Shown here: piece by piece, positions 1 through 64,000 of the stretch | How the letters are laid out: each line of letters begins with the position of its first letter | Position numbering within the stretch: the first letter of the stretch is position 1 | Assembly: GCF_004362805.1 (NCBI RefSeq) | Contig: NZ_SNYF01000006.1 | Coordinates: forward strand, 372,001-436,000 | Reading direction: 5' to 3' | Length of the DNA stretch: 64,000 bases | From: Algoriphagus boseongensis | GTDB taxonomy: Bacteria > Bacteroidota > Bacteroidia > Cytophagales > Cyclobacteriaceae | Position numbers and translations under genes: made by a program | Notes under the pieces: model-generated | The model's input: the letters and a program-made list of their open reading frames with translations, nothing else | Told to the model about the DNA's origin: nothing | Databases searched by the model: none

Positions 1-30
1 AAGGCAGCTTTCTATGGGTTTCACAATTAA

Positions 31-1377
31 TTACAATAACTCATTCGCCAGATTGGCTAATTCAGATCGCTCTCCTTTCTCGAGCTTGATATGCGCATAG
101 AGCGGATGGTCTTTGACCCGATCAATCAGATAGGAAAGCCCATTGGACTGGGAATCCAAGTAAGGCGTATCGATCTGAAAGACGTCACCAGTGAAGATGA
201 TCTTCGTGTTTTCACCTGCTCGGGAGATGATTGTTTTGATCTCGTGAGGCGTTAGGTTTTGTGCCTCGTCCACAATAAAGAAGATGTTGGAAAGAGATCT
301 ACCCCTAATGTAAGCCAATGGCTGGATGACCAACTTTTCCTGATTGACCAATTCGGTGATTTTCTGAAATTCTTTATCCGTCTCCTTGTATTGGTTTTGG
401 ATAAACTTCAAGTTGTCCCAAAGAGGCTCCATATAGGGGTTGAGCTTGGATTTGATATCTCCAGGCAAGTATCCGATATCCTTATTGGAAAGAGGAACAA
501 TTGGCCGAGCTAGAAAGATTTGCTTGTATTCTCTTCTTTGCTCAAGAGCTCCAGCTAGCGCAAGTAAGGTTTTACCAGTTCCTGCTACACCCTGAATGGA
601 AACCAGTTTTATTGCTGGATTCATAATCGCATGCAGAGCAAAGGTCTGCTCAGCATTTCTGGGCTTTACATTGTATGCCAAGCGCTTATCGACTCTTTCC
701 AATACGTTTTCATCCGAATTGAAATAGGCGAGAACCGAGTTTTTGTCGCTTTTTAGAATATAATACGCATTCGATTTGCGCTTTCTGGTACCTAAAACAG
801 CTTTAGCTTCGATGTATCCCTGATCGTAGATTTTATTGATTGCGGCAGGATCTACATCTTCAAGAATATATTTCCCGGTGTTTTCAAGCTCCGAAATATT
901 CTTGATTTTCCCGGTCTCGTAGTCCTCCGCGTGGATTTCCAAAGATTTGGCTTTTAGTCTAAGATTGATGTCTTTCGAAACCAGAATGACTTTGCGGTCC
1001 TTTTCATGTTCTTTTAGATAAAGCGCAGCGTTGAGGATTTTGTGGTCGTTTTTTTCCTCACCAAAAATCACATTCGCATTGAGCTTATTATCCGGGTTCA
1101 TCAAGACTTTGAAGTTTCCCCGGGTTTTTCCATTGAGTGGAGTCCACTCGTGAATCATATGATCCATGGAAAGCTTATCCAGCAATCGGATAAATTCCCG
1201 CGCTTCAAAATTCTTGGTGTCGTTGCCTTTCTTGAATTGATCAAGCTCCTCCAGCACAGTAATGGGGATCACCACATCGTGCTCGGCAAAATTCATTATG
1301 GAGTTGTGTGCATACAGGATCACGGACGTGTCCAGCACAAAGATTTTCCGATCTTTATCGGACTTGGCTCTAGGCAT
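31..1377 (-). CDS. PIN domain-PhoH family ATPase
   Basis: A 448-aa protein joining an N-terminal PIN-type nuclease domain (FVLDTSVILYAHN, acidic residue D16) to a C-terminal PhoH-type P-loop ATPase. The Walker A motif GVAGTGKT lies near residues 263-270 and the Walker B motif IVDEAQN around D370. The PIN-PhoH (PhoH2/YlaK-like) family is thought to be an RNA-directed helicase-nuclease; that role is family knowledge, not shown here. The open frame extends 25 codons further upstream, but the ATG at 1377 begins the basic MPRAKSDKDRK segment typical of the family and was chosen. The gene lies downstream of the SNF2 gene on the same strand, beyond a hairpin-rich 243-bp gap. Confidence 0.9.
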   Translation of the reverse strand: MPRAKSDKDRKIFVLDTSVILYAHNSIMNFAEHDVVIPITVLEELDQFKKGNDTKNFEAREFIRLLDKLSMDHMIHEWTPLNGKTRGNFKVLMNPDNKLNANVIFGEEKNDHKILNAALYLKEHEKDRKVILVSKDINLRLKAKSLEIHAEDYETGKIKNISELENTGKYILEDVDPAAINKIYDQGYIEAKAVLGTRKRKSNAYYILKSDKNSVLAYFNSDENVLERVDKRLAYNVKPRNAEQTFALHAIMNPAIKLVSIQGVAGTGKTLLALAGALEQRREYKQIFLARPIVPLSNKDIGYLPGDIKSKLNPYMEPLWDNLKFIQNQYKETDKEFQKITELVNQEKLVIQPLAYIRGRSLSNIFFIVDEAQNLTPHEIKTIISRAGENTKIIFTGDVFQIDTPYLDSQSNGLSYLIDRVKDHPLYAHIKLEKGERSELANLANELL

Positions 1378-1517
1378 GTGCAGGAAAATTGTAGTGGTAT
1401 TGAGTTGAAATAATTTAGAAAATATTCTCGGGGAATAGGCATAGATGGCCAAGAAATTATGGTTAAAAATGCCGAAAAAAGGGGATGGGCTTGAAAATCA
1501 AATCAATAGAATTCCAA

Positions 1518-1623
1518 GAATTGAAGATTGAAAAATTGAAAGATTAGGAAGTCTCCAAAGACTTCCGCCAAGACTGAACTTTAACACTCCTAATTTTTCA
1601 ATATTCCAATTTTTCAATTTTTA
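1518..1623. repeat. Imperfect inverted repeat enclosing a perfect 8-bp hairpin
   Basis: AT-rich arms at about 1518-1546 and 1589-1620 (ATTGAAAAATTGAAAGATTAGG against the reverse complement of CCTAATTTTTCAATATTCC) form an imperfect long stem. Inside it 1547-1554 GGAAGTCT pairs perfectly with 1559-1566 AGACTTCC around a CCAA loop. It follows the 3' end of the SNF2 gene and precedes the PhoH gene. It could be a terminator, an mRNA-stability hairpin or a short dispersed intergenic element. Confidence 0.5.
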
Positions 1624-4557
1624 ATCTAACAGGGTTCGGATATCCTCGTTGTCCAAACTCTTCATGAAGCTTTCTTCATTGCTGATTAATTCGCCAGCTA
1701 GGGCCAGCTTGCGATCCTGAAGAGCCATGATTTTTTCTTCCACAGATCCTTTGGTGATGAATTTGTAAATAATCACCTTATTCTCCTGTCCGATTCGGTG
1801 AGCCCGGTCAATAGCCTGGGCTTCCACTGCCGGATTCCACCAAGGATCCAAAAGAAATACATATTCAGCCTTGGTTAGGTTGAGGCCTACGCCCCCCGCT
1901 TTTAAGGAAATCAAAAAGACTTTGATATTCTCCTCGTTTTGGAATTTTTCGACCTGAGCCTGTCTGTCCTTTGTGGCTCCATCCAGATAGGCGTAGGGAA
2001 TTTTATTTTCATCCAAATACGCCCGAATGATGTTCAGATGCCGGACGAATTGACTAAACACGAGAACTTTATGGTCCTCGGAAATGGTCTCCTGAAGCAT
2101 ATAGGTAATTTGCTCCAATTTCCCGGATTCTCCTTTGTAATCTTCGCGCACCAACTTGGGATGATTGGCAATTTGTCTGAGTTGGGTCAGGCCCCGTAGT
2201 AAAGTAAACTGCTGTGAGCCTCTTCCCGCGCCATCCAATTCCCCGATGATTTTTTCCCGGTAGTAGTTTTTTACCTCTTCATAGACTTTTTCCTGCTCAG
2301 CAGTCATGTCGGCATATTTCACGTTAATGACTTTTTCTGGCAAGTCTTGCGCTACTTGGGATTTTAATCTTCGAAGGATAAAAGGCTTGATCATGGCGTG
2401 TAACCTTGAGGCCTTATCCTTATCGTTTTGCTTTTCTATGGGAAGCAAAAATTGCTTCTTAAATACATTTTGGTTTCCCAAAAGTCCGGGATTAACAAAG
2501 TTCATTTGTGACCAAAGGTCCATCGTGCCGTTCTCCACAGGAGTGCCTGTCAGAATGAGCCTTCGCTTGCATTTCAGTTTGTTTACGGCCACGGCAATGT
2601 TGGATCCTGGATTTTTGATAGCCTGGGATTCATCCAAAATCACGTAGTTGAAATAGAAATCCTTCAGGATGTCAATGTCTAAGCGGACAATCCCGTAAGA
2701 AGTCAAAACCACATCATAGCCTCTGAATTTCCATGGATCTTTGATTCTTTGGGTCCCTGAATAAACCAGAACTTTAAGCTCAGGGGTGAATTTTCTAGCC
2801 TCAAGCTCCCAGTTGTAAATCAGGGAAGTCGGCATGACCAGCAAGGAAGCAAAGCCTGGGTTTTCCTCCTTTTCATGAGCCAAAAGGGCCAAGGTTTGTA
2901 CAGTTTTACCCAGACCCATGTCATCAGCCAAGCAGCCCCCAAAGTGGTATTCATTAAGGAACCTAAGCCAATTGTAACCAGCGTGCTGGTAGGGTCGAAG
3001 CGAACCCTGGAAAGTACTTGGGACCTCGTATTCCTCAATGGAATCGAAATTTCTAAGTCGTTCCAACTTGAGGCTGAGATTAAGCTGAATTAGTTCTCCG
3101 TTTTGAAGCTCTCGTGCATAAGCTAGATGGTGCTTTTTCAGTACCAATTCATCTGCGGAACGCTCTTCGATGAAATTGAACAGTTCGGAATAGTTGACAA
3201 ACCAAGAGGCGGGAATTACGGCGATCTCTCCGTTAGGAAGCTCGAATTCTGTTTTACCCTGAATCAGCAACCTTCTCAATTTGGAGAAAGGAACCAGATA
3301 AACCCCAAATTTGATCAGCGCCTTGACATCAAACCAGTCGATGTTTTCATTGACTTCGATGCTGATTTGGGCTTTGCCGATATGGTAGGTTTTCCCGTCA
3401 GGACTGGCTTTTTGGAGGATTTTGATTTTATTTTCTTCCAAAAACTCCTCGTTTTGTCCCAGCCACTCAAAAGCCTGAGTCTTTGGAAGGGTAAATTTTC
3501 CATGTACAAAGACCATATTCTTTTTCTTCAAAATGGTCTCGTATTTCTTTTCTACCTGAGTAGTCCGAACGGTTTTATAAAAGGTATAAGTCCCGTTCTT
3601 TTCTTCCAATCTTACCGAGTTGCCGCTATTTTCTCCACCCTCCGACTGAATTCCGAAGTCATAATCCCCATATTGAAATCTTAGCTCAAATACAATCCTA
3701 CTCTCGCCAGCAATTTGGGATTCTTGGTCAAAAATGGATTCCGAACTGTTGTAAGCCAATTCGCTGAATGCCAAAAGCGCCTGAGGAGCACCTTGCTCAG
3801 TTTTGATTTCAAAACCCTTGGCCTCAACTTCAAATTGGGTAATCAAATTTTTCATAAAGCCCTTGTAATAACCCGGCTCTATTCGCTTTTCAATGACGAT
3901 GAACTTTTTATTCAGAAAGGCCTGAAGTTTTTTCCCGTCGATCCCTTTTTCGAAATGGAAAAGCTGGTCATTGACAATCAACCAAGCGGGATCTTTGCAG
4001 ATAAAATAGCCGTGCTTGTACTGCCATTCCAACCTTTGGCCTTTGAATTTGATGGTAGGCCAATAGTGGGTATTGTCTGGGTTTTTGTGAAAATGAAACA
4101 GGACAGTCGCCGCCTCAGGATTGACCTGGATTTCTTTCCAAGTAGGATTGCCATCCGAACCCATTTCGAAAAGTCTTTTTCCGATTAGTAGTGGTAAAAT
4201 CTTGGAACGTTTGATTTCCAGATTATCGAAAATTAGATCTTGGGTTTTCTTATCCTCGGTCTTTGGGTCAAAGATTTTATTGAGAAATTCCTTAGGCCGA
4301 AGGTTCCCTTTTTTCATGTAAGGTTTAACCACCACCTCCGGCTGCATGGAGTCCATGAGCTTGATCAGATCATAATCTCTTTTGTCCAGTCCAGCATCAA
4401 ATTCCTTTGCATTGGCATAGCTAATATTTTGATAGGCTAAGGATAATCTGTCTTTTTCATCCAGTTGAACTACAAAGGATTCAAAAAGTAGCCCTAAATA
4501 CTCATGGCTGAAAATTGAATAAACAATCTGGAAAGGTTGTTCCGAGTTTACGATCAT
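1621..4557 (-). CDS. SNF2-family DEAD/DEAH-box helicase (SWI/SNF-like ATPase)
   Basis: A 978-aa protein. The C-terminal half is a complete SNF2 ATPase: motif I DDMGLGKTVQ with the Walker lysine at about K551, a DESQ motif II at about D642, and the helicase C-terminal motifs GGVGLNLT, DPWWNPAVE and QAIDRAHRIGQ. The first ~500 residues are a long lineage-specific region without a recognised catalytic motif. Bacterial SNF2 proteins are dsDNA translocases that remodel protein-DNA or RNA-polymerase complexes; the substrate here is unknown. The longest frame starts at a TTG (4584) inside a perfect palindrome. The ATG at 4557 (MIVNSEQPFQ) is preferred. Confidence 0.9.
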   Translation of the reverse strand: MIVNSEQPFQIVYSIFSHEYLGLLFESFVVQLDEKDRLSLAYQNISYANAKEFDAGLDKRDYDLIKLMDSMQPEVVVKPYMKKGNLRPKEFLNKIFDPKTEDKKTQDLIFDNLEIKRSKILPLLIGKRLFEMGSDGNPTWKEIQVNPEAATVLFHFHKNPDNTHYWPTIKFKGQRLEWQYKHGYFICKDPAWLIVNDQLFHFEKGIDGKKLQAFLNKKFIVIEKRIEPGYYKGFMKNLITQFEVEAKGFEIKTEQGAPQALLAFSELAYNSSESIFDQESQIAGESRIVFELRFQYGDYDFGIQSEGGENSGNSVRLEEKNGTYTFYKTVRTTQVEKKYETILKKKNMVFVHGKFTLPKTQAFEWLGQNEEFLEENKIKILQKASPDGKTYHIGKAQISIEVNENIDWFDVKALIKFGVYLVPFSKLRRLLIQGKTEFELPNGEIAVIPASWFVNYSELFNFIEERSADELVLKKHHLAYARELQNGELIQLNLSLKLERLRNFDSIEEYEVPSTFQGSLRPYQHAGYNWLRFLNEYHFGGCLADDMGLGKTVQTLALLAHEKEENPGFASLLVMPTSLIYNWELEARKFTPELKVLVYSGTQRIKDPWKFRGYDVVLTSYGIVRLDIDILKDFYFNYVILDESQAIKNPGSNIAVAVNKLKCKRRLILTGTPVENGTMDLWSQMNFVNPGLLGNQNVFKKQFLLPIEKQNDKDKASRLHAMIKPFILRRLKSQVAQDLPEKVINVKYADMTAEQEKVYEEVKNYYREKIIGELDGAGRGSQQFTLLRGLTQLRQIANHPKLVREDYKGESGKLEQITYMLQETISEDHKVLVFSQFVRHLNIIRAYLDENKIPYAYLDGATKDRQAQVEKFQNEENIKVFLISLKAGGVGLNLTKAEYVFLLDPWWNPAVEAQAIDRAHRIGQENKVIIYKFITKGSVEEKIMALQDRKLALAGELISNEESFMKSLDNEDIRTLLD

Positions 4558-4569
4558 GATGTTATATAA

Positions 4570-4600
4570 TATAGTCTTTGACAAAAAATCAAAGACTATA
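4570..4600. promoter_or_regulatory. Perfect 12-bp inverted repeat upstream of the SNF2 gene
   Basis: TATAGTCTTTGA at 4570-4581 is exactly repeated in inverse at 4589-4600 around a 7-nt CAAAAAA loop. It sits 13 bp upstream of the chosen ATG (4557) of the minus-strand SNF2 gene. There is no T-tract, so an operator or 5'-UTR hairpin is more likely than a terminator. Confidence 0.5.
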
Positions 4601-4685
4601 CCTTGGTTAGATTGGTGGTAAGCGAATAGGTATGTAAATCGAAAAATACTAAAAAAGGGTGGATTGCTTGGGATATTGCTGAGTG

Positions 4686-4724
4686 AAAAATAAAAAAAGG
4701 CCCAAATCCTTCAGAAATGGGCCT
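4686..4724 (-). terminator. Intrinsic terminator of the ileS-lspA unit
   Basis: AGGCCCA (4698-4704) pairs with TGGGCCT (4718-4724). The A-rich run at 4686-4698 becomes the U-tract on the minus-strand transcript, directly after the lspA stop at 4756. Confidence 0.8.
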
Positions 4725-4755
4725 AAATAGGGGAGAATTTTATGGAATACTCAGC

Positions 4756-5370
4756 TTAAACCTCTTGATTTTCGAGAGTTTTTGACTCTTTCTTTTCTGG
4801 GAAAAACCGATTTTGGAAGATTAATATAATTGCTACACCTATAAAAATAGATGCATCAGCTACATTAAATATAGGCCATAAGGCTGTATAACTTCCACCC
4901 CAAAGAGGGATCCATTCGGGTACATAGCCTTCCCATATATCAAAGTAAAACATATCAACCACCTGCCCATGAAACCAAGGGGTTGGGGCATTGTAAGGAG
5001 CATTGTCCAACCAAACTCCATAGAAAATAGAATCTACCAAGTTTCCGATAGCTCCTCCCAAAATCATGGCAATACAAAGAATATAAACCGGGTGATTTTT
5101 CTTTTCGATGATATAGTGGAGGTAGTATCCGATGCCAAACATCGCCACCAATCGGAAGGTGGTTAGGATCATTTTTCCATATTCCGAGCCTAGTTCCATC
5201 CCAAAGGCCATGCCTGGGTTCGTGGTATAGTGAAGCTTAAACCAATCTCCGAAAATCGGAATCTGCCCTGGAGTCCCAAAGTCCATTTGGAAGTGAACCA
5301 GCATTTTTACCGCCTGATCCAGAAGGATTACAAAGAGGGCAATCCCAAAGTATTTCACGTAGTTGTTCAT
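4756..5370 (-). CDS. lspA: Lipoprotein signal peptidase (signal peptidase II)
   Basis: A 204-aa inner-membrane aspartyl protease that removes the signal peptide from prolipoproteins after diacylglyceryl attachment to the +1 Cys. Four hydrophobic segments are visible. The catalytic-dyad motifs are GGAIGNLVDS (family GNxxDR) and FNVADASI. An extended loop between these motifs makes it longer than the ~165-aa Escherichia coli enzyme, as is common in Bacteroidota. The ATG at 5370 is used; the codon before it is a TTG. It lies 10 bp behind ileS with no room for a promoter, so the two are co-transcribed. The ileS-lspA pairing is also found in proteobacteria. Its substrates would include the many lipoproteins in this window. 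Confidence 0.95.
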   Translation of the reverse strand: MNNYVKYFGIALFVILLDQAVKMLVHFQMDFGTPGQIPIFGDWFKLHYTTNPGMAFGMELGSEYGKMILTTFRLVAMFGIGYYLHYIIEKKNHPVYILCIAMILGGAIGNLVDSIFYGVWLDNAPYNAPTPWFHGQVVDMFYFDIWEGYVPEWIPLWGGSYTALWPIFNVADASIFIGVAIILIFQNRFFPEKKESKTLENQEV

Positions 5371-5380
5371 CAAATTTGGC

Positions 5381-8300
5381 TTAGGCCTTTAATACTTTTA
5401 CTGCCAATTCAAACTCGTCCATGTCCAAGATGGTTGCGACGGAAAGGTCAGAAGTTAATTTCAATTCCAAAGCTTGGGTTTCTTCCTTGATGTAGTTTCC
5501 AAAACTTGCTACAGAGGAATTGACCAGATCATTGGAGTTTGAAACCTCAATTTTGATCTTATCCTGCACTTCTAATCCCATGTCTTTTCTGAGATTTTGA
5601 ATTCTATTGACCAAATCTCTGGCGACACCTTCCTGCTTTAATTCATCGGTCAAGGTCACGTCCAAAGCTACGGTAACTCCGGCATCCGTGGCTACTGACC
5701 AGCCTGGGATATCCTGAGAAGTGATCAAAACTTCCTCTAGTAGAAGTTCGATAGTTTCACCCTCTACCTGAACAGGAAATTTTCCTTCTCTTTCGATTTG
5801 GGCGATTTCTTCCTGTCCCCAATTGTTGATCGCTGCTACCACAAATCGCATTTTGGGTCCCAATTTCTTACCCAAGACAGGAAGATTTGGCTTTACATTT
5901 TTCACCAAAATCCCAGAAGCATCATCTAGGAATTCAATGTCCTTGATATTGACCTCTGTTTTGATCAGTTCTTTCACATGCTCAATCTGGGCTTGAGTTT
6001 TCTTATTTAAAACAGGAATCAAAATCCTCTGAAGAGGCTGACGAACCTTAAGCTTTTCTTTCTTTCTGAGGGAGTGAACCAAGGAAGAAATGGTCTGCGC
6101 CAAATCCATGCTTGCTTCAAGATCAGCATTGATCAAGGAATTGTCCGTACTTATCCAGTCTGTCAAATGGATGGATTCTTTTCCGCTTTCTCCTGCTTCA
6201 GTCAGATTTTTGTACAACCAGTCCGCATAGAATGGAGCAAAAGAGGACATCAATTGAGTCAGCGTCAGCAAGCACTCATACAAGGTTTCGTAGGCGGCCT
6301 GTTTGTCCTGATTCATTTCTCCCCTCCAGAATCTTTTTCTGGCAAGTCGCACATACCAGTTGGATAATTGATCCACGGTAAAATTCATTATGGCTCGAGT
6401 TGCCCGGGTCGCATCATAATTATCCATGGCTTCTTCCACTTCCGAAATCAAAGATTGAAGTTTGGAAATGATCCATTGATCCAGCTCAGCCCGCTCGTTT
6501 ACCGGTACTGACTTGGATTTGTCATAGACAAAGGCATCCAAGTTTGCGTAGAGCGCAAAGAAATTATAGGTATTCTGAAGGGTGCCAAAGAAGCGTCTTT
6601 GCACTTCAGTTACACCGTCCAGGTTGAATTTTAGGTTGTCCCAAGGATTGGCATTGCTGAGCATGTACCAGCGCAAAGCGTCTGGGCCGTATTCCTTCAA
6701 GGTCTTGAAAGGATCGATAGCATTTCCCAATCGCTTGGACATTTTGTTCCCGTTTTTGTCCAAGACAAGTCCGTTGGCGATGACGTTTTTGAAGGAGACA
6801 CTGTCAAATAGCATCACTGCAAGGGCATGCAGGGTAAAGAACCAACCTCTGGTCTGATCTACCCCTTCGGCGATATAGTCTGCTGGATAGTTGGCTTTGA
6901 ATATGTCTTGGTTTTCGAAAGGATAATGCCATTGTGCATACGGCATGGCTCCAGAGTCGAACCAAACATCGATCAAGTCCGGCTCACGGAACATCTTTTC
7001 TCCCTTTTCAGAAACCAAGATCACATCGTCAACATACGGCCTGTGAAGATCGAGTTCTTTGCCTTCGTAAGGGGATTTTGCCATAAATCCGGCAGCGATG
7101 GACTTTTCGATTTCTGCATTCAATTCGGCAATAGAACCGATGCATTTCTCTTCTGCACCATCCGAAGTTCTCCAAATCGGTAGCGGCGTGCCCCAGAATC
7201 GGGAACGGCTGAGGTTCCAGTCTACGAGATTTTCCAGCCAGTTGCCAAAGCGTCCTGTACCAGTTGCTTCAGGCTTCCAGTTGATGGTTTTGTTGAGCTC
7301 CACCATGCGGTCTTTGTAGGCGGTGGTTTTGATAAACCAGCTTTCCAAAGGATAGTACAAGACCGGCTTGTCTGTTCTCCAGCAGTGTGGGTAGGTATGC
7401 TCGTATTTTTCGACCTTAAAGGCCTTGTTTTCATTTTTTAGAATGATGGAAATGATGACATCGGTGTTTTTATAGTCCGCTGCATTCTCATCGTCCTCGG
7501 TATAGTTTTTCACATAGAAATCATTCACCCCATATTCCTTGTGAGCGGTAATTCCATGTTCTTTCATTTTTGCAGCAAGAAATTCTCCTACGACTGGAAG
7601 GAATTTCCCTTGCTTGTCTACAACTGGGATGTCATTTCCCAATTCGTCTTTCACGAAGACTCCTGGGACATTATTCTGTACCAAAGTTCTAAAGTCATCC
7701 GCACCGAATGCTTTTGCCAGGTGGACGATACCTGTACCGTCTTCAGTGGTTACATAATCTCCTGCAACCACAGTAAATGCCGGATGAGGTAAGGTCAAGG
7801 CCTCGATAGGAAAAAGTTGTTCGTATTCCCAGCCCAGCATGGATTTACCTTTGAACTCCTCAATGACTTCAAAAGGAATCAGCTTATCTCCAGCCTTGTA
7901 GTCTTCCAGTTTAAGTTCGGAAGCCTTGGGATTGAGGTAGGCAGACATTCTGGCTTTCGCCAAAATCACTGTCACTGGCTCATGGGTGTATGGATTGAAA
8001 GTTTTCACCTTCACATAATCCAGATTTTCACCGATCGCCAAAGCTGAGTTGGAAGGCAAAGTCCAAGGCGTAGTCGTCCAAGCCAGAATGTAGGTATTAT
8101 CCTGGCCTTTCAGCTTAAACTGAGCCGTGATGGAAGTATCCTTGACATCCTTATAGGTTCCAGGCTGATTCAGTTCATGGGAAGAAAGTCCAGTACCCGC
8201 AGCTGGGGAATATGGCTGAATGGTGTATCCTTTGTACAAAAGACCCTTATCATACAGCTTCTTCAGCAAGTACCACAGGGTTTCGATATAGTTGGAATCA

Positions 8301-8755
8301 AATGTGATATAGGGATCATCCAAATCCACCCAGTAGCCGATTTTTTCGGTTAGGTCATCCCATTCATTTTTGAATCGCATGACCGTCTCGCGGCACTTGC
8401 GGTTGTATTCTTCTACGGTGATTTTCTTGCCGATATCCTCCTTGGTAATTCCAAGTTCTTTCTCGACCTGAAGCTCTACTGGAAGTCCATGAGTGTCCCA
8501 ACCACCTTTTCTTTTGACTTGAAAACCTTTCAGCGTCTTATATCGGCAGAAAATATCCTTCAAGGTACGGGCCATCACGTGGTGGATACCCGGGGTTCCG
8601 TTGGCAGAAGGAGGACCTTCAAAAAAGGTGAAGGTTTCAGCTCCCTCGCGGTTGGCGATGGACTTTTCGAAAATCTGATTTTCTTTCCAATACTGAAGGA
8701 CAGATTCTCCGATTTGAGGGTAATCTACCTGTTTAAATTCCTGATACGTTTTCAC
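5381..8755 (-). CDS. ileS: Isoleucyl-tRNA synthetase
   Basis: A 1124-aa class Ia aminoacyl-tRNA synthetase that charges tRNA-Ile. The HIGH-type motif is NGTPGIHHVMART near residue 55 and the KMSKS loop is NKMSKRLGNAIDP. An anticodon-binding domain and a long C-terminal extension follow. The length and the lack of a Cys-rich zinc-finger tail place it with the eukaryote-like (type 2) IleS group, usual in Bacteroidota; low mupirocin sensitivity of that group is family knowledge. No ATG exists near the N-terminus. I prefer GTG at 8755, preceded by AAGGAAA, giving an N-terminus MKTYQEFKQVDYP; a TTG at 8776 is the alternative. The hairpin in its leader is listed separately. Confidence 0.95.
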   Translation of the reverse strand: MKTYQEFKQVDYPQIGESVLQYWKENQIFEKSIANREGAETFTFFEGPPSANGTPGIHHVMARTLKDIFCRYKTLKGFQVKRKGGWDTHGLPVELQVEKELGITKEDIGKKITVEEYNRKCRETVMRFKNEWDDLTEKIGYWVDLDDPYITFDSNYIETLWYLLKKLYDKGLLYKGYTIQPYSPAAGTGLSSHELNQPGTYKDVKDTSITAQFKLKGQDNTYILAWTTTPWTLPSNSALAIGENLDYVKVKTFNPYTHEPVTVILAKARMSAYLNPKASELKLEDYKAGDKLIPFEVIEEFKGKSMLGWEYEQLFPIEALTLPHPAFTVVAGDYVTTEDGTGIVHLAKAFGADDFRTLVQNNVPGVFVKDELGNDIPVVDKQGKFLPVVGEFLAAKMKEHGITAHKEYGVNDFYVKNYTEDDENAADYKNTDVIISIILKNENKAFKVEKYEHTYPHCWRTDKPVLYYPLESWFIKTTAYKDRMVELNKTINWKPEATGTGRFGNWLENLVDWNLSRSRFWGTPLPIWRTSDGAEEKCIGSIAELNAEIEKSIAAGFMAKSPYEGKELDLHRPYVDDVILVSEKGEKMFREPDLIDVWFDSGAMPYAQWHYPFENQDIFKANYPADYIAEGVDQTRGWFFTLHALAVMLFDSVSFKNVIANGLVLDKNGNKMSKRLGNAIDPFKTLKEYGPDALRWYMLSNANPWDNLKFNLDGVTEVQRRFFGTLQNTYNFFALYANLDAFVYDKSKSVPVNERAELDQWIISKLQSLISEVEEAMDNYDATRATRAIMNFTVDQLSNWYVRLARKRFWRGEMNQDKQAAYETLYECLLTLTQLMSSFAPFYADWLYKNLTEAGESGKESIHLTDWISTDNSLINADLEASMDLAQTISSLVHSLRKKEKLKVRQPLQRILIPVLNKKTQAQIEHVKELIKTEVNIKDIEFLDDASGILVKNVKPNLPVLGKKLGPKMRFVVAAINNWGQEEIAQIEREGKFPVQVEGETIELLLEEVLITSQDIPGWSVATDAGVTVALDVTLTDELKQEGVARDLVNRIQNLRKDMGLEVQDKIKIEVSNSNDLVNSSVASFGNYIKEETQALELKLTSDLSVATILDMDEFELAVKVLKA

Positions 8756-8789
8756 AATTTCCTTTCTTAAGGGCAAGTAGGTGAAGAAA

Positions 8790-8816
8790 AGGGGAAGGTC
8801 TTTTGGCCATTCCCCT
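8790..8816 (-). promoter_or_regulatory. Terminator-like hairpin in the ileS leader
   Basis: AGGGGAA (8790-8796) pairs with TTCCCCT (8810-8816). On the minus strand the stem is followed by TTTTCTT. It lies 35 nt upstream of the GTG start of ileS and just after a TATCTTTG box (8829-8836 on the complement), so it could act as an attenuator. No T-box elements were recognised. Confidence 0.45.
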
Positions 8817-8828
8817 CAAAACAAGCCA

Positions 8829-8836
8829 CAAAGATA
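8829..8836 (-). promoter_or_regulatory. Possible ileS promoter -7 box (TATCTTTG)
   Basis: The complement reads TATCTTTG, matching the Bacteroidota TAnnTTTG consensus, about 75 nt upstream of ileS. No good TTTG -33 box is seen at the expected spacing, so this is a weak call. Confidence 0.3.
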
Positions 8837-8988
8837 GAAGAATTGGGCTTTTGGGGGAAAGAAAATTGAAATACACACCGAGAACAGCGTGGAAAGAAAG
8901 AATTTGAAGAAATCGATGAAAAATTTTTCAACGAATTTTTTAAAATGAAAAAGTCATTTAGTTTTACGAAAGTTTTAACTATTGATTT

Positions 8989-9408
8989 ATGAGATATATT
9001 TTAATCCTCTTTTTTGGCCTAGTAAGTTTTGGACAAGCTTTTTCCCAAGTTCAAGTAGGTGTCTATCATTCTGGGTTATCCTCACAGGTCGGCGTTGGGA
9101 CCAATATCGAAAAGAAGTTCTTTGGAGAAATTCGGTTTCTAGCCACCGATCGGCTAGAACTCGATTTTGGAGCTGAAGCTATTGGACAATACAATTTCTA
9201 TCAATCAGAATGGTACAATCTTCACGGAGGCTTGATGATTGGCTATTACGGGGATGGTGCAGTCGGCCTTCCTTTTGGTGCGACCATTAAGCCCATATCG
9301 GCCTTTCAAAGACTTGGAATATTGATGGAAGCGACACCTTATATCCTCTCTGATCAATTCTTCCTGAGAGGAAATATTGGTCTTAGGATGCGGCTTGGAG
9401 GCGATTAA
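8989..9408 (+). CDS. Small secreted outer-membrane-beta-barrel-like protein, function unknown
   Basis: A 139-aa protein with a clear signal peptide (MRYILILFFGLVSFGQAFSQ). It continues with alternating polar and hydrophobic, Gly- and aromatic-rich strands (ELDFGAEAIGQYNFY, GLPFGATIKPI, LRGNIGLRMRLG) typical of a small beta-barrel. No enzyme motif is visible. It is monocistronic, between divergent ileS and a convergent lipoprotein gene with a shared terminator. A 14-bp AT-only-core palindrome lies upstream at 8917-8930. Membership in the porin-like OmpW/OmpA barrel folds is a guess from composition. Confidence 0.7.
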   Translation: MRYILILFFGLVSFGQAFSQVQVGVYHSGLSSQVGVGTNIEKKFFGEIRFLATDRLELDFGAEAIGQYNFYQSEWYNLHGGLMIGYYGDGAVGLPFGATIKPISAFQRLGILMEATPYILSDQFFLRGNIGLRMRLGGD

Positions 9409-9443
9409 GCCGTGTACTTGAAACCTAGGAAGTGAAAAGGAAC

Positions 9444-9475
9444 AAAAAAAGAGAGGAAAACTTCCTCTCTCTTTT
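9444..9475. terminator. Bidirectional terminator
   Basis: AGAGAGGAA (9450-9458) pairs with TTCCTCTCT (9462-9470), with an A-tract on the left and a T-rich right flank. It lies between two convergent genes and can serve both. Confidence 0.75.
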
Positions 9476-9493
9476 GCTCTATCATCTCAGTCC

Positions 9494-11608
9494 TTATTGA
9501 AATTTTACTTTATAAATTCCTCCTAAGGGTCCGGCTACTTGAACCCCCTGACTGGTCATTGGAGTACTTATCAGAAAATAGATACTTCCGTCTTTATCTA
9601 CTCCCATGATCTTATTGAACGTCTTTTTAGAGCTCAGGTAATAGGTCGTTCCCAGGTATTCAAAAGTCTGCTTGATCTTGAAGCCTCCTTTCTTCTGAAA
9701 GTTTCCAGTAGCTCCTGACTGGACTCCCAAGGTGTATTCGAATTGAGGATAGTTGGCCACATTTCCTGCTGCTCCTCCGAACAATCCATAAATATTCCCT
9801 CCAGCTTGGTCTAGTCCTACGGGTAGGGTAAGTACCTGTCCTCCTACTTGCATTCCAGAGAGAGTAGCACCCATAGCTACTTCTCCTGAGGCTTCCGTTC
9901 CGTTGATCTCATGGTATTTCAAGGAGTTCAGGGTATTGTCTCGAACCAATCTAAAGCTATTGGCACCCATAGGTATGATGAATGTGGCCAATCCTCCGGT
10001 CATACCTTGGATCAAAACATTTCGGTTGCCAAGGTTTTCATCATAGGAAGCTAGATGATACCCGGAGGTAAATTCCGGGATGTAGATGCTTTTATTAGTG
10101 CCAACAAAAATCCCATTTACTCCGGCTCCATTGTTGAATTTGGAATTACCCAGCATAGTCACCGCCTTAGATTCTAGATTTAACTTAAATACATTCGTTG
10201 GAGAAAGAGGAACGCTGAACACGCTTTTGATTCCATATAGGTTTCCGTCAGGAGATGCAAAGATGGTTTGGGGAATAGTTGCTGCATTGATAATGCCGAT
10301 CTCACTTCGGTAAATTTCACTGCTGGTATTGACAACTTTCGTGATGGATTTATTGGAAAGATTGATGGAAACCAGTCCTTTTTCCCCTACAGCATAAAGG
10401 ACATTTTTTTCCTTATCAATTTCGATTGTCCAAAAAGGCCCATACTCATGACTGTTTACGATTACTTCCTCGAAGGTGAGGTTTCCGGACAAGGTCTCAA
10501 AAATATCCCCGATCGCCGGTCCAGTCGCCACTGGATCAGCAGCGATGGTAAAATCTGGTCCTTCTATCGCAGAACGGCCTTTTCGGGCGACAGAAACTTT
10601 TCCGGATTCTGTTCCGGCAGGGATCTTCACCTGAATGGATGTGAGCGTGGAAGAGACGAGCTCCATCACTTTTGCACCGATTTTCACTTCTAAGAGGGCC
10701 TTGTCTGCATCAAAGTGCTTCCCGGTGATCGTGATTTCCTCACCGACTTTTGCGGAAGTTTTATTCAAGGATAACACCATGGGTTCGTAGTAGAAGGTCC
10801 CACTTTCTACACTGCTTCCGAGCACTTCTATTTTGAATTTTCCATGAGAGCCATTTTCAGGAATTTTCACCTTGATTTCGGTGGCGGAGGATGAGGTCGG
10901 TTCAAGGCTTAAATCGCCTAACTTGACCTTGTTTTCAGTACTCAAAGCACTGAATCCAGCCCCCTTGATCACGACCTCTGTTCCCGCCTTGCCATAATCC
11001 GGAGATATACTAAGGATATTCAGGTTGGATGTAGGATTGCTGATTTCAGCTTTTGGCTTTTGATTGGATTTGAAATCCTTCAGGTTTAAAGTACCCTTGG
11101 AAGTAAAGGTGTTTCCCTGCACATCTTTGAAAGTGACTTCCCAGTCAAAAGTCAAATTATCTCCTTCAATCTTGATGGTGATTTTCCCGGAAATGGCAAA
11201 GAATGTATTTGCCGACTTTAGGTACTTCACATAGGTGCCGGGTATTGCCTGTACTTTTTCACCTGCTTTGTCAGGTTTTTCAGATCTTAAACCAAAAGAG
11301 TTTCCCTCCATTACTGCAGGGAAGATTTGAGTAAGCGTAAGGGTACCGACCTTGGCCTCATTCAGGAAGAATGTCAGTCTTTCTCCATTTGGAAGAGTTG
11401 CTGAGGCTTCTAAAGAGCCTATGCTTTCTCCTTGATCAGCATAGTAAATTCCCTGAATAGCGGAGGAATTGGCGCTGATTGATTGTCCACCAAGCTCTCC
11501 TGAAAGCTGGGTGGTGAATTGATCCACCGGTATTGGGTCTTCGTTATTCTCTTTGCACCCAGTGATCCAAACTCCTAGGATAAAAATTGGCAATAGAATC
11601 TTTTTCAT
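9494..11608 (-). CDS. IPT/TIG-domain surface lipoprotein with a propeller-like C-terminus
   Basis: A 704-aa predicted lipoprotein (signal ending WITGC, so anchored at Cys18-19). An N-terminal ~170-residue beta region resembles the DUF6252-type lipoprotein encoded next door. Two IPT/TIG immunoglobulin-like domains follow (ILSISPDYGKAGTEVVIKG; VLSLNKTSAKVGEEITITG). A ~300-residue C-terminus has repeated strand patterns (NVLYAVGEKGLVSINL) suggesting a beta-propeller. The ATG at 11608 is used; the longer frame adds ten residues ahead of the signal peptide. It is probably an exported binding or scaffold protein; ligand unknown. It is 104 bp downstream of the small lipoprotein at 11713 on the same strand and may be co-transcribed. 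Confidence 0.75.
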   Translation of the reverse strand: MKKILLPIFILGVWITGCKENNEDPIPVDQFTTQLSGELGGQSISANSSAIQGIYYADQGESIGSLEASATLPNGERLTFFLNEAKVGTLTLTQIFPAVMEGNSFGLRSEKPDKAGEKVQAIPGTYVKYLKSANTFFAISGKITIKIEGDNLTFDWEVTFKDVQGNTFTSKGTLNLKDFKSNQKPKAEISNPTSNLNILSISPDYGKAGTEVVIKGAGFSALSTENKVKLGDLSLEPTSSSATEIKVKIPENGSHGKFKIEVLGSSVESGTFYYEPMVLSLNKTSAKVGEEITITGKHFDADKALLEVKIGAKVMELVSSTLTSIQVKIPAGTESGKVSVARKGRSAIEGPDFTIAADPVATGPAIGDIFETLSGNLTFEEVIVNSHEYGPFWTIEIDKEKNVLYAVGEKGLVSINLSNKSITKVVNTSSEIYRSEIGIINAATIPQTIFASPDGNLYGIKSVFSVPLSPTNVFKLNLESKAVTMLGNSKFNNGAGVNGIFVGTNKSIYIPEFTSGYHLASYDENLGNRNVLIQGMTGGLATFIIPMGANSFRLVRDNTLNSLKYHEINGTEASGEVAMGATLSGMQVGGQVLTLPVGLDQAGGNIYGLFGGAAGNVANYPQFEYTLGVQSGATGNFQKKGGFKIKQTFEYLGTTYYLSSKKTFNKIMGVDKDGSIYFLISTPMTSQGVQVAGPLGGIYKVKFQ

Positions 11609-11712
11609 ATGATTATACTGATTGATCCAGGGCATCAAATAGAGCTTAAGGGTATTATCACGGGCTCTACTCTTGACCTTTGATTTATTTATGAGTTTAA
11701 AAGGTTCAACAC

Positions 11713-12159
11713 TTACTTCATGATATTGACGTCTGTGAAGACCCCATTAGTGATGGTTACCTCCGGGCCAGTACCCGTCATTGGGGTAGCCTTGAATGAA
11801 AAAGTACCGGAGGCTTTGTTTCCTTCCAATTTGGTAATGTTTACTGTTCCTGAAGTGGCTGAGTGAACTACCTGAGAAGAGGTCGTCCAGAGCGCACTTC
11901 CAGCCAAATTGAATGTTCCAGTCCGTTCTGCATTGAGAGTTAATGCGATGTTTGATTTGTCAGTTGCTCCAGCGCCTATGGCCCACACGACTATTCCCGC
12001 TACAGATGTTACCCGGCTATTTCCGGACCCTTTCCACGCCTTCCCGTCTACGGTGGCTTCTACATTTAAGGAGCCATTGGGAATTTGATCTTCGGAATCA
12101 GAGCAATTGCTAAACAAGACTGCTGTCAAAAATGCTAAAAGTATGGTTTTGATTTTCAT
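11713..12159 (-). CDS. Small DUF6252-type lipoprotein
   Basis: A 148-aa predicted lipoprotein: MKIKTILLAFLTAVLFSNC signal with the lipobox Cys at residue 19, then an all-beta domain beginning NVEATVDGKAWKGSG and ending VTITNGVFTDVNIMK. This layout (short linker, DGK.W strand, C-terminal TNG.F strand) matches the DUF6252-type lipoproteins common in Bacteroidota, whose function is not known. A similar C-terminal strand ends the lipoprotein at 32910-33416, so the two look like distant paralogues. It precedes the IPT lipoprotein on the same strand. Confidence 0.75.
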   Translation of the reverse strand: MKIKTILLAFLTAVLFSNCSDSEDQIPNGSLNVEATVDGKAWKGSGNSRVTSVAGIVVWAIGAGATDKSNIALTLNAERTGTFNLAGSALWTTSSQVVHSATSGTVNITKLEGNKASGTFSFKATPMTGTGPEVTITNGVFTDVNIMK

Positions 12160-12351
12160 AGGTTTTTTTAAAGCAAATAGCTTCCTAATTACCTTCTTTT
12201 AAATCCCATGTTTTGGGTAAATTTTATCCGTGCTGCTGGGTATTTTTACGATTTTTTTAAAGAAAATCTTTTCTAAATCCTACTCTTGTTGATTTCCAAT
12301 TTGAAAAGCCAGGGATTGAACCTATTTTGGAAACTCAATTTCTAAAACCCT

Positions 12352-14340
12352 TTGACACGATTTAGCTTAGCTTTTTTTCTTGGTTTTTTATTTTGTTCCA
12401 GTACTCCTGTCCAAGCTTTCCAGTCTGATCGACTGGATAGTTTGGAGAAAGTATATGAGGATCGATCCCTACTGGATTCGGTTAGATTCAGGGCCCTTCA
12501 GGAAATGACTTTTTCATTGATCTTTAGTGATGGAGAGAGGGCGAAAGAAAAAATCAAGGAAGGTTTATCAGCGGCAGAAAAGTCATTTGGCAAAACCCGG
12601 ATTTATTTTGAGCTTCTCCAAAATCTGGGCATTTACTATGATGTAAACCAGCAGACGGATAGTTCCTTTGAAATTTTCTCACAAATCCTGGAAGAAAGTA
12701 AACAGAATGGCTGGCTGAGCTTGCAAGAACGATCCCTGAATAATCTTGGAATGAATTCTCTCAACTCCTCCAAGTACAGGAACGCCATTGAATATTTTTC
12801 CTCGGCTTTGGAATTGAGTAAACAAAATCCAACTACAAAGGAAGCCGACTGGGTCAAGTACATTTCAAATATGGGCTTGGCAAACCAGGAACTTGAGCTA
12901 TTTGATCAAGCGATAACCTACCACTTAGAGGCATTGGCCATCCGTGAGAAAATCCAAGATCCAAACGGGATCGCCATTTCCAGTGCAAACTTGGGGATTT
13001 GCTATAAACTGATGGGAGAAGAGGATAAAGCCATTGTGTATTATCAAAAAGCTATAGATAATGCCAAGGCGGCTGGGAATAAGGTTCTTTACCATCGGGT
13101 ACATGACAACTTAGGCAGCCTGTATATTGGAAGGAAAGAATACGACAAAGGGATAGCAATGCTGAAAATCGCTTTGGATACTTCTGATGGATTCAGTCTT
13201 GATCCAAAAATGGAACTCAGCATCGTGAGCAATTCTTCTGCGGCACATGTGGATTTGGGTCAGTTAGATCAAGCTTTGGGATTTGCCAACCGGGGGATGG
13301 AGATTTTAAAAGAACATCCTGATTTGGTCAATTACTCGCTTACCTTAAACTATGCCTTGGCCAAAATCTATTTCCGAAAAGGAGATTTCGAAAAAGGCAA
13401 TGCCTATTTAGAAGAATACCAAAAGATCAATCGCGAGGTCTTCAACGCTGAAAATGCAAAACTGCTTACTGACTTGCAGGTGCAATATGATTTGGAGAAA
13501 AAGGAAAACCAAATAGCCCTTCAGAATGCTGAGCTTCAGGAAAAAAATGCGGTTTTGCAGCGAAATTACTTCGCTTTTGCCGCCTTGGGTTTCCTTTTGC
13601 TTTTGGCCATCGTTACCTTTTTTTACTACCAAAACAGAAACAAGCGAAAGCAGGAGCTGCTGGTGAAGGATCGGGAATTAAAAGTAAAGGAAGCGTATAT
13701 CCAGGCGTCTTTGGAGTCTCAGGAGCAGGAGCGCAGACGAATGGCTCAAGATCTGCACGATGGTTTTGGACAATACATTTCGGCTCTCAGACTTTATGTC
13801 TCCCAACTGAAAAGTGATCAAGCCAAGGAAGAACTCAAAACCGAACTGGTCAGCAGAACTGATTCCGTTTTGGATGAGATGTCCAAGGAAATCAGCAATG
13901 TAGTCTACGACTTGATGCCAGCTACCTTGATCAGATTTGGATTGATCAGTGCGCTGGAAGATCTGGCGGGTAGAATCAATGCAAGCGAAAAAGCCAAACT
14001 TGAGATTAGCCCAACAGGAATTCCCAAAAGAATGGATGAGCTGGTGGAAATCAATCTTTTTAGAATCTGTCAAGAATGGATCAACAATGTGCTCAAATAT
14101 TCCGGGGCTAAGAATATTCAATTGAATCTCAGTGGTCAAGAAGGGAAAATCCGGCTCAGCCTTTTGGATGATGGAAGAGGCTTTGATCCAGCAGTTTTTA
14201 TCCATAGCAAAAGAAATGGATGGAAAAACATCAATACTCGGGCAGGATTACTTAATGCACAACTCGAATTGTACACTTCTCCTGGAATCCAAGGAACCGA
14301 GCTCTTGATTCAATTTCCCTATTCCCAAAGAATCAATTAA
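12352..14340 (+). CDS. TPR-containing sensor histidine kinase (NarX/DesK-type)
   Basis: A 662-aa membrane sensor kinase. A signal peptide (cleavage near PVQAFQ) precedes about ten TPR-like helical repeats, so the sensor is periplasmic. One transmembrane helix lies around residues 404-424 (YFAFAALGFLLLLAIVTFFYYQ). A coiled linker, a HisKA_3 dimerisation domain with acceptor H469 (QDLHDGFGQ) and a HATPase_c domain (WINNVLKYSGA, DDGRGFDP, NTRAGLLNA) follow. The start must be TTG at 12352: an in-frame stop lies two codons upstream and no ATG precedes the signal peptide. The gene for its likely partner regulator follows after 20 bp. The stimulus is unknown. Confidence 0.9.
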   Translation: MTRFSLAFFLGFLFCSSTPVQAFQSDRLDSLEKVYEDRSLLDSVRFRALQEMTFSLIFSDGERAKEKIKEGLSAAEKSFGKTRIYFELLQNLGIYYDVNQQTDSSFEIFSQILEESKQNGWLSLQERSLNNLGMNSLNSSKYRNAIEYFSSALELSKQNPTTKEADWVKYISNMGLANQELELFDQAITYHLEALAIREKIQDPNGIAISSANLGICYKLMGEEDKAIVYYQKAIDNAKAAGNKVLYHRVHDNLGSLYIGRKEYDKGIAMLKIALDTSDGFSLDPKMELSIVSNSSAAHVDLGQLDQALGFANRGMEILKEHPDLVNYSLTLNYALAKIYFRKGDFEKGNAYLEEYQKINREVFNAENAKLLTDLQVQYDLEKKENQIALQNAELQEKNAVLQRNYFAFAALGFLLLLAIVTFFYYQNRNKRKQELLVKDRELKVKEAYIQASLESQEQERRRMAQDLHDGFGQYISALRLYVSQLKSDQAKEELKTELVSRTDSVLDEMSKEISNVVYDLMPATLIRFGLISALEDLAGRINASEKAKLEISPTGIPKRMDELVEINLFRICQEWINNVLKYSGAKNIQLNLSGQEGKIRLSLLDDGRGFDPAVFIHSKRNGWKNINTRAGLLNAQLELYTSPGIQGTELLIQFPYSQRIN

Positions 14341-14360
14341 CCCGCAACATTCTTTTTAAC

Positions 14361-14990
14361 ATGAAATTATTGCTCGTTGACGATCATAAAATTCTTTTGG
14401 ATGGATTGAAATTCTTGTTGCTGAATAGTGATGGGATCACCGAAGTTCAAACTTCTGAAAGTGTCGAGGATGCTTTTAGAATCTGGAAAATTGAACAGCC
14501 CGATTTGGTCATCTCCGATATTTCTGTTCCTAAAGAAGGGGGGATTGCCCTTGCCAAAATGATCAAAAAGGAGAATCCAAGGGCCAAAGTGATTTTTCTT
14601 AGCATGCACGAGGAGCCTTATATCGTAAAAGAAGCACTTGCAACTGGTGTTGATGGCTATGTTTTGAAAAAAGCCGCCCATCAGGAATTGCTCAAAGCGG
14701 TCAGAGAGGTTTCCGAAGGGCAGCTATTTTTCAGCGCCGAGATTCAAAAAATCCTGATCCAGCGTATGCGTTTCCCGGAGGATGAGCGCATTTTGACTAG
14801 TAGGGAAAAAGAGGTTTTGGACTTGATTTTTGATGAATTATCCAATAAAGAGATCGGGGAAAAACTTCATATTTCCGAAAGAACTGTAGAAACTCACCGG
14901 AAGAATATCTATCAAAAAACAAAGACCAACTCATTGGTTGGTCTTTTGAAATTTGCAATAGAAAATAACCTGATTTCAGGTTTGAATTAA
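14361..14990 (+). CDS. NarL/FixJ-family response regulator
   Basis: A 209-aa two-domain regulator. The receiver domain carries the acidic pair near D7-D8 (LLVDDH), phospho-acceptor D53 (VISDISVPKEGG) and a conserved lysine in VLKKAAHQE. The LuxR/GerE helix-turn-helix is at the C-terminus (LTSREKEVLDLIFDELSNKEIGEKLHISERTVETHRKNIYQK). It is almost certainly phosphorylated by the HisKA_3 kinase encoded 20 bp upstream. Its stop codon overlaps that of the convergent gene at 14987. Target genes cannot be inferred. Confidence 0.93.
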   Translation: MKLLLVDDHKILLDGLKFLLLNSDGITEVQTSESVEDAFRIWKIEQPDLVISDISVPKEGGIALAKMIKKENPRAKVIFLSMHEEPYIVKEALATGVDGYVLKKAAHQELLKAVREVSEGQLFFSAEIQKILIQRMRFPEDERILTSREKEVLDLIFDELSNKEIGEKLHISERTVETHRKNIYQKTKTNSLVGLLKFAIENNLISGLN

Positions 14991-16042
14991 TCTTTGGATA
15001 GTTCCAAGAAATTAGAAACTCCTGAATCAATCATATCCTTCATCACACTTGAAGCAAAATTCACATAAGCATCGTGATCGCAATCGGCGAAGTGGGAAGC
15101 AACTTTTTTCTGGTCTCCTGAGACCATCACCAATTGAGAATAACCGGTTTTGGAAAACATATCAGTCTGTGCTTGTGTCACCTCTTTGATTTTGGTGTCT
15201 TTGAATACTCCCTCGGCGTAAACCGCCTTTTTAGGTTCGACTTTCGCATCGAAAAGAGGATTACTTCCAATGTCTAATCCAGACACAAATCGGACTTGAG
15301 AAGGAATTCTCGAAACCCCAAAGTTTGTGATCGAATGGTTGTTTTCACTTGGATCAAGGGAGGGCTCTATTCGATACCCGATTTTGGCTTTCACCGAAGT
15401 AGCATTTGTCCAGGTAGAGGCGTCCGCATCTAACATGACAAAAGGGAATGCAAAATTCACATCTGCGATGAAGGCATTATCTAGCTCTTTGGAGATTTTA
15501 GGAGTAGGATCTACAAATCCACCTCCCATTTTTTCTTTACCACCTTTGGTCACAGATTTGACTAGATAATCATACCCAGTCGGAGTGACCATAATGTATC
15601 CTTCGACCTGTGCATCAGAGGAAGCTCCTCCTGCCTTCTTGGTCCAATCAGCATAATACTCGTACTTCTTGGCTTCATCTGCAGTCATGATTTCATACCC
15701 TTGACTCTTCAGTTGGCTGACAAAATTTTGGTATGCCTCATCGATCAATTTTTGAAAATCGGGCACATCAACACCTTGGATTTGCACACCCATACTGGTA
15801 GAAGTTCCAGAGGTATAAGTAGTTCGGTTTGCCCGTTCATTTTTTGATCCGGAAGTCTTGGCCGAGGCTTCTTCAAAAACCTCGAAGTAGGCATTGAAGC
15901 TTCTGATATAGACCTTTTTTGGGGCTTTGGAACCTTGGTTTTTCTTGTTGTAGCTAGTGACTTTTAGGTCCTTTTCGCTCAAAATTTCTCCTGGAAAAAA
16001 GCCCAGAAAAAGAAATAGGAAGATTAATAAAATACTTTTCAT
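14987..16042 (-). CDS. Secreted protein of unknown function
   Basis: A 351-aa protein with an N-terminal hydrophobic signal (MKSILLIFLFLFLGFFPGEI) followed by a mixed alpha/beta region rich in K, S, T and G. No recognised domain or catalytic motif. The segment VYIRSFNAYFEVFEEA and the long middle part with MVTPTGYDYLVKS look like a periplasmic or surface fold. The ATG at 16042 gives a clean signal peptide; the frame extends 25 codons further upstream without adding one. An 11-bp perfect inverted repeat lies in the divergent upstream region. Not obviously related to the two-component pair it converges with. Confidence 0.65.
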   Translation of the reverse strand: MKSILLIFLFLFLGFFPGEILSEKDLKVTSYNKKNQGSKAPKKVYIRSFNAYFEVFEEASAKTSGSKNERANRTTYTSGTSTSMGVQIQGVDVPDFQKLIDEAYQNFVSQLKSQGYEIMTADEAKKYEYYADWTKKAGGASSDAQVEGYIMVTPTGYDYLVKSVTKGGKEKMGGGFVDPTPKISKELDNAFIADVNFAFPFVMLDADASTWTNATSVKAKIGYRIEPSLDPSENNHSITNFGVSRIPSQVRFVSGLDIGSNPLFDAKVEPKKAVYAEGVFKDTKIKEVTQAQTDMFSKTGYSQLVMVSGDQKKVASHFADCDHDAYVNFASSVMKDMIDSGVSNFLELSKD

Positions 16043-16112
16043 AATGGATTTTTGGTTAGGCTTCCAAATCTCTTCAGAATAGTCTTCGATTAGAATACCA
16101 TTGATTGCGGGT

Positions 16113-16140
16113 TTCATCTCCGTACTGCCACGGAGATGAA
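16113..16140. repeat. Perfect 11-bp inverted repeat in a divergent promoter region
   Basis: TTCATCTCCGT (16113-16123) and ACGGAGATGAA (16130-16140) flank a 6-nt loop. It lies between the minus-strand gene starting at 16042 and the plus-strand gene at 16199. It could be an operator or a 5'-UTR hairpin; there is no T-tract on either side. Confidence 0.5.
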
Positions 16141-16198
16141 TTAGGTAAAGCAGAAAATCCCTTAAATTGAGCTGTCCCTTGCCTTAAACCAAGTTTCT

Positions 16199-17020
16199 AT
16201 GTCCAGCTCTATCCACCCTTGTCTTTGGTTTGACCAACAGGCTGCCGAGGCGGCAGATTTTTATATCTCGGTTTTTCCCAATTCCAGAATTGTGGATAAA
16301 AACCCAATAGCAGTAAGTTTTGAGGTGATGGGAACTCTGATGATGGGACTAAATGGAGGTCCAAAGTACCAGCAGACTCAGGCCTGTTCCTACTTCGTTT
16401 ATTGTGGGGAGGAGGTATCGATTGAAGAGGTATATGATTCCTTGAAAAAGGACGGAAAGGTGTATTTTCCCCTGGATACTTATCCCTGGAGCCCAAAATA
16501 TGCATGGGTTCAGGATAGATTTGGGACCAATTGGCAGCTGGATGCGGACCCAATTCGGTCAGTACAAAAGATTGTTCCCTGTCTGCTTTTTGTCAATGAG
16601 AAGAAATCAAAAGTGAGAGAGGCAAGGGAATTCTATACCCATATTTTTCCCAATAGCATCAGGCTGATGGAAGCTCCACTCCCGGATTCTGAGGATTTGC
16701 TTTTTACCCAATTCAAATTGGACGGCTACATTATGAATGCCATGAGTAGTCCTGAACGCCATGAATTTGATTTTTCACCCGGAAATTCCTTGGTGATAAC
16801 TTGTAAGGGACAAGCTGAGATTGATTATTACTGGGAAAAGTTGGGAGAAAGTGGGGAACACGGGCGGTGTGGCTGGTTGACCGACAAGTTTGGACTTTCT
16901 TGGCAGGTTGTGCCTGAGGGATTGGGGAAAATGATGAGTGATCCTGAAAAAGGAAAGAGATCCATGGAGGCACTTTTGAAAATGAATAAATTGATCATCG
17001 AAACACTAAAGAATCCTTGA
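16199..17020 (+). CDS. Two-domain VOC/PhnB-like protein
   Basis: A 273-aa protein of two tandem PhnB-like VOC (glyoxalase/dioxygenase fold) domains, residues ~1-120 and ~125-265. Each begins with a PCLWFDQQAAEAADFY-like or PCLLFVNEK segment and ends in a DKFG or DRFG-x-x-WQ strand (DRFGTNWQL; DKFGLSWQVVP). The family is often mislabelled 3-demethylubiquinone methyltransferase; substrates are mostly unknown. Its stop is one base from the start of the AHSA1-type gene, so the two are an operon. Such VOC and AHSA1 pairs are common in Bacteroidota. Confidence 0.85.
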   Translation: MSSSIHPCLWFDQQAAEAADFYISVFPNSRIVDKNPIAVSFEVMGTLMMGLNGGPKYQQTQACSYFVYCGEEVSIEEVYDSLKKDGKVYFPLDTYPWSPKYAWVQDRFGTNWQLDADPIRSVQKIVPCLLFVNEKKSKVREAREFYTHIFPNSIRLMEAPLPDSEDLLFTQFKLDGYIMNAMSSPERHEFDFSPGNSLVITCKGQAEIDYYWEKLGESGEHGRCGWLTDKFGLSWQVVPEGLGKMMSDPEKGKRSMEALLKMNKLIIETLKNP

Positions 17021-17021
17021 A

Positions 17022-17435
17022 ATGGAAACAGTTGAAATTACTTTAAAGGCTGTCATTGATGCTCCTTTACAAAAAGTTTGGGAGAATTGGACTCAAGGCA
17101 AGCATGTCATCGGATGGAATTTTGCTTCCGAGGATTGGCATTGCCCGGCCGCGGAGTACGACCTTCGTGAAGGGGGGAAATTCTCGGCTACCATGGCCGC
17201 CAAAGATGGAAGTTTCAGTTTTGAGTTTTGGGGAATTTATTCCAAAATCATTCCTTTTCAGGAGATTCGAAGCACCATGGGTGATGGGAGAAAGCTGGAT
17301 GTATTTTTTGAGCAAAATGGGAATCAGGTACTAGTTACTGAAGTCTTTGAAGCAGAAAAGCAAAATTCGATTGACCTGCAGCGCCAAGGTTGGCAGGCTA
17401 TTCTCAACAATTTCAAAACTTACTGCGAAAAATAA
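17022..17435 (+). CDS. AHSA1/SRPBCC-domain protein
   Basis: A 137-aa protein of the START-like SRPBCC fold, AHSA1 (activator of Hsp90 ATPase homologue 1-like) branch. The typical opening KAVIDAPLQKVWENWTQGKHV, the central CPAAEYDLREGGKF segment and the closing helix RQGWQAILNNFKTYCE are present. It is the full family length. Bacterial members bind small hydrophobic ligands in a deep cavity; ligand unknown. Co-transcribed with the VOC protein immediately upstream. Confidence 0.85.
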   Translation: METVEITLKAVIDAPLQKVWENWTQGKHVIGWNFASEDWHCPAAEYDLREGGKFSATMAAKDGSFSFEFWGIYSKIIPFQEIRSTMGDGRKLDVFFEQNGNQVLVTEVFEAEKQNSIDLQRQGWQAILNNFKTYCEK

Positions 17436-17483
17436 GCGAAAAAAAAATTCCTGATTTGGAACTCAGATTTATTATTAATCGTA

Positions 17484-17495
17484 ATATTGCAATAT
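17484..17495. promoter_or_regulatory. Probable ArsR operator
   Basis: ATATTGCAATAT is a perfect 12-bp palindrome inside AATCGTAATATTGCAATATA, ending 11 bp before the ATG of the arsR-type gene. This position and sequence type fit autoregulation by an ArsR/SmtB repressor. Confidence 0.6.
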
Positions 17496-17506
17496 AATTA
17501 GAAACA

Positions 17507-17836
17507 ATGGGAGTCACTCAAACGCATTTGTTTACTGAAGAGCAGAATGAACTCGCAAATCTGGCGAAAGCAATTGCTCATCCAGCTCGGATTGCGATTC
17601 TTCAGCATTTGGTCAAAACCAAGTCTTGTATCAACGGGGACTTGGTTTTGGAAATTGGGTTGGCTCAGGCCACTATTAGTCAGCATCTGCGCGAACTCAA
17701 AGATGCTGGACTTATCCAAGGAACCATCGAAGGCACCAAAATCAACTATTGCATTCATCCTGAGAATTGGGCCAGGCTAAAAAGTGAATTTTCATCTTTC
17801 TTCGAAAGCTATTCTGCCTGCGGCTCTACCTGTTAA
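17507..17836 (+). CDS. ArsR/SmtB-family metalloregulatory repressor
   Basis: A 109-aa winged helix-turn-helix protein. The recognition segment QATISQHLRELKDAGLIQG and wing EGTKINYCI are typical of ArsR. Cysteines C41, C82, C105 and C109 are present; the C-terminal CGSTC pair together with C41 could form a thiolate site for As(III) or a similar ion. The classical ELCVCDL metal motif is absent from the recognition helix region, so the inducer is inferred from neighbours. A palindromic operator lies just upstream. DUF6428 and phosphatase/arsenate reductase-like genes follow at 18-bp and 10-bp gaps. Confidence 0.9.
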   Translation: MGVTQTHLFTEEQNELANLAKAIAHPARIAILQHLVKTKSCINGDLVLEIGLAQATISQHLRELKDAGLIQGTIEGTKINYCIHPENWARLKSEFSSFFESYSACGSTC

Positions 17837-17854
17837 CTTGAAAAAAACTAAGCC

Positions 17855-18325
17855 ATGAAATTGTCTGAAATCAAAACCATCCTATCCCAATCCAAAACCA
17901 TCGCTTTCCAACTTCCCAATGGGGATTTGGTGCCTGCTCATTTCCACGTGACGGAAGTTGGTCTGGTTGATAAGCACTTTATCGATTGTGGAGGAACGAT
18001 TCGAAAAGAGCAAAAAGTCAATTTCCAGCTTTGGGATGCAGATGACTACGACCATAGACTTCACCCGGAGAAATTGGTTCAGATAATTGAACTTTCTGAA
18101 AAAGTATTGGGGATTCCTGATCTGGAAATTGAAGTGGAATATCAAGGGGAAACAATCGGAAAATATGGACTTGAGCACGATGGGACTAACTTTTTATTGA
18201 CCACCAAAATGACCGATTGCCTGGCAAAAGATAAATGCGGAATTCCTGCCCAAAAGCCTAAAATCCGACTTTCCCAATTGCAAACTCAGGCATCTGCTTG
18301 TACTCCAGGTTCAGGTTGTTGTTAA
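17855..18325 (+). CDS. DUF6428-type protein of the arsenic-type operon
   Basis: A 156-aa protein opening KLSEIKTILSQSKTIAFQLPNG and with a His- and Asp-rich middle (DADDYDHRLHPEKL). The C-terminus is Cys-rich (TDCLAKDKCG, then CTPGSGCC at the very end). It matches the DUF6428 family, regularly found between arsR and a LMW-phosphatase-like gene in Bacteroidota. The Cys-rich tail suggests thiol chemistry or metal(loid) binding, but function is not established. 18 bp downstream of arsR and 10 bp upstream of the next gene. Confidence 0.8.
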   Translation: MKLSEIKTILSQSKTIAFQLPNGDLVPAHFHVTEVGLVDKHFIDCGGTIRKEQKVNFQLWDADDYDHRLHPEKLVQIIELSEKVLGIPDLEIEVEYQGETIGKYGLEHDGTNFLLTTKMTDCLAKDKCGIPAQKPKIRLSQLQTQASACTPGSGCC

Positions 18326-18335
18326 TAATTAACGG

Positions 18336-18953
18336 ATGTTGAATTTCTTTAAACCCCTGCAGGAAACTATCCAAAAGGCTTTGGATTTGCCGATTTCTGA
18401 TGAGAGAAAACATATTCTACAGCCCTTGATTGCGTTTATTCAAGCCAAGAGTCAAGCTGGATCGGAAGTTCATCTGAATTTCATTTGCACTCACAATTCC
18501 CGGAGAAGCCAGTTTTCTCAGATTTGGGCAAAAACGGCTGCAGCATATTTCGGAGTACCCATTCAAACTTACTCGGGAGGAGTGGAGGTCACAGCCTTTA
18601 ATCCTAGGGCTGTGGATTCGCTTAAACGAAGTGGATTCCAAATCTCTGTTCAAGAGAATGGATCAAACCCTTATTACCACATATTTTTTTCAGAAAACAC
18701 AGGGCCCATTCTTGCCTTTTCAAAGGTTTATGACGATCAGGCAAATCCCAAGGCCAATTTTGCTGCAGTCATGACCTGTGATCATGCAGATGAAAATTGC
18801 CCTTTTATTTCTGGCGCAGAAGTGAGGATTCCGGTATTGTACGAGGATCCAAAGGCTTTTGATGATACAGTTTTGGAGAAAGAAAAATACGAGGAGCGCT
18901 CCCTTCAAATTGCTTCAGAGATGCTTTACATTTTCTCCCAAATCAAAAAATAA
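18336..18953 (+). CDS. LMW protein-tyrosine-phosphatase / arsenate reductase-like protein
   Basis: A 205-aa protein with the low-molecular-weight phosphatase P-loop CX5R (C51 to R57, FICTHNSRRSQ). It is followed by GVEVTAFNPRAVDSLKRSGF, as in thioredoxin-type arsenate reductases. An acidic segment VMTCDHADENCPF gives extra cysteines able to relay a disulfide. Arsenate reduction to arsenite is plausible given the arsR-DUF6428 context. Many annotations call this family protein-tyrosine-phosphatase, and the sequence alone does not separate the two. It is longer than the ~135-aa ArsC because of an N-terminal helical extension. No arsenite exporter is adjacent; the convergent neighbour is a SulP transporter. 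Confidence 0.8.
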   Translation: MLNFFKPLQETIQKALDLPISDERKHILQPLIAFIQAKSQAGSEVHLNFICTHNSRRSQFSQIWAKTAAAYFGVPIQTYSGGVEVTAFNPRAVDSLKRSGFQISVQENGSNPYYHIFFSENTGPILAFSKVYDDQANPKANFAAVMTCDHADENCPFISGAEVRIPVLYEDPKAFDDTVLEKEKYEERSLQIASEMLYIFSQIKK

Positions 18954-18969
18954 GTTTCAAAAGTACTTT

Positions 18970-20502
18970 TTAGGCCAAATCATCAACCACTAGCTTGTAG
19001 GTTGGGTCATCTAGGATATTGACTTCAATAATCTCGTCTGCCTTGGCCAGTAATTTTCTACAATCTGGGCTGAGGTGCCTGAGATGAACCTTTTTCCCAA
19101 CTTTCTGATAGCGTTCGGTGATTTTGTTTAGTGCTTCTATGGCGGACATATCCACTACCCGACTTTCTGCAAAGTCAATGATTACTTCCTCAGGGTCATT
19201 CAGGATGTCAAATTTTTCCCCAAAGGCTGTCACCGACCCGAAAAATAAGGGACCATACAACTCGTAATGCTTTACACCATTTTCATCCAGATACTTTCTG
19301 GCCCGGATTCGTTTGGCATTGTCCCAGGCAAAGAAAAGTGCTGCCAAGATCACTCCGATCAAGACTGCCAAAGCCAAATTGTGTAGGACAGCGGTCACCG
19401 CGGTAACCAGAAACATAAGGAAAATATCCTTTTTCGGCATTTTGGTGAGGATTCTCAGACTTGCCCATTCAAAAGTGCCAATGGATACCATGATCATCAG
19501 ACCGGTAAGTGCCGCCATGGGTACCTTTTCGATGAGACTCGATCCAAACATGATAAAAACCAAAAGCATGACCGAGGCCACAATTCCGGATAGTCTCGCT
19601 CTGGCTCCTGAGGAGATATTGATCAAGCTTTGGCCAATCATTGCGCAGCCACCCATGCCTGAGAAAAAACCGGAGGCAACATTTGCCAAGCCCTGAGCCA
19701 CAGCCTCCTTATTGCTTCGGCCTCGTGTTTCGGTAATTTCGTCAACTATATTGAGCGTAAGGAGAGATTCGATCAATCCCACGCCTGCCATAATCAAGGA
19801 GAAGGGGAAAATGATTTCCAAAGTTTCCCATGAAAAGGGGATATCTGGGATATGAAATGGAGGAAATCCACCTTTGATACTTGCCATATCGCCCACCGTT
19901 TTGGTATCCAGACCCAAGGCGGCTACCACTCCAAAAACCACCAAAATAGAGGTAAGGGAAGCAGGTATGGCTTTGGTCAGCTTAGGTAAACCCCAAATGA
20001 TCCCCATAGCCAAAAGAACTAACCCGGAGAAAATATAAAGGGAATCTCCACTCAGCCATTGTCCATCCGGACCTTTGAATTGGTCCAATTGGGACATGAA
20101 AATGATGATCGCAAGCCCGTTGACAAAGCCAAAAATGACCGGATGGGGGACCAGTCGGATGAATTTTCCCAGCTTTAAGCTTCCAAAAATAACCTGAAGT
20201 AAACCGGATAAAACCACTGCTGCAAAGACATATTCCACGCCTTGGGTAGCTGCCAAAGTCACAATTACCACGGCAATTGCCCCGGTAGCTCCTGAAATCA
20301 TCCCAGGCCTCCCTCCTAAAATAGAGGTCACCAAGCCCATTACAAAAGCTGCATACAATCCAGTAAGCGGAGATAATCCCGCAATAAAAGCAAAAGCCAC
20401 TGCCTCTGGAATTAAGGCCAAAGCCACTGTCAATCCGGAAAGAATTTCGGTTTTGTAGTCTATTTTTTGGCGGAGATCAAATAGGTTTAGGTAGTTTTTC
20501 AT
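18970..20502 (-). CDS. SulP-family anion transporter with STAS domain
   Basis: A 510-aa inner-membrane transporter. A family N-terminus (DYKTEILSGLTVALALIPEAVAFAFIAGL) leads into about 12 hydrophobic segments, including SGATGAIAVVIVTLA and GMGGCAMIGQSLINISSGARARLSG. A cytoplasmic STAS domain at the C-terminus contains VIDFAESRVVDMSAIEALNKI. SulP members move sulfate, bicarbonate, molybdate or other anions; substrate unknown here. The ATG at 20502 gives the family start; the open frame runs 40 codons further upstream. It ends 16 bp from the convergent phosphatase gene, which is no evidence of shared function. Confidence 0.9.
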   Translation of the reverse strand: MKNYLNLFDLRQKIDYKTEILSGLTVALALIPEAVAFAFIAGLSPLTGLYAAFVMGLVTSILGGRPGMISGATGAIAVVIVTLAATQGVEYVFAAVVLSGLLQVIFGSLKLGKFIRLVPHPVIFGFVNGLAIIIFMSQLDQFKGPDGQWLSGDSLYIFSGLVLLAMGIIWGLPKLTKAIPASLTSILVVFGVVAALGLDTKTVGDMASIKGGFPPFHIPDIPFSWETLEIIFPFSLIMAGVGLIESLLTLNIVDEITETRGRSNKEAVAQGLANVASGFFSGMGGCAMIGQSLINISSGARARLSGIVASVMLLVFIMFGSSLIEKVPMAALTGLMIMVSIGTFEWASLRILTKMPKKDIFLMFLVTAVTAVLHNLALAVLIGVILAALFFAWDNAKRIRARKYLDENGVKHYELYGPLFFGSVTAFGEKFDILNDPEEVIIDFAESRVVDMSAIEALNKITERYQKVGKKVHLRHLSPDCRKLLAKADEIIEVNILDDPTYKLVVDDLA

Positions 20503-20867
20503 CGGAAATAAAATCGTGAAGGATTGAGTTTTCTTTGGCCTTAAGCCGAGTTTCAAACCGAAGGAGATTACCTGGAAGAATTCAGGAGTCGCGGTGGAAA
20601 AGAAAACTGGTGATTGAGGCAAAGGTAGTCAAAAAAGAAGCCTTGAAATAATATTTCGTTTTTCTTCTATTAGTAAAATTATGTTTGGATTTCCTTTTTT
20701 CGCTCAAATAAGCTCCCGCAATCGATAGCGTAAATTTTTGAAATTAATTCCCTCATTCTCAACTGGCCTCATTTTTGAAACCAAAAAAATGGACAAATAG
20801 GGGAACCAATTTTCCTGATTTTCCTATTTTCAAACCACTCTATCCCTAACGACCAAACCTAACTTTT
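20503..20867. other. 365-bp divergent intergenic region without a gene
   Basis: The spacer between divergent sulP and the 58-aa gene. Visible promoter-like boxes are TACCTTTG on the minus strand (20620-20627) and TATGTTTG on the plus strand (20680-20687), both matching TAnnTTTG but lacking a clear -33 TTTG. No RNA gene, repeat or convincing small frame was seen. Confidence 0.4.
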
Positions 20868-21044
20868 ATGACAGAACAACAAAAACAAGCGATCGAGGAG
20901 GCTATCTCTTCACTCAAAGGAAAACTTACCGGAGACATGTTTGCGGACATGGAAGTACGTGACCAAATTCATAACCTAGAAATGCAATTGAAAGGTGTAA
21001 AGCCAATGGATTCCCATTTCGATTGTGTAGGCTGCGGAAGCTAA
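20868..21044 (+). CDS. 58-aa CxxC-tailed small protein
   Basis: A short frame with ATG start and TAA stop. It is acidic, predicted helical and has no signal peptide or membrane segment. It starts MTEQQKQAIEEAI, has the middle GDMFADMEVRDQIHNLEM and ends SHFDCVGCGS. The C-terminal CVGC pair resembles a metal- or thiol-binding knuckle. Codon use matches neighbouring genes, and the frame ends 10 bp before the TTG start of the pseudouridine synthase. The tight spacing suggests translational coupling. Function unknown; I believe similar small proteins occur in other Bacteroidota but cannot verify it here. Confidence 0.75.
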   Translation: MTEQQKQAIEEAISSLKGKLTGDMFADMEVRDQIHNLEMQLKGVKPMDSHFDCVGCGS

Positions 21045-21054
21045 TCTTAAAGAT

Positions 21055-21675
21055 TTGCCCAGGTATTTTATCATTTACAAACCATTTGGCGTAGTCAGCC
21101 AATTTAGCGGAGAGGGGCCCACATTGGCCTCTCTCGGCGCTTTTCCCCGAGAGGTATATCCTGTGGGTCGTCTGGATAAGGATAGTGAGGGCCTACTTTT
21201 GATCACCGACGACAAATGGCTTAATCATCATATGCTAAATCCCCGATTTGGACACCAGCGCACTTACTTCGCTCAGGTAGAAGGGATTCCCACCCCAGAA
21301 GCTCTGAAGCAACTTCAGGCTGGAGTCACCATCAATGTTGATGGGAAGGATTACCGCACCAAGCCCTCCATTGCAAAAATTTTAGAACCTATCCCGGCAT
21401 TGCCAGATCGAGATCCGCCTATTCGGTACCGAGCTAGTATTCCGGATACTTGGATTTCCTTGACTTTGATCGAAGGAAAAAACAGGCAAGTCAGAAAAAT
21501 GACTGCAGCCGTAGGTTTTCCTACCCTTCGCCTTGTTCGTTTTTCCATGGAGAAAATTACCATTGAAGGATTTGAGGTGGGGGAAATAAGAGAAATGGAT
21601 CAGGAATTGGTTTATAGGCTTTTGGGATTGACTGGATTTGTTAAAAGTGGAGTTTCTAAAAATGGACGCTCTTAA
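21055..21675 (+). CDS. RluE/RsuA-type rRNA pseudouridine synthase
   Basis: A 206-aa pseudouridine synthase of the RsuA/RluB/E/F family without an N-terminal S4 domain, as in RluE. Catalytic motif GRLDKDSEGLLLITDD (catalytic Asp at about D43) and the C-terminal GKNRQVRKMTAAVGFPTLRLVR are intact. RluE converts U2457 of 23S rRNA; the exact site here is inferred. The only start in frame ahead of the conserved RYFIIYKPFG is TTG at 21055, after an upstream stop at 21028. This start sits 10 bp behind the 58-aa gene, so coupling may supply the initiation. Confidence 0.88.
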   Translation: MPRYFIIYKPFGVVSQFSGEGPTLASLGAFPREVYPVGRLDKDSEGLLLITDDKWLNHHMLNPRFGHQRTYFAQVEGIPTPEALKQLQAGVTINVDGKDYRTKPSIAKILEPIPALPDRDPPIRYRASIPDTWISLTLIEGKNRQVRKMTAAVGFPTLRLVRFSMEKITIEGFEVGEIREMDQELVYRLLGLTGFVKSGVSKNGRS

Positions 21676-21793
21676 AAATTCCTAAAATTTGTCCTTGCCT
21701 AAGGCTTTTCCGCTTATACCAATTAAGATTGTTGGTTGGATCAAATTCCCCTAATTTAGGCGAGTCAAATTCGGCCCATAAATCTTGAATTCA

Positions 21794-22765
21794 ATGCATC
21801 AGGAAAAAATAGCAGCAGTCATACAGGAAGTAAAAAAAGTCGTAGTCGGTCAGGACAAAATGGTTAACCGACTTCTGATTGGACTTTTTACCAATGGACA
21901 TATTCTTTTGGAAGGGGTGCCAGGCTTGGCAAAAACCCTGACCGTAAATACACTTGCCAAGGTACTTCATCTGAATTTTAACCGAATTCAGTTTACCCCA
22001 GATTTGCTTCCTTCGGACTTGATCGGAACGATGATTTATAATCAGCAGACCGGAAGTTTTGAGGTGAAAAAAGGTCCGATTTTTTCCAATGTGATTTTAG
22101 CAGATGAGGTCAACCGATCTCCTGCCAAAGTTCAGTCTGCGCTTTTGGAAGCGATGCAGGAAAAGCAAGTGACCATCGGGGAGACCACATTTCAATTGGA
22201 TCGACCTTTCTTGGTTTTGGCTACTCAAAACCCAGTAGATCAAGAAGGTACCTATCCCCTGCCAGAAGCTCAGGTAGACCGTTTTATGATGAAGGTTCAT
22301 ATTGACTACCCAAGCAAGTCAGATGAGTTGGAGGTTATGAGAAGGATGTCCAACATGCAGTATTCATCAGACGTGAAGGCAATTTTGTCCAAGCAGGACA
22401 TTTTTGATATCCGAAATGAAATTAATTCGGTGAACCTTGCCGAGCCTTTAGAAAACTATATCATCGAGTTGGTTTTTGCGACTCGATTCCCACAACAATA
22501 CGGGCTGAAGGATGAAGCCAAATACATCATGTTTGGAGTATCTCCCCGCGCTAGTATCAATCTTAATCTTGCATCCAAGGCGGTTGCCTATATGGATGGA
22601 AGAGATTATGTGCTTCCGGAAGACATCAAGGAGATAGCTGAGGATGTGCTAAATCATCGAATTTTGCTCAATTATGAGGCTGAAGCTGATGGAATTGACA
22701 CCAGAAGCCTGGTAAGAACACTTTTGGAAAAAGTACCGATTAACAAGTCGGTAACATTAAAATAA
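21794..22765 (+). CDS. MoxR-family AAA+ ATPase
   Basis: A 323-aa AAA+ ATPase. Walker A EGVPGLAKT, Walker B NVILADEVNRSPAKVQSALLEAMQE, sensor region LVLATQNPVDQEGTYPLPEAQVDRFMM and the C-terminal lid (VSPRASINLNLASKA) are complete. MoxR proteins act as chaperones for metal-centre insertion or surface-protein maturation, usually with VWA-domain (BatA/DUF58) partners. Here none follows: a strong terminator ends transcription 17 bp after the stop, so it stands alone. ATG at 21794 is preferred over a TTG three codons earlier. Confidence 0.92.
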   Translation: MHQEKIAAVIQEVKKVVVGQDKMVNRLLIGLFTNGHILLEGVPGLAKTLTVNTLAKVLHLNFNRIQFTPDLLPSDLIGTMIYNQQTGSFEVKKGPIFSNVILADEVNRSPAKVQSALLEAMQEKQVTIGETTFQLDRPFLVLATQNPVDQEGTYPLPEAQVDRFMMKVHIDYPSKSDELEVMRRMSNMQYSSDVKAILSKQDIFDIRNEINSVNLAEPLENYIIELVFATRFPQQYGLKDEAKYIMFGVSPRASINLNLASKAVAYMDGRDYVLPEDIKEIAEDVLNHRILLNYEAEADGIDTRSLVRTLLEKVPINKSVTLK

Positions 22766-22781
22766 CACAAATTCCCCCATT

Positions 22782-22812
22782 AAAGGGCTTCTCGGCAGGG
22801 AAGCCCTTTTTT
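22782..22812 (+). terminator. Intrinsic terminator after the MoxR gene
   Basis: AAAGGGCTTC (22782-22791) pairs with GAAGCCCTTT (22800-22809), followed by a T run. Confidence 0.9.
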
Positions 22813-22882
22813 CTGTTTTTTTTGTTAATACAATATTAAATTCTGCCTGATTTTTTAAACAAACCATAATTCGATTCATTCT

Positions 22883-22910
22883 TTTGGGCAAAAAATTGAA
22901 TTCACCTTTG
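22883..22910 (+). promoter_or_regulatory. Possible promoter of the lipoprotein/TonB receptor unit
   Basis: TTTG at 22883-22886 and CACCTTTG at 22903-22910 approximate the TTTG / TAnnTTTG boxes with a 16-nt spacer, about 40 nt upstream of the ATG at 22951. The first box position and spacing are non-ideal. Confidence 0.35.
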
Positions 22911-22950
22911 TATCAGAAAAGTGCAAAACCACAATTCAATTTATAAACCA

Positions 22951-24192
22951 ATGAAAAAATTTAACAGCCTTTTATTAATTTTTCTGGTAGCCGTGTTGGG
23001 CTTTACCAGCTGCATTGAGGGCAATGAAAAACCAATCATTGACGAGGGAGGGGATAACTCAAGTATCGTTATCAGCTCAAACATCACAACCAACACTACT
23101 TGGGAAACTGGAAAAGTTTATGTGCTTTCTGGTAGAATTTCAGTAGTATCTGGAGTTACACTTACTATCCAACCGGGTGTAATTGTTAAAGGGGAAGTTG
23201 GTACAGGGGCTAATGCAACTGCATTGGTTATCGCAAGAGGAGCAAAAATCAACGCTGCCGGTACTTCTACTCAGCCAATCATTTTTACTACAGTTGCCGA
23301 CGAAATTGTTCCTGGTCAAATCGCTTCTCCAAACCTAGATCCAACTTTGGAAGGTCTTTGGGGTGGTCTTTTGATTCTAGGAAAGGCGAAAGGATCTTTT
23401 GCTGGAGATATTCAGGAGGTTCAGATTGAAGGAATTCCTGCTTCCGATACCAATGGCTTGTATGGAGGTAGTGAAAACAATGACAATTCCGGTGTATTGA
23501 AATATGTTTCTATCCGTCATGGTGGTGCTAACATCGGAGAAGGAAACGAAATCAATGGCTTGACTTTGGGTGGCGTAGGAGCTGCAACAGTTATTGAAAA
23601 CATAGAAATCGTAGCCAACCAGGATGATGGAATTGAATGGTTCGGTGGAACAGTCAATGTAAAGAACGCATTGGTTTGGAACTCTGGCGATGATGGCATG
23701 GATACTGATCAGGCTTGGGCGGGTACTTTAGATAACTTCATTGTAATCTGTGGTTCAAACACAGACCATGCACTAGAAATTGATGGTCCAGAAGGTAGCT
23801 TCACCAATGCAGGTCATACTCTTTCAAATGGTTCTATAAAAGGAAATCCTGCATCAGAATTTGCAGACTTTAGAGCTGGTGCTGCTGGAACTTTCAGAAA
23901 CCTTTATTTCTTCAATTTCCCTGCACCGGCTGATAATAATAATGCTGGCAGAGGAGATTTATCTCTAAGTGGTGACAATACCATCGCAAACTTCACCAAC
24001 GGAACATTGAAATTCTCAGCTCTCCAAGCTACTCTTAAAGAAGGAGTAACTTTAACTCAAGCATTTAGAAATGGCACCGATGTCCATGCTACAGCAGTAG
24101 CTGCCAAAGCTAACACAGTGGGTGCTGACAAATCTGTATTCTCTAATTGGACTTGGGCTTCCGCTGCAAATGCCCTAGCTGATTTCAAATAA
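22951..24192 (+). CDS. Secreted beta-helix-like lipoprotein paired with a TonB receptor
   Basis: A 413-aa predicted lipoprotein (MKKFNSLLLIFLVAVLGFTSC). The chain is Gly-, Asn- and Asp-rich with repeated short strands (VYVLSGRISVVSGVTLTIQPGVIVKG, VLKYVSIRHGG, IENIEIVANQDDGIEWFGGTV), as in a right-handed parallel beta-helix. Homologues are often labelled multidrug transporter in databases, which the sequence does not support: there are no membrane helices. It is probably a surface or periplasmic substrate-binding partner of the TonB receptor 95 bp downstream, in place of a SusD. ATG at 22951 fits the signal peptide; GTG at 22921 is an unlikely alternative. Function inferred only from context. 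Confidence 0.75.
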   Translation: MKKFNSLLLIFLVAVLGFTSCIEGNEKPIIDEGGDNSSIVISSNITTNTTWETGKVYVLSGRISVVSGVTLTIQPGVIVKGEVGTGANATALVIARGAKINAAGTSTQPIIFTTVADEIVPGQIASPNLDPTLEGLWGGLLILGKAKGSFAGDIQEVQIEGIPASDTNGLYGGSENNDNSGVLKYVSIRHGGANIGEGNEINGLTLGGVGAATVIENIEIVANQDDGIEWFGGTVNVKNALVWNSGDDGMDTDQAWAGTLDNFIVICGSNTDHALEIDGPEGSFTNAGHTLSNGSIKGNPASEFADFRAGAAGTFRNLYFFNFPAPADNNNAGRGDLSLSGDNTIANFTNGTLKFSALQATLKEGVTLTQAFRNGTDVHATAVAAKANTVGADKSVFSNWTWASAANALADFK

Positions 24193-24199
24193 AAAAACC

Positions 24200-24238
24200 A
24201 AAGAGAGGCATCGGTTTGCAAGGCTGATGTCTCTCTTT
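24200..24238 (+). terminator. Hairpin between lipoprotein and TonB receptor genes
   Basis: AAAGAGAGGCATC (24200-24212) pairs with GATGTCTCTCTTT (24226-24238), one G-U pair in thirteen. It may partly terminate transcription or stabilise the upstream message, setting different levels for the two genes. Confidence 0.7.
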
Positions 24239-24287
24239 CTTAAATGTGAAATTTAATTGCTGTATGAAATATAAAGTTAACAAGTCA

Positions 24288-27167
24288 ATGAAATTTAGAT
24301 CCTTAGCTTTCAGCTTTGTAGTTCTATTTCAACTGATCACAGGTTTTTCTTTTGCGCAAACTGGAACTATCAGAGGTACCATCTTTGAAGAAGCTACTGG
24401 CGAGCCTCTTTTTGGTGTTTCTGTATTGGTAAAAGAAACCGCTACTGGAGCCGTAACTGATTTCGATGGAAAATTCGAAATCCAAGTAAATCCAGGAACT
24501 TACACCCTTCAGATCTCTTACATCTCCTATTCTACAGTTGAGCTAACAGGCGTGGTTGTAGAAAATGGAAAAGTGGCAGTGATTGAGGATATTTTGATGA
24601 AAGAAGAGGCTTCTGAACTAGAAACAGTAACCGTGGCTGCAACTGCAATCCGAACAACTGAATCTGCTTTAATGTCTGCAAAAAGAAATGCTCCAAATGT
24701 TTTGGACGGAATTACTGCAAGCACCTTCAGACAAATTGGTGATGGAGATGCTGCTTCTGCTGTAAAGCGGGTAACAGGTGTTTCTGTAGAAGGCGGTAAA
24801 TACGTGTATGTACGAGGATTAGGTGACCGATATACCAAAACCGTTTTAAACGGCATGGATGTCCCAGGTTTAGATCCAGATAGAAATACCATCCAGATGG
24901 ATATTTTCCCTACCAATGTGATTGACAACATTGTTGTAGCAAAATCTTTTACTGCTGAGCTTCCTGCAGATTTTACAGGTGGTGTAGTAGATATTGAAAC
25001 CAAAGATTTTCCTGAAGAAAAATCTTTCAGAGTAAGTGTTTCCGGAGGAGTAAACCCTTCCATGCACTTCAATTCCAACTACCTTACTTATGAAGGTGGA
25101 AAGACTGATTTCTTAGGATTTGACGATGGAACTAGAGCAATTCCTACAGGAGGAAGAACAGACATTCCTCAATATGGCGAAGTAGTTGGTAATCCAAACG
25201 GTCCAAAAGGTCAGGAGTACCAGTCTATTTTGAGAGGATTTAATAAGACATTGGGAGCAAGTACTGCTACTTCTCCTATGGATTTTGGATTTGGACTTTC
25301 TTTCGGAAATCAAATCGCAAGACCAAAGGTAACTTGGGGCTATAATGCTGCCTTGACTTACAAGAATGAAACTGAGTTTTATCAGAATGCAGAATACAAC
25401 CTATTTGCCAAGCCAATCGAAAACACAGAATTCGAATTGGATCCTTTGGAAAGACAAAGAGGTAACTACGGTGTAAACAATGTATTGTTGGGTGGATTGG
25501 CAGGAATTGCCTTGAAGACTAACGCCTCTAAATACAAGTTGAATTTTATTCACTTACAGAATGGTGAGTCTAAGGCAGGTACTTTTGACTTTGTAAACAC
25601 CAACTTGGGTGCAAACTTCGAAGCGAAGCAGTACAATCTAGAATATAGCCAAAGATCTTTAACTAGCATTTTGTTGGCAGGTACACATTATTTCAATGGT
25701 AAGGATTGGGAAGTGAATTGGAGATTAGCTCCTACTCGTTCGGTAATCGAAGATCCAGACGTGAGATTCACCAGATTCAGACTTCCTAACAACACGATTT
25801 CTACAGAAGTAGGTCTTCCAACTCGTATTTGGAGATTTTTGGAGGAATACAACGTGAACGGTAAAGTTGACTTGACTAGAAATTTGAATGCCTTTGGTCA
25901 GGACGCCAAGTTGAAATTCGGTGGTGCTTATACCTTTAAATTCCGTGATTTCGAAATTCAAAGCTTCCAGTTCCCAACAGGAAATACTGAACTAGACGGA
26001 AATCCAAATTCCATTTTGAACGAAGAGAATTTGTTCTCTGCTGACAATAGAAATGGAGTAAGATACAATCCAGACTTTATTCCGATCAACCCTAACCAAT
26101 ACCAGGGTTATGTAACCAATTTCGCAGGATATACCTCTTTCGAGTCTAATCCTTTGAAAAACTTGAAGGCCATCATCGGATTGAGAGTAGAGCAGTTCAA
26201 TCAGTTCTATACTGGAACAAACCAGACAGGAACTATCGAATATGATTTGGTAGAAATGTTGGATGACCTAGATTTCTTCCCAACCTTGAATTTGGTTTAC
26301 AGCGTGAAAGAAAATCAGAACTTGAGATTCTCTGCCAGCAGAACAATCGCTCGTCCTTCTTTCAAAGAGCTTTCTTATGCTGAAATCCTTGATCCAATCA
26401 CAGGTAGAACCTTTATCGGAGGTATGTACAGAGAGACTACCAATGGCGGTCAAGAAGTACTTTGGGACGGAAATTTGACTTCTACTAGAATCAATAACTA
26501 TGACCTAAGATGGGAAGTATTCCAGAACAGATCTGAAATGATCTCTTTGAGTGCTTTCTATAAGACTTTCGATAAGCCTATTGAAATTGTTCAGTTCCTT
26601 GCTGACCCAGGATCATTCCAGCCAAGAAACGTAGGTAACGGTTCCGTTGCAGGTGTGGAAGTTGAATTCAGAAAGTCATTGAAGTTCATCACTCCTGCGT
26701 TGGAAAACATCCTTTGGACAACCAATGTGACGGTGACCAATTCTAAGATCAGAATGTCTGAATCAGAATTGAGATCTAGACAATTGACAGCTAGAGAAGG
26801 TCAGGAAATTGGAACTACCAGAGATATGGCTGGTCAGGCGCCTTATTTGATCAATACCGGTTTTGCTTACAATAACTTCAGCAACGGCTGGGAAGCAGGT
26901 ATATTCTACAACGTTCAGGGCGCTACATTGAATTATGTTGGCTTTGGTAACCGTACAGATACGTACTCTGTTCCTTTCCACGCTTTGAACCTGAATGTGA
27001 ACAAATCATTTGGTGCTGACGAAAGAGTTCGAGTTAACTTCGGTGTTCAAAATATGCTAAATGACAAGAGAGAATATGTGTTCAGTTCTTTCGGAGCACA
27101 GGATCAGATATTCTCGAGCTTAGCTCCAGGCGTGAAAGTTAGCTTCGGTGCATCATTTGCCTTCTAA
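24288..27167 (+). CDS. TonB-dependent outer-membrane receptor with CarboxypepD_reg domain
   Basis: A 959-aa outer-membrane active transporter. After a signal peptide (ends GFSFAQ) comes a carboxypeptidase-regulatory-like domain (TGTIRGTIFEEATGEPLFGVSVLVKE, in parts), then a plug (residues ~130-240, with VYVRGLGDRYTKTVLNGMDVPG in parts). A ~700-residue beta-barrel ends in the aromatic VSFGASFAF. Two in-frame upstream starts exist (GTG 24246, ATG 24264); 24288 gives the best signal peptide. Arg codons are mainly AGA in this gene, as if highly expressed. Partner lipoprotein upstream is not SusD-like. Cargo unknown. Confidence 0.92.
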   Translation: MKFRSLAFSFVVLFQLITGFSFAQTGTIRGTIFEEATGEPLFGVSVLVKETATGAVTDFDGKFEIQVNPGTYTLQISYISYSTVELTGVVVENGKVAVIEDILMKEEASELETVTVAATAIRTTESALMSAKRNAPNVLDGITASTFRQIGDGDAASAVKRVTGVSVEGGKYVYVRGLGDRYTKTVLNGMDVPGLDPDRNTIQMDIFPTNVIDNIVVAKSFTAELPADFTGGVVDIETKDFPEEKSFRVSVSGGVNPSMHFNSNYLTYEGGKTDFLGFDDGTRAIPTGGRTDIPQYGEVVGNPNGPKGQEYQSILRGFNKTLGASTATSPMDFGFGLSFGNQIARPKVTWGYNAALTYKNETEFYQNAEYNLFAKPIENTEFELDPLERQRGNYGVNNVLLGGLAGIALKTNASKYKLNFIHLQNGESKAGTFDFVNTNLGANFEAKQYNLEYSQRSLTSILLAGTHYFNGKDWEVNWRLAPTRSVIEDPDVRFTRFRLPNNTISTEVGLPTRIWRFLEEYNVNGKVDLTRNLNAFGQDAKLKFGGAYTFKFRDFEIQSFQFPTGNTELDGNPNSILNEENLFSADNRNGVRYNPDFIPINPNQYQGYVTNFAGYTSFESNPLKNLKAIIGLRVEQFNQFYTGTNQTGTIEYDLVEMLDDLDFFPTLNLVYSVKENQNLRFSASRTIARPSFKELSYAEILDPITGRTFIGGMYRETTNGGQEVLWDGNLTSTRINNYDLRWEVFQNRSEMISLSAFYKTFDKPIEIVQFLADPGSFQPRNVGNGSVAGVEVEFRKSLKFITPALENILWTTNVTVTNSKIRMSESELRSRQLTAREGQEIGTTRDMAGQAPYLINTGFAYNNFSNGWEAGIFYNVQGATLNYVGFGNRTDTYSVPFHALNLNVNKSFGADERVRVNFGVQNMLNDKREYVFSSFGAQDQIFSSLAPGVKVSFGASFAF

Positions 27168-27189
27168 TTATTTACCACAATGAAAATAG

Positions 27190-27218
27190 AAAGCCTGCTT
27201 TTCGGAGCAGGCTTTTTT
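27190..27218 (+). terminator. Intrinsic terminator of the TonB receptor gene
   Basis: AAAGCCTGCT (27190-27199) pairs with AGCAGGCTTT (27206-27215), followed by T residues. Confidence 0.9.
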
Positions 27219-27235
27219 GTTTTATGGCAAATTAC

Positions 27236-27718
27236 TTAAGTCAGTTTTCGAATAATTTCTTCTGCTTCAGGATAAAGTCGAAGAAGATCCTCAGTTGCGA
27301 AAAGTTCAAAATCTCTGAAGTCAAATCCCGGTGCTACCACGCAAGAAACCAAAGAATAGCTTTCCGGTTCATCCAAACAACTTCCAAAAATTGTGTTGGC
27401 TTTTACCAGATGCTGTGGTAAAGTACCTTTTCCATCAACAGGTCCTAGCTTTAAAACTTCGTGGCCTTTCTCTCCCAGTAAATGTACAGACAGTGGGCTC
27501 CCTTCATGCCAAAACCAGAGCTCATCGCTTTTGATTCGATGAAAGTGAGAGACATTTTCAGAGCTCAAAAGAAAGAAAATGGAGGTGATTAGATTTCTTT
27601 TCCCGTTTTCAGTGTCCAGCTCTGAATCAGAGCGGTAAGTTTCAGCATAAAAACCTCCTTCTGGATGGGGCTTCATCTGAAGCCTTTCTACCAATTCCTG
27701 AATACGAGAAATACTCAT
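27236..27718 (-). CDS. DUF985-type cupin
   Basis: A 160-aa single-domain cupin of the DUF985 family. The family signature KPHPEGGFYAETYRS, HRIKSDELWFWHEGSPL and the final VAPGFDFRDFELF are present. The His and Glu residues in FHRIKSDELWFWHEG could bind a metal. No enzymatic activity is established for most members; some annotations mention a sugar-epimerase-like fold. It follows wecB by 3 bp on the same strand, so the two are co-transcribed and a role near nucleotide-sugar metabolism is possible but unproven. Confidence 0.88.
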   Translation of the reverse strand: MSISRIQELVERLQMKPHPEGGFYAETYRSDSELDTENGKRNLITSIFFLLSSENVSHFHRIKSDELWFWHEGSPLSVHLLGEKGHEVLKLGPVDGKGTLPQHLVKANTIFGSCLDEPESYSLVSCVVAPGFDFRDFELFATEDLLRLYPEAEEIIRKLT

Positions 27719-27721
27719 GGA

Positions 27722-28816
27722 TTAAGCGTAGTTTTTAATCAGAATGTCTACGATTCGTTCTGCAGTTTTTCCGTCCCAAAGCGGAATTCCTTGGTATTGC
27801 TTCCATTCCCCTTTCATGATTTTATCCAGATAAGGCTTTAGCTTTTTGGGGTCGGTACCTACCAGTTCGTTTGTGCCGAGGTGAATGGTTTCCGCTCGTT
27901 CGGTATTATCTCGAAGGGTTACACAAGGCACATTCATCACAGAAGTTTCCTCAGTTACTCCTCCTGAGTCTGTGATAACGCCTTTGGCATTTTTTACTAA
28001 ATAGTTGAATTCCAAATAGCCCAAAGGTTCGCACATAAGCAGGTTTGGAGCTGAAATACCTATAGCCTGAAGATTTTTTGCAGTTCTTGGATGAACAGGG
28101 AAAATGATTGGCAGACTACCAGTTCCTTCCAAAATCGCATCAATCATTGCCTTTAATTGCTGCTCCTGATCTACATTGGCAGGGCGATGCATGGTCATCA
28201 CGAAGTAATTACCCCGGCTTAGATTTTCAAAAATTTCCCCTTCGGGCTTTTTGAAATTAGGAGTTTGAGCAATGAGCGTGTCGATCATGGTATTGCCTAC
28301 GAAATGGATTTTTTCTTCGGCCACACCTGCTTTTCTCAGGTTATTATTCGCAATTTCAGAGGTAGTGAAAAAGTGATCCGTAATGGAGTCCGTCACCATT
28401 CTGTTGATTTCTTCAGGCATACTCAAGTCGCCAGATCGAATTCCACCTTCCACGTGGGCTACGTCGATTCCCAACTTTTTGGCAGCAATTGAACAGGCTA
28501 AAGTACTGGTCACATCACCTACCACAATCACCAAGTCAGGCCTGTTTTCCATTAATTCCTTTTCGAAAGCTACCATTATCGCAGCCGTCTGTTCGGCTTG
28601 GGTTCCTCCTCCTCCTCCAAGATTTGCATTTGGTTCCGGGATACTTAATTGCTCAAAAAAGTCCCCAGACATTTTTTTATCGTAATGCTGTCCTGTGTGG
28701 ACCAGGCGGAATTGAACGTCTTTTCCTTCTTTTTGCTTTTTTTGGAAAGCATGAATGATGGGTGCGATTTTCATGAAATTGGGTCTTGCCCCTGCCACCA
28801 CTGTAAAAATTGCCAT
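27722..28816 (-). CDS. wecB: UDP-N-acetylglucosamine 2-epimerase (non-hydrolysing)
   Basis: A 364-aa GT-B-fold epimerase that interconverts UDP-GlcNAc and UDP-ManNAc for surface polysaccharide synthesis. Family motifs are VVAGARPNFMKIAPI at the N-terminus, RLVHTGQHYD, AHVEGGIRSGDLSMPEEINR in the middle and ITDSGGVTEETSV near the C-terminus. ATG at 28816 begins the conserved MAIFTVVAGARPN; the longer frame adds only eight residues. A TATTTTTG box lies on the complement at 28838-28845. No wecC dehydrogenase is adjacent. The symbol follows the family. Confidence 0.9.
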   Translation of the reverse strand: MAIFTVVAGARPNFMKIAPIIHAFQKKQKEGKDVQFRLVHTGQHYDKKMSGDFFEQLSIPEPNANLGGGGGTQAEQTAAIMVAFEKELMENRPDLVIVVGDVTSTLACSIAAKKLGIDVAHVEGGIRSGDLSMPEEINRMVTDSITDHFFTTSEIANNNLRKAGVAEEKIHFVGNTMIDTLIAQTPNFKKPEGEIFENLSRGNYFVMTMHRPANVDQEQQLKAMIDAILEGTGSLPIIFPVHPRTAKNLQAIGISAPNLLMCEPLGYLEFNYLVKNAKGVITDSGGVTEETSVMNVPCVTLRDNTERAETIHLGTNELVGTDPKKLKPYLDKIMKGEWKQYQGIPLWDGKTAERIVDILIKNYA

Positions 28817-28948
28817 AGAGTTTAGGTAATTGCTTGGCAAAAATAAGGATTATGATTGGGAAGGGACTTCTTTCCTAAAGATTCTTGGTCAGGTTTTAGC
28901 TTGTTTTTTGTTTCTTTGTACCACAACTATTTTTGAGTTTAACCTTCA

Positions 28949-29617
28949 ATGAAAATACCGATTAGTCAGAAGTTTACCGCTTCCTTCGTCATTTTTGGAT
29001 TAGTACTAACCTTGATTTCCTGTGTGGAGACAGTTGAGAATCAGCAGACCGTATATTTCAATAATTTTTCAAAACTTGATTTGAGTGGGTTTGAAAATGG
29101 GAAATTGTTTATTTGGAGAAATGACACCATTGCTGGGTATTACCATAATGAGGAAGTAGCTGTAACTGTTCAGGATCTTCCTGCGCACAATTACATAAAA
29201 ATCACCGCTGAAATTTTGATCCATGACAGTTGGGACGGCAATCCTGACGACGGTATTTCTGGACCGGATTATTGGTACATGGGGTATGGAGGCGATGAGA
29301 TTTTTAGAACCACATTTTCCAATTCTCCTTGTGAATCTACATTCTGTCTCTATCAATCCTACCCAAATACCATTTTTAGGCAGAACGTTCCGAAGACTGG
29401 GGCTATTCAAACCAATTTACCAGGGCTTTGCATTTTTGGAGCATTTCCAAACTATACTACGAGATACCAGGTGGTTGAATTAATAGAACATTCCAATCCA
29501 GATGTCCGGGTTTTTATGGGTGCAGAACTAAAGCAAGTGAATAATCCCGATCCCATCTGCGATGAATCCTGGTCTGTCGCAAGTATTAGAATTGAAGCTA
29601 TCCAAACGAATAAATAA
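28949..29617 (+). CDS. Lipoprotein of unknown function upstream of the Wzi-like gene
   Basis: A 222-aa predicted lipoprotein: signal with LTLISC lipobox (Cys25), then a beta-rich domain with SKLDLSGFENGKLFIWRN and HDSWDGNPDDGISGPDYW. The acidic D- and G-rich segment could bind Ca2+. Four later cysteines (SPCESTFC, GLCIF, PICDES) may form disulfides. No family was recognised. Its stop codon shares one base with the ATG of the Wzi-like gene, so the two are translationally coupled and probably both at the outer membrane. Confidence 0.7.
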   Translation: MKIPISQKFTASFVIFGLVLTLISCVETVENQQTVYFNNFSKLDLSGFENGKLFIWRNDTIAGYYHNEEVAVTVQDLPAHNYIKITAEILIHDSWDGNPDDGISGPDYWYMGYGGDEIFRTTFSNSPCESTFCLYQSYPNTIFRQNVPKTGAIQTNLPGLCIFGAFPNYTTRYQVVELIEHSNPDVRVFMGAELKQVNNPDPICDESWSVASIRIEAIQTNK

Positions 29618-31320
29618 TGAGAAAGGGCAGTTTAAGGATAATTCGTTTGATCCTTTTTGGGGTTTTAGGTTTAGGATTTTTTCAAACTCAGGCTCAAACC
29701 ATTCCAATTGGAACCCCAGGTTTGGATGATTATTTAAGAAGGTTACAACTTCTAGGAAAAGTTGATTCTACTTCTTCCTGGATGGTTCGTCCTGTTTATC
29801 CCACGGAAGTTATGGGATTGGCCAATGGATTTGATTTGGACAGTTCTGTGGTGGATTTTGATGAGTCTGGCTTTTATTGGAGGTTTGGAAAAGAGGGAAA
29901 GGGAAAATTCTTGACCATGCCTGCAGTCTATAAGGTGCAGTTCAATTCGGAATATGCTTTTGGGGTGAATGACGGAGCTATGATTCCGAATCGTGGTTTC
30001 CAACAAGTCATAAGTCCTGGTGCCTACGCAGAATATGGGAAGTTCAGTTTTCAATTTCAGCCAGAAATACTTTTAGCCCAAAATAAGGATTACCTAGGTT
30101 TTCCTATCGAACATCAGGCAACGATTCTATTCTATTACGAATACATGAATCGTATCGATATGCCAGAGCGATTTGGAGAAAAAGCTTACAATAGGTTTTA
30201 CCCAGGTCAATCAAGCCTCAGGTTCAATTTAGATGAATTTTCTCTGGGCATTTCTTCGGAAAATCTTTGGTGGGGTCCTGGGAGAAGAAATTCTCTATTG
30301 TTGGGAAATAATGCTCCAGGTTTTCTTCATTTTACCTTCAATACCAGAAAGCCTGTGCAGACAAAAATTGGGTCTTTAGAAGGTCAGTTGATCTCTGGAT
30401 TTTTGAGAAGTACTGAATTTTTGCCCCCTTGGCCAGACTACACTATCCAAGAAAACCCAGTTTTGATTCCAAAACCGGAAAATGGCAAACGTTATTTATC
30501 AGGAATCATTTTCACATATCAGCCTAAATGGGTGCCTGGCCTTTTCCTAGGATATGGATCGACTAGCCAAATGTATAGAAATGAGGTAAGGACATTGGGA
30601 GATTTACTACCGGTATTTAATGGGAGAAAAAAAGGACAGACTGTTTACGATCCTATTCAAGAAACTAGGCAACAGTTTAGCTCCGGATATTTCCGTTGGT
30701 TGAGCCAAGAGGGAAGATTTGAATTTTATGGGGAATATGGAACCAGAGACAACGATCGAACCCTGAATGATTTCATTACCACTCCTGAGAGTGGGAGGGC
30801 TTTTACTTTTGGTTTTGCTCATCTATTGGGAACAAAAAATCCGAACCGATTCATTGAAATCAGTTCGGAGATGACACTTTCTGGACAAACCATACGAGAA
30901 GATATCCGACAGCTTCGAACTTGGTACATCCATGATCATATTCGACATGGCTATACCAATGAAGGGCAGGTACTTGGAATCGGAAACGGACCGGCTAGTA
31001 ATCAGATTTTCATTGGAGCAGCATGGGTTGAAGGTTTGAAGAAAATTGGAATTCAAATCGAGAGAATAGAATACAATAATGATTTTTACTACTACCGATA
31101 CGAAGCCTCCAAGGATTTCAGAAATAAGTATGTGGACCTGGTGTTTTCGCTAACACCCGAGTGGAAATTTGGGAATCTTTTAGTGGCAGGGAAGTTCCAA
31201 TATGTCAATACGCTTAACTACAAGTGGTTTTTGGAAAATGATCCTAACCAATATTTTGTACCGGGATATGACCGGAATAATTTTGTGGGACAAATAGGAT
31301 TAACTTATTTATTTAAATAA
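29617..31320 (+). CDS. Wzi-type capsule assembly outer-membrane protein
   Basis: A 567-aa beta-barrel protein of the capsule assembly Wzi family. A signal peptide (LGLGFFQTQAQ) is followed by an N-terminal segment (GTPGLDDYLRRLQLLGKVD) and many amphipathic strands with the family segment SLGISSENLWWGPGRRNSLL. The last residues QIGLTYLFK fit a barrel closing strand. In Klebsiella, Wzi anchors capsule to the outer membrane; here it is probably an exopolysaccharide attachment or export factor. It follows the lipoprotein with a 1-nt overlap and overlaps the convergent glycosyltransferase by 12 nt. Confidence 0.85.
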   Translation: MRKGSLRIIRLILFGVLGLGFFQTQAQTIPIGTPGLDDYLRRLQLLGKVDSTSSWMVRPVYPTEVMGLANGFDLDSSVVDFDESGFYWRFGKEGKGKFLTMPAVYKVQFNSEYAFGVNDGAMIPNRGFQQVISPGAYAEYGKFSFQFQPEILLAQNKDYLGFPIEHQATILFYYEYMNRIDMPERFGEKAYNRFYPGQSSLRFNLDEFSLGISSENLWWGPGRRNSLLLGNNAPGFLHFTFNTRKPVQTKIGSLEGQLISGFLRSTEFLPPWPDYTIQENPVLIPKPENGKRYLSGIIFTYQPKWVPGLFLGYGSTSQMYRNEVRTLGDLLPVFNGRKKGQTVYDPIQETRQQFSSGYFRWLSQEGRFEFYGEYGTRDNDRTLNDFITTPESGRAFTFGFAHLLGTKNPNRFIEISSEMTLSGQTIREDIRQLRTWYIHDHIRHGYTNEGQVLGIGNGPASNQIFIGAAWVEGLKKIGIQIERIEYNNDFYYYRYEASKDFRNKYVDLVFSLTPEWKFGNLLVAGKFQYVNTLNYKWFLENDPNQYFVPGYDRNNFVGQIGLTYLFK

Positions 31321-32151
31321 GTTCTGAAATCTACCAGTAAGCCTTGAAAATAGAAGTAGGGATAGCTTTTTTTGAAGCTTGATTTTTGAATTTAGATCGA
31401 GGTGAGAATTTTCTATTTCTTTGAAAATTGCAAGCCAAAGAGCAGACTTATTTTTTGAATTATGCCTCCAGTTGTGGGACACAGATTTTTCGAGATATAC
31501 CTTTTTTAACAGCACTTGATTCGAAGTTACAAGAGGTCCAAAAAATCCCATTTTCAAAAAGGAAATAAGGTCTAGTGAGAATTCACTCTCCCCAAATCTG
31601 AGCTTGTCTATGGGGTAAATTTTTTCCACAAATTCGCTTCTATGCAGGCCATGAAATGCCGCCCACCAATAGTCTTTATCCTTTTTAGCTATTCTAAAAC
31701 ATCGCTCTACTACATCTTCTATATCGGAGGCATCCTCATAGAAAGAAACCACTGTCTCATCCGGACGTTGATTTGCCATGCCGGGGATAGCAATACTCGC
31801 TTTGGGATTTTTCTCAAGAAGCTCGACTAGTTCGGAAATGTAATTGGGGTAGGGAAGATCATCATGTGGATTGGTAAAGCAATATTTGCTTTTGTTAGCG
31901 GCCTGCATCCAAAGCATTTCAGAGGTTTTAAACCAACCTAAATTTTCCGTGTTTTGGGTGAATTTGAATCTAGAGTCTGAGCTGCAAAACTCTTTACAAA
32001 TTGAAGCGGAATTATCAGGACTATTGTCATCGCAAACTAGAATCTCAAAATTGGAATAAGTCTGAGCAGCTAAGGCCTCCAATGTTTTACTAATAAACTT
32101 TTCAGCTTTATATACTGGGACAAACCCGATAACTTTTGGAGGAGCATTCAT
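31309..32151 (-). CDS. Family 2 glycosyltransferase
   Basis: A 280-aa GT-A fold glycosyltransferase. The nucleotide-sugar site begins VIGFVPVYKAEKFISKTLEALAAQ, and the DxD-like metal motif is seen as LVCDDNSPDN and later NPHDDLPYPNY. A C-terminal basic helical region probably contacts membrane or acceptor. Donor and acceptor are unknown. It converges with the Wzi-like gene, their 3' ends overlapping by 12 bp, so opposite transcripts may interfere. Together with wecB and Wzi it suggests a small dispersed polysaccharide locus. Confidence 0.87.
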   Translation of the reverse strand: MNAPPKVIGFVPVYKAEKFISKTLEALAAQTYSNFEILVCDDNSPDNSASICKEFCSSDSRFKFTQNTENLGWFKTSEMLWMQAANKSKYCFTNPHDDLPYPNYISELVELLEKNPKASIAIPGMANQRPDETVVSFYEDASDIEDVVERCFRIAKKDKDYWWAAFHGLHRSEFVEKIYPIDKLRFGESEFSLDLISFLKMGFFGPLVTSNQVLLKKVYLEKSVSHNWRHNSKNKSALWLAIFKEIENSHLDLNSKIKLQKKLSLLLFSRLTGRFQNLFK

Positions 32152-32267
32152 TCCATTTTGGGGATCAATTAAAGGTATCTTGAAATTCTCTTTCTAAGAA
32201 AGCTATTTCTTTTATTTTTCCTTTCCAGATTAAAACTTTGATCTTTGATCCTTAAAATTTAGATACG

Positions 32268-32780
32268 ATGAAAGCAGAAAAAAATAAAGTTGTTGCGGTT
32301 TCTTATACCCTAAAAGTGGATGATGGAGAGTCAGGTCCAGAATTGTTTGAAACTGTAGCAGATGATTCTCCATTTTATTTTTTGGTAGGATACCAAAATG
32401 TTCTTCCAAAATTCGAAGAGGTCATTATCGGGAAAGAAGTTGGGGAGACCTTTTCTGTTTTTATTGATTTTGAAAATGGATATGGGGATTATGACGAAGC
32501 CAAAAAAGTGATCATCCCTAAGGCGAACTTTAAAGAAGACGGCAAAAAGAATAAGGACTTACTGAAGGTAGGCCAAGTTATTCCCATGCAGGATGATAAA
32601 GGAAATCAAATGCGAGGGGAAATTATCAAAATTGATTATCGAGGAGTTCACATGGATTTTAATCCTCCACTAGCCGGCTTTGATTTATATTTTGAAGGGA
32701 AAGTAATCGCTATCCGGGATGCAGAACCTGTGGAACTTGAACATGGCCATGCACATGGACCGGATGGTCATCATCATTAA
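32268..32780 (+). CDS. SlyD-like FKBP peptidyl-prolyl isomerase
   Basis: A 170-aa FKBP-type prolyl isomerase of the SlyD branch. The N-terminal part has VAVSYTLKVDDGESGPELFE, the core has FYFLVGYQNVLPKFEEVIIGKEVGE, and an inserted flap (IIPKANFKEDG to GVHMDFNPPLAGF) replaces the classical FKBP active-site hairpin. The His-rich tail (HGHAHGPDGHHH) is typical of the Ni2+-binding tail of SlyD. Cytoplasmic, no signal peptide. It probably works as a folding helper and possible metal store. Monocistronic, followed by a 14-bp perfect hairpin. Confidence 0.9.
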   Translation: MKAEKNKVVAVSYTLKVDDGESGPELFETVADDSPFYFLVGYQNVLPKFEEVIIGKEVGETFSVFIDFENGYGDYDEAKKVIIPKANFKEDGKKNKDLLKVGQVIPMQDDKGNQMRGEIIKIDYRGVHMDFNPPLAGFDLYFEGKVIAIRDAEPVELEHGHAHGPDGHHH

Positions 32781-32806
32781 GAAACAGTTGTAAATCATTT
32801 CTTTAC

Positions 32807-32837
32807 CAAATGCCCTATTCTCAGAATAGGGCATTTG
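32807..32837 (+). terminator. Perfect 14-bp hairpin after the SlyD-like gene
   Basis: CAAATGCCCTATTC (32807-32820) pairs exactly with GAATAGGGCATTTG (32824-32837) around a 3-nt loop. It lacks a long T-tract, so it may act by stability rather than as a classical intrinsic terminator. Confidence 0.7.
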
Positions 32838-32909
32838 TCGTATAGGGCAGGATTTCAGGATGAGCTAGTTTTGACTAGTTCAAATTTTAAAACCTAACCT
32901 TTTCAAGTG

Positions 32910-33416
32910 ATGAAGACAATGATTGAAATTTTAAGAAAAGCTGCTTTGTTAAGCTTTTTTGTTGCGTTTATGGCATGCTCCAGTGATGATGGGCAGGATG
33001 TTTCCGGTGGAAATGAAGAATTTGTGGGTGACGTAAGCGGCGTGGGCACCGTATCAGCGTCAAAGGATTTTGACACCATATCCGGCACCAAGGTTTCCGC
33101 AGCGGGTACCAATATCATAGTCCTTCAAGGAACTGATAATTCCGGGAAAGGATTCCTGTTGCGCTTGTCAACCTATAATGGTACCGGAACCTATGATTTA
33201 GGTTTCACCAACATTGCGAATACCGCGACCTATATCGCAGGAACCGCAGTAGGGCAACAGTACTCTACGGCTTATCAGGGTACTTCTGGTAAAATTACAG
33301 TGACTTCCGATGATGGGAAAAGACTGGAAGGAACATTTGAATTCGTAGGAAAAGTAAACAACACCTCTACCTCTGTCACTGTGACCAATGGTAAGTTCAA
33401 AGTAAATCTTCAATAA
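32910..33416 (+). CDS. DUF6252-like lipoprotein
   Basis: A 168-aa predicted lipoprotein with signal LSFFVAFMAC and Cys about residue 22, then Ser-, Asp- and Gly-rich linker and an all-beta domain ending NTSTSVTVTNGKFKVNLQ. The domain resembles the small lipoprotein at 11713, especially the final TNG.F strand and the GTYDLG-type strand. Function unknown. ATG at 32910 is preferred over an overlapping GTG at 32907. Its own terminator lies immediately downstream. Confidence 0.75.
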   Translation: MKTMIEILRKAALLSFFVAFMACSSDDGQDVSGGNEEFVGDVSGVGTVSASKDFDTISGTKVSAAGTNIIVLQGTDNSGKGFLLRLSTYNGTGTYDLGFTNIANTATYIAGTAVGQQYSTAYQGTSGKITVTSDDGKRLEGTFEFVGKVNNTSTSVTVTNGKFKVNLQ

Positions 33417-33423
33417 GTCGAAG

Positions 33424-33445
33424 CACCCGAAAGGGATTTCGGGTG
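33424..33445 (+). terminator. Hairpin after the lipoprotein gene
   Basis: CACCCGAAA (33424-33432) pairs with TTTCGGGTG (33437-33445) around GGGA. A T-rich stretch begins 8 nt later. Confidence 0.75.
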
Positions 33446-33496
33446 GTTAGGCTATTTTTTAATTACTTTTTTTGGGTTAATCGGGGTGATTTAATC

Positions 33497-33537
33497 TAAA
33501 AAAAAGTTGGCCTCCCCATATTGGGGAGGCCTTTTTT
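33497..33537. terminator. Bidirectional terminator between convergent genes
   Basis: GGCCTCCCCA (33509-33518) pairs with TGGGGAGGCC (33522-33531). An A-tract lies left and T-tract right. The stop codon of the minus-strand gene at 33536 overlaps the T-tract. Confidence 0.9.
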
Positions 33538-34363
33538 ACTTTTTCAGATCATACCCATAACTCTTATAGGCTAAGTCGAAACTTAGCTCTTTGAGTCCGT
33601 CAATTCGATCTGAGGGGTACAGCAAATACGCCTTTGAAAGTTGGGTTACCGCCTTTCTAAAGGATTGGGAATTAAAATGAACGATTGCGTCATTGTAATA
33701 TTGAAGACCGGCTAATTCGACCAAGCTGACTTTTCTAAAAATGGAATTGTCACTGTAGTCAATTTGAGGACCGGCGAGTCTTTGACTTGGGTTTTTCAGC
33801 TGGGCAAATTTTTCAACTTTATAGGAATCCAAATAAGCTTCAACTTCAGAAGGGGCTGAAATCATTCCCCCCACAGGAAGGGTGCTTTCTAGAATTATTT
33901 TTTTACCGTCTAGGCTTGTGATTACAAAGACATGATAATCCGTTTCAATGATTTCAAAAGGGAAATTGTATCTGTCCAAAAGTAAACCAAGTGCTGCTGA
34001 TCCACTTACACAATCGTATTTGCCCTCGTTGAGCATGGCATTGAAACTGGAGTGGATCTCGTACTTTTTAAGTAGTCTTTGGTGAGTTTTTTGAAAAACC
34101 TGACGGAGTAATTTGACCTTATCGTCGTTTTTAGCAGCGATTTGATCCAATTCATCAACAAGGGATTCCCATGCATTGGTAGACCCAGCCTGCTCAAAAC
34201 CAACTGCACGGAAAAGCTGAAATACATCTTCCTGGCCTTTTTCCCAAAGTGATTTTTCAAGCTCTGAGTTGAAAAACTCACTTTCTTGAAAAGCAGATTC
34301 CTGCGAATTTGCCGATAAGGCAAAGCCCAGAAGAATCATACTTAAAAAGAAAAACCGTCTCAT
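33536..34363 (-). CDS. Secreted transglutaminase-like protein, function unknown
   Basis: A 275-aa exported protein (signal MRRFFFLSMILLGFALSANSQ). The middle contains KYDCVSGSAALGLLLDRY and DYHVFVI followed by ESTLP. This spacing recalls the Cys-His-Asp/Glu order of transglutaminase-like cysteine domains, but the third residue is not certain. A helical tail with LSKAYLLYPSDRI may be TPR-like. ATG at 34363 gives the signal peptide; the frame continues 23 codons upstream. Preceded by a good TTTG-N18-TAACTTTG promoter. Substrate unknown; activity is inferred from pattern only. Confidence 0.65.
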   Translation of the reverse strand: MRRFFFLSMILLGFALSANSQESAFQESEFFNSELEKSLWEKGQEDVFQLFRAVGFEQAGSTNAWESLVDELDQIAAKNDDKVKLLRQVFQKTHQRLLKKYEIHSSFNAMLNEGKYDCVSGSAALGLLLDRYNFPFEIIETDYHVFVITSLDGKKIILESTLPVGGMISAPSEVEAYLDSYKVEKFAQLKNPSQRLAGPQIDYSDNSIFRKVSLVELAGLQYYNDAIVHFNSQSFRKAVTQLSKAYLLYPSDRIDGLKELSFDLAYKSYGYDLKK

Positions 34364-34393
34364 CGAGGTGAAGCTATTGTTAATCAATTGTTT

Positions 34394-34423
34394 CAAAGTT
34401 AACAATTTGGTAACATTAGCAAA
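34394..34423 (-). promoter_or_regulatory. Promoter with Bacteroidota -33/-7 boxes
   Basis: On the complement, TTTG (34420-34423) is followed after 18 nt by TAACTTTG (34394-34401), about 30 nt ahead of the ATG at 34363. This is the best match to the TTTG / TAnnTTTG consensus found in the window. Confidence 0.55.
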
Positions 34424-34464
34424 AAAAATCAAGAAAAAGTTAACACAGGGGTAACCTGACTTGC

Positions 34465-34938
34465 TTACTCGTGGTGATAAGGTTCGTTTTTGAGGATGGT
34501 CATGGCCCGATAAAGCTGCTCAATAAAAAATGGGCGGATCATCTGATGGGAAAAAGTCATTTTGGACAAGGAAAACTTTCCATTTGCTCTAGAATACACG
34601 GATTCTGAGAATCCATAAGGGCCTCCAATTACAAAAATCAATTGTCTCAGCCCTGAATTCATTTTCTTTTGTAAATACTCTGAGAATTCAATGGAAGTAA
34701 AGGATTTTCCTTTTTCGTCCAGTAAGATCAGTTCATCCGAATTCTGAATTTTTTTCAAAATCAATTCTCCTTCTTTTTCTTTTTGTGCAGCCTCCGAAAG
34801 TGATTTTGAATTTTTTATGTCAGGAATTATTTCCAATTCAAATCGGATATAGTGTCCCAATCTAGAGCCGTATTCTTCCATCAATTTTAGGATGGCTGGG
34901 TGATCTGTCTTACCAATAGCTAGTATTTTGATTTGCAT
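34465..34938 (-). CDS. rlmH: 23S rRNA (pseudouridine(1915)-N3)-methyltransferase RlmH
   Basis: A 157-aa SPOUT-class methyltransferase that methylates pseudouridine 1915 in helix 69 of 23S rRNA. Family motifs are MQIKILAIGKTDHPAI at the start, LDEKGKSFTSIEFSEYL, FVIGGPYGFSESV (SAM-binding trefoil knot) and SKMTFSHQMIRPFFIEQLYRA, with EPYHHE at the C-terminus. Full family length. ATG at 34938 is used; the frame upstream adds 20 residues with no conservation expected. The ~140-bp gap to the divergent fasciclin gene holds no other coding sequence. Confidence 0.96.
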   Translation of the reverse strand: MQIKILAIGKTDHPAILKLMEEYGSRLGHYIRFELEIIPDIKNSKSLSEAAQKEKEGELILKKIQNSDELILLDEKGKSFTSIEFSEYLQKKMNSGLRQLIFVIGGPYGFSESVYSRANGKFSLSKMTFSHQMIRPFFIEQLYRAMTILKNEPYHHE

Positions 34939-35105
34939 GGTTTGAAAGTATAGGAATCCCTCAAAATTGCCAAGACTGAATACTCCTGCATTCTTCATAG
35001 TTCAGCAGGAAATCTTTCTTTTCAACAAATTTCTTTTTCAAGTAATAAAAACAATCCTGATAAACAGCCTGTTGCACCCTTATAAACCAAAAAAATAATA
35101 CTACC

Positions 35106-35606
35106 ATGAAAAAATTATTCTCAGTTGTGATGTTGGCTGTACTTGCTGCAGTTTCTTCATTCGCTCCAAAAACAAGTTCCGTACATGAAGTAGAAGCAGA
35201 CATTGTTGATCTTGCAGTTTCTACAGAATTCCTTTCCACTTTGGTTGCTGCAGTTAAGGCAGGTGACTTGGTTGATGTGTTAAAAGGAGATGGTCCATTT
35301 ACCGTTTTTGCTCCAACTAATGAGGCTTTTGCTAAGCTTCCAGCTGGTACTGTGGAAAACCTTCTTAAGCCAGAAAACAAGGCTAAATTGGTGCAGGTAT
35401 TGACTTACCATGTTGTTCCAGGAAAAATCATGTCAACTGACTTGAAAAATGGACAAAAAGCTAAAACCGTTCAGGGAAGTGAAATCACCGTGACTTTGAA
35501 AGATGGAAAGGCGATGATCAACAATGCTACCGTTACCAATGCTGATATCGTAGCTTCCAATGGTGTGGTTCACGTGATCGATACGGTAATCCTTCCTTCC
35601 ATGTAA
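35106..35606 (+). CDS. Fasciclin (FAS1)-domain secreted protein
   Basis: A 166-aa exported protein: signal [20 protein letters not shown], then one complete FAS1 domain. H1 motif is [22 protein letters not shown], the central YH motif is [13 protein letters not shown] and the H2-like end is [23 protein letters not shown]1 domains mediate adhesion and matrix contacts; role here is inferred from family. Monocistronic with a strong bidirectional terminator behind it. Confidence 0.93.
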
Positions 35607-35624
35607 TTGGAATAAGAAAAAATT

Positions 35625-35660
35625 AAAAAGACCGTCAGATTCAATTCTGACGGTCTTTTT
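35625..35660. terminator. Bidirectional terminator, 15-bp perfect stem
   Basis: AAAAAGACCGTCAGA (35625-35639) pairs with TCTGACGGTCTTTTT (35646-35660). It lies between the fasciclin gene and the convergent gene at 35661, whose stop is next to the T-run. Confidence 0.93.
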
Positions 35661-36134
35661 TTATTTGATCAATTCCTTCCTCTTTAGAATAGTTTCAAGG
35701 AATTTTTTGTCGTTATCAGAATTGAAAATCTTAAATGGCAAATGGATGAATTGCGCTTTGGAAAGATAAAGTACGTAAGCATCTTTAGTCACTTCCGCCT
35801 TTTTGATCATATTCCATTGGATAGGCATACCTTCTCTGGCATTTAGCTTCATCAAGATTTGTCTGCTATCAATTTCATAGCCCATTTTCTGAAAAATCGG
35901 CTTGTTTTGTTCCATTTGAGTCACTCCGGTAAACTGAATAGCCCAAAACAGGACGTACAATCCATAGGCTATTAGTGCTCCGATAATCCACCAAATAGAA
36001 GGGATCCAGAAATAACCACAACAAATCGCCAAAGCAATAAGAATTACCCACCATTGTTCTTTTAGAATGGAGATAAGTCCCATTTTAATGTAGGTTCCGT
36101 TTTCTAACTGGTATTTTTTTGTCTTGATAATCAT
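35661..36134 (-). CDS. YcxB-like membrane protein
   Basis: A 157-aa protein with two adjacent hydrophobic segments at residues ~30-70 (EQWWVILIALAICCGYFWIP in part; ALIAYGLYVLFWAIQF). A cytoplasmic C-terminal domain follows, with MPIQWNMIKKAEVTKDAYVLYL and FIHLPFKIFNSDNDKKFLETIL. This order, two helices then a small beta/alpha domain, is typical of the YcxB family (function unknown). Divergent from the 76-aa gene; a 9-bp inverted repeat lies in the shared upstream region. Confidence 0.75.
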   Translation of the reverse strand: MIIKTKKYQLENGTYIKMGLISILKEQWWVILIALAICCGYFWIPSIWWIIGALIAYGLYVLFWAIQFTGVTQMEQNKPIFQKMGYEIDSRQILMKLNAREGMPIQWNMIKKAEVTKDAYVLYLSKAQFIHLPFKIFNSDNDKKFLETILKRKELIK

Positions 36135-36228
36135 TGATCAGGAATTTGAGTCCGCAAATATCCACCTATACGAGGGATTTAGCAAACTGAGTCTAGTCAT
36201 TAATCCAAGAATAAAAAGAAACAAAATA

Positions 36229-36264
36229 GTTAAACCATTGATTTAAATAGGGTATTGGTTTAAC
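36229..36264. promoter_or_regulatory. Inverted repeat in a divergent upstream region
   Basis: GTTAAACCA (36229-36237) and TGGTTTAAC (36256-36264) are exact inverse copies with an 18-nt spacer, putting half-site centres 27 bp apart. It lies 20 bp before the ATG at 36284. Could be a two-site operator. Confidence 0.45.
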
Positions 36265-36283
36265 TTATACAAAATTTTTAGCC

Positions 36284-36514
36284 ATGAATAGTCTAGTAAT
36301 CGATCTCTTCTTGTGCGGTGTGGCATACGTCATTCTTATTTATTTTGTGGCCACCATGACAAAAAATTCCCTTCGGAAAGGGAATAACCGAAATGACGAT
36401 GGGGATGGGGGAATAGAGAATTTCACTCCTCCTAAGATCGATTTGCCTCCTGGAGTAATCTGGCCCTCAGATGCGCCAAAAAAATCAAAAACTCCTGATC
36501 CAGTCGAGTTTTAA
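36284..36514 (+). CDS. 76-aa single-span membrane protein, function unknown
   Basis: One N-terminal transmembrane helix (VIDLFLCGVAYVILIYFVAT) is followed by a basic spacer (KNSLRKGNNRN), an acidic stretch (DDGDGG) and a Pro-rich tail with TPPKIDLPPGVIWPSDAPKK. No known family recognised. The stop overlaps the convergent fur-type stop by three bases, leaving no intervening terminator. Confidence 0.7.
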   Translation: MNSLVIDLFLCGVAYVILIYFVATMTKNSLRKGNNRNDDGDGGIENFTPPKIDLPPGVIWPSDAPKKSKTPDPVEF

Positions 36515-36924
36515 TGACATTTGTCGCAGACACCCTGGACAAGCAGACTCATTTCTTTTTTCTCAAAACCTCGAGGCAACTTCACTTGAGGCAATAAAAT
36601 GTCTTCCAGACAGGTGGTTTCCCCACAAATTTCACATTTGAAATGTACGTGTTCGTGGCTGTGATCGTGCTCACTTTCCCCATGAGCACAAAGCGCATAC
36701 TTGGTTGCTCCTCCATCATCCAGAACTTTGTGGATCAAGTCCTTTTCCAAAAAGGTCTTCAGGGTTCGATAGATGGTTACCCGGTCAAAATTTTCCTTTA
36801 GAGATTCTTCTAAATCAGAATGGGATAGAGCCACATTCTTTTCCAAGAATTCATTGATGATTTTCAGTCTGCTATCAGTAATTCTAAGCTGATGACTTTG
36901 GAGAATGTGAACAGGGCTATTCAT
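36511..36924 (-). CDS. Fur-family transcriptional regulator
   Basis: A 137-aa Fur/Zur/PerR-type repressor. The winged helix covers residues ~15-80 (SRLKIINEFLEKNVALSHSD; RVTIYRTLKTFLEKDLIHKV). The dimerisation domain carries HDHSHEHVHFKCEIC and CDKCH, i.e. a structural Cys4 zinc site (CEIC with CDKC) and a His-rich regulatory site. Zur or Fur cannot be separated from sequence. ATG at 36924 chosen: the extra 14 upstream residues are hydrophobic and unlike the family. The metalloprotease terminator lies just upstream at 36967-36995. Confidence 0.9.
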   Translation of the reverse strand: MNSPVHILQSHQLRITDSRLKIINEFLEKNVALSHSDLEESLKENFDRVTIYRTLKTFLEKDLIHKVLDDGGATKYALCAHGESEHDHSHEHVHFKCEICGETTCLEDILLPQVKLPRGFEKKEMSLLVQGVCDKCH

Positions 36925-36966
36925 GGGATGTAATTGGTTCAAAAATAACCCAAAAAATGAAAGCAT

Positions 36967-36995
36967 AAAAAAAGGGTGCCCGATTGAGCACCCTT
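36967..36995 (-). terminator. Intrinsic terminator of the metalloprotease gene
   Basis: AAGGGTGC (36972-36979) pairs with GCACCCTT (36988-36995). A-tract at 36967-36973 becomes the U-tract on the minus strand. Confidence 0.88.
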
Positions 36996-37002
36996 CTGTT
37001 AT

Positions 37003-39549
37003 TTATTCTCCGGAATACTCAGAGATTATTTTATTGACTCTTGTGAGCGCTTCTTCCAGGTGAAGTTTGCTCATACGGTCTGAAGTTCTTCCAATTGCAC
37101 CTCTGATTTGAGATTGAAGGGTTTTCAATTCTCCCAAGGCCATTGGACGAATATCAGATTGAGAAGCATTGATCTGAGGACCTGCGAAAGCTCTAAACTG
37201 AGCTGGTAGATTTGGCTCACTACCGGTTAGCAAGGTCTCCAATCTTTCGATATGGGCTCTTTGCAAAGCTCTTCTATGCACATCGATTGTTCTTCCTGAA
37301 GGAAGTTCTGTCCAGATTCCTTTTCTCAAGTCATCGAATAGCTCAGTGATTTTGTAGGCTTCATTGCCATTCAAAGCTTCATTTTCGATCACTCTTCCAA
37401 GTCTTCCCCACTCCAAAATGCCGTTAAGGGTAGTGACCTGAATTCCTCGGATTCTTTCCAAAGCTCCAAAATCTCCGATTCTGGAAATGATTTGCTCATC
37501 CATCATCCACTCAGGAGTAGCAAATAGCTCTTTGTTTAAGAATTCAACCGCGGACTTTTGAATGTCTTTTGAAGTATGGGTATAAACTGCCTCATTTTGA
37601 CCTGCAGACTTATACACTTCCATCACACCACCTACATTGGTTCTTACGTGACCCATGTATCGGTTAAATTGGCCAATTACCTGACCATACATTTCAGATA
37701 GGTCTGAATAGTCTTTGAAAGGCTTGTTTTCTTCAGCAGTCCATTCGATCAAGTTTGGAAGGATTCTCTTCAGGTTCTTGATACCATAATCAGATGCCTT
37801 CATGGCATTGTCTCCCAAATCTTCAGATTGAGTCGTTGGGTCGTAATTATTTCCCTGACGACCATATCTGTAAACTGGATCGCCTTTTTTGTCTAGGATC
37901 CACTTGTCCAAAGTAGGAAGTTCATCCTCTGGAGTTTTGGCATCTAGGATAGGTCTATAACCCCAAGCAATCGCATACTTATCGTAAGGTCCTACGTCAG
38001 GCATCAAGCTTACACCTTTATCTTCTGGTTGGGCAATGTAGTTAAATCTCGCATAATCCATGATAGATGGAGCAGTTCCCATTGCCTTGGTGAATTCTGG
38101 ATCACGAAGTTTTTCAACTGGGTAAGCTACTGAAGAAGCGAAATTGTGAGGCAAGCCTAAAGTATGTCCTACTTCGTGAGCAGATACAAAACGAATCAAT
38201 CGGCCCATCACCTCATCATCAAACTTTACTTTTCTTGCATCAGGGTTGATAGCTGCAGTCTGGATAAAGAACCAGTTTCTCAACAAGTTCATTACGTTGT
38301 GATACCATCCGATATCAGATTCGATAATTTCACCAGATCTTGGGTCAGATACGTGTGGTCCGTATGCATTTTGGATATCTGATGCGAAATATCTGATTAC
38401 AGAATATCGGGCATCTTCTGGACTCCAGGTAGGATCTTCCTCAGGGCTTGGAGCTTCTTTAGCAATAATTGCATTCTTGAAGCCAGCAGCTTCAAATGCT
38501 TTTTGCCAATCTTCTACCCCTTGCTTCAAATATGGCACCCATTTCTTTGGAGTGGCTGGATCGATGTAATAAACGATAGGCTTAACTGGCTCTACCAATT
38601 CACCTCTTTTGAATTTTTCAACATCTTCTGGCTTCACTTCCAATCTCCAACGATCCAAGTATCTTCTGGAAGTAGCTCTTTGCTCATCAGCTCCATAGTC
38701 TACATAAGAGCGTGCAAACCAACCCACTCGTCTATCAGCCAAACGCTGCTTCATTGGCTCCTTTGGAAGAAGGATCATAGAAGCATTCATTTCTAAAGTG
38801 ATTAAACCTGTTGCACTGTTTGAAGGTGGTTCAGCAGCAGCATAGGTTAATACATATCTGGCCTCGATGTTGATTGGATAAGAATTGACATGAACGATGT
38901 AAGAACGTTCAGCATCCAATCTGGAAACTTTGTATTGAGTTCTGGAGGATCTCTCCATTCCCAAAGCCTGATTGTCCTTGGTGAATAGATCAGTCGCCTC
39001 GATCACAGTTCCTGTAGAATCAGTTCCTCTAGATTTTACGGAAAATTTTTGAAGGATAGGCTCTAGGTTGGATGCCTTTACAGCAAGGGAAATTGGTAAG
39101 GAGTCAGCTGCGAAATTGTTCACAGAAACTACTTTCAAAAGGACATCATCATTGTTCTTTTCCCATCTTACCATCAGGTTGTTGGTGTTTTCACCACCGT
39201 AACCCAAACCGTTGGCAGTTTTGGCAATTCGGACTACCATGAGCATATCCCTTCCAAAAAGTGAATCAGGGATTTCGTAGAAGTATTTGTCTTCTAATTC
39301 ATGGACTTTGAATAGGCCCGCTTTGGTCTTGGCTTTAGCCGTAATTACCTCTTTGTAAGGTTTCGGACCATTGTTATTCCCGCCATTTTGTGGACGAGCT
39401 GGGGCTGCGGGTGCAGCAGCAGGAGCGGCCTTTTCGTCTTTTTTCTTTTTTTTCTGGGCAAAAGAATCCTCACTCATAAGCAAGGCTCCCATCACTCCAA
39501 AAACAAATAAGGATCTCCTTAGTAATTTGGGTAGTGTTTTATTCCTCAT
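37003..39549 (-). CDS. Secreted zinc metalloprotease (DUF5117/DUF5118/DUF4953-type)
   Basis: An 848-aa exported zinc protease. Signal peptide ends near SEDSFAQ and is followed by a Lys- and Ala/Pro-rich low-complexity linker (KKKKKDEKAAPAAAPAAPA). DUF5118-like and DUF5117-like regions precede a metzincin-type active site HEVGHTLGLPHNF (H458, E459, H462, H468) with SIMDYARFNY as the Met-turn-like segment. Size and order fit the family that is very common in Bacteroidota; substrates unknown. ATG at 39549 fits the signal peptide. Arg codons are mainly AGA, suggesting good expression. Confidence 0.92.
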   Translation of the reverse strand: MRNKTLPKLLRRSLFVFGVMGALLMSEDSFAQKKKKKDEKAAPAAAPAAPARPQNGGNNNGPKPYKEVITAKAKTKAGLFKVHELEDKYFYEIPDSLFGRDMLMVVRIAKTANGLGYGGENTNNLMVRWEKNNDDVLLKVVSVNNFAADSLPISLAVKASNLEPILQKFSVKSRGTDSTGTVIEATDLFTKDNQALGMERSSRTQYKVSRLDAERSYIVHVNSYPINIEARYVLTYAAAEPPSNSATGLITLEMNASMILLPKEPMKQRLADRRVGWFARSYVDYGADEQRATSRRYLDRWRLEVKPEDVEKFKRGELVEPVKPIVYYIDPATPKKWVPYLKQGVEDWQKAFEAAGFKNAIIAKEAPSPEEDPTWSPEDARYSVIRYFASDIQNAYGPHVSDPRSGEIIESDIGWYHNVMNLLRNWFFIQTAAINPDARKVKFDDEVMGRLIRFVSAHEVGHTLGLPHNFASSVAYPVEKLRDPEFTKAMGTAPSIMDYARFNYIAQPEDKGVSLMPDVGPYDKYAIAWGYRPILDAKTPEDELPTLDKWILDKKGDPVYRYGRQGNNYDPTTQSEDLGDNAMKASDYGIKNLKRILPNLIEWTAEENKPFKDYSDLSEMYGQVIGQFNRYMGHVRTNVGGVMEVYKSAGQNEAVYTHTSKDIQKSAVEFLNKELFATPEWMMDEQIISRIGDFGALERIRGIQVTTLNGILEWGRLGRVIENEALNGNEAYKITELFDDLRKGIWTELPSGRTIDVHRRALQRAHIERLETLLTGSEPNLPAQFRAFAGPQINASQSDIRPMALGELKTLQSQIRGAIGRTSDRMSKLHLEEALTRVNKIISEYSGE

Positions 39550-39652
39550 ATAAATATCAGTTTGTGGAAATAAAGTAACTTCCATTCACGTGGAATTGGA
39601 GTTAGTCAAACTTCTTTTTTTATAAGCGGTTTTATCTTCAAATCAAAGGCAA

Positions 39653-40771
39653 TTGGAACCCCATAAAATTAAGGTAATAGTAATAGGAGGAGGCTTGGCG
39701 GGATTAGTATCGTCCATCTTGCTGGCCAAAAAAGGAGTTGAAGTACATCTCATTGAGAAAAAGGCCTATCCTTTTCACAGGGTTTGCGGAGAATATCTTT
39801 CCAATGAAGCGCTGGAATTCTTGAAAAAACATGGGCTTATTCCAGAGAGAAATGACATCCCGCAAATCAAGACCTTTGAGTTAAGCGATACCAAGGGAAA
39901 TATTTCCAGGATTCCATTGGATTTGGGAGGATTTGGAATCAGCAGGTATATTCTGGACGAATGGATGTACCAAAAAGCCCTACAAGATGGAGTTCAAATT
40001 CGAACTTCGACTCAAGTCAACGAAATCGAATACCTCAAAAAAGAGGACCAATTTGTTTTAACTCTTTCTGACCATTCTAGTCTCAGGGCTGATTTTGTGA
40101 TTGGAGCCCATGGCAAGCGGAGTAAGCTGGATAAAAGACTGAAAAGGGAATTTATAGAAAAGAGAAGCCCTTATTTAGGAGTGAAATACCACATCCGAAC
40201 TGAGTTTGACCGGGATTGTGTGGCTTTGTATAATTTTCATGGAGGCTATTGTGGGCTAAATGCCATTGAAGACGGCAAATTCAACCTTTGTTATCTGGGA
40301 GATCGAAATCAGCTCAGGCAATATGGTTCTGTGGAGGCCATGGAAAATGAGGTGTTATTCAAAAACCCCATACTCAAAAAAATCTGGGAATCCAGCGAAT
40401 TCATTTTCGAAAAACCAGAAGTAATCACCGAGATCAATTTTGAACCCAAAAGTCCTGTAGAAAATCACGTGCTGATGGCAGGTGATTCAGCAGGATTGAT
40501 TACCCCGCTTTGTGGAAATGGAATGGCAATGGCCATCCATGCAGGAAAATTGGCTGCCGAGGCGATCATCTATGGCAAATCCAGACTAGAAGTAGAAGAA
40601 ATGTATCGGTCCAACTGGAAAGATGAATTCGAAAAAAGGCTTTGGGTTGGACGACAGGCACAGAAACTTTTTGGCTCAGGAAAATCCTCAGGCTTTGCCC
40701 GGAAACTAATCCAAACTTTTCCTCCCCTTGCTAAAATTATTATCCGAAATACCCATGGCAAACCCTTTTGA
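39653..40771 (+). CDS. FAD-dependent oxidoreductase (geranylgeranyl reductase / phenolic-lipid hydroxylase-like)
   Basis: A 372-aa flavoprotein. The Rossmann dinucleotide motif is VIVIGGGLAGLVSSILLAKK with E-ending strand HLIEKK. The family segment HRVCGEYLSNEALEFL resembles the cysteine-containing motif of geranylgeranyl reductase-type enzymes. A second FAD motif GDSAGLITPLCGNGMAMAIHAGKLAAE (in parts) is near residue 280. No ATG precedes the FAD motif, so TTG at 39653 is used. Next to UbiA, type III PKS and methyltransferase genes, it probably hydroxylates or reduces the same phenolic or isoprenoid product. Confidence 0.85.
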   Translation: MEPHKIKVIVIGGGLAGLVSSILLAKKGVEVHLIEKKAYPFHRVCGEYLSNEALEFLKKHGLIPERNDIPQIKTFELSDTKGNISRIPLDLGGFGISRYILDEWMYQKALQDGVQIRTSTQVNEIEYLKKEDQFVLTLSDHSSLRADFVIGAHGKRSKLDKRLKREFIEKRSPYLGVKYHIRTEFDRDCVALYNFHGGYCGLNAIEDGKFNLCYLGDRNQLRQYGSVEAMENEVLFKNPILKKIWESSEFIFEKPEVITEINFEPKSPVENHVLMAGDSAGLITPLCGNGMAMAIHAGKLAAEAIIYGKSRLEVEEMYRSNWKDEFEKRLWVGRQAQKLFGSGKSSGFARKLIQTFPPLAKIIIRNTHGKPF

Positions 40772-41665
40772 TCAGTAGTTCATGACTTGCATGATCTGGG
40801 TATTTTCTAGGAAATAATAAATAAAAAAGGCATTCAGGGCGATGGCCGAAATGGAATTCATTCCCATTGCCCAGGAATAATTCGCGTAGGCTTCATTTTT
40901 TCGAATGAACACAAACCAGATCAAGAAGAAGACTAGGATTGGTGCCATGGCGCTAAGGTAGGTCCAGATGATATAATCCTGACTTCTGCTCATAAAATAC
41001 CAGATGAAACCTGCTCCGGTAAGCGTAAAGAGTAGGGATGAAAAAACGAATGTTCCTTGAATCCCTAATTTGATGCTTAGGGTTTTGTCACCTCGTTTGG
41101 AGTCTTCCTTGTGTTGATAGACTTGAGTCAAAGGATAATTTCCCCAAAGCATTAAGCTGGTCAGAAATCCGGGAATTGCTACGTGAGGTTTTATAAAAAC
41201 TCCCCAGTCCAAGTCACTCAATCCTGCATAGGCCATCGCAAAAGTGAAATATCCTTGAAAAAACCCTGCGATTATCCAGCTCAGCCATGGGTATTTTTTT
41301 AGTCGAATACTTGGGTGACTATAAGCCATGCTTACTAACCCATAGACGGCTAGCATGAGTCCAAAATTTAGACTGATCAATCCACCCAAGATTAAGGCAA
41401 TTACAAAAAACGCCTGTGCTACCCAATACAAATCCGGAGTCACTTTGGGGGGATGTTTAAGACCGCCTATGCTCTCCTCATCCTTGTCAAAATAACTGTT
41501 ATACCCGTTGCTTGAAGGATATAGAAATAGATGAAGCGCAAGAAAAACCAGTAATAAGCGGGTCTCATTTAGGTTTGGAGTCAAGGCCAAAGCAAAAAAG
41601 AAAACTGGCATCAAAAACAGGGAAAAAGGAATTCGAAGATGCTTGAGCGTGGATAAGGAGATCAT
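40772..41665 (-). CDS. UbiA-family prenyltransferase
   Basis: A 297-aa integral membrane protein with about eight hydrophobic segments. The two Asp-rich regions of UbiA are recognisable but divergent: NGYNSYFDKDEESIGG (first motif) and YQHKEDSKRGDKTLSIKLG (second motif). It should join an isoprenoid diphosphate to an aromatic or other acceptor at the membrane. Its stop directly abuts the stop of the FAD oxidoreductase, and its start is 91 bp from the divergent type III PKS. The order suggests one pathway, but the product is unknown. Confidence 0.8.
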   Translation of the reverse strand: MISLSTLKHLRIPFSLFLMPVFFFALALTPNLNETRLLLVFLALHLFLYPSSNGYNSYFDKDEESIGGLKHPPKVTPDLYWVAQAFFVIALILGGLISLNFGLMLAVYGLVSMAYSHPSIRLKKYPWLSWIIAGFFQGYFTFAMAYAGLSDLDWGVFIKPHVAIPGFLTSLMLWGNYPLTQVYQHKEDSKRGDKTLSIKLGIQGTFVFSSLLFTLTGAGFIWYFMSRSQDYIIWTYLSAMAPILVFFLIWFVFIRKNEAYANYSWAMGMNSISAIALNAFFIYYFLENTQIMQVMNY

Positions 41666-41756
41666 GCGAATATTTTGTGGAAATAATAACCTTAGTCAAG
41701 GTCATTGGTTTTCTAAGAGTTGATCCAATATAGAAATATTCACGTAACTTGATTTT

Positions 41757-42836
41757 ATGAATTCCAGCATAGTCAGTATCGGACTTGCCAACCCAGGAAC
41801 ACCCATCGCCCAGTCAGAAATTTCAAATTTCATGCAGTTGGCTCATGGGCTGAATGCCGAGGAAAGTCGAAAATTGAGTTTTTTATATAAAATGTCTGGG
41901 ATCGATTTCCGGCATAGCGTTCTTCAGGATTTTCAAAAATCTGATTACAAGGATTTTGAATTTTTCCCGGCAAATGAGACCCTTTCTCCTTTTCCCGGCA
42001 CCAAATCCAGAATGGAAGTCTTCCAGAAACATGCCCCAGATTTGGCTGCCGAGGCCGCAATGTCCTGTTTGGAAAAAGTAGGCGTTGCAGCTAATGAGAT
42101 CACCCATCTGATTTTGGTTTCCTGCACAGGCATGGTAGCTCCGGGTGTGGAACTTCAGTTGATCGAAAGATTAGGCTTAGATCAAACTGTGGAGCGGTAT
42201 TGCATTCACTTTATGGGCTGTTATGCAGCTTTTACCGGACTTAAGCTTGCGGATAAAATTCTTCGAGCCGAACCAGAAGCAAGGGTTTTGGTGGTTACAG
42301 TGGAATTATGCACGCTACATTTTCAGCAAGAATTCACTGAGGACAATGTTTTGGCCAACTCCCTTTTTGGAGACGGAGCAGCAGCGGCTTTGGTACAGAA
42401 TGATTCTCAAGGGCTAAAAATCCAATCCTATTTGAGTCAAGTGCTTTGGGAGGGCAAGCAAGACATGGCGTGGGCGATCGGGGATTTTGGCTTTGAAATG
42501 AAATTAAGCAAGTACATTCCCGGGCTTTTGGATCAAGGGGTCAGGAAGCTGAATGAATTGTTTGAAATGAAATTTGGCCTGAGCCAAATCCGAAATTTCG
42601 CCATCCATCCAGGTGGAAAACAGATCCTTCAAAAAGTGCAGGAGGCCTTCGGCTTGCCTGATGAAATAAATACCCATGCCCGGGAAGTTCTTCGGAAATT
42701 TGGAAACATGTCCTCTTCGACCATCTTATTTTTACTTCATCGAATGCTTCATGCTGAGGAAATTCAGGGAGATATTTTAGCCATGGGATTTGGTCCAGGC
42801 TTGACTTTAGAGACACTTCATCTCAAGAAACGATGA
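41757..42836 (+). CDS. Type III polyketide synthase (chalcone/stilbene synthase-like)
   Basis: A 359-aa thiolase-fold homodimer-type synthase. The catalytic triad is intact: Cys155 (HFMGCYAAFTG), His284 (FAIHPGGKQIL) and Asn317 (GNMSSSTILF). Bacterial members make alkylresorcinols, alkylpyrones or phloroglucinol from malonyl-CoA, sometimes with long acyl starters; which applies here cannot be told. The length equals the family norm. The stop overlaps the start of the methyltransferase by 4 nt (ATGA), showing translational coupling. Confidence 0.93.
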   Translation: MNSSIVSIGLANPGTPIAQSEISNFMQLAHGLNAEESRKLSFLYKMSGIDFRHSVLQDFQKSDYKDFEFFPANETLSPFPGTKSRMEVFQKHAPDLAAEAAMSCLEKVGVAANEITHLILVSCTGMVAPGVELQLIERLGLDQTVERYCIHFMGCYAAFTGLKLADKILRAEPEARVLVVTVELCTLHFQQEFTEDNVLANSLFGDGAAAALVQNDSQGLKIQSYLSQVLWEGKQDMAWAIGDFGFEMKLSKYIPGLLDQGVRKLNELFEMKFGLSQIRNFAIHPGGKQILQKVQEAFGLPDEINTHAREVLRKFGNMSSSTILFLLHRMLHAEEIQGDILAMGFGPGLTLETLHLKKR

Positions 42837-43540
42837 GCATTTTCTCCCAAAGAAGCACGCAAAAAGAACTGATGGATGACCTGGATTGCTCAGGTCCTGT
42901 CTTGGAGCAAACGCTGAGGGAACTCAAAACAATCAATCGCTGGCTGGGAGGAAATCATGTGACCACCAATGGTATCCGAAAAATTTTAAAAAAGAAAAAA
43001 GTCCAAACTTCCTATGAGGTTACTGACTTGGGATGTGGTGGAGGAGATATGATTCAAGTGATGGACCATTGGGCAAAAAAGGCTAGAATCCCCATGAAAT
43101 TCCTCGGAATAGACGCCAATAGGAACATTATTGAGCTGGCAAAGGTTAGACAAAAAGAAATCGGAAATGCCCGATGGGAAGTGTGCAATGTTTTTGACCC
43201 TGATTTTTCAAAAGAAAAAACAGATTTGGTCACCTGCACTTTGTTTACCCATCATTTCACTGACCAGGAATTGGTCGGGATTTTAAAAGCCTCAAGGGAA
43301 AAAGCTAGACTTGGCCTGGTGATAAACGATCTCCATCGTCATCCTTTTGCCTATTACAGCATCAAATGGCTAACCCGTTTTTTTTCTCGGTCTCCTATGG
43401 TTCAGCATGACGCAGCCCTTTCAGTTTTGAGGAGTTTTTCTAGGAAAGACTGGGAAAAAATTCTCCAAGAATCGGGAATTGAAAAATTCAAAATTCGTTG
43501 GTTTTGGGCTTTCCGTTGGCAAATTTGTATTGAATTTTAA
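42833..43540 (+). CDS. SAM-dependent class I methyltransferase
   Basis: A 235-aa Rossmann-type methyltransferase. Motif I is VTDLGCGGGDMIQVM, motif II includes FLGIDANRNIIELA, and motif III is DLVTCTLFTHHFTD. Position behind the type III PKS with a 4-nt overlap mirrors the SrsA-SrsB or BpsA-BpsB pairs that methylate phenolic lipids, so O- or C-methylation of the PKS product is likely (inference). N-terminal 60 residues are helical and Lys-rich. Confidence 0.88.
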   Translation: MSIFSQRSTQKELMDDLDCSGPVLEQTLRELKTINRWLGGNHVTTNGIRKILKKKKVQTSYEVTDLGCGGGDMIQVMDHWAKKARIPMKFLGIDANRNIIELAKVRQKEIGNARWEVCNVFDPDFSKEKTDLVTCTLFTHHFTDQELVGILKASREKARLGLVINDLHRHPFAYYSIKWLTRFFSRSPMVQHDAALSVLRSFSRKDWEKILQESGIEKFKIRWFWAFRWQICIEF

Positions 43541-43562
43541 TCTAAAACCTTTCATTTAAACT

Positions 43563-44387
43563 ATGGAATTATCTCCAGAAACTATCAAATCACTTTTAGA
43601 CCAAGGGATCCAATTAGCCTATAAAATTGTCCCTTCACTCATTTATGCCTTATTATTTTATCTAGTAGGTCGATTCTTTGTCAAAAAACTATTAAAAGGC
43701 TTTCAGCTAATTCTTGAGAAAAGAGAGGTAAATCCTTCGCTTAATACTTTTTTGGTCGGTCTTGTAAAGGCGCTCTTATTTGTATCTCTTTTCATCGGGA
43801 TTGCCACCATTTTAGGTGTGCCGATGTCCTCATTCCTTGCAATTTTAGGTGCGGCAGGTTTGGCTATTGGTTTGGCTTTGCAGGGCTCACTTTCCAATTT
43901 TGCAGGTGGAGTTTTGATCTTGTTGTTTAAGCCATTTAAGGTGGATGATGTAATTATCGGTCAAGGCCATACCGGGAAAGTTAGCAAGATTGATATCCTG
44001 TATACTCACCTTTTAACTTTTGATAATCGAGAAGTGGTAATCCCAAATGGTAATCTGGCAAATTCTGACGTGGTAAATATCACTGCGCAACCCAATAGGA
44101 GAGTAGATATGAATGTGGGAGTTGCTTACAGCACAGACTTGAAAAAAGCTAGAGAAGTAATTCTGGGAATTTTAAAGTCAGATGAGCGTGTACATGCAGA
44201 TCCAGAACCGGTGGTTTGGTTGAATAATTTTGGAGACAGCTCGCTAGACTTGGTTGTAAGAGCTTGGACAGATCGTGACAATGTTTGGCCAGTATACTTT
44301 GAGACCATGGAAAAAATCAAATCTGAATTCGAGAAAAACACCATCGAAATTCCATTCCCTCAGCGGGTTATGCATCAAATTAAATAA
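43563..44387 (+). CDS. MscS-type mechanosensitive channel
   Basis: A 274-aa small-conductance channel. Three N-terminal transmembrane helices precede the pore-lining TM3 signature (LGAAGLAIGLALQGSLSNFAGG), then the MscS beta-domain (FKVDDVIIGQGHTGKVSKIDILYTHLLTFDNREVVIPNG in parts) and the mixed C-terminal domain. Length close to E. coli MscS (286 aa). It releases solutes on hypo-osmotic shock. The gene starts 22 bp after the methyltransferase but shares no functional link with it. Confidence 0.93.
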   Translation: MELSPETIKSLLDQGIQLAYKIVPSLIYALLFYLVGRFFVKKLLKGFQLILEKREVNPSLNTFLVGLVKALLFVSLFIGIATILGVPMSSFLAILGAAGLAIGLALQGSLSNFAGGVLILLFKPFKVDDVIIGQGHTGKVSKIDILYTHLLTFDNREVVIPNGNLANSDVVNITAQPNRRVDMNVGVAYSTDLKKAREVILGILKSDERVHADPEPVVWLNNFGDSSLDLVVRAWTDRDNVWPVYFETMEKIKSEFEKNTIEIPFPQRVMHQIK

Positions 44388-44388
44388 C

Positions 44389-44419
44389 AAAAAAGGGGTT
44401 CATTTTGAACCCCTTTTTT
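44389..44419. terminator. Bidirectional terminator with perfect 14-bp stem
   Basis: AAAAAAGGGGTTCA (44389-44402) pairs exactly with TGAACCCCTTTTTT (44406-44419) around TTT. It lies between the MscS gene and the convergent lipoprotein gene. Confidence 0.93.
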
Positions 44420-44421
44420 GT

Positions 44422-45270
44422 TTAAGACCTTGGTAAGGTCACCGTTTTTGTTTCTCCGTTTGCAGTGATGGTCACTTCTTTGTCGCAGCCAGTTTCTCCG
44501 AAATCAATGGTCATTTTTTCTCTGCCTTGAACCTGAATTTGTAGGATTCCCTTACTGGGAACGCGTATTCCGGATTTGATGCATCGTTCAAAGAAAACCA
44601 GAGGACTGGTGATTTCAGAGACAAATTCATTCCCATTTCTATTTTTGCCCTTACTTCCACCGGTGATCACATACATCACTCCTCGTTCGGAGTTGGGTAA
44701 AAACACCTTCTTAGTATGCCTTGCTTCGAAGGTTCGGAAAGTTCCGTCTGGCCAGGTGATTTTTCCCCCTTCTACTACCGTTTTGAAAGTGAAGAATTTG
44801 TCATTTTCATTGAATCCTTCATTGGTTACTACCCGGATACCTTCGATCTTTCTTTCATCCACATAGTAGTTTTCGAATCGGGTAGTGATTTTAGTTCCAG
44901 GCGTCCAATATCTCCCTGTGTAGGTTACGATGATTTTACCTTTTCTTACCACTCCTCTCGGGCTGGTGCATCCCTCTCCGAAGTCGATGATCATTTTCTT
45001 TTCACCCGGCATCCAAGTGATGGATACTTTTTCACAAAGGTCCTCCTCCATGGTGACCAAAGTGCGGTCAGTAAAGCCATTTCTTTGAAAACCAGTCAGT
45101 GTTACATCATCGATGTCTTCCAAGGTTGCAGTCAGGTCTACTTCTTGGGCCGTTTCATTTGTTTCTTCCAGCTGGGGAGTAGGGGAGGTATCCTCATTTT
45201 GGCAGGACGAAATAATCCAGAGCCCGAATGTGAGCAAAAGGATTGATTGGGAAAGATGCTTTAGCTTCAT
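44422..45270 (-). CDS. Lipoprotein, paralogue of the one at 46059
   Basis: A 282-aa predicted lipoprotein (signal LLLTFGLWIISSC, Cys about residue 22). Beta-rich domain with CEKVSITWMPGEKKMIIDFGEGC, GVVRKGKIIVTYTGRYW, FENYYVDERKIEGIRVV and the closing MTIDFGETGCDKEVTI. Matching segments occur in the same order in the lipoprotein at 46059-46889. Repeated paired Cys residues may form disulfides. Function unknown. Separated from its paralogue by a nitroreductase gene on the same strand. Confidence 0.78.
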   Translation of the reverse strand: MKLKHLSQSILLLTFGLWIISSCQNEDTSPTPQLEETNETAQEVDLTATLEDIDDVTLTGFQRNGFTDRTLVTMEEDLCEKVSITWMPGEKKMIIDFGEGCTSPRGVVRKGKIIVTYTGRYWTPGTKITTRFENYYVDERKIEGIRVVTNEGFNENDKFFTFKTVVEGGKITWPDGTFRTFEARHTKKVFLPNSERGVMYVITGGSKGKNRNGNEFVSEITSPLVFFERCIKSGIRVPSKGILQIQVQGREKMTIDFGETGCDKEVTITANGETKTVTLPRS

Positions 45271-45327
45271 GGTAGATAGATTTAGATTAGTAAAAACATC
45301 CTTTTGATTCCAAATTGGCACCAAGGT

Positions 45328-46005
45328 TTAATAGCGAACCAAAATTTCTTCTAAGTTCTTCCTGTGAATATCAGGTACATAGGTCTCTGTTTTTGGATAT
45401 CCCACCGGAAGAAGGAGAAAAGGTTTTTCATTTTCTGGGCGGTTAAGGATTTTGCCCAAAAAATTCATTGGACTTGGCGTATGGGTGACTGTCACCAATC
45501 CAGCATGGTGAATCGCTGCAATCAAAAATCCACAGGCTATCCCAACTGACTCTTGTACATAGTAATGCTGAACTTTCTCCCCATTCTGAATTCCATAGGA
45601 TTGCTTGAAAACTACTATCAAGTAGGGAGCATCCTCTAAAAACGGCTTTTCCCAGTCGGTTCCTAAGGGTTTCAAATCGTTTTTCCAATCTTCAGGCATT
45701 CGGTGTGAGTAGCTGATTTTCTCCTCTTCTTCTGCAGTTTCCCGAATTTTTTTCTTGATTTCCGGATCAGAAATCAGGCAAAATGTCCAAGGTTGTTTGT
45801 GGGCTCCTGAGGGTGCAGTACTTGCAGTCAGGATGATATTTTCCATGACTTCTAATGGGACCGGCTTGGTATCAAATTCCCTTACTGTTCTCCTTTGATC
45901 CATTTCATTATAGAAATTTTTGGAGTTTTGAAGGAGCTGATCAGGTGAAACAGGAGGTCTTTGATAGAGAATATGAGGGTGTCCGTTGATCAATTTCTTT
46001 TCCAT
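45328..46005 (-). CDS. Nitroreductase-family FMN protein
   Basis: A 225-aa nitroreductase-like flavoprotein. Motifs: QRRTVREFDTKPVPLEVMENI (FMN phosphate-binding Arg segment), TASTAPSGAHKQPWTFCLI, SVGIACGFLIAAIHHAG, and FLLLPVGYPKTETYVP near the C-terminus. The SAPSGAHKQPW-type segment is also seen in iodotyrosine-deiodinase-like members. Substrate unknown: nitro-compounds, quinones or halogenated tyrosines are all possible. ATG at 46005 is preferred over TTG at 46011. Confidence 0.87.
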   Translation of the reverse strand: MEKKLINGHPHILYQRPPVSPDQLLQNSKNFYNEMDQRRTVREFDTKPVPLEVMENIILTASTAPSGAHKQPWTFCLISDPEIKKKIRETAEEEEKISYSHRMPEDWKNDLKPLGTDWEKPFLEDAPYLIVVFKQSYGIQNGEKVQHYYVQESVGIACGFLIAAIHHAGLVTVTHTPSPMNFLGKILNRPENEKPFLLLPVGYPKTETYVPDIHRKNLEEILVRY

Positions 46006-46009
46006 AAAC

Positions 46010-46036
46010 AAAAAAGGCTATCCCGAAAGATAGCCC
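46010..46036 (-). terminator. Intrinsic terminator of the lipoprotein at 46059
   Basis: GGCTATC (46016-46022) pairs with GATAGCC (46029-46035), with A-tract at 46010-46015 on the downstream side for the minus strand. It overlaps the TTG alternative start of the nitroreductase. Confidence 0.8.
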
Positions 46037-46058
46037 TTTGATTTAATATCTAAACTGA

Positions 46059-46889
46059 TCAGTCTGCTGTGATTTCTCTTGTTCCTCCCGGATAGGTGAT
46101 CAAAATTTTCTTGTCACAATTTCCAGCGCCATAATCAGCGGAAATTACAATTCCCTGATAGGTTAACTCAAGAATACCAGCAATAGGGATATAAACACCT
46201 GTGGTTACACAAGATTGTTTGACCATTAGGTCCTGTGTGATGGCAAGGCTATAGTCTTTTCCTTCTCTGCTTTTTCCGGAAGCTGTTCCGGCGATTGAAG
46301 CTTCATACCCAGTACTTCCTAACTTTAATTTTCTAACCTGATCACTGTTGAAGGTGACAAAGGTGTTGTCAGGCCAGGTGACTTTTCCATTTTCAATTTT
46401 TACGGCCAAAGTAATGGTAGAAGAAGCCAAGTCCACACCTGAATTGGTGAGTGTTCTTCGCCCTTCGATTTTATATCCGTTTACTTCGTAGCCTTCGAAT
46501 GTGGCCACGATGGAAGTTCCAGGAAATAGGAAGTTGGTGCCGGAATAGGTAAAAATGATTTTCCCTTTTCTCACATTTCCTTGAGGTCCGGTACATCCTG
46601 TTGTTCCAAAGTTCACGGTTATTTTCTTGGCATTTAAGTCATGATTTACTGTAGCCCCAGCGCAAAGGGTAGTCATACCCGTGGTTCTAAGTCCTAAGCC
46701 ACTGCTCTGCATCACATCAATGGTGACATTGTCCAAATCCTCGAATGTTGAATTCACTACCACTTCATCTTCAAAAGCACCAATGGCAGGCTCAGGATTC
46801 AAAGGGGCATCGTCTTCCTTACAGGAGAATAAAAGGAAAGTGGAAAGCAATAGAATTGGTCCACTTAAGTTGAAAATTGATTTTTTCAT
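46059..46889 (-). CDS. Lipoprotein, paralogue of the one at 44422
   Basis: A 276-aa predicted lipoprotein (signal MKKSIFNLSGPILLLSTFLL, lipobox FSC). It shares with the gene at 44422 the sequence of ITVNFGTTGCTGPQGNVRKG, KIIFTYSGTNFLFPGTSI, FEGYEVNGYKIEGRR and a CDKKILIT-type ending. The two are therefore duplicates of one beta-rich surface domain. It ends at its own terminator ahead of the nitroreductase. No family name recognised and no function known. Confidence 0.78.
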   Translation of the reverse strand: MKKSIFNLSGPILLLSTFLLFSCKEDDAPLNPEPAIGAFEDEVVVNSTFEDLDNVTIDVMQSSGLGLRTTGMTTLCAGATVNHDLNAKKITVNFGTTGCTGPQGNVRKGKIIFTYSGTNFLFPGTSIVATFEGYEVNGYKIEGRRTLTNSGVDLASSTITLAVKIENGKVTWPDNTFVTFNSDQVRKLKLGSTGYEASIAGTASGKSREGKDYSLAITQDLMVKQSCVTTGVYIPIAGILELTYQGIVISADYGAGNCDKKILITYPGGTREITAD

Positions 46890-46916
46890 TGGTATTGGGA
46901 TTAAAAGTTAAATAAG

Positions 46917-47087
46917 TTAGTTAGAACTGTTTTTCTTGGTTTTTTCATTTGGCTTTTTTCCGCCAACACATCCTATATTTTGGGTCAGAGAGATATCATC
47001 AGGAAATATTCCAAACCCTTCTCTTGGATCAAATTCCTCGAAATCTTCGGGACTGGGTTTCGGAGTTGGGGATTTCTTTTTTTTCAT
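46917..47087 (-). CDS. 56-aa small protein with NIGC motif
   Basis: A short complete frame (ATG at 47087, TAA at 46917) in the gap between divergent genes. It is highly charged, soluble and has no signal peptide: KKKKSPTPKPSPEDFEEFDP at the start, then REGFGIFPDDISLTQNIGCV in the middle, and a Lys/Asn-rich tail. The single Cys in NIGCVGG follows the acidic IFPDD segment. I recall similar short Bacteroidota proteins that end with an NIGC-G type motif, but cannot check. The overlapping plus-strand frame (46936-47184) has a poor, Phe- and Ser-rich composition and is rejected. Function unknown. Confidence 0.7.
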   Translation of the reverse strand: MKKKKSPTPKPSPEDFEEFDPREGFGIFPDDISLTQNIGCVGGKKPNEKTKKNSSN

Positions 47088-47186
47088 GATTTGCCTTTTG
47101 GTACAACGTCGAATCTTATGCCAAGATTATCCAATTGGAAAAAAGTTTGATTCGGAGGGAGAAACTCACTTTGACTATCTTTGAAA

Positions 47187-48953
47187 ATGCAGACATTTGA
47201 TTACCAAGCTCAAGAATTGGACCTAAAGCTGGAAAGGGTTAGAAAAAAGGCTACCAGGCTTTCTTTAGTTAGGTTGGTAGTTTTCTTCTTTTTTGGGGCT
47301 TCGGTGGTTTTAGGTTTGGCAGAGCATCCCATTTGGTTACTTTTGACATTGATCTTGGGAGTTTTTTTTATCCGCTCCATCCAGAATTTTAATTTTCAAA
47401 AAGATCAGGAGGCGATTTACTTGGCATTGCAAAAAATCCATATCGATCGGAAGGCAAGACAGGATAGGAAACTTTCCAAATTTGAAAAAGGATCTGAGTT
47501 TACAGAAAAAGCGCATCCTTTCGCGAATGACCTCGATTTGTTCGGTGAACATTCCCTATTTCAGTTGCTTAATCATTGCTTTTCCACTCAAGGAAAACAA
47601 AAGCTGGCTGAAAAAATGAAGTCCTCATTTGAATCTGATAAGGTTTTGTCAAAAAGGTTAGCCGTTCAGGAATTAGCAGAAAAGCCTATTTTCCTCGAGG
47701 CGATGGAAGCAGTGGGGAAAGCTTTTTCCAAGGAAGAAAATAGAAATAGCTCTTGGTTGGCATGGTTAAAGCAAAAAGAAAAAACCGGATTTTTCTTCTC
47801 GATTTTGGCCGTTTTGGGGCCTTTAGGAGGTATTACGATTTTGGTTTTAGCCAATTTGGGAATAATTCCCATCCAGTTTTTAGGATTGTGGATTCTTCTG
47901 GGGATAGGGGTTATGGGATCAATTTTCAAACCCCTAAAGACTGCTGCTGACACGATTCCTCTCTCTCAGACACTCAAATCTTTCCAGGTTAGGTCTCAGT
48001 TGATCGAAAAGGAGGATTTTAAATCAGATCTCTTAAAGGCAGAAAAAGAGAAGCTTAATGCAGAAGGGGAAAAGGCTTCGGCTCTTCTTTTGGAACTGGA
48101 TCAGTTGGGCCTTTGGGTGCAAAATCGCCTCAATTTGCTATACATCCCGTTTAATCTGATCTTTTGGACTGACTTTCTTCTTTATTCCAGACTGGTAAAA
48201 TGGAAACAGAAAGTTGGTAATGCCCTGAGCCACCTTCCCGAGAATCTTGAAAATTGGGAAGTTTGGGTTTCCCTTGGAGCTTTTGAAATGGAATTAGAGG
48301 GTAATGGGGAGATTTTCATTTCTGAAGAAAATCTGTTGATCGCGGATGAAATCAATCATCCCCTGATTGTGCCTCAAAAGTCAATTCCCAATTCCATAAA
48401 CTTGGATCAGACAAGGCAGGTGGTTGTATTGACTGGTGCGAATATGAGTGGCAAAACCACCTTTATGCGAACTCTGGGCATCAATTGTGTTTTGGCCAAT
48501 TTGGGTCTCAGTCCCTTTGGAAAATCACTTACTCTGGGTTCCTTCCAGTTGTTTACGAGTATGCGGAATTCGGATAACTTGGGTGAAAGTGTAAGTTCAT
48601 TTTACGCTGAGCTAAGCAGGATCAAATCATTGATTGACCGACTGGATTCAGGCGAGAAGGTATTTTTCTTATTGGATGAAATTCTCAAAGGAACGAATAC
48701 CGAAGACCGAATTTCTGGTTCTAGAGCTCTAATTGGACAAATTTTGGAGACCCAAGGATTTGGAATCATCAGTACCCATGATGTGGAATTGGCCGAATTG
48801 GCCAAGGTTGAACCCAAGGTTCTCAACTTTTCATTTCACTCTGAAATTCAGGACCAAACCATCCTTTTTGATTATTTATTGAAAGAAGGGCCCTGTCCAA
48901 GCTTTAATGCCCACAAGCTGATGGAACTCATGGGGATACGCTTTTCGGGATAG
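47187..48953 (+). CDS. Membrane-embedded MutS-like ATPase
   Basis: A 588-aa protein whose C-terminal ~200 residues are a MutS-type ABC ATPase: Walker A GANMSGKTT (about residue 417), signature SVSSFYAELSRI, Walker B VFFLLDEILKGTNTEDR and the H-loop ISTHDVELAEL. Unlike MutS1 or MutS2 it lacks the mismatch-binding domain I and has predicted membrane helices: ~27-45, ~48-62, and a second pair ~201-246. No Smr endonuclease tail. ATG at 47187 is chosen over TTG at 47181. Function unknown; a link to DNA repair should not be assumed. Confidence 0.85.
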   Translation: MQTFDYQAQELDLKLERVRKKATRLSLVRLVVFFFFGASVVLGLAEHPIWLLLTLILGVFFIRSIQNFNFQKDQEAIYLALQKIHIDRKARQDRKLSKFEKGSEFTEKAHPFANDLDLFGEHSLFQLLNHCFSTQGKQKLAEKMKSSFESDKVLSKRLAVQELAEKPIFLEAMEAVGKAFSKEENRNSSWLAWLKQKEKTGFFFSILAVLGPLGGITILVLANLGIIPIQFLGLWILLGIGVMGSIFKPLKTAADTIPLSQTLKSFQVRSQLIEKEDFKSDLLKAEKEKLNAEGEKASALLLELDQLGLWVQNRLNLLYIPFNLIFWTDFLLYSRLVKWKQKVGNALSHLPENLENWEVWVSLGAFEMELEGNGEIFISEENLLIADEINHPLIVPQKSIPNSINLDQTRQVVVLTGANMSGKTTFMRTLGINCVLANLGLSPFGKSLTLGSFQLFTSMRNSDNLGESVSSFYAELSRIKSLIDRLDSGEKVFFLLDEILKGTNTEDRISGSRALIGQILETQGFGIISTHDVELAELAKVEPKVLNFSFHSEIQDQTILFDYLLKEGPCPSFNAHKLMELMGIRFSG

Positions 48954-49018
48954 CTGGTTTGCGGATAATTAATTGTAAATTGATTAATTATCAATCAGTT
49001 AACCTAACCAACATTTCC

Positions 49019-49168
49019 ATGAGATCTTTGCTTTATATTATTGCTGTTGTCCTGGTCATTGGATGGCTATTAGGTGCCTTTGTTTATAGCGCTGGTGGTT
49101 TAATCCACATTTTGCTGGTTATCGCAATTATTGTTGTCTTGCTAAATGTGATTAGAGGGGGTAGATGA
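49019..49168 (+). CDS. Lmo0937-type small membrane protein
   Basis: A 49-aa protein almost entirely of two hydrophobic helices (SLLYIIAVVLVIGWLLGAFVY and IHILLVIAIIVVLLNVI) ending RGGR. It matches the Lmo0937/DUF5670 family of tiny membrane proteins, often linked to stress responses; role not established. ATG at 49019 chosen; the longer frame from 48959 adds a non-hydrophobic leader. It lies between the MutS-like gene and purK, same strand. Confidence 0.85.
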   Translation: MRSLLYIIAVVLVIGWLLGAFVYSAGGLIHILLVIAIIVVLLNVIRGGR

Positions 49169-49221
49169 CTTATTAATTGATCTTCATTTGGGATAAATCC
49201 CCATTTTTAAGTCAATTCTTC

Positions 49222-49229
49222 TAATTTTG
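49222..49229 (+). promoter_or_regulatory. -7 box directly ahead of purK
   Basis: TAATTTTG (49222-49229) matches TAnnTTTG and ends 8 nt before the purK ATG (49238), so initiation would give a leaderless or nearly leaderless mRNA. No clear -33 box at 18-20 nt. Confidence 0.35.
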
Positions 49230-49237
49230 GGCTGTCT

Positions 49238-50383
49238 ATGCCTACAAAATCATCTTCTCGAATTTTAGGAGTCCTCGGTGGCGGACAACTCGGCAGAATG
49301 CTGATTCAATCCGCCATCAATTACAATCAAGATATCCATATTCTCGATCCCGATTCCAATGCCCCTTGCAAGGACATCGCACAGGAGTTTCAAGTTGGAT
49401 CGCTCAAGGATTTCGATACGGTTTATTCTTTTGGGAAGAAATGTGATGTAATTACCGTCGAGATCGAAGCGGTAAATACCGAGGCTTTGCAAAAGCTCGC
49501 AGATGAAGGGAAAAAGGTCTTTCCTCAACCTCATATCCTAAAATTGATACAGGATAAGCGGGAGCAAAAGCAATTTTACCAACAGCATGGAATACCTACA
49601 GCTGATTTTGTTTTGACCGAGAATAAGGCGGATGTCATTGCCAAGAAATCCTTTCTTCCAGCAGTTAACAAGTTGGGAAAAGAAGGATATGATGGTCGTG
49701 GAGTTCAGATTTTGAGAACGGAAGACGATTTGCATCATGCTTTTGATGCTCCGGGATTGCTGGAGAAACTTATCGACTTCGACAAGGAAATCGCTGTTAC
49801 AGTAGCAAGAAATGAAAAGGGTGATCTGATCGCATATCCCGCAGTGGAATGTGCATTTCATCCAACTGCCAATCTAGTAGAGTTCCTTTTTGCACCTGCA
49901 GAAATTTCTCAGGAAGTCGAAAAAAAGGCTCAGGAAATCGCAAAAGAAGTGATTTTGAAATTGGACATGGTAGGAATCCTCGCAGTGGAACTTTTTGTAA
50001 CCAAATCCGGAGAGGTTTTGGTGAATGAAATCGCTCCTCGACCGCATAATAGCGGGCATCATACCATAGAGGCAAATTTCACTTCTCAATTTGAGCAGCA
50101 TTTGCGATCAGTCATGAATTGGCCTTTGGGTGATCCTGGACTTAGATGTCCTGCCGCGATGATCAATCTTCTGGGTGAAGACGGTTACAGCGGAGAAGCG
50201 ATTGTAGAAGGAAAAGAAGAGGCAATGGCTGAAAAAGGAGTTTATATTCACCTGTATGGGAAAAAATTAACCAAACCTTTTCGAAAAATGGGCCACGTGA
50301 CTATTCTCGACGAAAATGTGGCTAGCTTAAAAGCCAAGGCAAATCGAATCAAAGAACTTATTAAAATCAAATCCACGCAATGA
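49238..50383 (+). CDS. purK: N5-carboxyaminoimidazole ribonucleotide synthase
   Basis: A 381-aa ATP-grasp enzyme that carboxylates AIR with bicarbonate and ATP in purine synthesis. Motifs: [18 protein letters not shown] at the N-terminus, [20 protein letters not shown] (ATP-binding loop), [21 protein letters not shown] and the conserved [16 protein letters not shown]. Full family length. The stop overlaps purE by 4 nt, as in the usual purK-purE pair. N5-CAIR made here is the substrate for PurE. Confidence 0.96.
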
Positions 50384-50895
50384 ACCCACAGGTAGGCATT
50401 ATCATGGGAAGTCAGTCAGACCTTCCTATCATGGCAGAAGCAGCAAAGTTTCTTGAAGAATTGGGAGTCGCATACGAATTGACCGTGGTATCTGCTCACC
50501 GTACTCCACAGCGGATGATAGATTACGCTGGCTCAGCCAGGGAAAGAGGAATTAAGGTAATTATCGCCGGAGCAGGTGGAGCAGCACATCTTCCCGGGAT
50601 GGTAGCTTCATTGACAAGTTTGCCTGTAATCGGGGTACCGGTTTTAAGCTCCAACTCGATCGATGGTTGGGATAGTATCTTGTCTATTTTGCAAATGCCA
50701 AGCGGAATTCCTGTTGCTACCGTTGCGCTGAACGGCGGGAAAAATGCCGGAATTTTAGCCGCTTCTATTGTAGGTGCCTTTGATGCAGCCGTGGGGAAAA
50801 AGATGGATGAATTCAAAAAAGGTCTCCGGGAAAAAGTGGAAGAATCCGCAGCCCAAATCGAGGAAAAAGGCTGGAAAGCTGTGTTGAAAAAGTAA
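50380..50895 (+). CDS. purE: N5-carboxyaminoimidazole ribonucleotide mutase
   Basis: A 171-aa class I PurE that converts N5-CAIR to CAIR. Signatures: [20 protein letters not shown], the catalytic SAHRTPQRM (catalytic His), and [19 protein letters not shown] with GVPV and [12 protein letters not shown] Lys- and Glu-rich C-terminal helix follows. Translation is coupled to purK through a 4-nt overlap. Most other pur genes are not in this window. A near-palindromic hairpin lies directly downstream. Confidence 0.97.
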
Positions 50896-50907
50896 TTCCT
50901 GATTTGA

Positions 50908-50956
50908 GGTTTGAAATTTGAAATTCGGGTGACCCTAAATTTCAAATCTCAAACCT
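50908..50956. repeat. 49-nt near-palindrome downstream of purE
   Basis: AGGTTTGAAATTTGAAATT (50908-50926) pairs with the inverse of 50938-50956 with one mismatch; the loop is the small palindrome GGGTGACCC. It carries no T-tract and includes direct TTTGAAAT repeats. It separates purE from the 49-aa gene. Confidence 0.7.
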
Positions 50957-50975
50957 ATAATTTCAAATTTTTCAG

Positions 50976-51125
50976 ATGAACTGGAACAAACCCGTTAAAT
51001 TCAAATACGGAGGAGAAGATTGGGAAATGCCCCTTTCTACCCTGATTTTGCTTATTGTTTTGACTTTAGTATTGATGTTTGGGGGAGCATGGTTGGGCTT
51101 CAAGTTTGGATCAGGCCAACTTTAA
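50976..51125 (+). CDS. 49-aa single-span membrane protein
   Basis: A short complete frame: MNWNKPVKFKYGGEDWEMPL at the start, then one transmembrane helix (TLILLIVLTLVLMFGGAWLG) and the end FKFGSGQL. Composition and codon use fit a real protein; the hydrophilic, Lys-containing N-terminus and membrane helix give a small anchor-like form. Located 80 bp behind purE after a long hairpin; perhaps read from the purEK transcript. Function unknown. Confidence 0.6.
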   Translation: MNWNKPVKFKYGGEDWEMPLSTLILLIVLTLVLMFGGAWLGFKFGSGQL

Positions 51126-51305
51126 ATGCATTTTTTTAGCTAACTAGGATTAAGGAATAAAGGAGTTCATTTTTTCAAGTGGTTCCTAAAATTGGGATTT
51201 TCCAAATTCCATTAATTGCCATCAATTCCGAAAGAAGAATCAAAATCCCATTCGGTTCTTTCTTTTGCAAATTGTCAGTAAATTCCCTTAAAATAATTCA
51301 AGATT

Positions 51306-51923
51306 ATGACTTCAGAGACTGCAAATACCTCATTCAAAATTATTCTAGTTGCTGTTTTATTGTTTTTTGGGAGTTCACCATTGTTTGCGCAATCTTCTTG
51401 GAAGTCTCCTACCTACCAAAAAGAGGAGTATAGAAAAGTGATCGTACTGGCGAAGACTACCAATCCTGGAGCCAAAAGGATGTTGGAAGATGAAACTGTA
51501 GCAGAATTACAGGCAAATGGAATTCAGGCAATCCCAGCTTATGCAAACTTTTCCGAAGAGGACTTAAAATCAGAGCAAACTTTTCTAGCAAAAGCCGAGC
51601 AATTAGAAGCCGATGCGCTGCTGGTGTATACTTTCAATAACCCTACTACCGAATACAAAAACTCCCCAACTGTAAGCGCTACCGTGGGAGTTCCAGTTAG
51701 AGTAGGAATTTTCAGTGGGTTTTTGGGGACAAGTGTTCCTGTAGCGGGCGGACCTAAGCAAGTTCAGAAGTTTTCTGGCTCGGTTTTATTTTACAACAAA
51801 CAAGGCCCTGATATGCAATGGAGCCTTGATATCGGAGGAAAAATCGGATCAGACACATCCAAACAGGCCAGAAGCGTAGCTAAGAATGTCGTAAAGGCAG
51901 CCCTAGGAGACGATTTATTCTAG
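51306..51923 (+). CDS. Secreted protein of unknown function
   Basis: A 205-aa exported protein: an N-terminal tail (MTSETANTS) precedes a signal helix (FKIILVAVLLFFGSSPLFAQ). The mature part has alternating helices and strands (RKVIVLAKTTNPGAKRMLED; EADALLVYTFNNPTTEYKNS) and ends KNVVKAALGDDLF. The fold looks like a small alpha/beta periplasmic domain; no family recognised. Preceded by a 180-bp gap in which I see no other gene. Monocistronic. Confidence 0.7.
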   Translation: MTSETANTSFKIILVAVLLFFGSSPLFAQSSWKSPTYQKEEYRKVIVLAKTTNPGAKRMLEDETVAELQANGIQAIPAYANFSEEDLKSEQTFLAKAEQLEADALLVYTFNNPTTEYKNSPTVSATVGVPVRVGIFSGFLGTSVPVAGGPKQVQKFSGSVLFYNKQGPDMQWSLDIGGKIGSDTSKQARSVAKNVVKAALGDDLF

Positions 51924-52007
51924 GAACAAATCACAATTGCTGAGAAATCACTATTTCGGTTTTATAATAGATTATGAAAATGAAAGCCTGAAGTTTCTAA
52001 TCTTACA

Positions 52008-53117
52008 ATGAACCACCTCATCCAACTTCGTCATACCCTACATCAGTTTCCTGAAGTTGCACTGGAAGAATCCCAAACAGCAAGAAGGATTCTGGAGTTT
52101 TTTACCCCGCTAAGGCCTGATCTTGTTATCGAGAATTTGGGAGGGACAGGTTTGGCTTTTGTTTTTAAGGGTAAAAATCAAGGAAAGCGGATTCTTTTTC
52201 GTTGCGAACTAGATGCCCTGCCCATTGAAGATCTGAAAATGAGTGACCACCAAAGTCAAATTTCTGGCAAAGGGCATCTCTGCGGTCACGATGGACATAT
52301 GACAATCATTTGCGGACTCGGGGATAAGCTATCCAAAAAACGACCTGATTCCGGAGAGATAGTTTTACTTTTTCAACCAGCAGAGGAAACGGGAGACGGT
52401 GCAAAGGCTATTTTGGAAGATCCCAGATTTGAGGAAATCAGACCTGATGCAGCTTTTGCCCTGCATAATTTACCTGGATATCCTCTTTATCAGGTAGTCA
52501 TGAGAAAAGGAACCTTTGCGGCCGGCAGTACAGGCATGACTATTATTCTTACCGGTAAAACTTCCCACTCTGCACATCCTGAATCTGGAATCAACCCAGC
52601 CCAAGCTTTGGCTCAGTTGATTCAAAAGCTTCCGGAATTACCTAAAAAGCTTTCGGGTTTTGCATTGCTCACCTTGATCCATTCTGAGTTAGGAAGTTTG
52701 GCTTTTGGTACCAGTGCAGGAAAAGCTAGCCTGAGTATGACCTTGAGGGCCTTTGATCAAAATGATTTAGAAAAACTGATTGATTTGGTAAAAGAGACAG
52801 CAAGAGTTGAAGCGGAAAAAGCAGGTTTAAAAATCGATTTTGGGTTTGTGGAAAGCTTTGCGGTGTCGAAGAATGATCCTAAGCTTTATCCGATTGTGGA
52901 AAATGCAGGTAAGAAACTTGGTCTTTCGATAATTGAAAAACCTGAACCTTTCCGCTGGTCTGAAGATTTTGGGCTTTTCTCCCAGATATGTCCGTCATTC
53001 CTTTTCGGTCTGGGCGCGGGTGAAGACTGTCCCCAGTTGCATGAAGGCACTTATGATTTTCCAGATGAGTTGATTGAGACTGGAATTGGGATGTTTTGGG
53101 AAATTTTGAAAAATTAA
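52008..53117 (+). CDS. M20-family amidohydrolase (peptidase M20D-type)
   Basis: A 369-aa zinc amidohydrolase. Typical N-terminus LRHTLHQFPEVALEE, metal-site motif GHLCGHDGHM, VLLFQPAEETGDGA (catalytic Glu), HNLPGYPL and the dimerisation region GKTSHSAHPESGINPAQAL. A C-terminal EDFGLFSQICPSFLFGLGAG strand supplies further metal-ligand residues. Members cleave N-acyl amino acids, hippurate or IAA conjugates; substrate unknown. Cytoplasmic: no signal peptide. Confidence 0.92.
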   Translation: MNHLIQLRHTLHQFPEVALEESQTARRILEFFTPLRPDLVIENLGGTGLAFVFKGKNQGKRILFRCELDALPIEDLKMSDHQSQISGKGHLCGHDGHMTIICGLGDKLSKKRPDSGEIVLLFQPAEETGDGAKAILEDPRFEEIRPDAAFALHNLPGYPLYQVVMRKGTFAAGSTGMTIILTGKTSHSAHPESGINPAQALAQLIQKLPELPKKLSGFALLTLIHSELGSLAFGTSAGKASLSMTLRAFDQNDLEKLIDLVKETARVEAEKAGLKIDFGFVESFAVSKNDPKLYPIVENAGKKLGLSIIEKPEPFRWSEDFGLFSQICPSFLFGLGAGEDCPQLHEGTYDFPDELIETGIGMFWEILKN

Positions 53118-53166
53118 AGGAGCAGAATTTTCGGCTCCATTTTAATTATACTGGGGATTTTAGATT

Positions 53167-53943
53167 TTAGAAATCAGAGTAATCTGTAGGATGCAAAAGA
53201 CGCTGATCGTTTTTGTTCATGATATTTTGATACTCAGGCATCACTTTCATTCGGTTCCAATCCTCGTCTGCTCCAAAGGCTTTCCAGTGCGCCTCTCTTG
53301 ATTCAATATTCGAGAAAGTTGTCATATACATCAAATTGGGCATGTATGCTCCGGAAATAACTTCAGCATAAAAGATCGGATTGAACTCCAGCTTGGTGAA
53401 AATATCAATTTCTCCTTCGTTGAACATTTTGACTTTCTGCTTGTAGAGTTTTTCGGTCGGACTTTCATAGCTTCTCAATTCATAAACTCGGTCTTTCTTG
53501 GGTCCGGTTACCTTGGATTCTGTAAATCTTGGGTGTCCGGTAAAGGCTTGTAGAAAGGCAGTTTCAATTCTCTTGTAGGGAGGATTTTCAAAAGAGGCAT
53601 TGATATAGGCAGATCCAGCCGTCTGATAGACCTGATCTTTGGCCAGTTTTCCTTCCATTCCAGAATAGGCCTCCATGGAAGTGTAAGGAATAAATAGATA
53701 CACTTTTTTTCCGGCATCAGCTTGAGAGGCTATAGGTTTGAAAACTCCCACTTTGGCTACTCCGTTCCGGTGAAGCGCCGGTAATAGGGCTTTTTCCAAA
53801 TAGGCGTCGATTTGACTTTCCTGCGAGGAATTTTCAATGTGATAAATCCTCAATTCGTAAAAGTCACGTTTACCTTTTTGGGCAAATAAGCTAGTGGAAA
53901 AGAAAGCGATTAGGAGTAAAGAAAATAGTTTTTTGGAAATCAT
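53167..53943 (-). CDS. NIPSNAP-family secreted protein
   Basis: A 258-aa protein with signal peptide (SLLLIAFFSTSLFAQ). Two tandem NIPSNAP-type ferredoxin-fold domains: DFYELRIYHIENSSQESQID (residues ~25-125) and DRVYELRSYESPTEKLYKQK (residues ~145-250), each starting with the Y-E-L-R strand. The second ends FGADEDWNRMKVMPEYQN. NIPSNAP proteins are dimeric alpha-beta barrels of unknown role in bacteria. Signal peptide places it in the periplasm. Lies downstream of the RND operon on the same strand with a 91-bp gap. Confidence 0.88.
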   Translation of the reverse strand: MISKKLFSLLLIAFFSTSLFAQKGKRDFYELRIYHIENSSQESQIDAYLEKALLPALHRNGVAKVGVFKPIASQADAGKKVYLFIPYTSMEAYSGMEGKLAKDQVYQTAGSAYINASFENPPYKRIETAFLQAFTGHPRFTESKVTGPKKDRVYELRSYESPTEKLYKQKVKMFNEGEIDIFTKLEFNPIFYAEVISGAYMPNLMYMTTFSNIESREAHWKAFGADEDWNRMKVMPEYQNIMNKNDQRLLHPTDYSDF

Positions 53944-54034
53944 TCGTTTAGGTTTTTTAGGTTGAAAGCATGAAGCAAAGCCTAATTTAGGTCATCTGTA
54001 TTTTCAAATTTTACCAATCAAGTAATTTCACCAA

Positions 54035-55438
54035 TTACCATCCTCCACCGAGGGCTTTGTAAAGGACAGCGTAGCTGCTGAGTAGTTCCTGTTTAGTTCC
54101 GGCAAAATTAAGCTGTGCATCAAAAGCCTGTCGTTGAGACTCCAAGTATTCGAGGTAGCTAGTCACTCCCTGATTGTATCTTTCTTGAGAGAGGTATTGG
54201 GCCTTGACAGCAGCTCTGACGTGGTTTTCTCTGGCGATCAGTTCTTTCTTTAGAGATGCAATAGTGGCAAGCGTGTTTTCTACCTCTTGATAGGCTTGAA
54301 GTACTGTTTTCTCATAACTTAAGATCGATTGTCGGGTTCTGCTCTCTTCGATATCCACCTGTCGCTGAAGTGCTCCCCAATTGAAGATCGGCCCAAGTAG
54401 CGAGGCTCCGATATTCCAAGAAGCACCATTGCCCCCCAAAGCGGAAAACTGAGTTCCAGCCACTCCGATTAATCCACTAAGGGAGATATTGGGAAGGCGA
54501 TTTGCTTTGGCTGATCCGGTAATGGCATTTTGAGCGATCACAGCCTGCTCAGCGGCGAGGACATCCGGTCGCCTGCTTAGCAGTTGGACCGGTAGTATTT
54601 CTGGTAAAGAAATGTCCAGAGATTGTTCCTTCAGAGGAGTTCCAGTTTCGATTTTTCCAGGGATTTCACCGGTCAATACGCTCAAGAGGTTTTCGGTTTG
54701 GACGATTAGTCTTTCCCAAATAGGGATGCTACCCGCCGCAATGGCCGTTTGAATTTGGGCTTGGTTGAGATCAATCTCAGCAATGATTCCCTTGTCAAAT
54801 CTAGCCTTGATGATCGTTTCCATGCTGTCTCGCAAGTTCAAGGTTTGCTTGGAAATTTCGAGTCGAAGCTGGTATTCGGTTAATTGAAAATAAGCCGAAG
54901 CGACGGTCGTCACCAAGCTGAGTTTGGTGGCTCGATAGCCTTCTTCCGAGGCCAAAATAGAAGCACGGGCCGCTTCATTGAGTCGACGGTATTTTCCCCA
55001 GAAATCCAATTCCCAGTTGACACTTCCAAAACCGGTAAATAAGCTACTCGTAGGGATGGAATTGTTAAACGCAAAATTACCACGGCTAGCACCTGCACTA
55101 TATCCTAATGAAGGGAGCATCTGGCTCTTTTGGACAATCAGAGCGCTTTGAGCCTGCTGAATGGCCTCAGAGGCAATCAAGAGATCTTGATTTTTGGTAA
55201 GTGCTTTAGCGATCAGGCTATCCAATGCCGGATCTTGGTACAAATCAAACCAATTCAAGTTTAAGGCAGAATCCAATTTGAGCGTATCTACCTTGACCAC
55301 TGTGGCCACTGGAGTATAGGTAGTGTCCTGGTATTGGAATCGGTCGGTCACGGGCACCGTGATACCTTGGTAATTTGCACCCGACTTACAGGCAGCTAGC
55401 GTGAGGCCTAGAAAGAGGATTAGGCTAAGCTTCTTCAT
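54035..55438 (-). CDS. TolC-like RND efflux outer-membrane lipoprotein (NodT family)
   Basis: A 467-aa outer-membrane channel lipoprotein (signal LILFLGLTLAAC). Two repeated OEP (TolC) halves with long coiled-coil segments: NQDLLIASEAIQQAQSALIV and NLRDSMETIIKARFDKGIIA, then SRRPDVLAAEQAVIAQNAI, and the final RQAFDAQLNFAGTKQELLSS. Length and lipobox match the NodT/OprM type. Its ATG overlaps the RND pump stop by 4 nt, so the three-gene unit ends here. Confidence 0.93.
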   Translation of the reverse strand: MKKLSLILFLGLTLAACKSGANYQGITVPVTDRFQYQDTTYTPVATVVKVDTLKLDSALNLNWFDLYQDPALDSLIAKALTKNQDLLIASEAIQQAQSALIVQKSQMLPSLGYSAGASRGNFAFNNSIPTSSLFTGFGSVNWELDFWGKYRRLNEAARASILASEEGYRATKLSLVTTVASAYFQLTEYQLRLEISKQTLNLRDSMETIIKARFDKGIIAEIDLNQAQIQTAIAAGSIPIWERLIVQTENLLSVLTGEIPGKIETGTPLKEQSLDISLPEILPVQLLSRRPDVLAAEQAVIAQNAITGSAKANRLPNISLSGLIGVAGTQFSALGGNGASWNIGASLLGPIFNWGALQRQVDIEESRTRQSILSYEKTVLQAYQEVENTLATIASLKKELIARENHVRAAVKAQYLSQERYNQGVTSYLEYLESQRQAFDAQLNFAGTKQELLSSYAVLYKALGGGW

Positions 55439-58400
55439 GGCTGAGTAGGATTAAGGGTTTGTTTATCTCGCTTCTCCTCATATTTGGCCAACTTGCCCAC
55501 CAGCACAAATAGCATGGGATAAAAGAATACTCCCAAAAAGGTCGCTACTCCGATCCCCCCGAGGAGTGCCATGCCCATGACTTTTCGAGCTTCGGCACCT
55601 GACCCCGAGGCTAAAATCAATGGCAATACCCCCAGAATAAAGGAAAAAACAGTCATCAATATCGGACGGAATCTCAATTTGGCAGATTCGACTGCTGCAT
55701 CGAAAAGCGAAAGCCCTTCATCAAACTTAATCTTGGCAAATTCTACGATCAGGATGGCATTCTTGGCCGCCATGGCGATCAGCATGACCAAGGATATCTG
55801 AGCAAAAATATTGTTCAGATAAGCCTCATCCACCAAACGAGCCAGGTAGAGAAACAAGAACGCCCCGAACAAGGCGAAGGGAGTTCCCAGCAAAATGGCA
55901 AATGGCATAGACCAACTTTCGTATTGCGCTGCCAGAATCAAGAACACAAAAAGCAGAGAGAACGCGAAGACAATTCCCGCTTGCCCTGATGACTTCTTTT
56001 CCTGATAGCTCATCGCATTCCAGCTGTAGCTCATGTCATCGGGCAATACTTCTGCTGCCACTTCTTCCAAAGCATCCAAAGCTTGGGTCGAAGAATATCC
56101 GGAAGCTGGAGTTCCGGTGACTTCAGCAGACCGATAAAGGTTAAATCGGTTGGTATAGTCTGGACCAGCCGTTTTTTTGACTTCCACAAAACTAGAAACA
56201 GGCACGGATTCTCCTTCGCTGTTTTTGACGTAGAAGAGCTCCAAGTCATTTTCGTTTTGACGATACTCAGGTTCGGCTTGGACATAGGCTTTGTACAAGC
56301 GCCCAAATCGATTGAAATCATTCACATAGGCACCCCCTAAAAACGCAGCAAAAGTGGTGTAGACATCATTCATTCGAACGCCCGTTTTGAGCAATTTGTC
56401 CGAGTTGATCTCAATGGAGCGCTGAGGGACGACCGCTTGAAAAGTGGTGAAAGCAGAAGCAATTTCGGGTCTTTCTTGGGCGGCTTTGATGAATGCATAG
56501 GTGTTTTGAGCCAAATAGGCCGGGTCTTTCCCGCCTTTATCCTGGATCATGATGCTAAATCCGGAGCCATTTCCCAGTCCTGGGATTGCAGGAGGGCCAA
56601 AAGTGATGGCCATTCCTTCCTGTATTTCTTTGGCAAAAATCTTGTTCAGTCGATCCTGCATTTCCCTAGCTGTAGCTTCCCTCTCATCCCAAGGCTTAAG
56701 GGTTAAAAACATGAACCCGGTATTTGGAATAAAGGAATTGGCTAGCAAGCTGAATCCAGAAAGGCCTGTGGCATATTTTACTTCAGGCTGGCTAAGGACG
56801 ATCTGTTCGATTTTTTTCATGACCGCATCCGTTCGCTGCATGGAGGCGGCATTGGGCAGCTGAAGATTGATGTAGATGTAGCCTTGGTCTTCTTCGGGTA
56901 AAAAGCCTCCCGGAACCATCGATCCGAAAACCCCGGCTGCAATCAAAGAAATCAAGATGTAAAAGGCTCCTCGTTTGAGTTTTCCTGCAAAAGCCTTGGT
57001 AACTCCCGTATAGCTTTCTGTGCTTCTGTCAAACCAGGAATTAAATTTTCCAAAAAACTTATCCAAGATCCCTTTTCCTTGAGCTTCAGGTTTTTTCAAA
57101 AGCAAAGCGCAAAGAGCCGGGCTCAAGCTCAGCGCATTGATGGAACTGAAAATTACCGAGATAGCAATTGTAATGGCGAATTGTTGATACAGCTTGCCAG
57201 TGATTCCGGCCATGGCAGCTACGGGAACGAAAACTGCCACCATCACCAAAGTTGTGGCGATTACTGGAGCAGTAACCTCCTTCATGGCGTGGGTGGTTGC
57301 ATCTTTGGGACTCATACCCTTTTGAAGATTGACTTGAACAGCTTCCACGACCACGATGGCGTCATCGACCACAATTCCGATCGCCAGCACCAAGCCTAAA
57401 AGCGAAAGGGTATTAATCGAAAATCCCAAAAGTGGGAATACCATAAAGGCTGCTACCAGAGAAACCGGAATCGCCAAAGTAGGTATCAGCGTGGCTCTCC
57501 AATCCTGGATAAAAATGAAAACTACAAAAATCACCAAAATCAAGGCGATAATTAGTGTTTCTATGATTTCATTGATCCCTGCAATGATGGGCTCAGTAGA
57601 GTCTAGAGAGACATCGTAGGCAATTCCTTCCGGAAAACCAGCTTTGAGTTCCTCCATGGTACCGATTACTTCCTCTGCTAAGGCGACTGCATTGGAGCCT
57701 GGAGATTGGTAGAGGGCAATGATCGCACATTCCTTTCCATTGAGGCGGGTGAAGGCATTGTAGGATTCTACACCTAGCTCTACCCGGGCGATATCTTTGA
57801 TCAAAACCTGACTTCCGTCAGCGCCTGATCTTACGACCACATTGCCAAACTCTTCCTCAGTTACCAATCGATCTGGTAGTTTGACAGTGTAGGTGAATTC
57901 AGTCCCAGACGGGGCAGGCTCTGAGCCAAATTTCCCTCCAGGAGCGATGACGTTTTGCTGGCGAATCGCATCAGTGATCTCTGGGATGGTGATGCCCAAC
58001 TTGGCCAATCGATCTGGCTTGACCCAAATTCGCATGGAATAATCACTGGCTCCTAAGACCACTACCCGTCCGATTCCTTTGAGGCGAGCCAGTTGATCCT
58101 TGATGTTGATGCTGGCGAAGTTGCCCAGAAATTGCTGGTTGTATACCTCTCCTGGCGAGGTCAGCGTGATCAGCATGAGGATATTCGGCATGGACTTCTC
58201 GGTCTTTACGCCTAGTCTTTTGACTTCCTCGGGAAGTTTGGGAGTAGCCGCTGCCGATCGGGTCTGGGTGAAGACCGTATTCATATCAGGATCGGTGCCC
58301 AGATCGAAAGTCACATCTAGCGCTAGAGTTCCATCATTGGCATTGGTAGACTTCATGTAGAGCATGTTTTCTACCCCGTTGATTTCCTGCTCCAGGGGAG

Positions 58401-58608
58401 AGGCCACCGATTGCTCTACTGAAATGGCATTTGCTCCGGTAAAGGCAGTACTCACTCGTACCACTGGGGGGGTAATCGCAGGATATTGCTCAATGGCCAG
58501 TCCCAAAATTGAAATCCCTCCCACAATCACCATAAACAAAGCGATCACAATCGCAACAATCGGTCTTCTGACAAAGAAGAGATGTTGGTTTTCTTCCAAT
58601 TTGCTCAT
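55435..58608 (-). CDS. HAE1-type RND multidrug efflux pump
   Basis: A 1057-aa inner-membrane pump of the hydrophobe/amphiphile RND (AcrB-like) family. N-terminal FFVRRPIVAIVIALFMVIVG, the TM4 proton-relay segment IGIVVDDAIVVVEAVQVNLQ (the two Asp residues), and the TM10-12 region SWSMPFAILLGTPFALFG and AAKNAILIVEFAKIKFDEG are intact, with large periplasmic loops in between. Exports hydrophobic compounds, driven by protons; substrate range unknown. ATG at 58608 (MSKLEENQHLFF) is preferred; the longer frame starts 27 bp earlier inside the upstream gene. Confidence 0.95.
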   Translation of the reverse strand: MSKLEENQHLFFVRRPIVAIVIALFMVIVGGISILGLAIEQYPAITPPVVRVSTAFTGANAISVEQSVASPLEQEINGVENMLYMKSTNANDGTLALDVTFDLGTDPDMNTVFTQTRSAAATPKLPEEVKRLGVKTEKSMPNILMLITLTSPGEVYNQQFLGNFASINIKDQLARLKGIGRVVVLGASDYSMRIWVKPDRLAKLGITIPEITDAIRQQNVIAPGGKFGSEPAPSGTEFTYTVKLPDRLVTEEEFGNVVVRSGADGSQVLIKDIARVELGVESYNAFTRLNGKECAIIALYQSPGSNAVALAEEVIGTMEELKAGFPEGIAYDVSLDSTEPIIAGINEIIETLIIALILVIFVVFIFIQDWRATLIPTLAIPVSLVAAFMVFPLLGFSINTLSLLGLVLAIGIVVDDAIVVVEAVQVNLQKGMSPKDATTHAMKEVTAPVIATTLVMVAVFVPVAAMAGITGKLYQQFAITIAISVIFSSINALSLSPALCALLLKKPEAQGKGILDKFFGKFNSWFDRSTESYTGVTKAFAGKLKRGAFYILISLIAAGVFGSMVPGGFLPEEDQGYIYINLQLPNAASMQRTDAVMKKIEQIVLSQPEVKYATGLSGFSLLANSFIPNTGFMFLTLKPWDEREATAREMQDRLNKIFAKEIQEGMAITFGPPAIPGLGNGSGFSIMIQDKGGKDPAYLAQNTYAFIKAAQERPEIASAFTTFQAVVPQRSIEINSDKLLKTGVRMNDVYTTFAAFLGGAYVNDFNRFGRLYKAYVQAEPEYRQNENDLELFYVKNSEGESVPVSSFVEVKKTAGPDYTNRFNLYRSAEVTGTPASGYSSTQALDALEEVAAEVLPDDMSYSWNAMSYQEKKSSGQAGIVFAFSLLFVFLILAAQYESWSMPFAILLGTPFALFGAFLFLYLARLVDEAYLNNIFAQISLVMLIAMAAKNAILIVEFAKIKFDEGLSLFDAAVESAKLRFRPILMTVFSFILGVLPLILASGSGAEARKVMGMALLGGIGVATFLGVFFYPMLFVLVGKLAKYEEKRDKQTLNPTQP

Positions 58609-58612
58609 GGCT

Positions 58613-59743
58613 TCAGTCTTTGTATTGAGATTCAAATTGGAAAGGAACAGGCTCGATCACTTGGCCTTCGGAAACTTTTTGTAAGGCTTCTAAAACTACC
58701 TGATCGCCCACCTTTAGTCCTGAATCGATTAAGTAGAAATCCCGATAAGGTCCTAAAATCTTGATCTCTTGCTGTTTGACCTGATTGCCTTCTCCTACAA
58801 TAAAGACAAAAAATCGGCCTTGAAACTCATTTACAGCCCGCTGAGGAATGATTACTCCGTTTTCTACAGATCGGATGGAAGCCCTTACTCTGGCAAACTG
58901 ACCAGGCCGGATGAGATTTTCGGGATTCGGAAAAGTCGCCTGCACCAGAATTGTTCCAGTATTGGCATCAATCTGACGGTTGATAAAGTCCACGTAACCT
59001 TCATATTCGAAGACAGTCCCGTCAGCAAGGATTAGTTTTAGTGGCTGGGATTGTTGGGCATTTTGATGCGTCTCCTGATATTCTCTAAACAATTGTAGGT
59101 AGTCATTTTCAGAAAGAAAGAATTCAACACGTACTGAATCGATGATGGAGACTGTATTCAAAATAACCGGATTGGGGTCCCGTCCCACGAATTCCCCGAC
59201 TTTGGCATTGGTCTTCCCGATCAGGCCTGAGATCGGTGAGATGATACTGGTATACCCCAATTGGATTTTTTGATAATTGACCCGGGACTGGGCGGCCTGA
59301 ACCATGGCTTCCGCTGATTTCTTTTTGCTGATAGCCGCATCAAGGTCTTTTTGTGAGATGGCATTGATCTCTGCCAAGGGCTCATACCTAGCAAGGTCAT
59401 TGTTGGCCTGGGTAAGTGCTACTTGAGCTTCGGCCAAATTACTGACCGCCGCGTTTACATTTTCTTTGAAAGGATCTGGATCAACCGTATAGAGCAGATC
59501 TCCTTTTCTCACCATTCTTCCTTCTTGAAAGTGAATTCCCTCTAAAAATCCTTCAGTCCGGGCTCGAATGGGAATATCGATCTTCCCGTAAATCTGGGCC
59601 ACAAAGTCTTTCTCCAAGTCAACTTTCTGACTGCTCACTTGGATGACGTGGATTTGAGGTGTTGGAGGTGTTTGAGTGGTTTGTTCTTTTCCACAGGAGA
59701 AAAGGGAAAAACCCAACCCTATTGCTATAAGTTTAGCCTTCAT
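58613..59743 (-). CDS. RND periplasmic adaptor (membrane fusion protein)
   Basis: A 376-aa lipoprotein adaptor: signal IAIGLGFSLFSC with lipobox Cys, then lipoyl (LYTVDPDPFKENVNAAVSNL), alpha-hairpin (AEAQVALTQANNDLARYEPL), beta-barrel and membrane-proximal domains. AcrA-type sequence QLGYTSIISPISGLIGKTNA is present. First gene of the unit, four bases ahead of the pump gene, with the TolC-like gene last. No regulator gene adjacent. The ~140-bp region upstream has no clear consensus promoter. Confidence 0.93.
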   Translation of the reverse strand: MKAKLIAIGLGFSLFSCGKEQTTQTPPTPQIHVIQVSSQKVDLEKDFVAQIYGKIDIPIRARTEGFLEGIHFQEGRMVRKGDLLYTVDPDPFKENVNAAVSNLAEAQVALTQANNDLARYEPLAEINAISQKDLDAAISKKKSAEAMVQAAQSRVNYQKIQLGYTSIISPISGLIGKTNAKVGEFVGRDPNPVILNTVSIIDSVRVEFFLSENDYLQLFREYQETHQNAQQSQPLKLILADGTVFEYEGYVDFINRQIDANTGTILVQATFPNPENLIRPGQFARVRASIRSVENGVIIPQRAVNEFQGRFFVFIVGEGNQVKQQEIKILGPYRDFYLIDSGLKVGDQVVLEALQKVSEGQVIEPVPFQFESQYKD

Positions 59744-59852
59744 GAAAATGGAATTTTTTAATTCTAGCTTAATTTACCTGAAAAAGTAAATTTTCTAAGC
59801 CTAATCCCATATCTGATTCAAAAGAGAAAGAGGGTTTTTATAAAATTCAAAC

Positions 59853-59886
59853 AAAAAATCCCGAAGAGTGCTCTTCGGGATTTGGT
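59853..59886 (-). terminator. Intrinsic terminator of the M1 peptidase gene
   Basis: AAATCCCGAAGAG (59856-59868) pairs exactly with CTCTTCGGGATTT (59871-59883) around a TG loop, with the A-run at 59853-59858 on the downstream side for the minus strand. Confidence 0.9.
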
Positions 59887-59887
59887 T

Positions 59888-62221
59888 TTATTTTTTATTC
59901 TGGGCCTTTTTCATAGGATTGTCTCCCATGGAAGCTCCCCGGACTCCACCTGCTCCTTTAAATAACTCGAAGCGAGTCGGCTGGTATTGTCTTGGCCAGT
60001 AGTTGCTGCTTTCGTCAATGTCTGCAGTTTCTCTTTTTGGATCCAAAACAAAACGAACAACTTCCTTTTGCTTAGGGAAAACCTTGGTCACTTCGGACTC
60101 ATTTTTTCTCCAGATTTCTGCTGGAATTCTCTCAATCTCAGAAGTGCCATCGGCATAGTGGAACTCAATAATCAATGGCATCACCAAACCTCCTACGTTT
60201 TTGAAAGTCATCTCATAGAAGTTCATGTTACTGTTAAGCAAGGCTTTTTCCTTCTCACTTAAGCTAGCCATGAATTTTTTGTAGGCGTCTTCGTCTTCTG
60301 GAGTTACAGTAAATGGATTGTAAGTAGTGTAGAAGTCTTTGGTTGCAGGATCAGATTCCACATAGGTTTGAGGAACATCCTTGGCATTGAAATCTCTACT
60401 TACATTGGTCTCGTCTCTGGTGAACTCAGCTTTAGCAGCTGCTTTTTTCTCAGCCGGAGTTCTGTTGTCCAACTTATACCAGTTTACATTTTCAATGGTA
60501 ATATCTACAGGCTCAGTTCCATAGAACCAACCTCTCCAGAACCAGTCCAAATCTACGGCAGAAGCATCTTCCAAAGTTCTGAACAAGTCATCCGGGGTAG
60601 GGTGCCTAAACATCCATCTTCTGGAATATTCTCTGAAGGCAAAGTCAAAAAGCTCTCTACCCATTACTGTCTCACGAAGGATATTCAATGCTGTAGCAGG
60701 CTTGGCATAGGCATTTGGACCAAACTGGATGATGTTTTCCGAATTGGTCATGATAGGCTCCAGCAAGTTTTTGTCGCTCTTCATATAAGGGACAATCTTA
60801 TGCGCAGGTCCACGACGGGAAGGGAAGTTTCTGTCCCATTCCTGCTCAGCCATGTATTGCATGAAAGTATTCAAGCCCTCATCCATCCAAGTCCACTGAC
60901 GCTCATCAGAGTTCACGATCATAGGGAAGAAGTTGTGACCAACCTCGTGAATGATCACCCCGATCATTCCGTTTTTGATCGCTTCGGAATAAGTGCCATC
61001 TGCGTCTGGTCTTCCGTAGTTGAAGCAGATCATCGGGTATTCCATACCGTTGCTAGCTTCCACAGAGATCGCTACCGGATAAGGATAATCGAAAGTATGG
61101 GAAGAGTAAGACTTCAAGGTATGGGCAACTACTCGTGTGGAATATTGCTCCCAAAGCGGATTAGCTTCTTTGGCATAATAAGACATCGCCATGACGTCTT
61201 TTCCACCCAATTTCACAGCCATTGCATCCCAAATGAACTTTCTGGAAGAGGTCCAGGCGAAGTCACGAACGTTTTCAGCTTTGAAAATCCAGGTCTTCTT
61301 GTCCTTGGATTTTCCTTTTTCCAGTTGCTCAGCTTCCGCTTGAGTACGGATGATTACTGGCTTGTCATAAGTCTGAGTAGCTCTTTTCCATCTTTCAAAT
61401 TCAGTGGAGGAAAGCACTTGCTCAGGATTTTGAAGAACACCAGTAGCTCCAACCATGTGGTCGGCCGGAACTGTGATTCGTACTTCATAATTTCCAAAAG
61501 TCAAGGCAAATTCACCTGAACCTAGGAACTGCTTGTTTTGCCAGCCTTCAAAGTCTGAATACACAGCCATTCTTGGAAACCACTCGGACATGGTGTAGAG
61601 GTAATTTCCATCTTTAGGGAAAAGCTCATAGCCCGGACGTCCTCCGATAAAGCCAACTCGATCCGTGATGTTGAAGCTCCAATCAATGGAAAAAGTAAAA
61701 GACTCTCCTGCCTTCAATGGCTGAGGAAGATCCACACGCATCATGGTTTTGTTAATGGCGATATGGAGTGGAGTTCCATTGGAATCTTTGATGGAATGGA
61801 TTTTCACATCGTAGTCATCCGAATGCCAAAGAATTCCTTCCAAAGCTCTCATGGACATTCTTGGGCCAATGCTCGATTCAGTCACTTTTGGCGTATCCGA
61901 ATCTTTGCCTCGGTTATTTTGGTCAAGCTGCAGCCAAAGGTAGGTCAGCTGATCAGGGGAGTTGTTGACGTAAGTGACAGTTTCTGAACCCTTGATAGAT
62001 TGATTGTCATCGTTGAGTTCCACGTCGATTACGTAGTTGGCTTGTTGTTGCCAATACATATGTCCTGGCGCACCAGAGGCAGTTCTATAGACGTTGGGAG
62101 TGCGAAGCATGGTGCCCAATTGTTCAAATCGGTACCCATGGTTCTGTTCAGTATGCTGGGCAAAGCTGTAATTCATTCCAGCGAGTCCAACTGCTGCAAT
62201 AGCAATAATTTTCTTAAGCAT
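59888..62221 (-). CDS. M1-family zinc metallopeptidase
   Basis: A 777-aa secreted metallopeptidase (signal IIAIAAVGLAGMNYSFAQ). The gluzincin site is HEVGHNFFPMIVNSDERQW with H425, E426, H429 and the third ligand E448 (TWMDEGLNTF), 18 residues after the second His. The N-terminal beta-rich domain has YVIDVELNDDNQSIKGSETV. The tail carries a basic low-complexity end (NPMKKAQNKK). ATG at 62221 gives a clean signal; the frame continues 15 codons upstream. It resembles aminopeptidases of the M1 type that serve in peptide uptake. Next upstream on the strand are HupE/UreJ-like and divergent DUF6702-like genes. Confidence 0.93.
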   Translation of the reverse strand: MLKKIIAIAAVGLAGMNYSFAQHTEQNHGYRFEQLGTMLRTPNVYRTASGAPGHMYWQQQANYVIDVELNDDNQSIKGSETVTYVNNSPDQLTYLWLQLDQNNRGKDSDTPKVTESSIGPRMSMRALEGILWHSDDYDVKIHSIKDSNGTPLHIAINKTMMRVDLPQPLKAGESFTFSIDWSFNITDRVGFIGGRPGYELFPKDGNYLYTMSEWFPRMAVYSDFEGWQNKQFLGSGEFALTFGNYEVRITVPADHMVGATGVLQNPEQVLSSTEFERWKRATQTYDKPVIIRTQAEAEQLEKGKSKDKKTWIFKAENVRDFAWTSSRKFIWDAMAVKLGGKDVMAMSYYAKEANPLWEQYSTRVVAHTLKSYSSHTFDYPYPVAISVEASNGMEYPMICFNYGRPDADGTYSEAIKNGMIGVIIHEVGHNFFPMIVNSDERQWTWMDEGLNTFMQYMAEQEWDRNFPSRRGPAHKIVPYMKSDKNLLEPIMTNSENIIQFGPNAYAKPATALNILRETVMGRELFDFAFREYSRRWMFRHPTPDDLFRTLEDASAVDLDWFWRGWFYGTEPVDITIENVNWYKLDNRTPAEKKAAAKAEFTRDETNVSRDFNAKDVPQTYVESDPATKDFYTTYNPFTVTPEDEDAYKKFMASLSEKEKALLNSNMNFYEMTFKNVGGLVMPLIIEFHYADGTSEIERIPAEIWRKNESEVTKVFPKQKEVVRFVLDPKRETADIDESSNYWPRQYQPTRFELFKGAGGVRGASMGDNPMKKAQNKK

Positions 62222-62299
62222 AAGGTATAAGGGTAATGAATTGCGAATAAAAAGATTGATTTTCAAAAAGAAAAGAATTCTGTTTTCGGCGGTAAATTT

Positions 62300-62878
62300 T
62301 TACCAGAATTTGGTTTCCAGCATCAGCATACAGGCGACACCAAGTACAAAAGCGGAAACAACCAGAGTCCAGTCTTTTCTATTAACTCCCGCCAAATTCA
62401 ATAAAGATGTCACCAAAAGGAAAGAAGCAACAATTACTATTTGCCCAACTTCCAAGCCTAAATTAAAAGCCAAAAGTGGCTGCCAGATGCTTGCCTCTTT
62501 ACCCAAGAGCTCTTTTAGGTAATTGGAAAATCCCAATCCGTGGATCAGACCAAAGAAAATGGCAAAAATGTAGTTCAACTGAATTCCTTTTCCGGTTGAT
62601 GGTTTTGGCTTGAAAATGCTGACCAGGGCTGTTACCGCTATGGTGACTGGAATTAAGAACTCAATAATTTCAGATTTGACTTGAATGATATTGAAGGTAG
62701 CCAAAGCCAAAGTCAGGGAATGTCCGATGGTGAAGGCTGTGACGAGAATCAGGATCTTTTTCCAGTCTCTAGGCACATACACGGCACAAAGTGCCAACAC
62801 GAAAAGGATGTGATCAAATCCCTTGATATCCAAAATATGCTGAAGACCAAGTTTGAAGTATAATTCAAATGAAGACAT
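62300..62878 (-). CDS. HupE/UreJ-family membrane protein
   Basis: A 192-aa integral membrane protein of about six helices. Family residues include LGLQHILDIKGFDHILFVL (two His and Asp near the N-terminus), TAFTIGHSLTLALA and FGLIHGLGFSNYL; the His and Asp residues are thought to coordinate Ni2+ or another metal in HupE/UreJ. No hydrogenase or urease genes are near, so the metal partner is not evident. It begins 84 bp from the divergent DUF6702-like gene and ends 78 bp before the M1 peptidase start. Confidence 0.88.
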   Translation of the reverse strand: MSSFELYFKLGLQHILDIKGFDHILFVLALCAVYVPRDWKKILILVTAFTIGHSLTLALATFNIIQVKSEIIEFLIPVTIAVTALVSIFKPKPSTGKGIQLNYIFAIFFGLIHGLGFSNYLKELLGKEASIWQPLLAFNLGLEVGQIVIVASFLLVTSLLNLAGVNRKDWTLVVSAFVLGVACMLMLETKFW

Positions 62879-62962
62879 AGTTGGGTGATAAGCTGTCTAA
62901 AGAGTTAACTTGCGGCAATATTACTGGATAATTCCTTAAGAATTGATTATCTCTCCGACTAA

Positions 62963-63454
62963 ATGAACTTCTCCTTAGTATCTATTCTGACCTCGTTTTG
63001 GATGATTTTGGTCCATCCTTTTTTCATCAGTTTGACCGAAATGAGGTATAACACCAATTCCAAAAAAATGGAAATTGCCCAGAAGATTTTTTGGGATGAT
63101 TTGGAAGTAAGTCTTTCAAAAGAATTCGGCCAATCCGTTGATTTTTTGAATCCTAAAGACAAAGCAAAACTCAACCAACAGCTTCAGACCTATCTTTTGA
63201 AGCATAATCAAGTATGGGTAAATGGGAAGGCTGTTGCCTTAAATTATTTAGGCTACGAAGTGGAAGAAGATGCTGCTTGGTTTTATTTGGAATCTGCAGC
63301 GGCAGAAACTCCCAAAACTGTGGAGATGAAAAATACAGTCCTCTTGGAGGAGTTTAATGGGCAGCAGAATATTGTCCATGTCTATTTCCAGTCAAAATCG
63401 CCCCGAAGTATGCTATTGGGAAAAGGGGAAGAAAAGGGGAAAGTGGAGTTTTAG
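62963..63454 (+). CDS. DUF6702-type periplasmic protein
   Basis: A 163-aa protein with an N-terminal hydrophobic segment (MNFSLVSILTSFWMILVHPF), then a ~130-residue alpha/beta domain. The pattern HPFFISLTEMRYNTNSKKME, QLQTYLLKHNQVWVNGKAVA and EEFNGQQNIVHVYFQSKSP fits DUF6702, which occurs beside HupE/UreJ and M1 peptidase genes in this phylum (from memory). A role in the same exported metalloprotein process is possible; no direct evidence in the sequence. Confidence 0.82.
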   Translation: MNFSLVSILTSFWMILVHPFFISLTEMRYNTNSKKMEIAQKIFWDDLEVSLSKEFGQSVDFLNPKDKAKLNQQLQTYLLKHNQVWVNGKAVALNYLGYEVEEDAAWFYLESAAAETPKTVEMKNTVLLEEFNGQQNIVHVYFQSKSPRSMLLGKGEEKGKVEF

Positions 63455-63501
63455 AATAGATTTACAGGAAAAATACTTTGTATCGAGATCAAAAGTTGAA
63501 T

Positions 63502-63804
63502 ATGGATTTCTGGAAACTGTTTAATTTGATGATTCTGATTATACAGGTGATTTTAGTTTTAACAGGAACTCTTTTTAAGCAGATAGCATTCGGATGGGGG
63601 CTTGGCGATTTGATTTGGTATGGTTTGTTGTATTTAATGTTAATCATTCATTTAATATTAACTATAGTTGGATGGAAAAAATCAAGGAAATACCATCAAA
63701 AACTTTCACTAACATTTTTTCTACTTATAGTTTGGATTTGCCTCGAAGCTACTATCTGGAGAGATTCCGAATATGCTTGGAATGGTAAAATATTTCACGA
63801 TTAG
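63502..63804 (+). CDS. 100-aa membrane protein, function unknown
   Basis: Three predicted helices: FNLMILIIQVILVLTGTLF, LIWYGLLYLMLIIHLILTIVG and LSLTFFLLIVWICLEATI. No charged catalytic residues and no recognised family. ATG at 63502 chosen over a TTG at 63478. Located 47 bp behind the DUF6702-like gene and just ahead of a terminator shared with the convergent glyS. Confidence 0.7.
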   Translation: MDFWKLFNLMILIIQVILVLTGTLFKQIAFGWGLGDLIWYGLLYLMLIIHLILTIVGWKKSRKYHQKLSLTFFLLIVWICLEATIWRDSEYAWNGKIFHD

Positions 63805-63815
63805 AAATTAGTGGT

Positions 63816-63853
63816 AAAAAAAGCCGCCAAAAACTCAATTCTGACGGCTTTTT
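63816..63853. terminator. Bidirectional terminator (100-aa membrane protein gene / glyS)
   Basis: AAAAAGCCG (63818-63826) pairs with CGGCTTTTT (63845-63853) around an 18-nt loop. A-tract left and T-tract right fit use by both convergent genes. Confidence 0.78.
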
Positions 63854-63883
63854 AATTTCAAATCGGACACCCGACTTCGGTCA

Positions 63884-64000
63884 TTAAATCTTTTCAAATA
63901 TTCTTCTAAAGCTCGTCGCTTCGGCGATTCGTCCATGAAGCTCCGAGATGGCTACACGTTCCTGCTCGGTAGTGTCGCGGTGACGGATGGTAACCGTATT
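63884..64000 (-). CDS. glyS: Glycyl-tRNA synthetase, C-terminal fragment (cut by window edge)
   Basis: The last 38 codons of a minus-strand gene that runs off the right edge. The sequence NTVTIRHRDTTEQERVAI matches the closing anticodon-binding domain of class IIa GlyRS (DNTVTxRxRDTxxQxRV). The end is ISELHGRIAEATSFRRIFEKI (in part) with a TAA stop at 63884-63886. Identification rests on this short conserved tail, so a moderate margin of doubt remains. Confidence 0.75.
   Translation of the reverse strand, partial: NTVTIRHRDTTEQERVAISELHGRIAEATSFRRIFEKI

What the first reader, a model, noticed from the sequence alone, without database searches (positions are those of the whole stretch)
39653..43540. 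Uncharacterised type III PKS / UbiA / FAD oxidoreductase / methyltransferase cluster
Four genes that together could build a methylated, prenylated or reduced phenolic or quinone lipid are packed within 3.9 kb. The type III PKS has an intact Cys155-His284-Asn317 triad and overlaps a methyltransferase by 4 nt (compare srsA-srsB and bpsA-bpsB). The UbiA and FAD genes abut stop to stop. A UbiA enzyme next to a type III PKS is unlike the simple Srs/Bps operons and suggests a meroterpenoid or prenyl-phenol product not readable from the sequence.
Basis: partly seen in the sequence, partly recalled or inferred. Interest (0 to 1): 0.75.

Follow-up and report, generated by a model that had tools for sequence, protein, structure and literature searches.

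The report
Conserved polyketide-prenyltransferase pathway in Bacteroidota
Four neighbouring genes in an Algoriphagus bacterium very probably make a methylated, oxidised and prenylated phenolic lipid; the same four genes keep company across many Bacteroidota families, and their membrane enzyme carries an unusual, strictly conserved active-site motif, but a comparable cluster with a known product exists in an actinobacterium.

Summary
FAD flavoprotein, UbiA, type III PKS and methyltransferase lie at 39653-43540 of an Algoriphagus genome, with an intact Cys-His-Asn triad, a 4-nt PKS/MT overlap and FAD/UbiA abutting stop to stop.

Gene order is conserved in 43 of 44 named loci (the 44th is cut by a contig end). 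The UbiA is not the genome's MenA, CyoE, EboC or DGGGPS-like gene. Of 31 genomes with this PKS clade, 31 carry the UbiA, 30 the FAD and 28 the MT, although UbiA is unlinked to the PKS in 12; nine order relatives without PKS have 0, 0 and 1. Two close relatives show the empty site. A third lost PKS, MT and FAD and keeps a UbiA that has lost 12 of 18 otherwise invariant residues.

Most likely an agq/Srs-like pathway to a prenylated, methylated, oxidised phenolic or quinone lipid. What is new is the wide, strict co-occurrence and a UbiA subfamily with QxxQxxxD in place of DxxDxxxD and NSxxDxD in place of NDxxDxxxD. Prenyl transfer is therefore inferred; the product is unknown.

The parts
39653..40771 (+). 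FAD-dependent oxidoreductase (monooxygenase / geranylgeranyl-reductase / halogenase superfamily), 372 aa, TTG start
   Evidence: AF2 model pLDDT 92.2; nearest solved folds PltA halogenase Z 36.5, 3-hydroxybenzoate 6-hydroxylase Z 32.4, GGR-like 3oz2 Z 32.0
40772..41665 (-). UbiA-superfamily membrane protein, 297 aa, with NSxxDxD and QxxQxxxD motifs
   Evidence: Pfam UbiA 65.6 bits; AF2 pLDDT 95.6; 4tq4 AfUbiA Z 23.0, rmsd 3.6, 274 aligned; motif counts
41666..41756 (.). 91-bp divergent intergenic region between UbiA and PKS
   Evidence: coordinates; sequence printed
41757..42836 (+). type III polyketide synthase, 359 aa, Cys155-His284-Asn317
42833..43540 (+). class I SAM-dependent methyltransferase, 235 aa, overlaps PKS by 4 nt
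   Evidence: NCBIfam PRK06202-like 147 bits, below its cut-off of 243

Best explanation
A four-gene lipid pathway. The type III PKS condenses an acyl starter with malonyl-CoA to an alkylresorcinol- or pyrone-type ring; the methyltransferase and the FAD enzyme methylate and oxidise the ring (as in hid, srs and agq pathways); the UbiA-fold membrane enzyme attaches a prenyl group (C- or O-prenylation), giving a membrane-resident prenylated methoxy- or methyl-phenol/hydroquinone. Shown here: the genes, their conservation, their co-occurrence even when unlinked, and the predicted folds. Inferred: every chemical step, the starter, the prenyl length and the order of steps.
For: Same order in 43 of 44 named loci. 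In 31 genomes of this PKS clade: UbiA 31 of 31, FAD 30 of 31, MT 28 of 31, with UbiA unlinked to the PKS in 12 of 31 (coordinates). Nine order relatives without PKS: UbiA 0, FAD 0, MT 1. In 296 phylum genomes all 47 with this UbiA (one of them a partial gene) also have a T3PKS, which 133 of 296 have. Exact empty site in G026 and G030. G015 lost PKS, MT and FAD, and its leftover UbiA kept only 6 of 18 invariant residues. UbiA fold at Z 23.0 to AfUbiA with DMAPP/Mg. Known parallel with a product: agq.
Against: Of the five Asp whose Ala mutants strongly reduce MjDGGGPS activity (D66, D70, D180, D183, D187; passage of PMC9385802), the equivalents of three are not Asp here: position 64 is variable and Q181 and Q184 are Gln in 85 of 86 sequences. 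No product is known. FAD is not found in G049, nor MT in G045, G039 and G049; one PKS-negative genome, G053, has the MT. In family f41, 8 of 35 PKS genomes lack the UbiA, and 78 further PKS genomes of other PKS types lack it. Homology to AgqD could not be tested. Counts are not corrected for relatedness.
Confidence: 0.6

Rival explanations
1. Same pathway, but the FAD enzyme is a geranylgeranyl-reductase-type saturase that reduces the attached prenyl chain, rather than a ring oxygenase.
For: The best NCBIfam hit is GG-red-SF (108 bits, below its cut-off of 158.8); an invariant C45-G46-E47 motif recalls the GGR Cys motif (recalled, no call); GGR-like 3oz2 Z 32.0; the agq product carries a dihydrogeranyl.
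Against: Close relatives of this FAD gene sit in FAD-MT-PKS loci with no UbiA (L125, L133, L134, L137), from genomes not among the UbiA-positive ones. Halogenase and hydroxylase folds score as high or higher.
Confidence: 0.2
2. The UbiA-fold protein is not a prenyl diphosphate transferase: the rewired motifs serve another donor or reaction acting on the PKS product.
For: Q181 and Q184 are Gln in 85 of 86 sequences (the exception is the decayed G015 gene), where the genome's own DGGGPS-like paralogue has Asp (KDIEDRPGD aligned with TQVYQHKED). The superfamily does hold a branch with a quite different reaction, DPPR synthase (PMC3227686 passage).
Against: D60, D62, D188, R121 and K123 are invariant outside G015, enough in principle for one metal and a diphosphate; DMAPP/GPP-bound AfUbiA ranks above the membrane PRTase (Z 23.0 and 22.5 against 16.3).
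Confidence: 0.15
3. The UbiA is a bystander or housekeeping enzyme and the cluster makes a plain srs/hid-type phenolic lipid.
For: PKS-MT-FAD without an adjacent UbiA is common, also outside the phylum.
Against: Co-occurrence 31 of 31 with 12 unlinked; MenA, CyoE, EboC and DGGGPS-like genes are separate genes in this genome; UbiA decay after partner loss in G015.
Confidence: 0.05

Closest known systems
agqABCD, Actinoplanes missouriensis (alkyl-O-dihydrogeranyl-methoxyhydroquinones)
   Same: Type III PKS plus a UbiA-like membrane prenyltransferase (AgqD) in a four-gene cluster whose product is alkylated, methoxylated, hydroxylated and prenylated (passages; the original paper is not held, and the gene-by-gene assignment of agqB and agqC is recalled).
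   Different: Different phylum and gene order. PMC4044012 says enzymes of this group contain typical motifs, e.g. NxxxDxxxD; here position 64 is not a conserved Asp and motif 3 is QxxQxxxD.
hidABC (hierridin) and planctomycete MT-FAD-T3PKS operons
   Same: Methyltransferase, FAD oxidoreductase and type III PKS together; T3PKS products are alkylresorcinols (passages of PMC10896814, and PMC8086630).
   Different: No UbiA named in the passages seen; one cyanobacterial hid-like cluster has a prenyltransferase of unstated type.
Micromonospora endolithica losA locus
   Same: UbiA-family prenyltransferase, methyltransferase, and T3PKS genes listed within four consecutive rows (table passage of PMC7587189).
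   Different: An acyl-CoA dehydrogenase is listed between MT and T3PKS, no FAD oxidoreductase in the rows seen; title and start of abstract speak of alkylresorcinols made by the expressed T3PKS.
Ubi-297 / EboC (ebo cluster)
   Same: UbiA-like prenyltransferase, also tested from an Algoriphagus (PMC9235831, parts 1 and 2 of 4 read).
   Different: A separate gene in this genome (L079, beside ebo-type genes); Asp motif described as similar to DXXDXXXD; farnesylates quinolines.

Membership tests
UbiA superfamily | UbiA profile over cut-off and UbiA fold | tested here: met
   65.6 bits against 34.2; predicted model Z 23.0, rmsd 3.6, 274 aligned to 4tq4
UbiA superfamily prenyltransferases with canonical motifs | Motif 1 N-x3-D-x3-D and motif 3 D-x2-D-x3-D | tested here: not met
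   N56, D60 and D188 are kept in all 85 sequences other than G015; position 64 is E 39, G 32, K 7, D 3, Q 1 of 86 (five commonest letters shown); Q181 and Q184 in 85 of 86
MenA / CyoE / EboC / DGGGPS-like groups | Groups with that paralogue | tested here: not met
   Five UbiA genes in the genome, the other four elsewhere (their names are my reading of neighbours and motifs); 18-23% identity over local stretches of 66-276 columns, and a separate branch in a FastTree tree without printed support
agq-type cluster | T3PKS, MT, FAD enzyme and UbiA-like gene together | tested here: met
agq-type cluster | UbiA homologous to AgqD; prenylated alkylresorcinol-derived product | not testable with these tools
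srs/hid-type T3PKS-MT-FAD operon | T3PKS with MT and FAD-dependent oxidoreductase genes | tested here: met
srs/hid-type T3PKS-MT-FAD operon | PKS makes alkylresorcinol | not testable with these tools
   At the PKS18 positions that I recall as tunnel residues (C205, A209), Cys is kept and Ala is Phe in the alignment: mixed
DpgA (3,5-dihydroxyphenylacetyl-CoA synthase) | NCBIfam equivalog cut-off | tested here: not met
   136.2 bits against cut-off 425

The most novel reading that the evidence does not exclude
A new enzyme type within the UbiA fold: a membrane transferase whose second metal site (DxxDxxxD) has been replaced by a QxxQxxxD site, with D60/D62 as the remaining metal pair. It works obligately on a type III PKS product across many Bacteroidota families and makes an undescribed class of membrane phenolic/quinone lipid, possibly with a donor other than a prenyl diphosphate.
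Probability: 0.2. Interest if true: 0.75.

Novelty: new variant of a known kind. Interest (0 to 1): 0.5.

Why it matters
T3PKS clusters are reported in Bacteroidota genome surveys, and in the passages I saw no product is assigned to them (PMC10752948, PMC10734526, PMC12565237). The result splits these T3PKSs into types, ties one type to a specific UbiA subfamily by co-occurrence, and names the partner genes even where they are scattered. It also offers a UbiA subfamily in which the usual two-site metal chemistry can be questioned by simple mutants.

Tried and rejected
Ubi-297 looked like a match by its name and by the 297-aa length of the window UbiA; it is EboC, a different gene. DpgA rejected by score. 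No PDB chain matches the UbiA by sequence at E up to 1, so fold was used. Plasmid collection: no UbiA relative at 1e-5; T3PKS relatives in 177 records, FAD relatives in 21. I opened eight plasmid records (six T3PKS hits; two FAD hits), hoping among other things for an actinobacterial T3PKS-UbiA pair; three held no annotation in the stretch. Six of the eight were searched for UbiA genes: those over cut-off lay far from the PKS. AgqD could therefore not be compared. PKS-negative G011 is an assembly gap, its contig ends inside the FAD gene; G013 is 67% complete and shows nothing either way. The Fisher test (p 2e-19 for 47/0/86/163) ignores relatedness and is only a guide. The Psychrobacter plasmid PKS (L250) falls inside the window's PKS clade but its plasmid has no UbiA over cut-off; its chromosome was not tested. 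In the FAD and MT searches some matches are split or contain a stop (G055 FAD in two pieces, G047 FAD one TAA, G218 MT one TAG) and are counted as present.

Literature searches on this combination: (no paper holds all terms; 11 of 11 listed; 19 of 19; 4 of 4), and four capped lists: 14 (20 of 76), 17 (25 of 39), 34 (20 of 356), 83 (25 of 93). Among the papers listed, judged by title, start of abstract and the passages opened, none describes a T3PKS-UbiA cluster in Bacteroidota. Only open-licence full texts are held, and unlisted papers were not seen.
Full report
Anatomy. The window lies in G000:C2:372001-436000; its closest named PKS matches are Algoriphagus species. Flanks are a DUF4953/5117/5118 met-zincin and a FUR-family gene on one side and a MscS channel on the other. 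The triad Cys155, His284, Asn317 is present.

Conservation. Of 44 named loci fetched with the PKS, 43 show FAD> UbiA< PKS> MT> in the same order and orientation; titles include Algoriphagus, Litoribacter, Arthrospiribacter, Pararhodonellum, Belliella, Anditalea and several MAGs. In two other genomes of the same family (L110, L112) the flanks differ but the block is the same, and elsewhere it is rearranged as UbiA>PKS>MT>FAD, so the block is not carried along by general synteny alone. I fetched 80 further Bacteroidota PKS loci, chosen by me for family spread from the hits. UbiA lies within 500 bp of the PKS in 14 of 80, MT within 100 bp in 52 of 80, and a FAD-profile match (two subfamilies) within 1200 bp in 46 of 80.

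Is the UbiA a housekeeping gene? No. The genome has five UbiA-family genes. By neighbours and motifs (my reading) the other four are CyoE (next to cytochrome oxidase genes), MenA, EboC (next to ebo-type genes) and a DGGGPS-like gene. Local identity to them is 18-23%, and the window UbiA and its relatives form a separate branch.

Co-occurrence. A profile of the UbiA subfamily (A1, 42 sequences) over 296 phylum genomes gives a clean gap: 46 genomes at 277 bits or more, one partial gene with a stop (G148, 144.6 bits), and every other match at 54.3 bits or less. All 47 are among the 133 genomes with a T3PKS. By PKS similarity and family they are 20 genomes of the window's PKS clade and 27 of the 35 PKS genomes of family f41 (another class; 8 of 35 lack the UbiA). 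The other 78 PKS genomes have none above the gap. In the tree of 93 PKS sequences (93 of 97 loci tried gave 300 residues or more), 17 of those 20 and 12 of those 27 are sampled, and they fall in these two clades only; f41 members without UbiA (G083, G133) sit among those with it. The tree left six order-level genomes of the window's clade with UbiA untested; the profile then found it in all six, each unlinked to the PKS. Altogether, in 31 genomes of this clade (20 plus 11 order relatives; G052, G057, G163, G245 and G324 were placed by PKS similarity and are not in the tree): UbiA 31, FAD 30 (not G049), MT 28 (not G045, G039, G049). UbiA and PKS are linked in 19 and unlinked (another contig or far away) in 12. 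Nine order relatives without PKS: UbiA 0, FAD 0, MT 1 (G053). These counts are not corrected for relatedness.

Losses. Five genomes of the same genus had no PKS match. G011 ends at a contig edge inside FAD; G013 is 67% complete. G026 and G030 have the met-zincin and MscS genes with about 450 bp between them and none of the four genes: the block is absent exactly. G015 (100% complete) lacks PKS, FAD and MT and keeps an open UbiA frame at the same site (48% identity). Of 18 positions invariant in the other 85 sequences it keeps 6, against 41 of 80 at positions 70-95% conserved and 88 of 190 at variable ones; the ordinary relative L032 keeps 18 of 18. N56, S57, D60, D62, Q181, Q184 and D188 are all changed or absent. 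This is one genome, but it suggests that those residues matter only while the partners are present.

The unusual motif. Ala mutants of Asp66, 70, 180, 183 and 187 strongly reduce MjDGGGPS activity (passage of PMC9385802). In the window subfamily motif 1 reads NSxxDxD, with the D70 equivalent variable, and motif 3 reads QxxQxxxD: Q181 and Q184 in 85 of 86 sequences. The genome's own DGGGPS-like paralogue has DxxDxxxD in the same columns. The AlphaFold model (pLDDT 95.6) matches AfUbiA bound to DMAPP/Mg at Z 23.0, rmsd 3.6, 274 residues, so the predicted fold is plainly UbiA. R121, K123, D60, D62 and D188 stay invariant outside G015. A diphosphate and at least one metal could still bind; whether the donor is a prenyl diphosphate is inferred.

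The FAD enzyme. Best solved folds are PltA-type halogenases (Z 36.5), then ring hydroxylases (Z 32.4) and a geranylgeranyl-reductase-like protein (Z 32.0); NCBIfam's best hit, GG-red-SF, is below its cut-off. The same FAD family stands with MT and PKS in four loci without UbiA (L125, L133, L134, L137), which favours action on the PKS product rather than on the prenyl chain.

Mechanism. PKS makes a resorcinol or pyrone ring with an alkyl tail; MT and FAD tailor the ring; UbiA adds an isoprenoid in the membrane. All steps are inferred from family knowledge and from srs, hid and agq (passages of PMC10896814; PMC8086630; PMC3227686).

Known versus new. T3PKS with a UbiA-like prenyltransferase in a four-gene cluster with a known product exists in Actinoplanes (agq; the original paper is not held, I saw passages of citing papers). 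I therefore rate the finding a new variant of a known kind: different phylum, wide and strict co-occurrence, altered UbiA motifs, product unknown.

Noticed in passing
L133, L134, L137 (and L125): A distinct Bacteroidota T3PKS type: FAD-MT-PKS followed by a beta-ketoacyl synthase (Pfam over cut-off for L137:6205-7470) and further small conserved genes, no UbiA. Suggests a pathway that mixes type II and type III PKS genes.
   Followed up: partly
L135, L136, L144, L146, L154, L170, L178, L179, L181, L189: T3PKS followed by an ICMT-family methyltransferase (PF04140 for L181:8734-9234), a bps-like pair in 10 of 80 loci.
   Followed up: partly
L158, L149, L143 and other f41 loci: In family f41, PKS-MT-FAD is often preceded by a MATE transporter (PF01554 for L158:9149-10489) and a protein of about 1290 aa of unknown kind, while the UbiA lies elsewhere in the genome.
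   Followed up: partly
L254 (Hymenobacter swuensis plasmid pHsw1): A relative of the FAD enzyme (36%) sits beside an isonitrile synthase and a TauD-family dioxygenase, so the family serves other pathways too.
   Followed up: no
44422-45324 and 46059-46889: Two related predicted secreted proteins (102 of 276 aligned columns identical) flank a nitroreductase; function unknown.
   Followed up: no
L250 (Psychrobacter urativorans plasmid 5): A T3PKS that falls inside the window's Bacteroidota clade of the tree, on a gammaproteobacterial plasmid, with FAD and MT beside it and a recombinase nearby: a likely transfer.
   Followed up: partly
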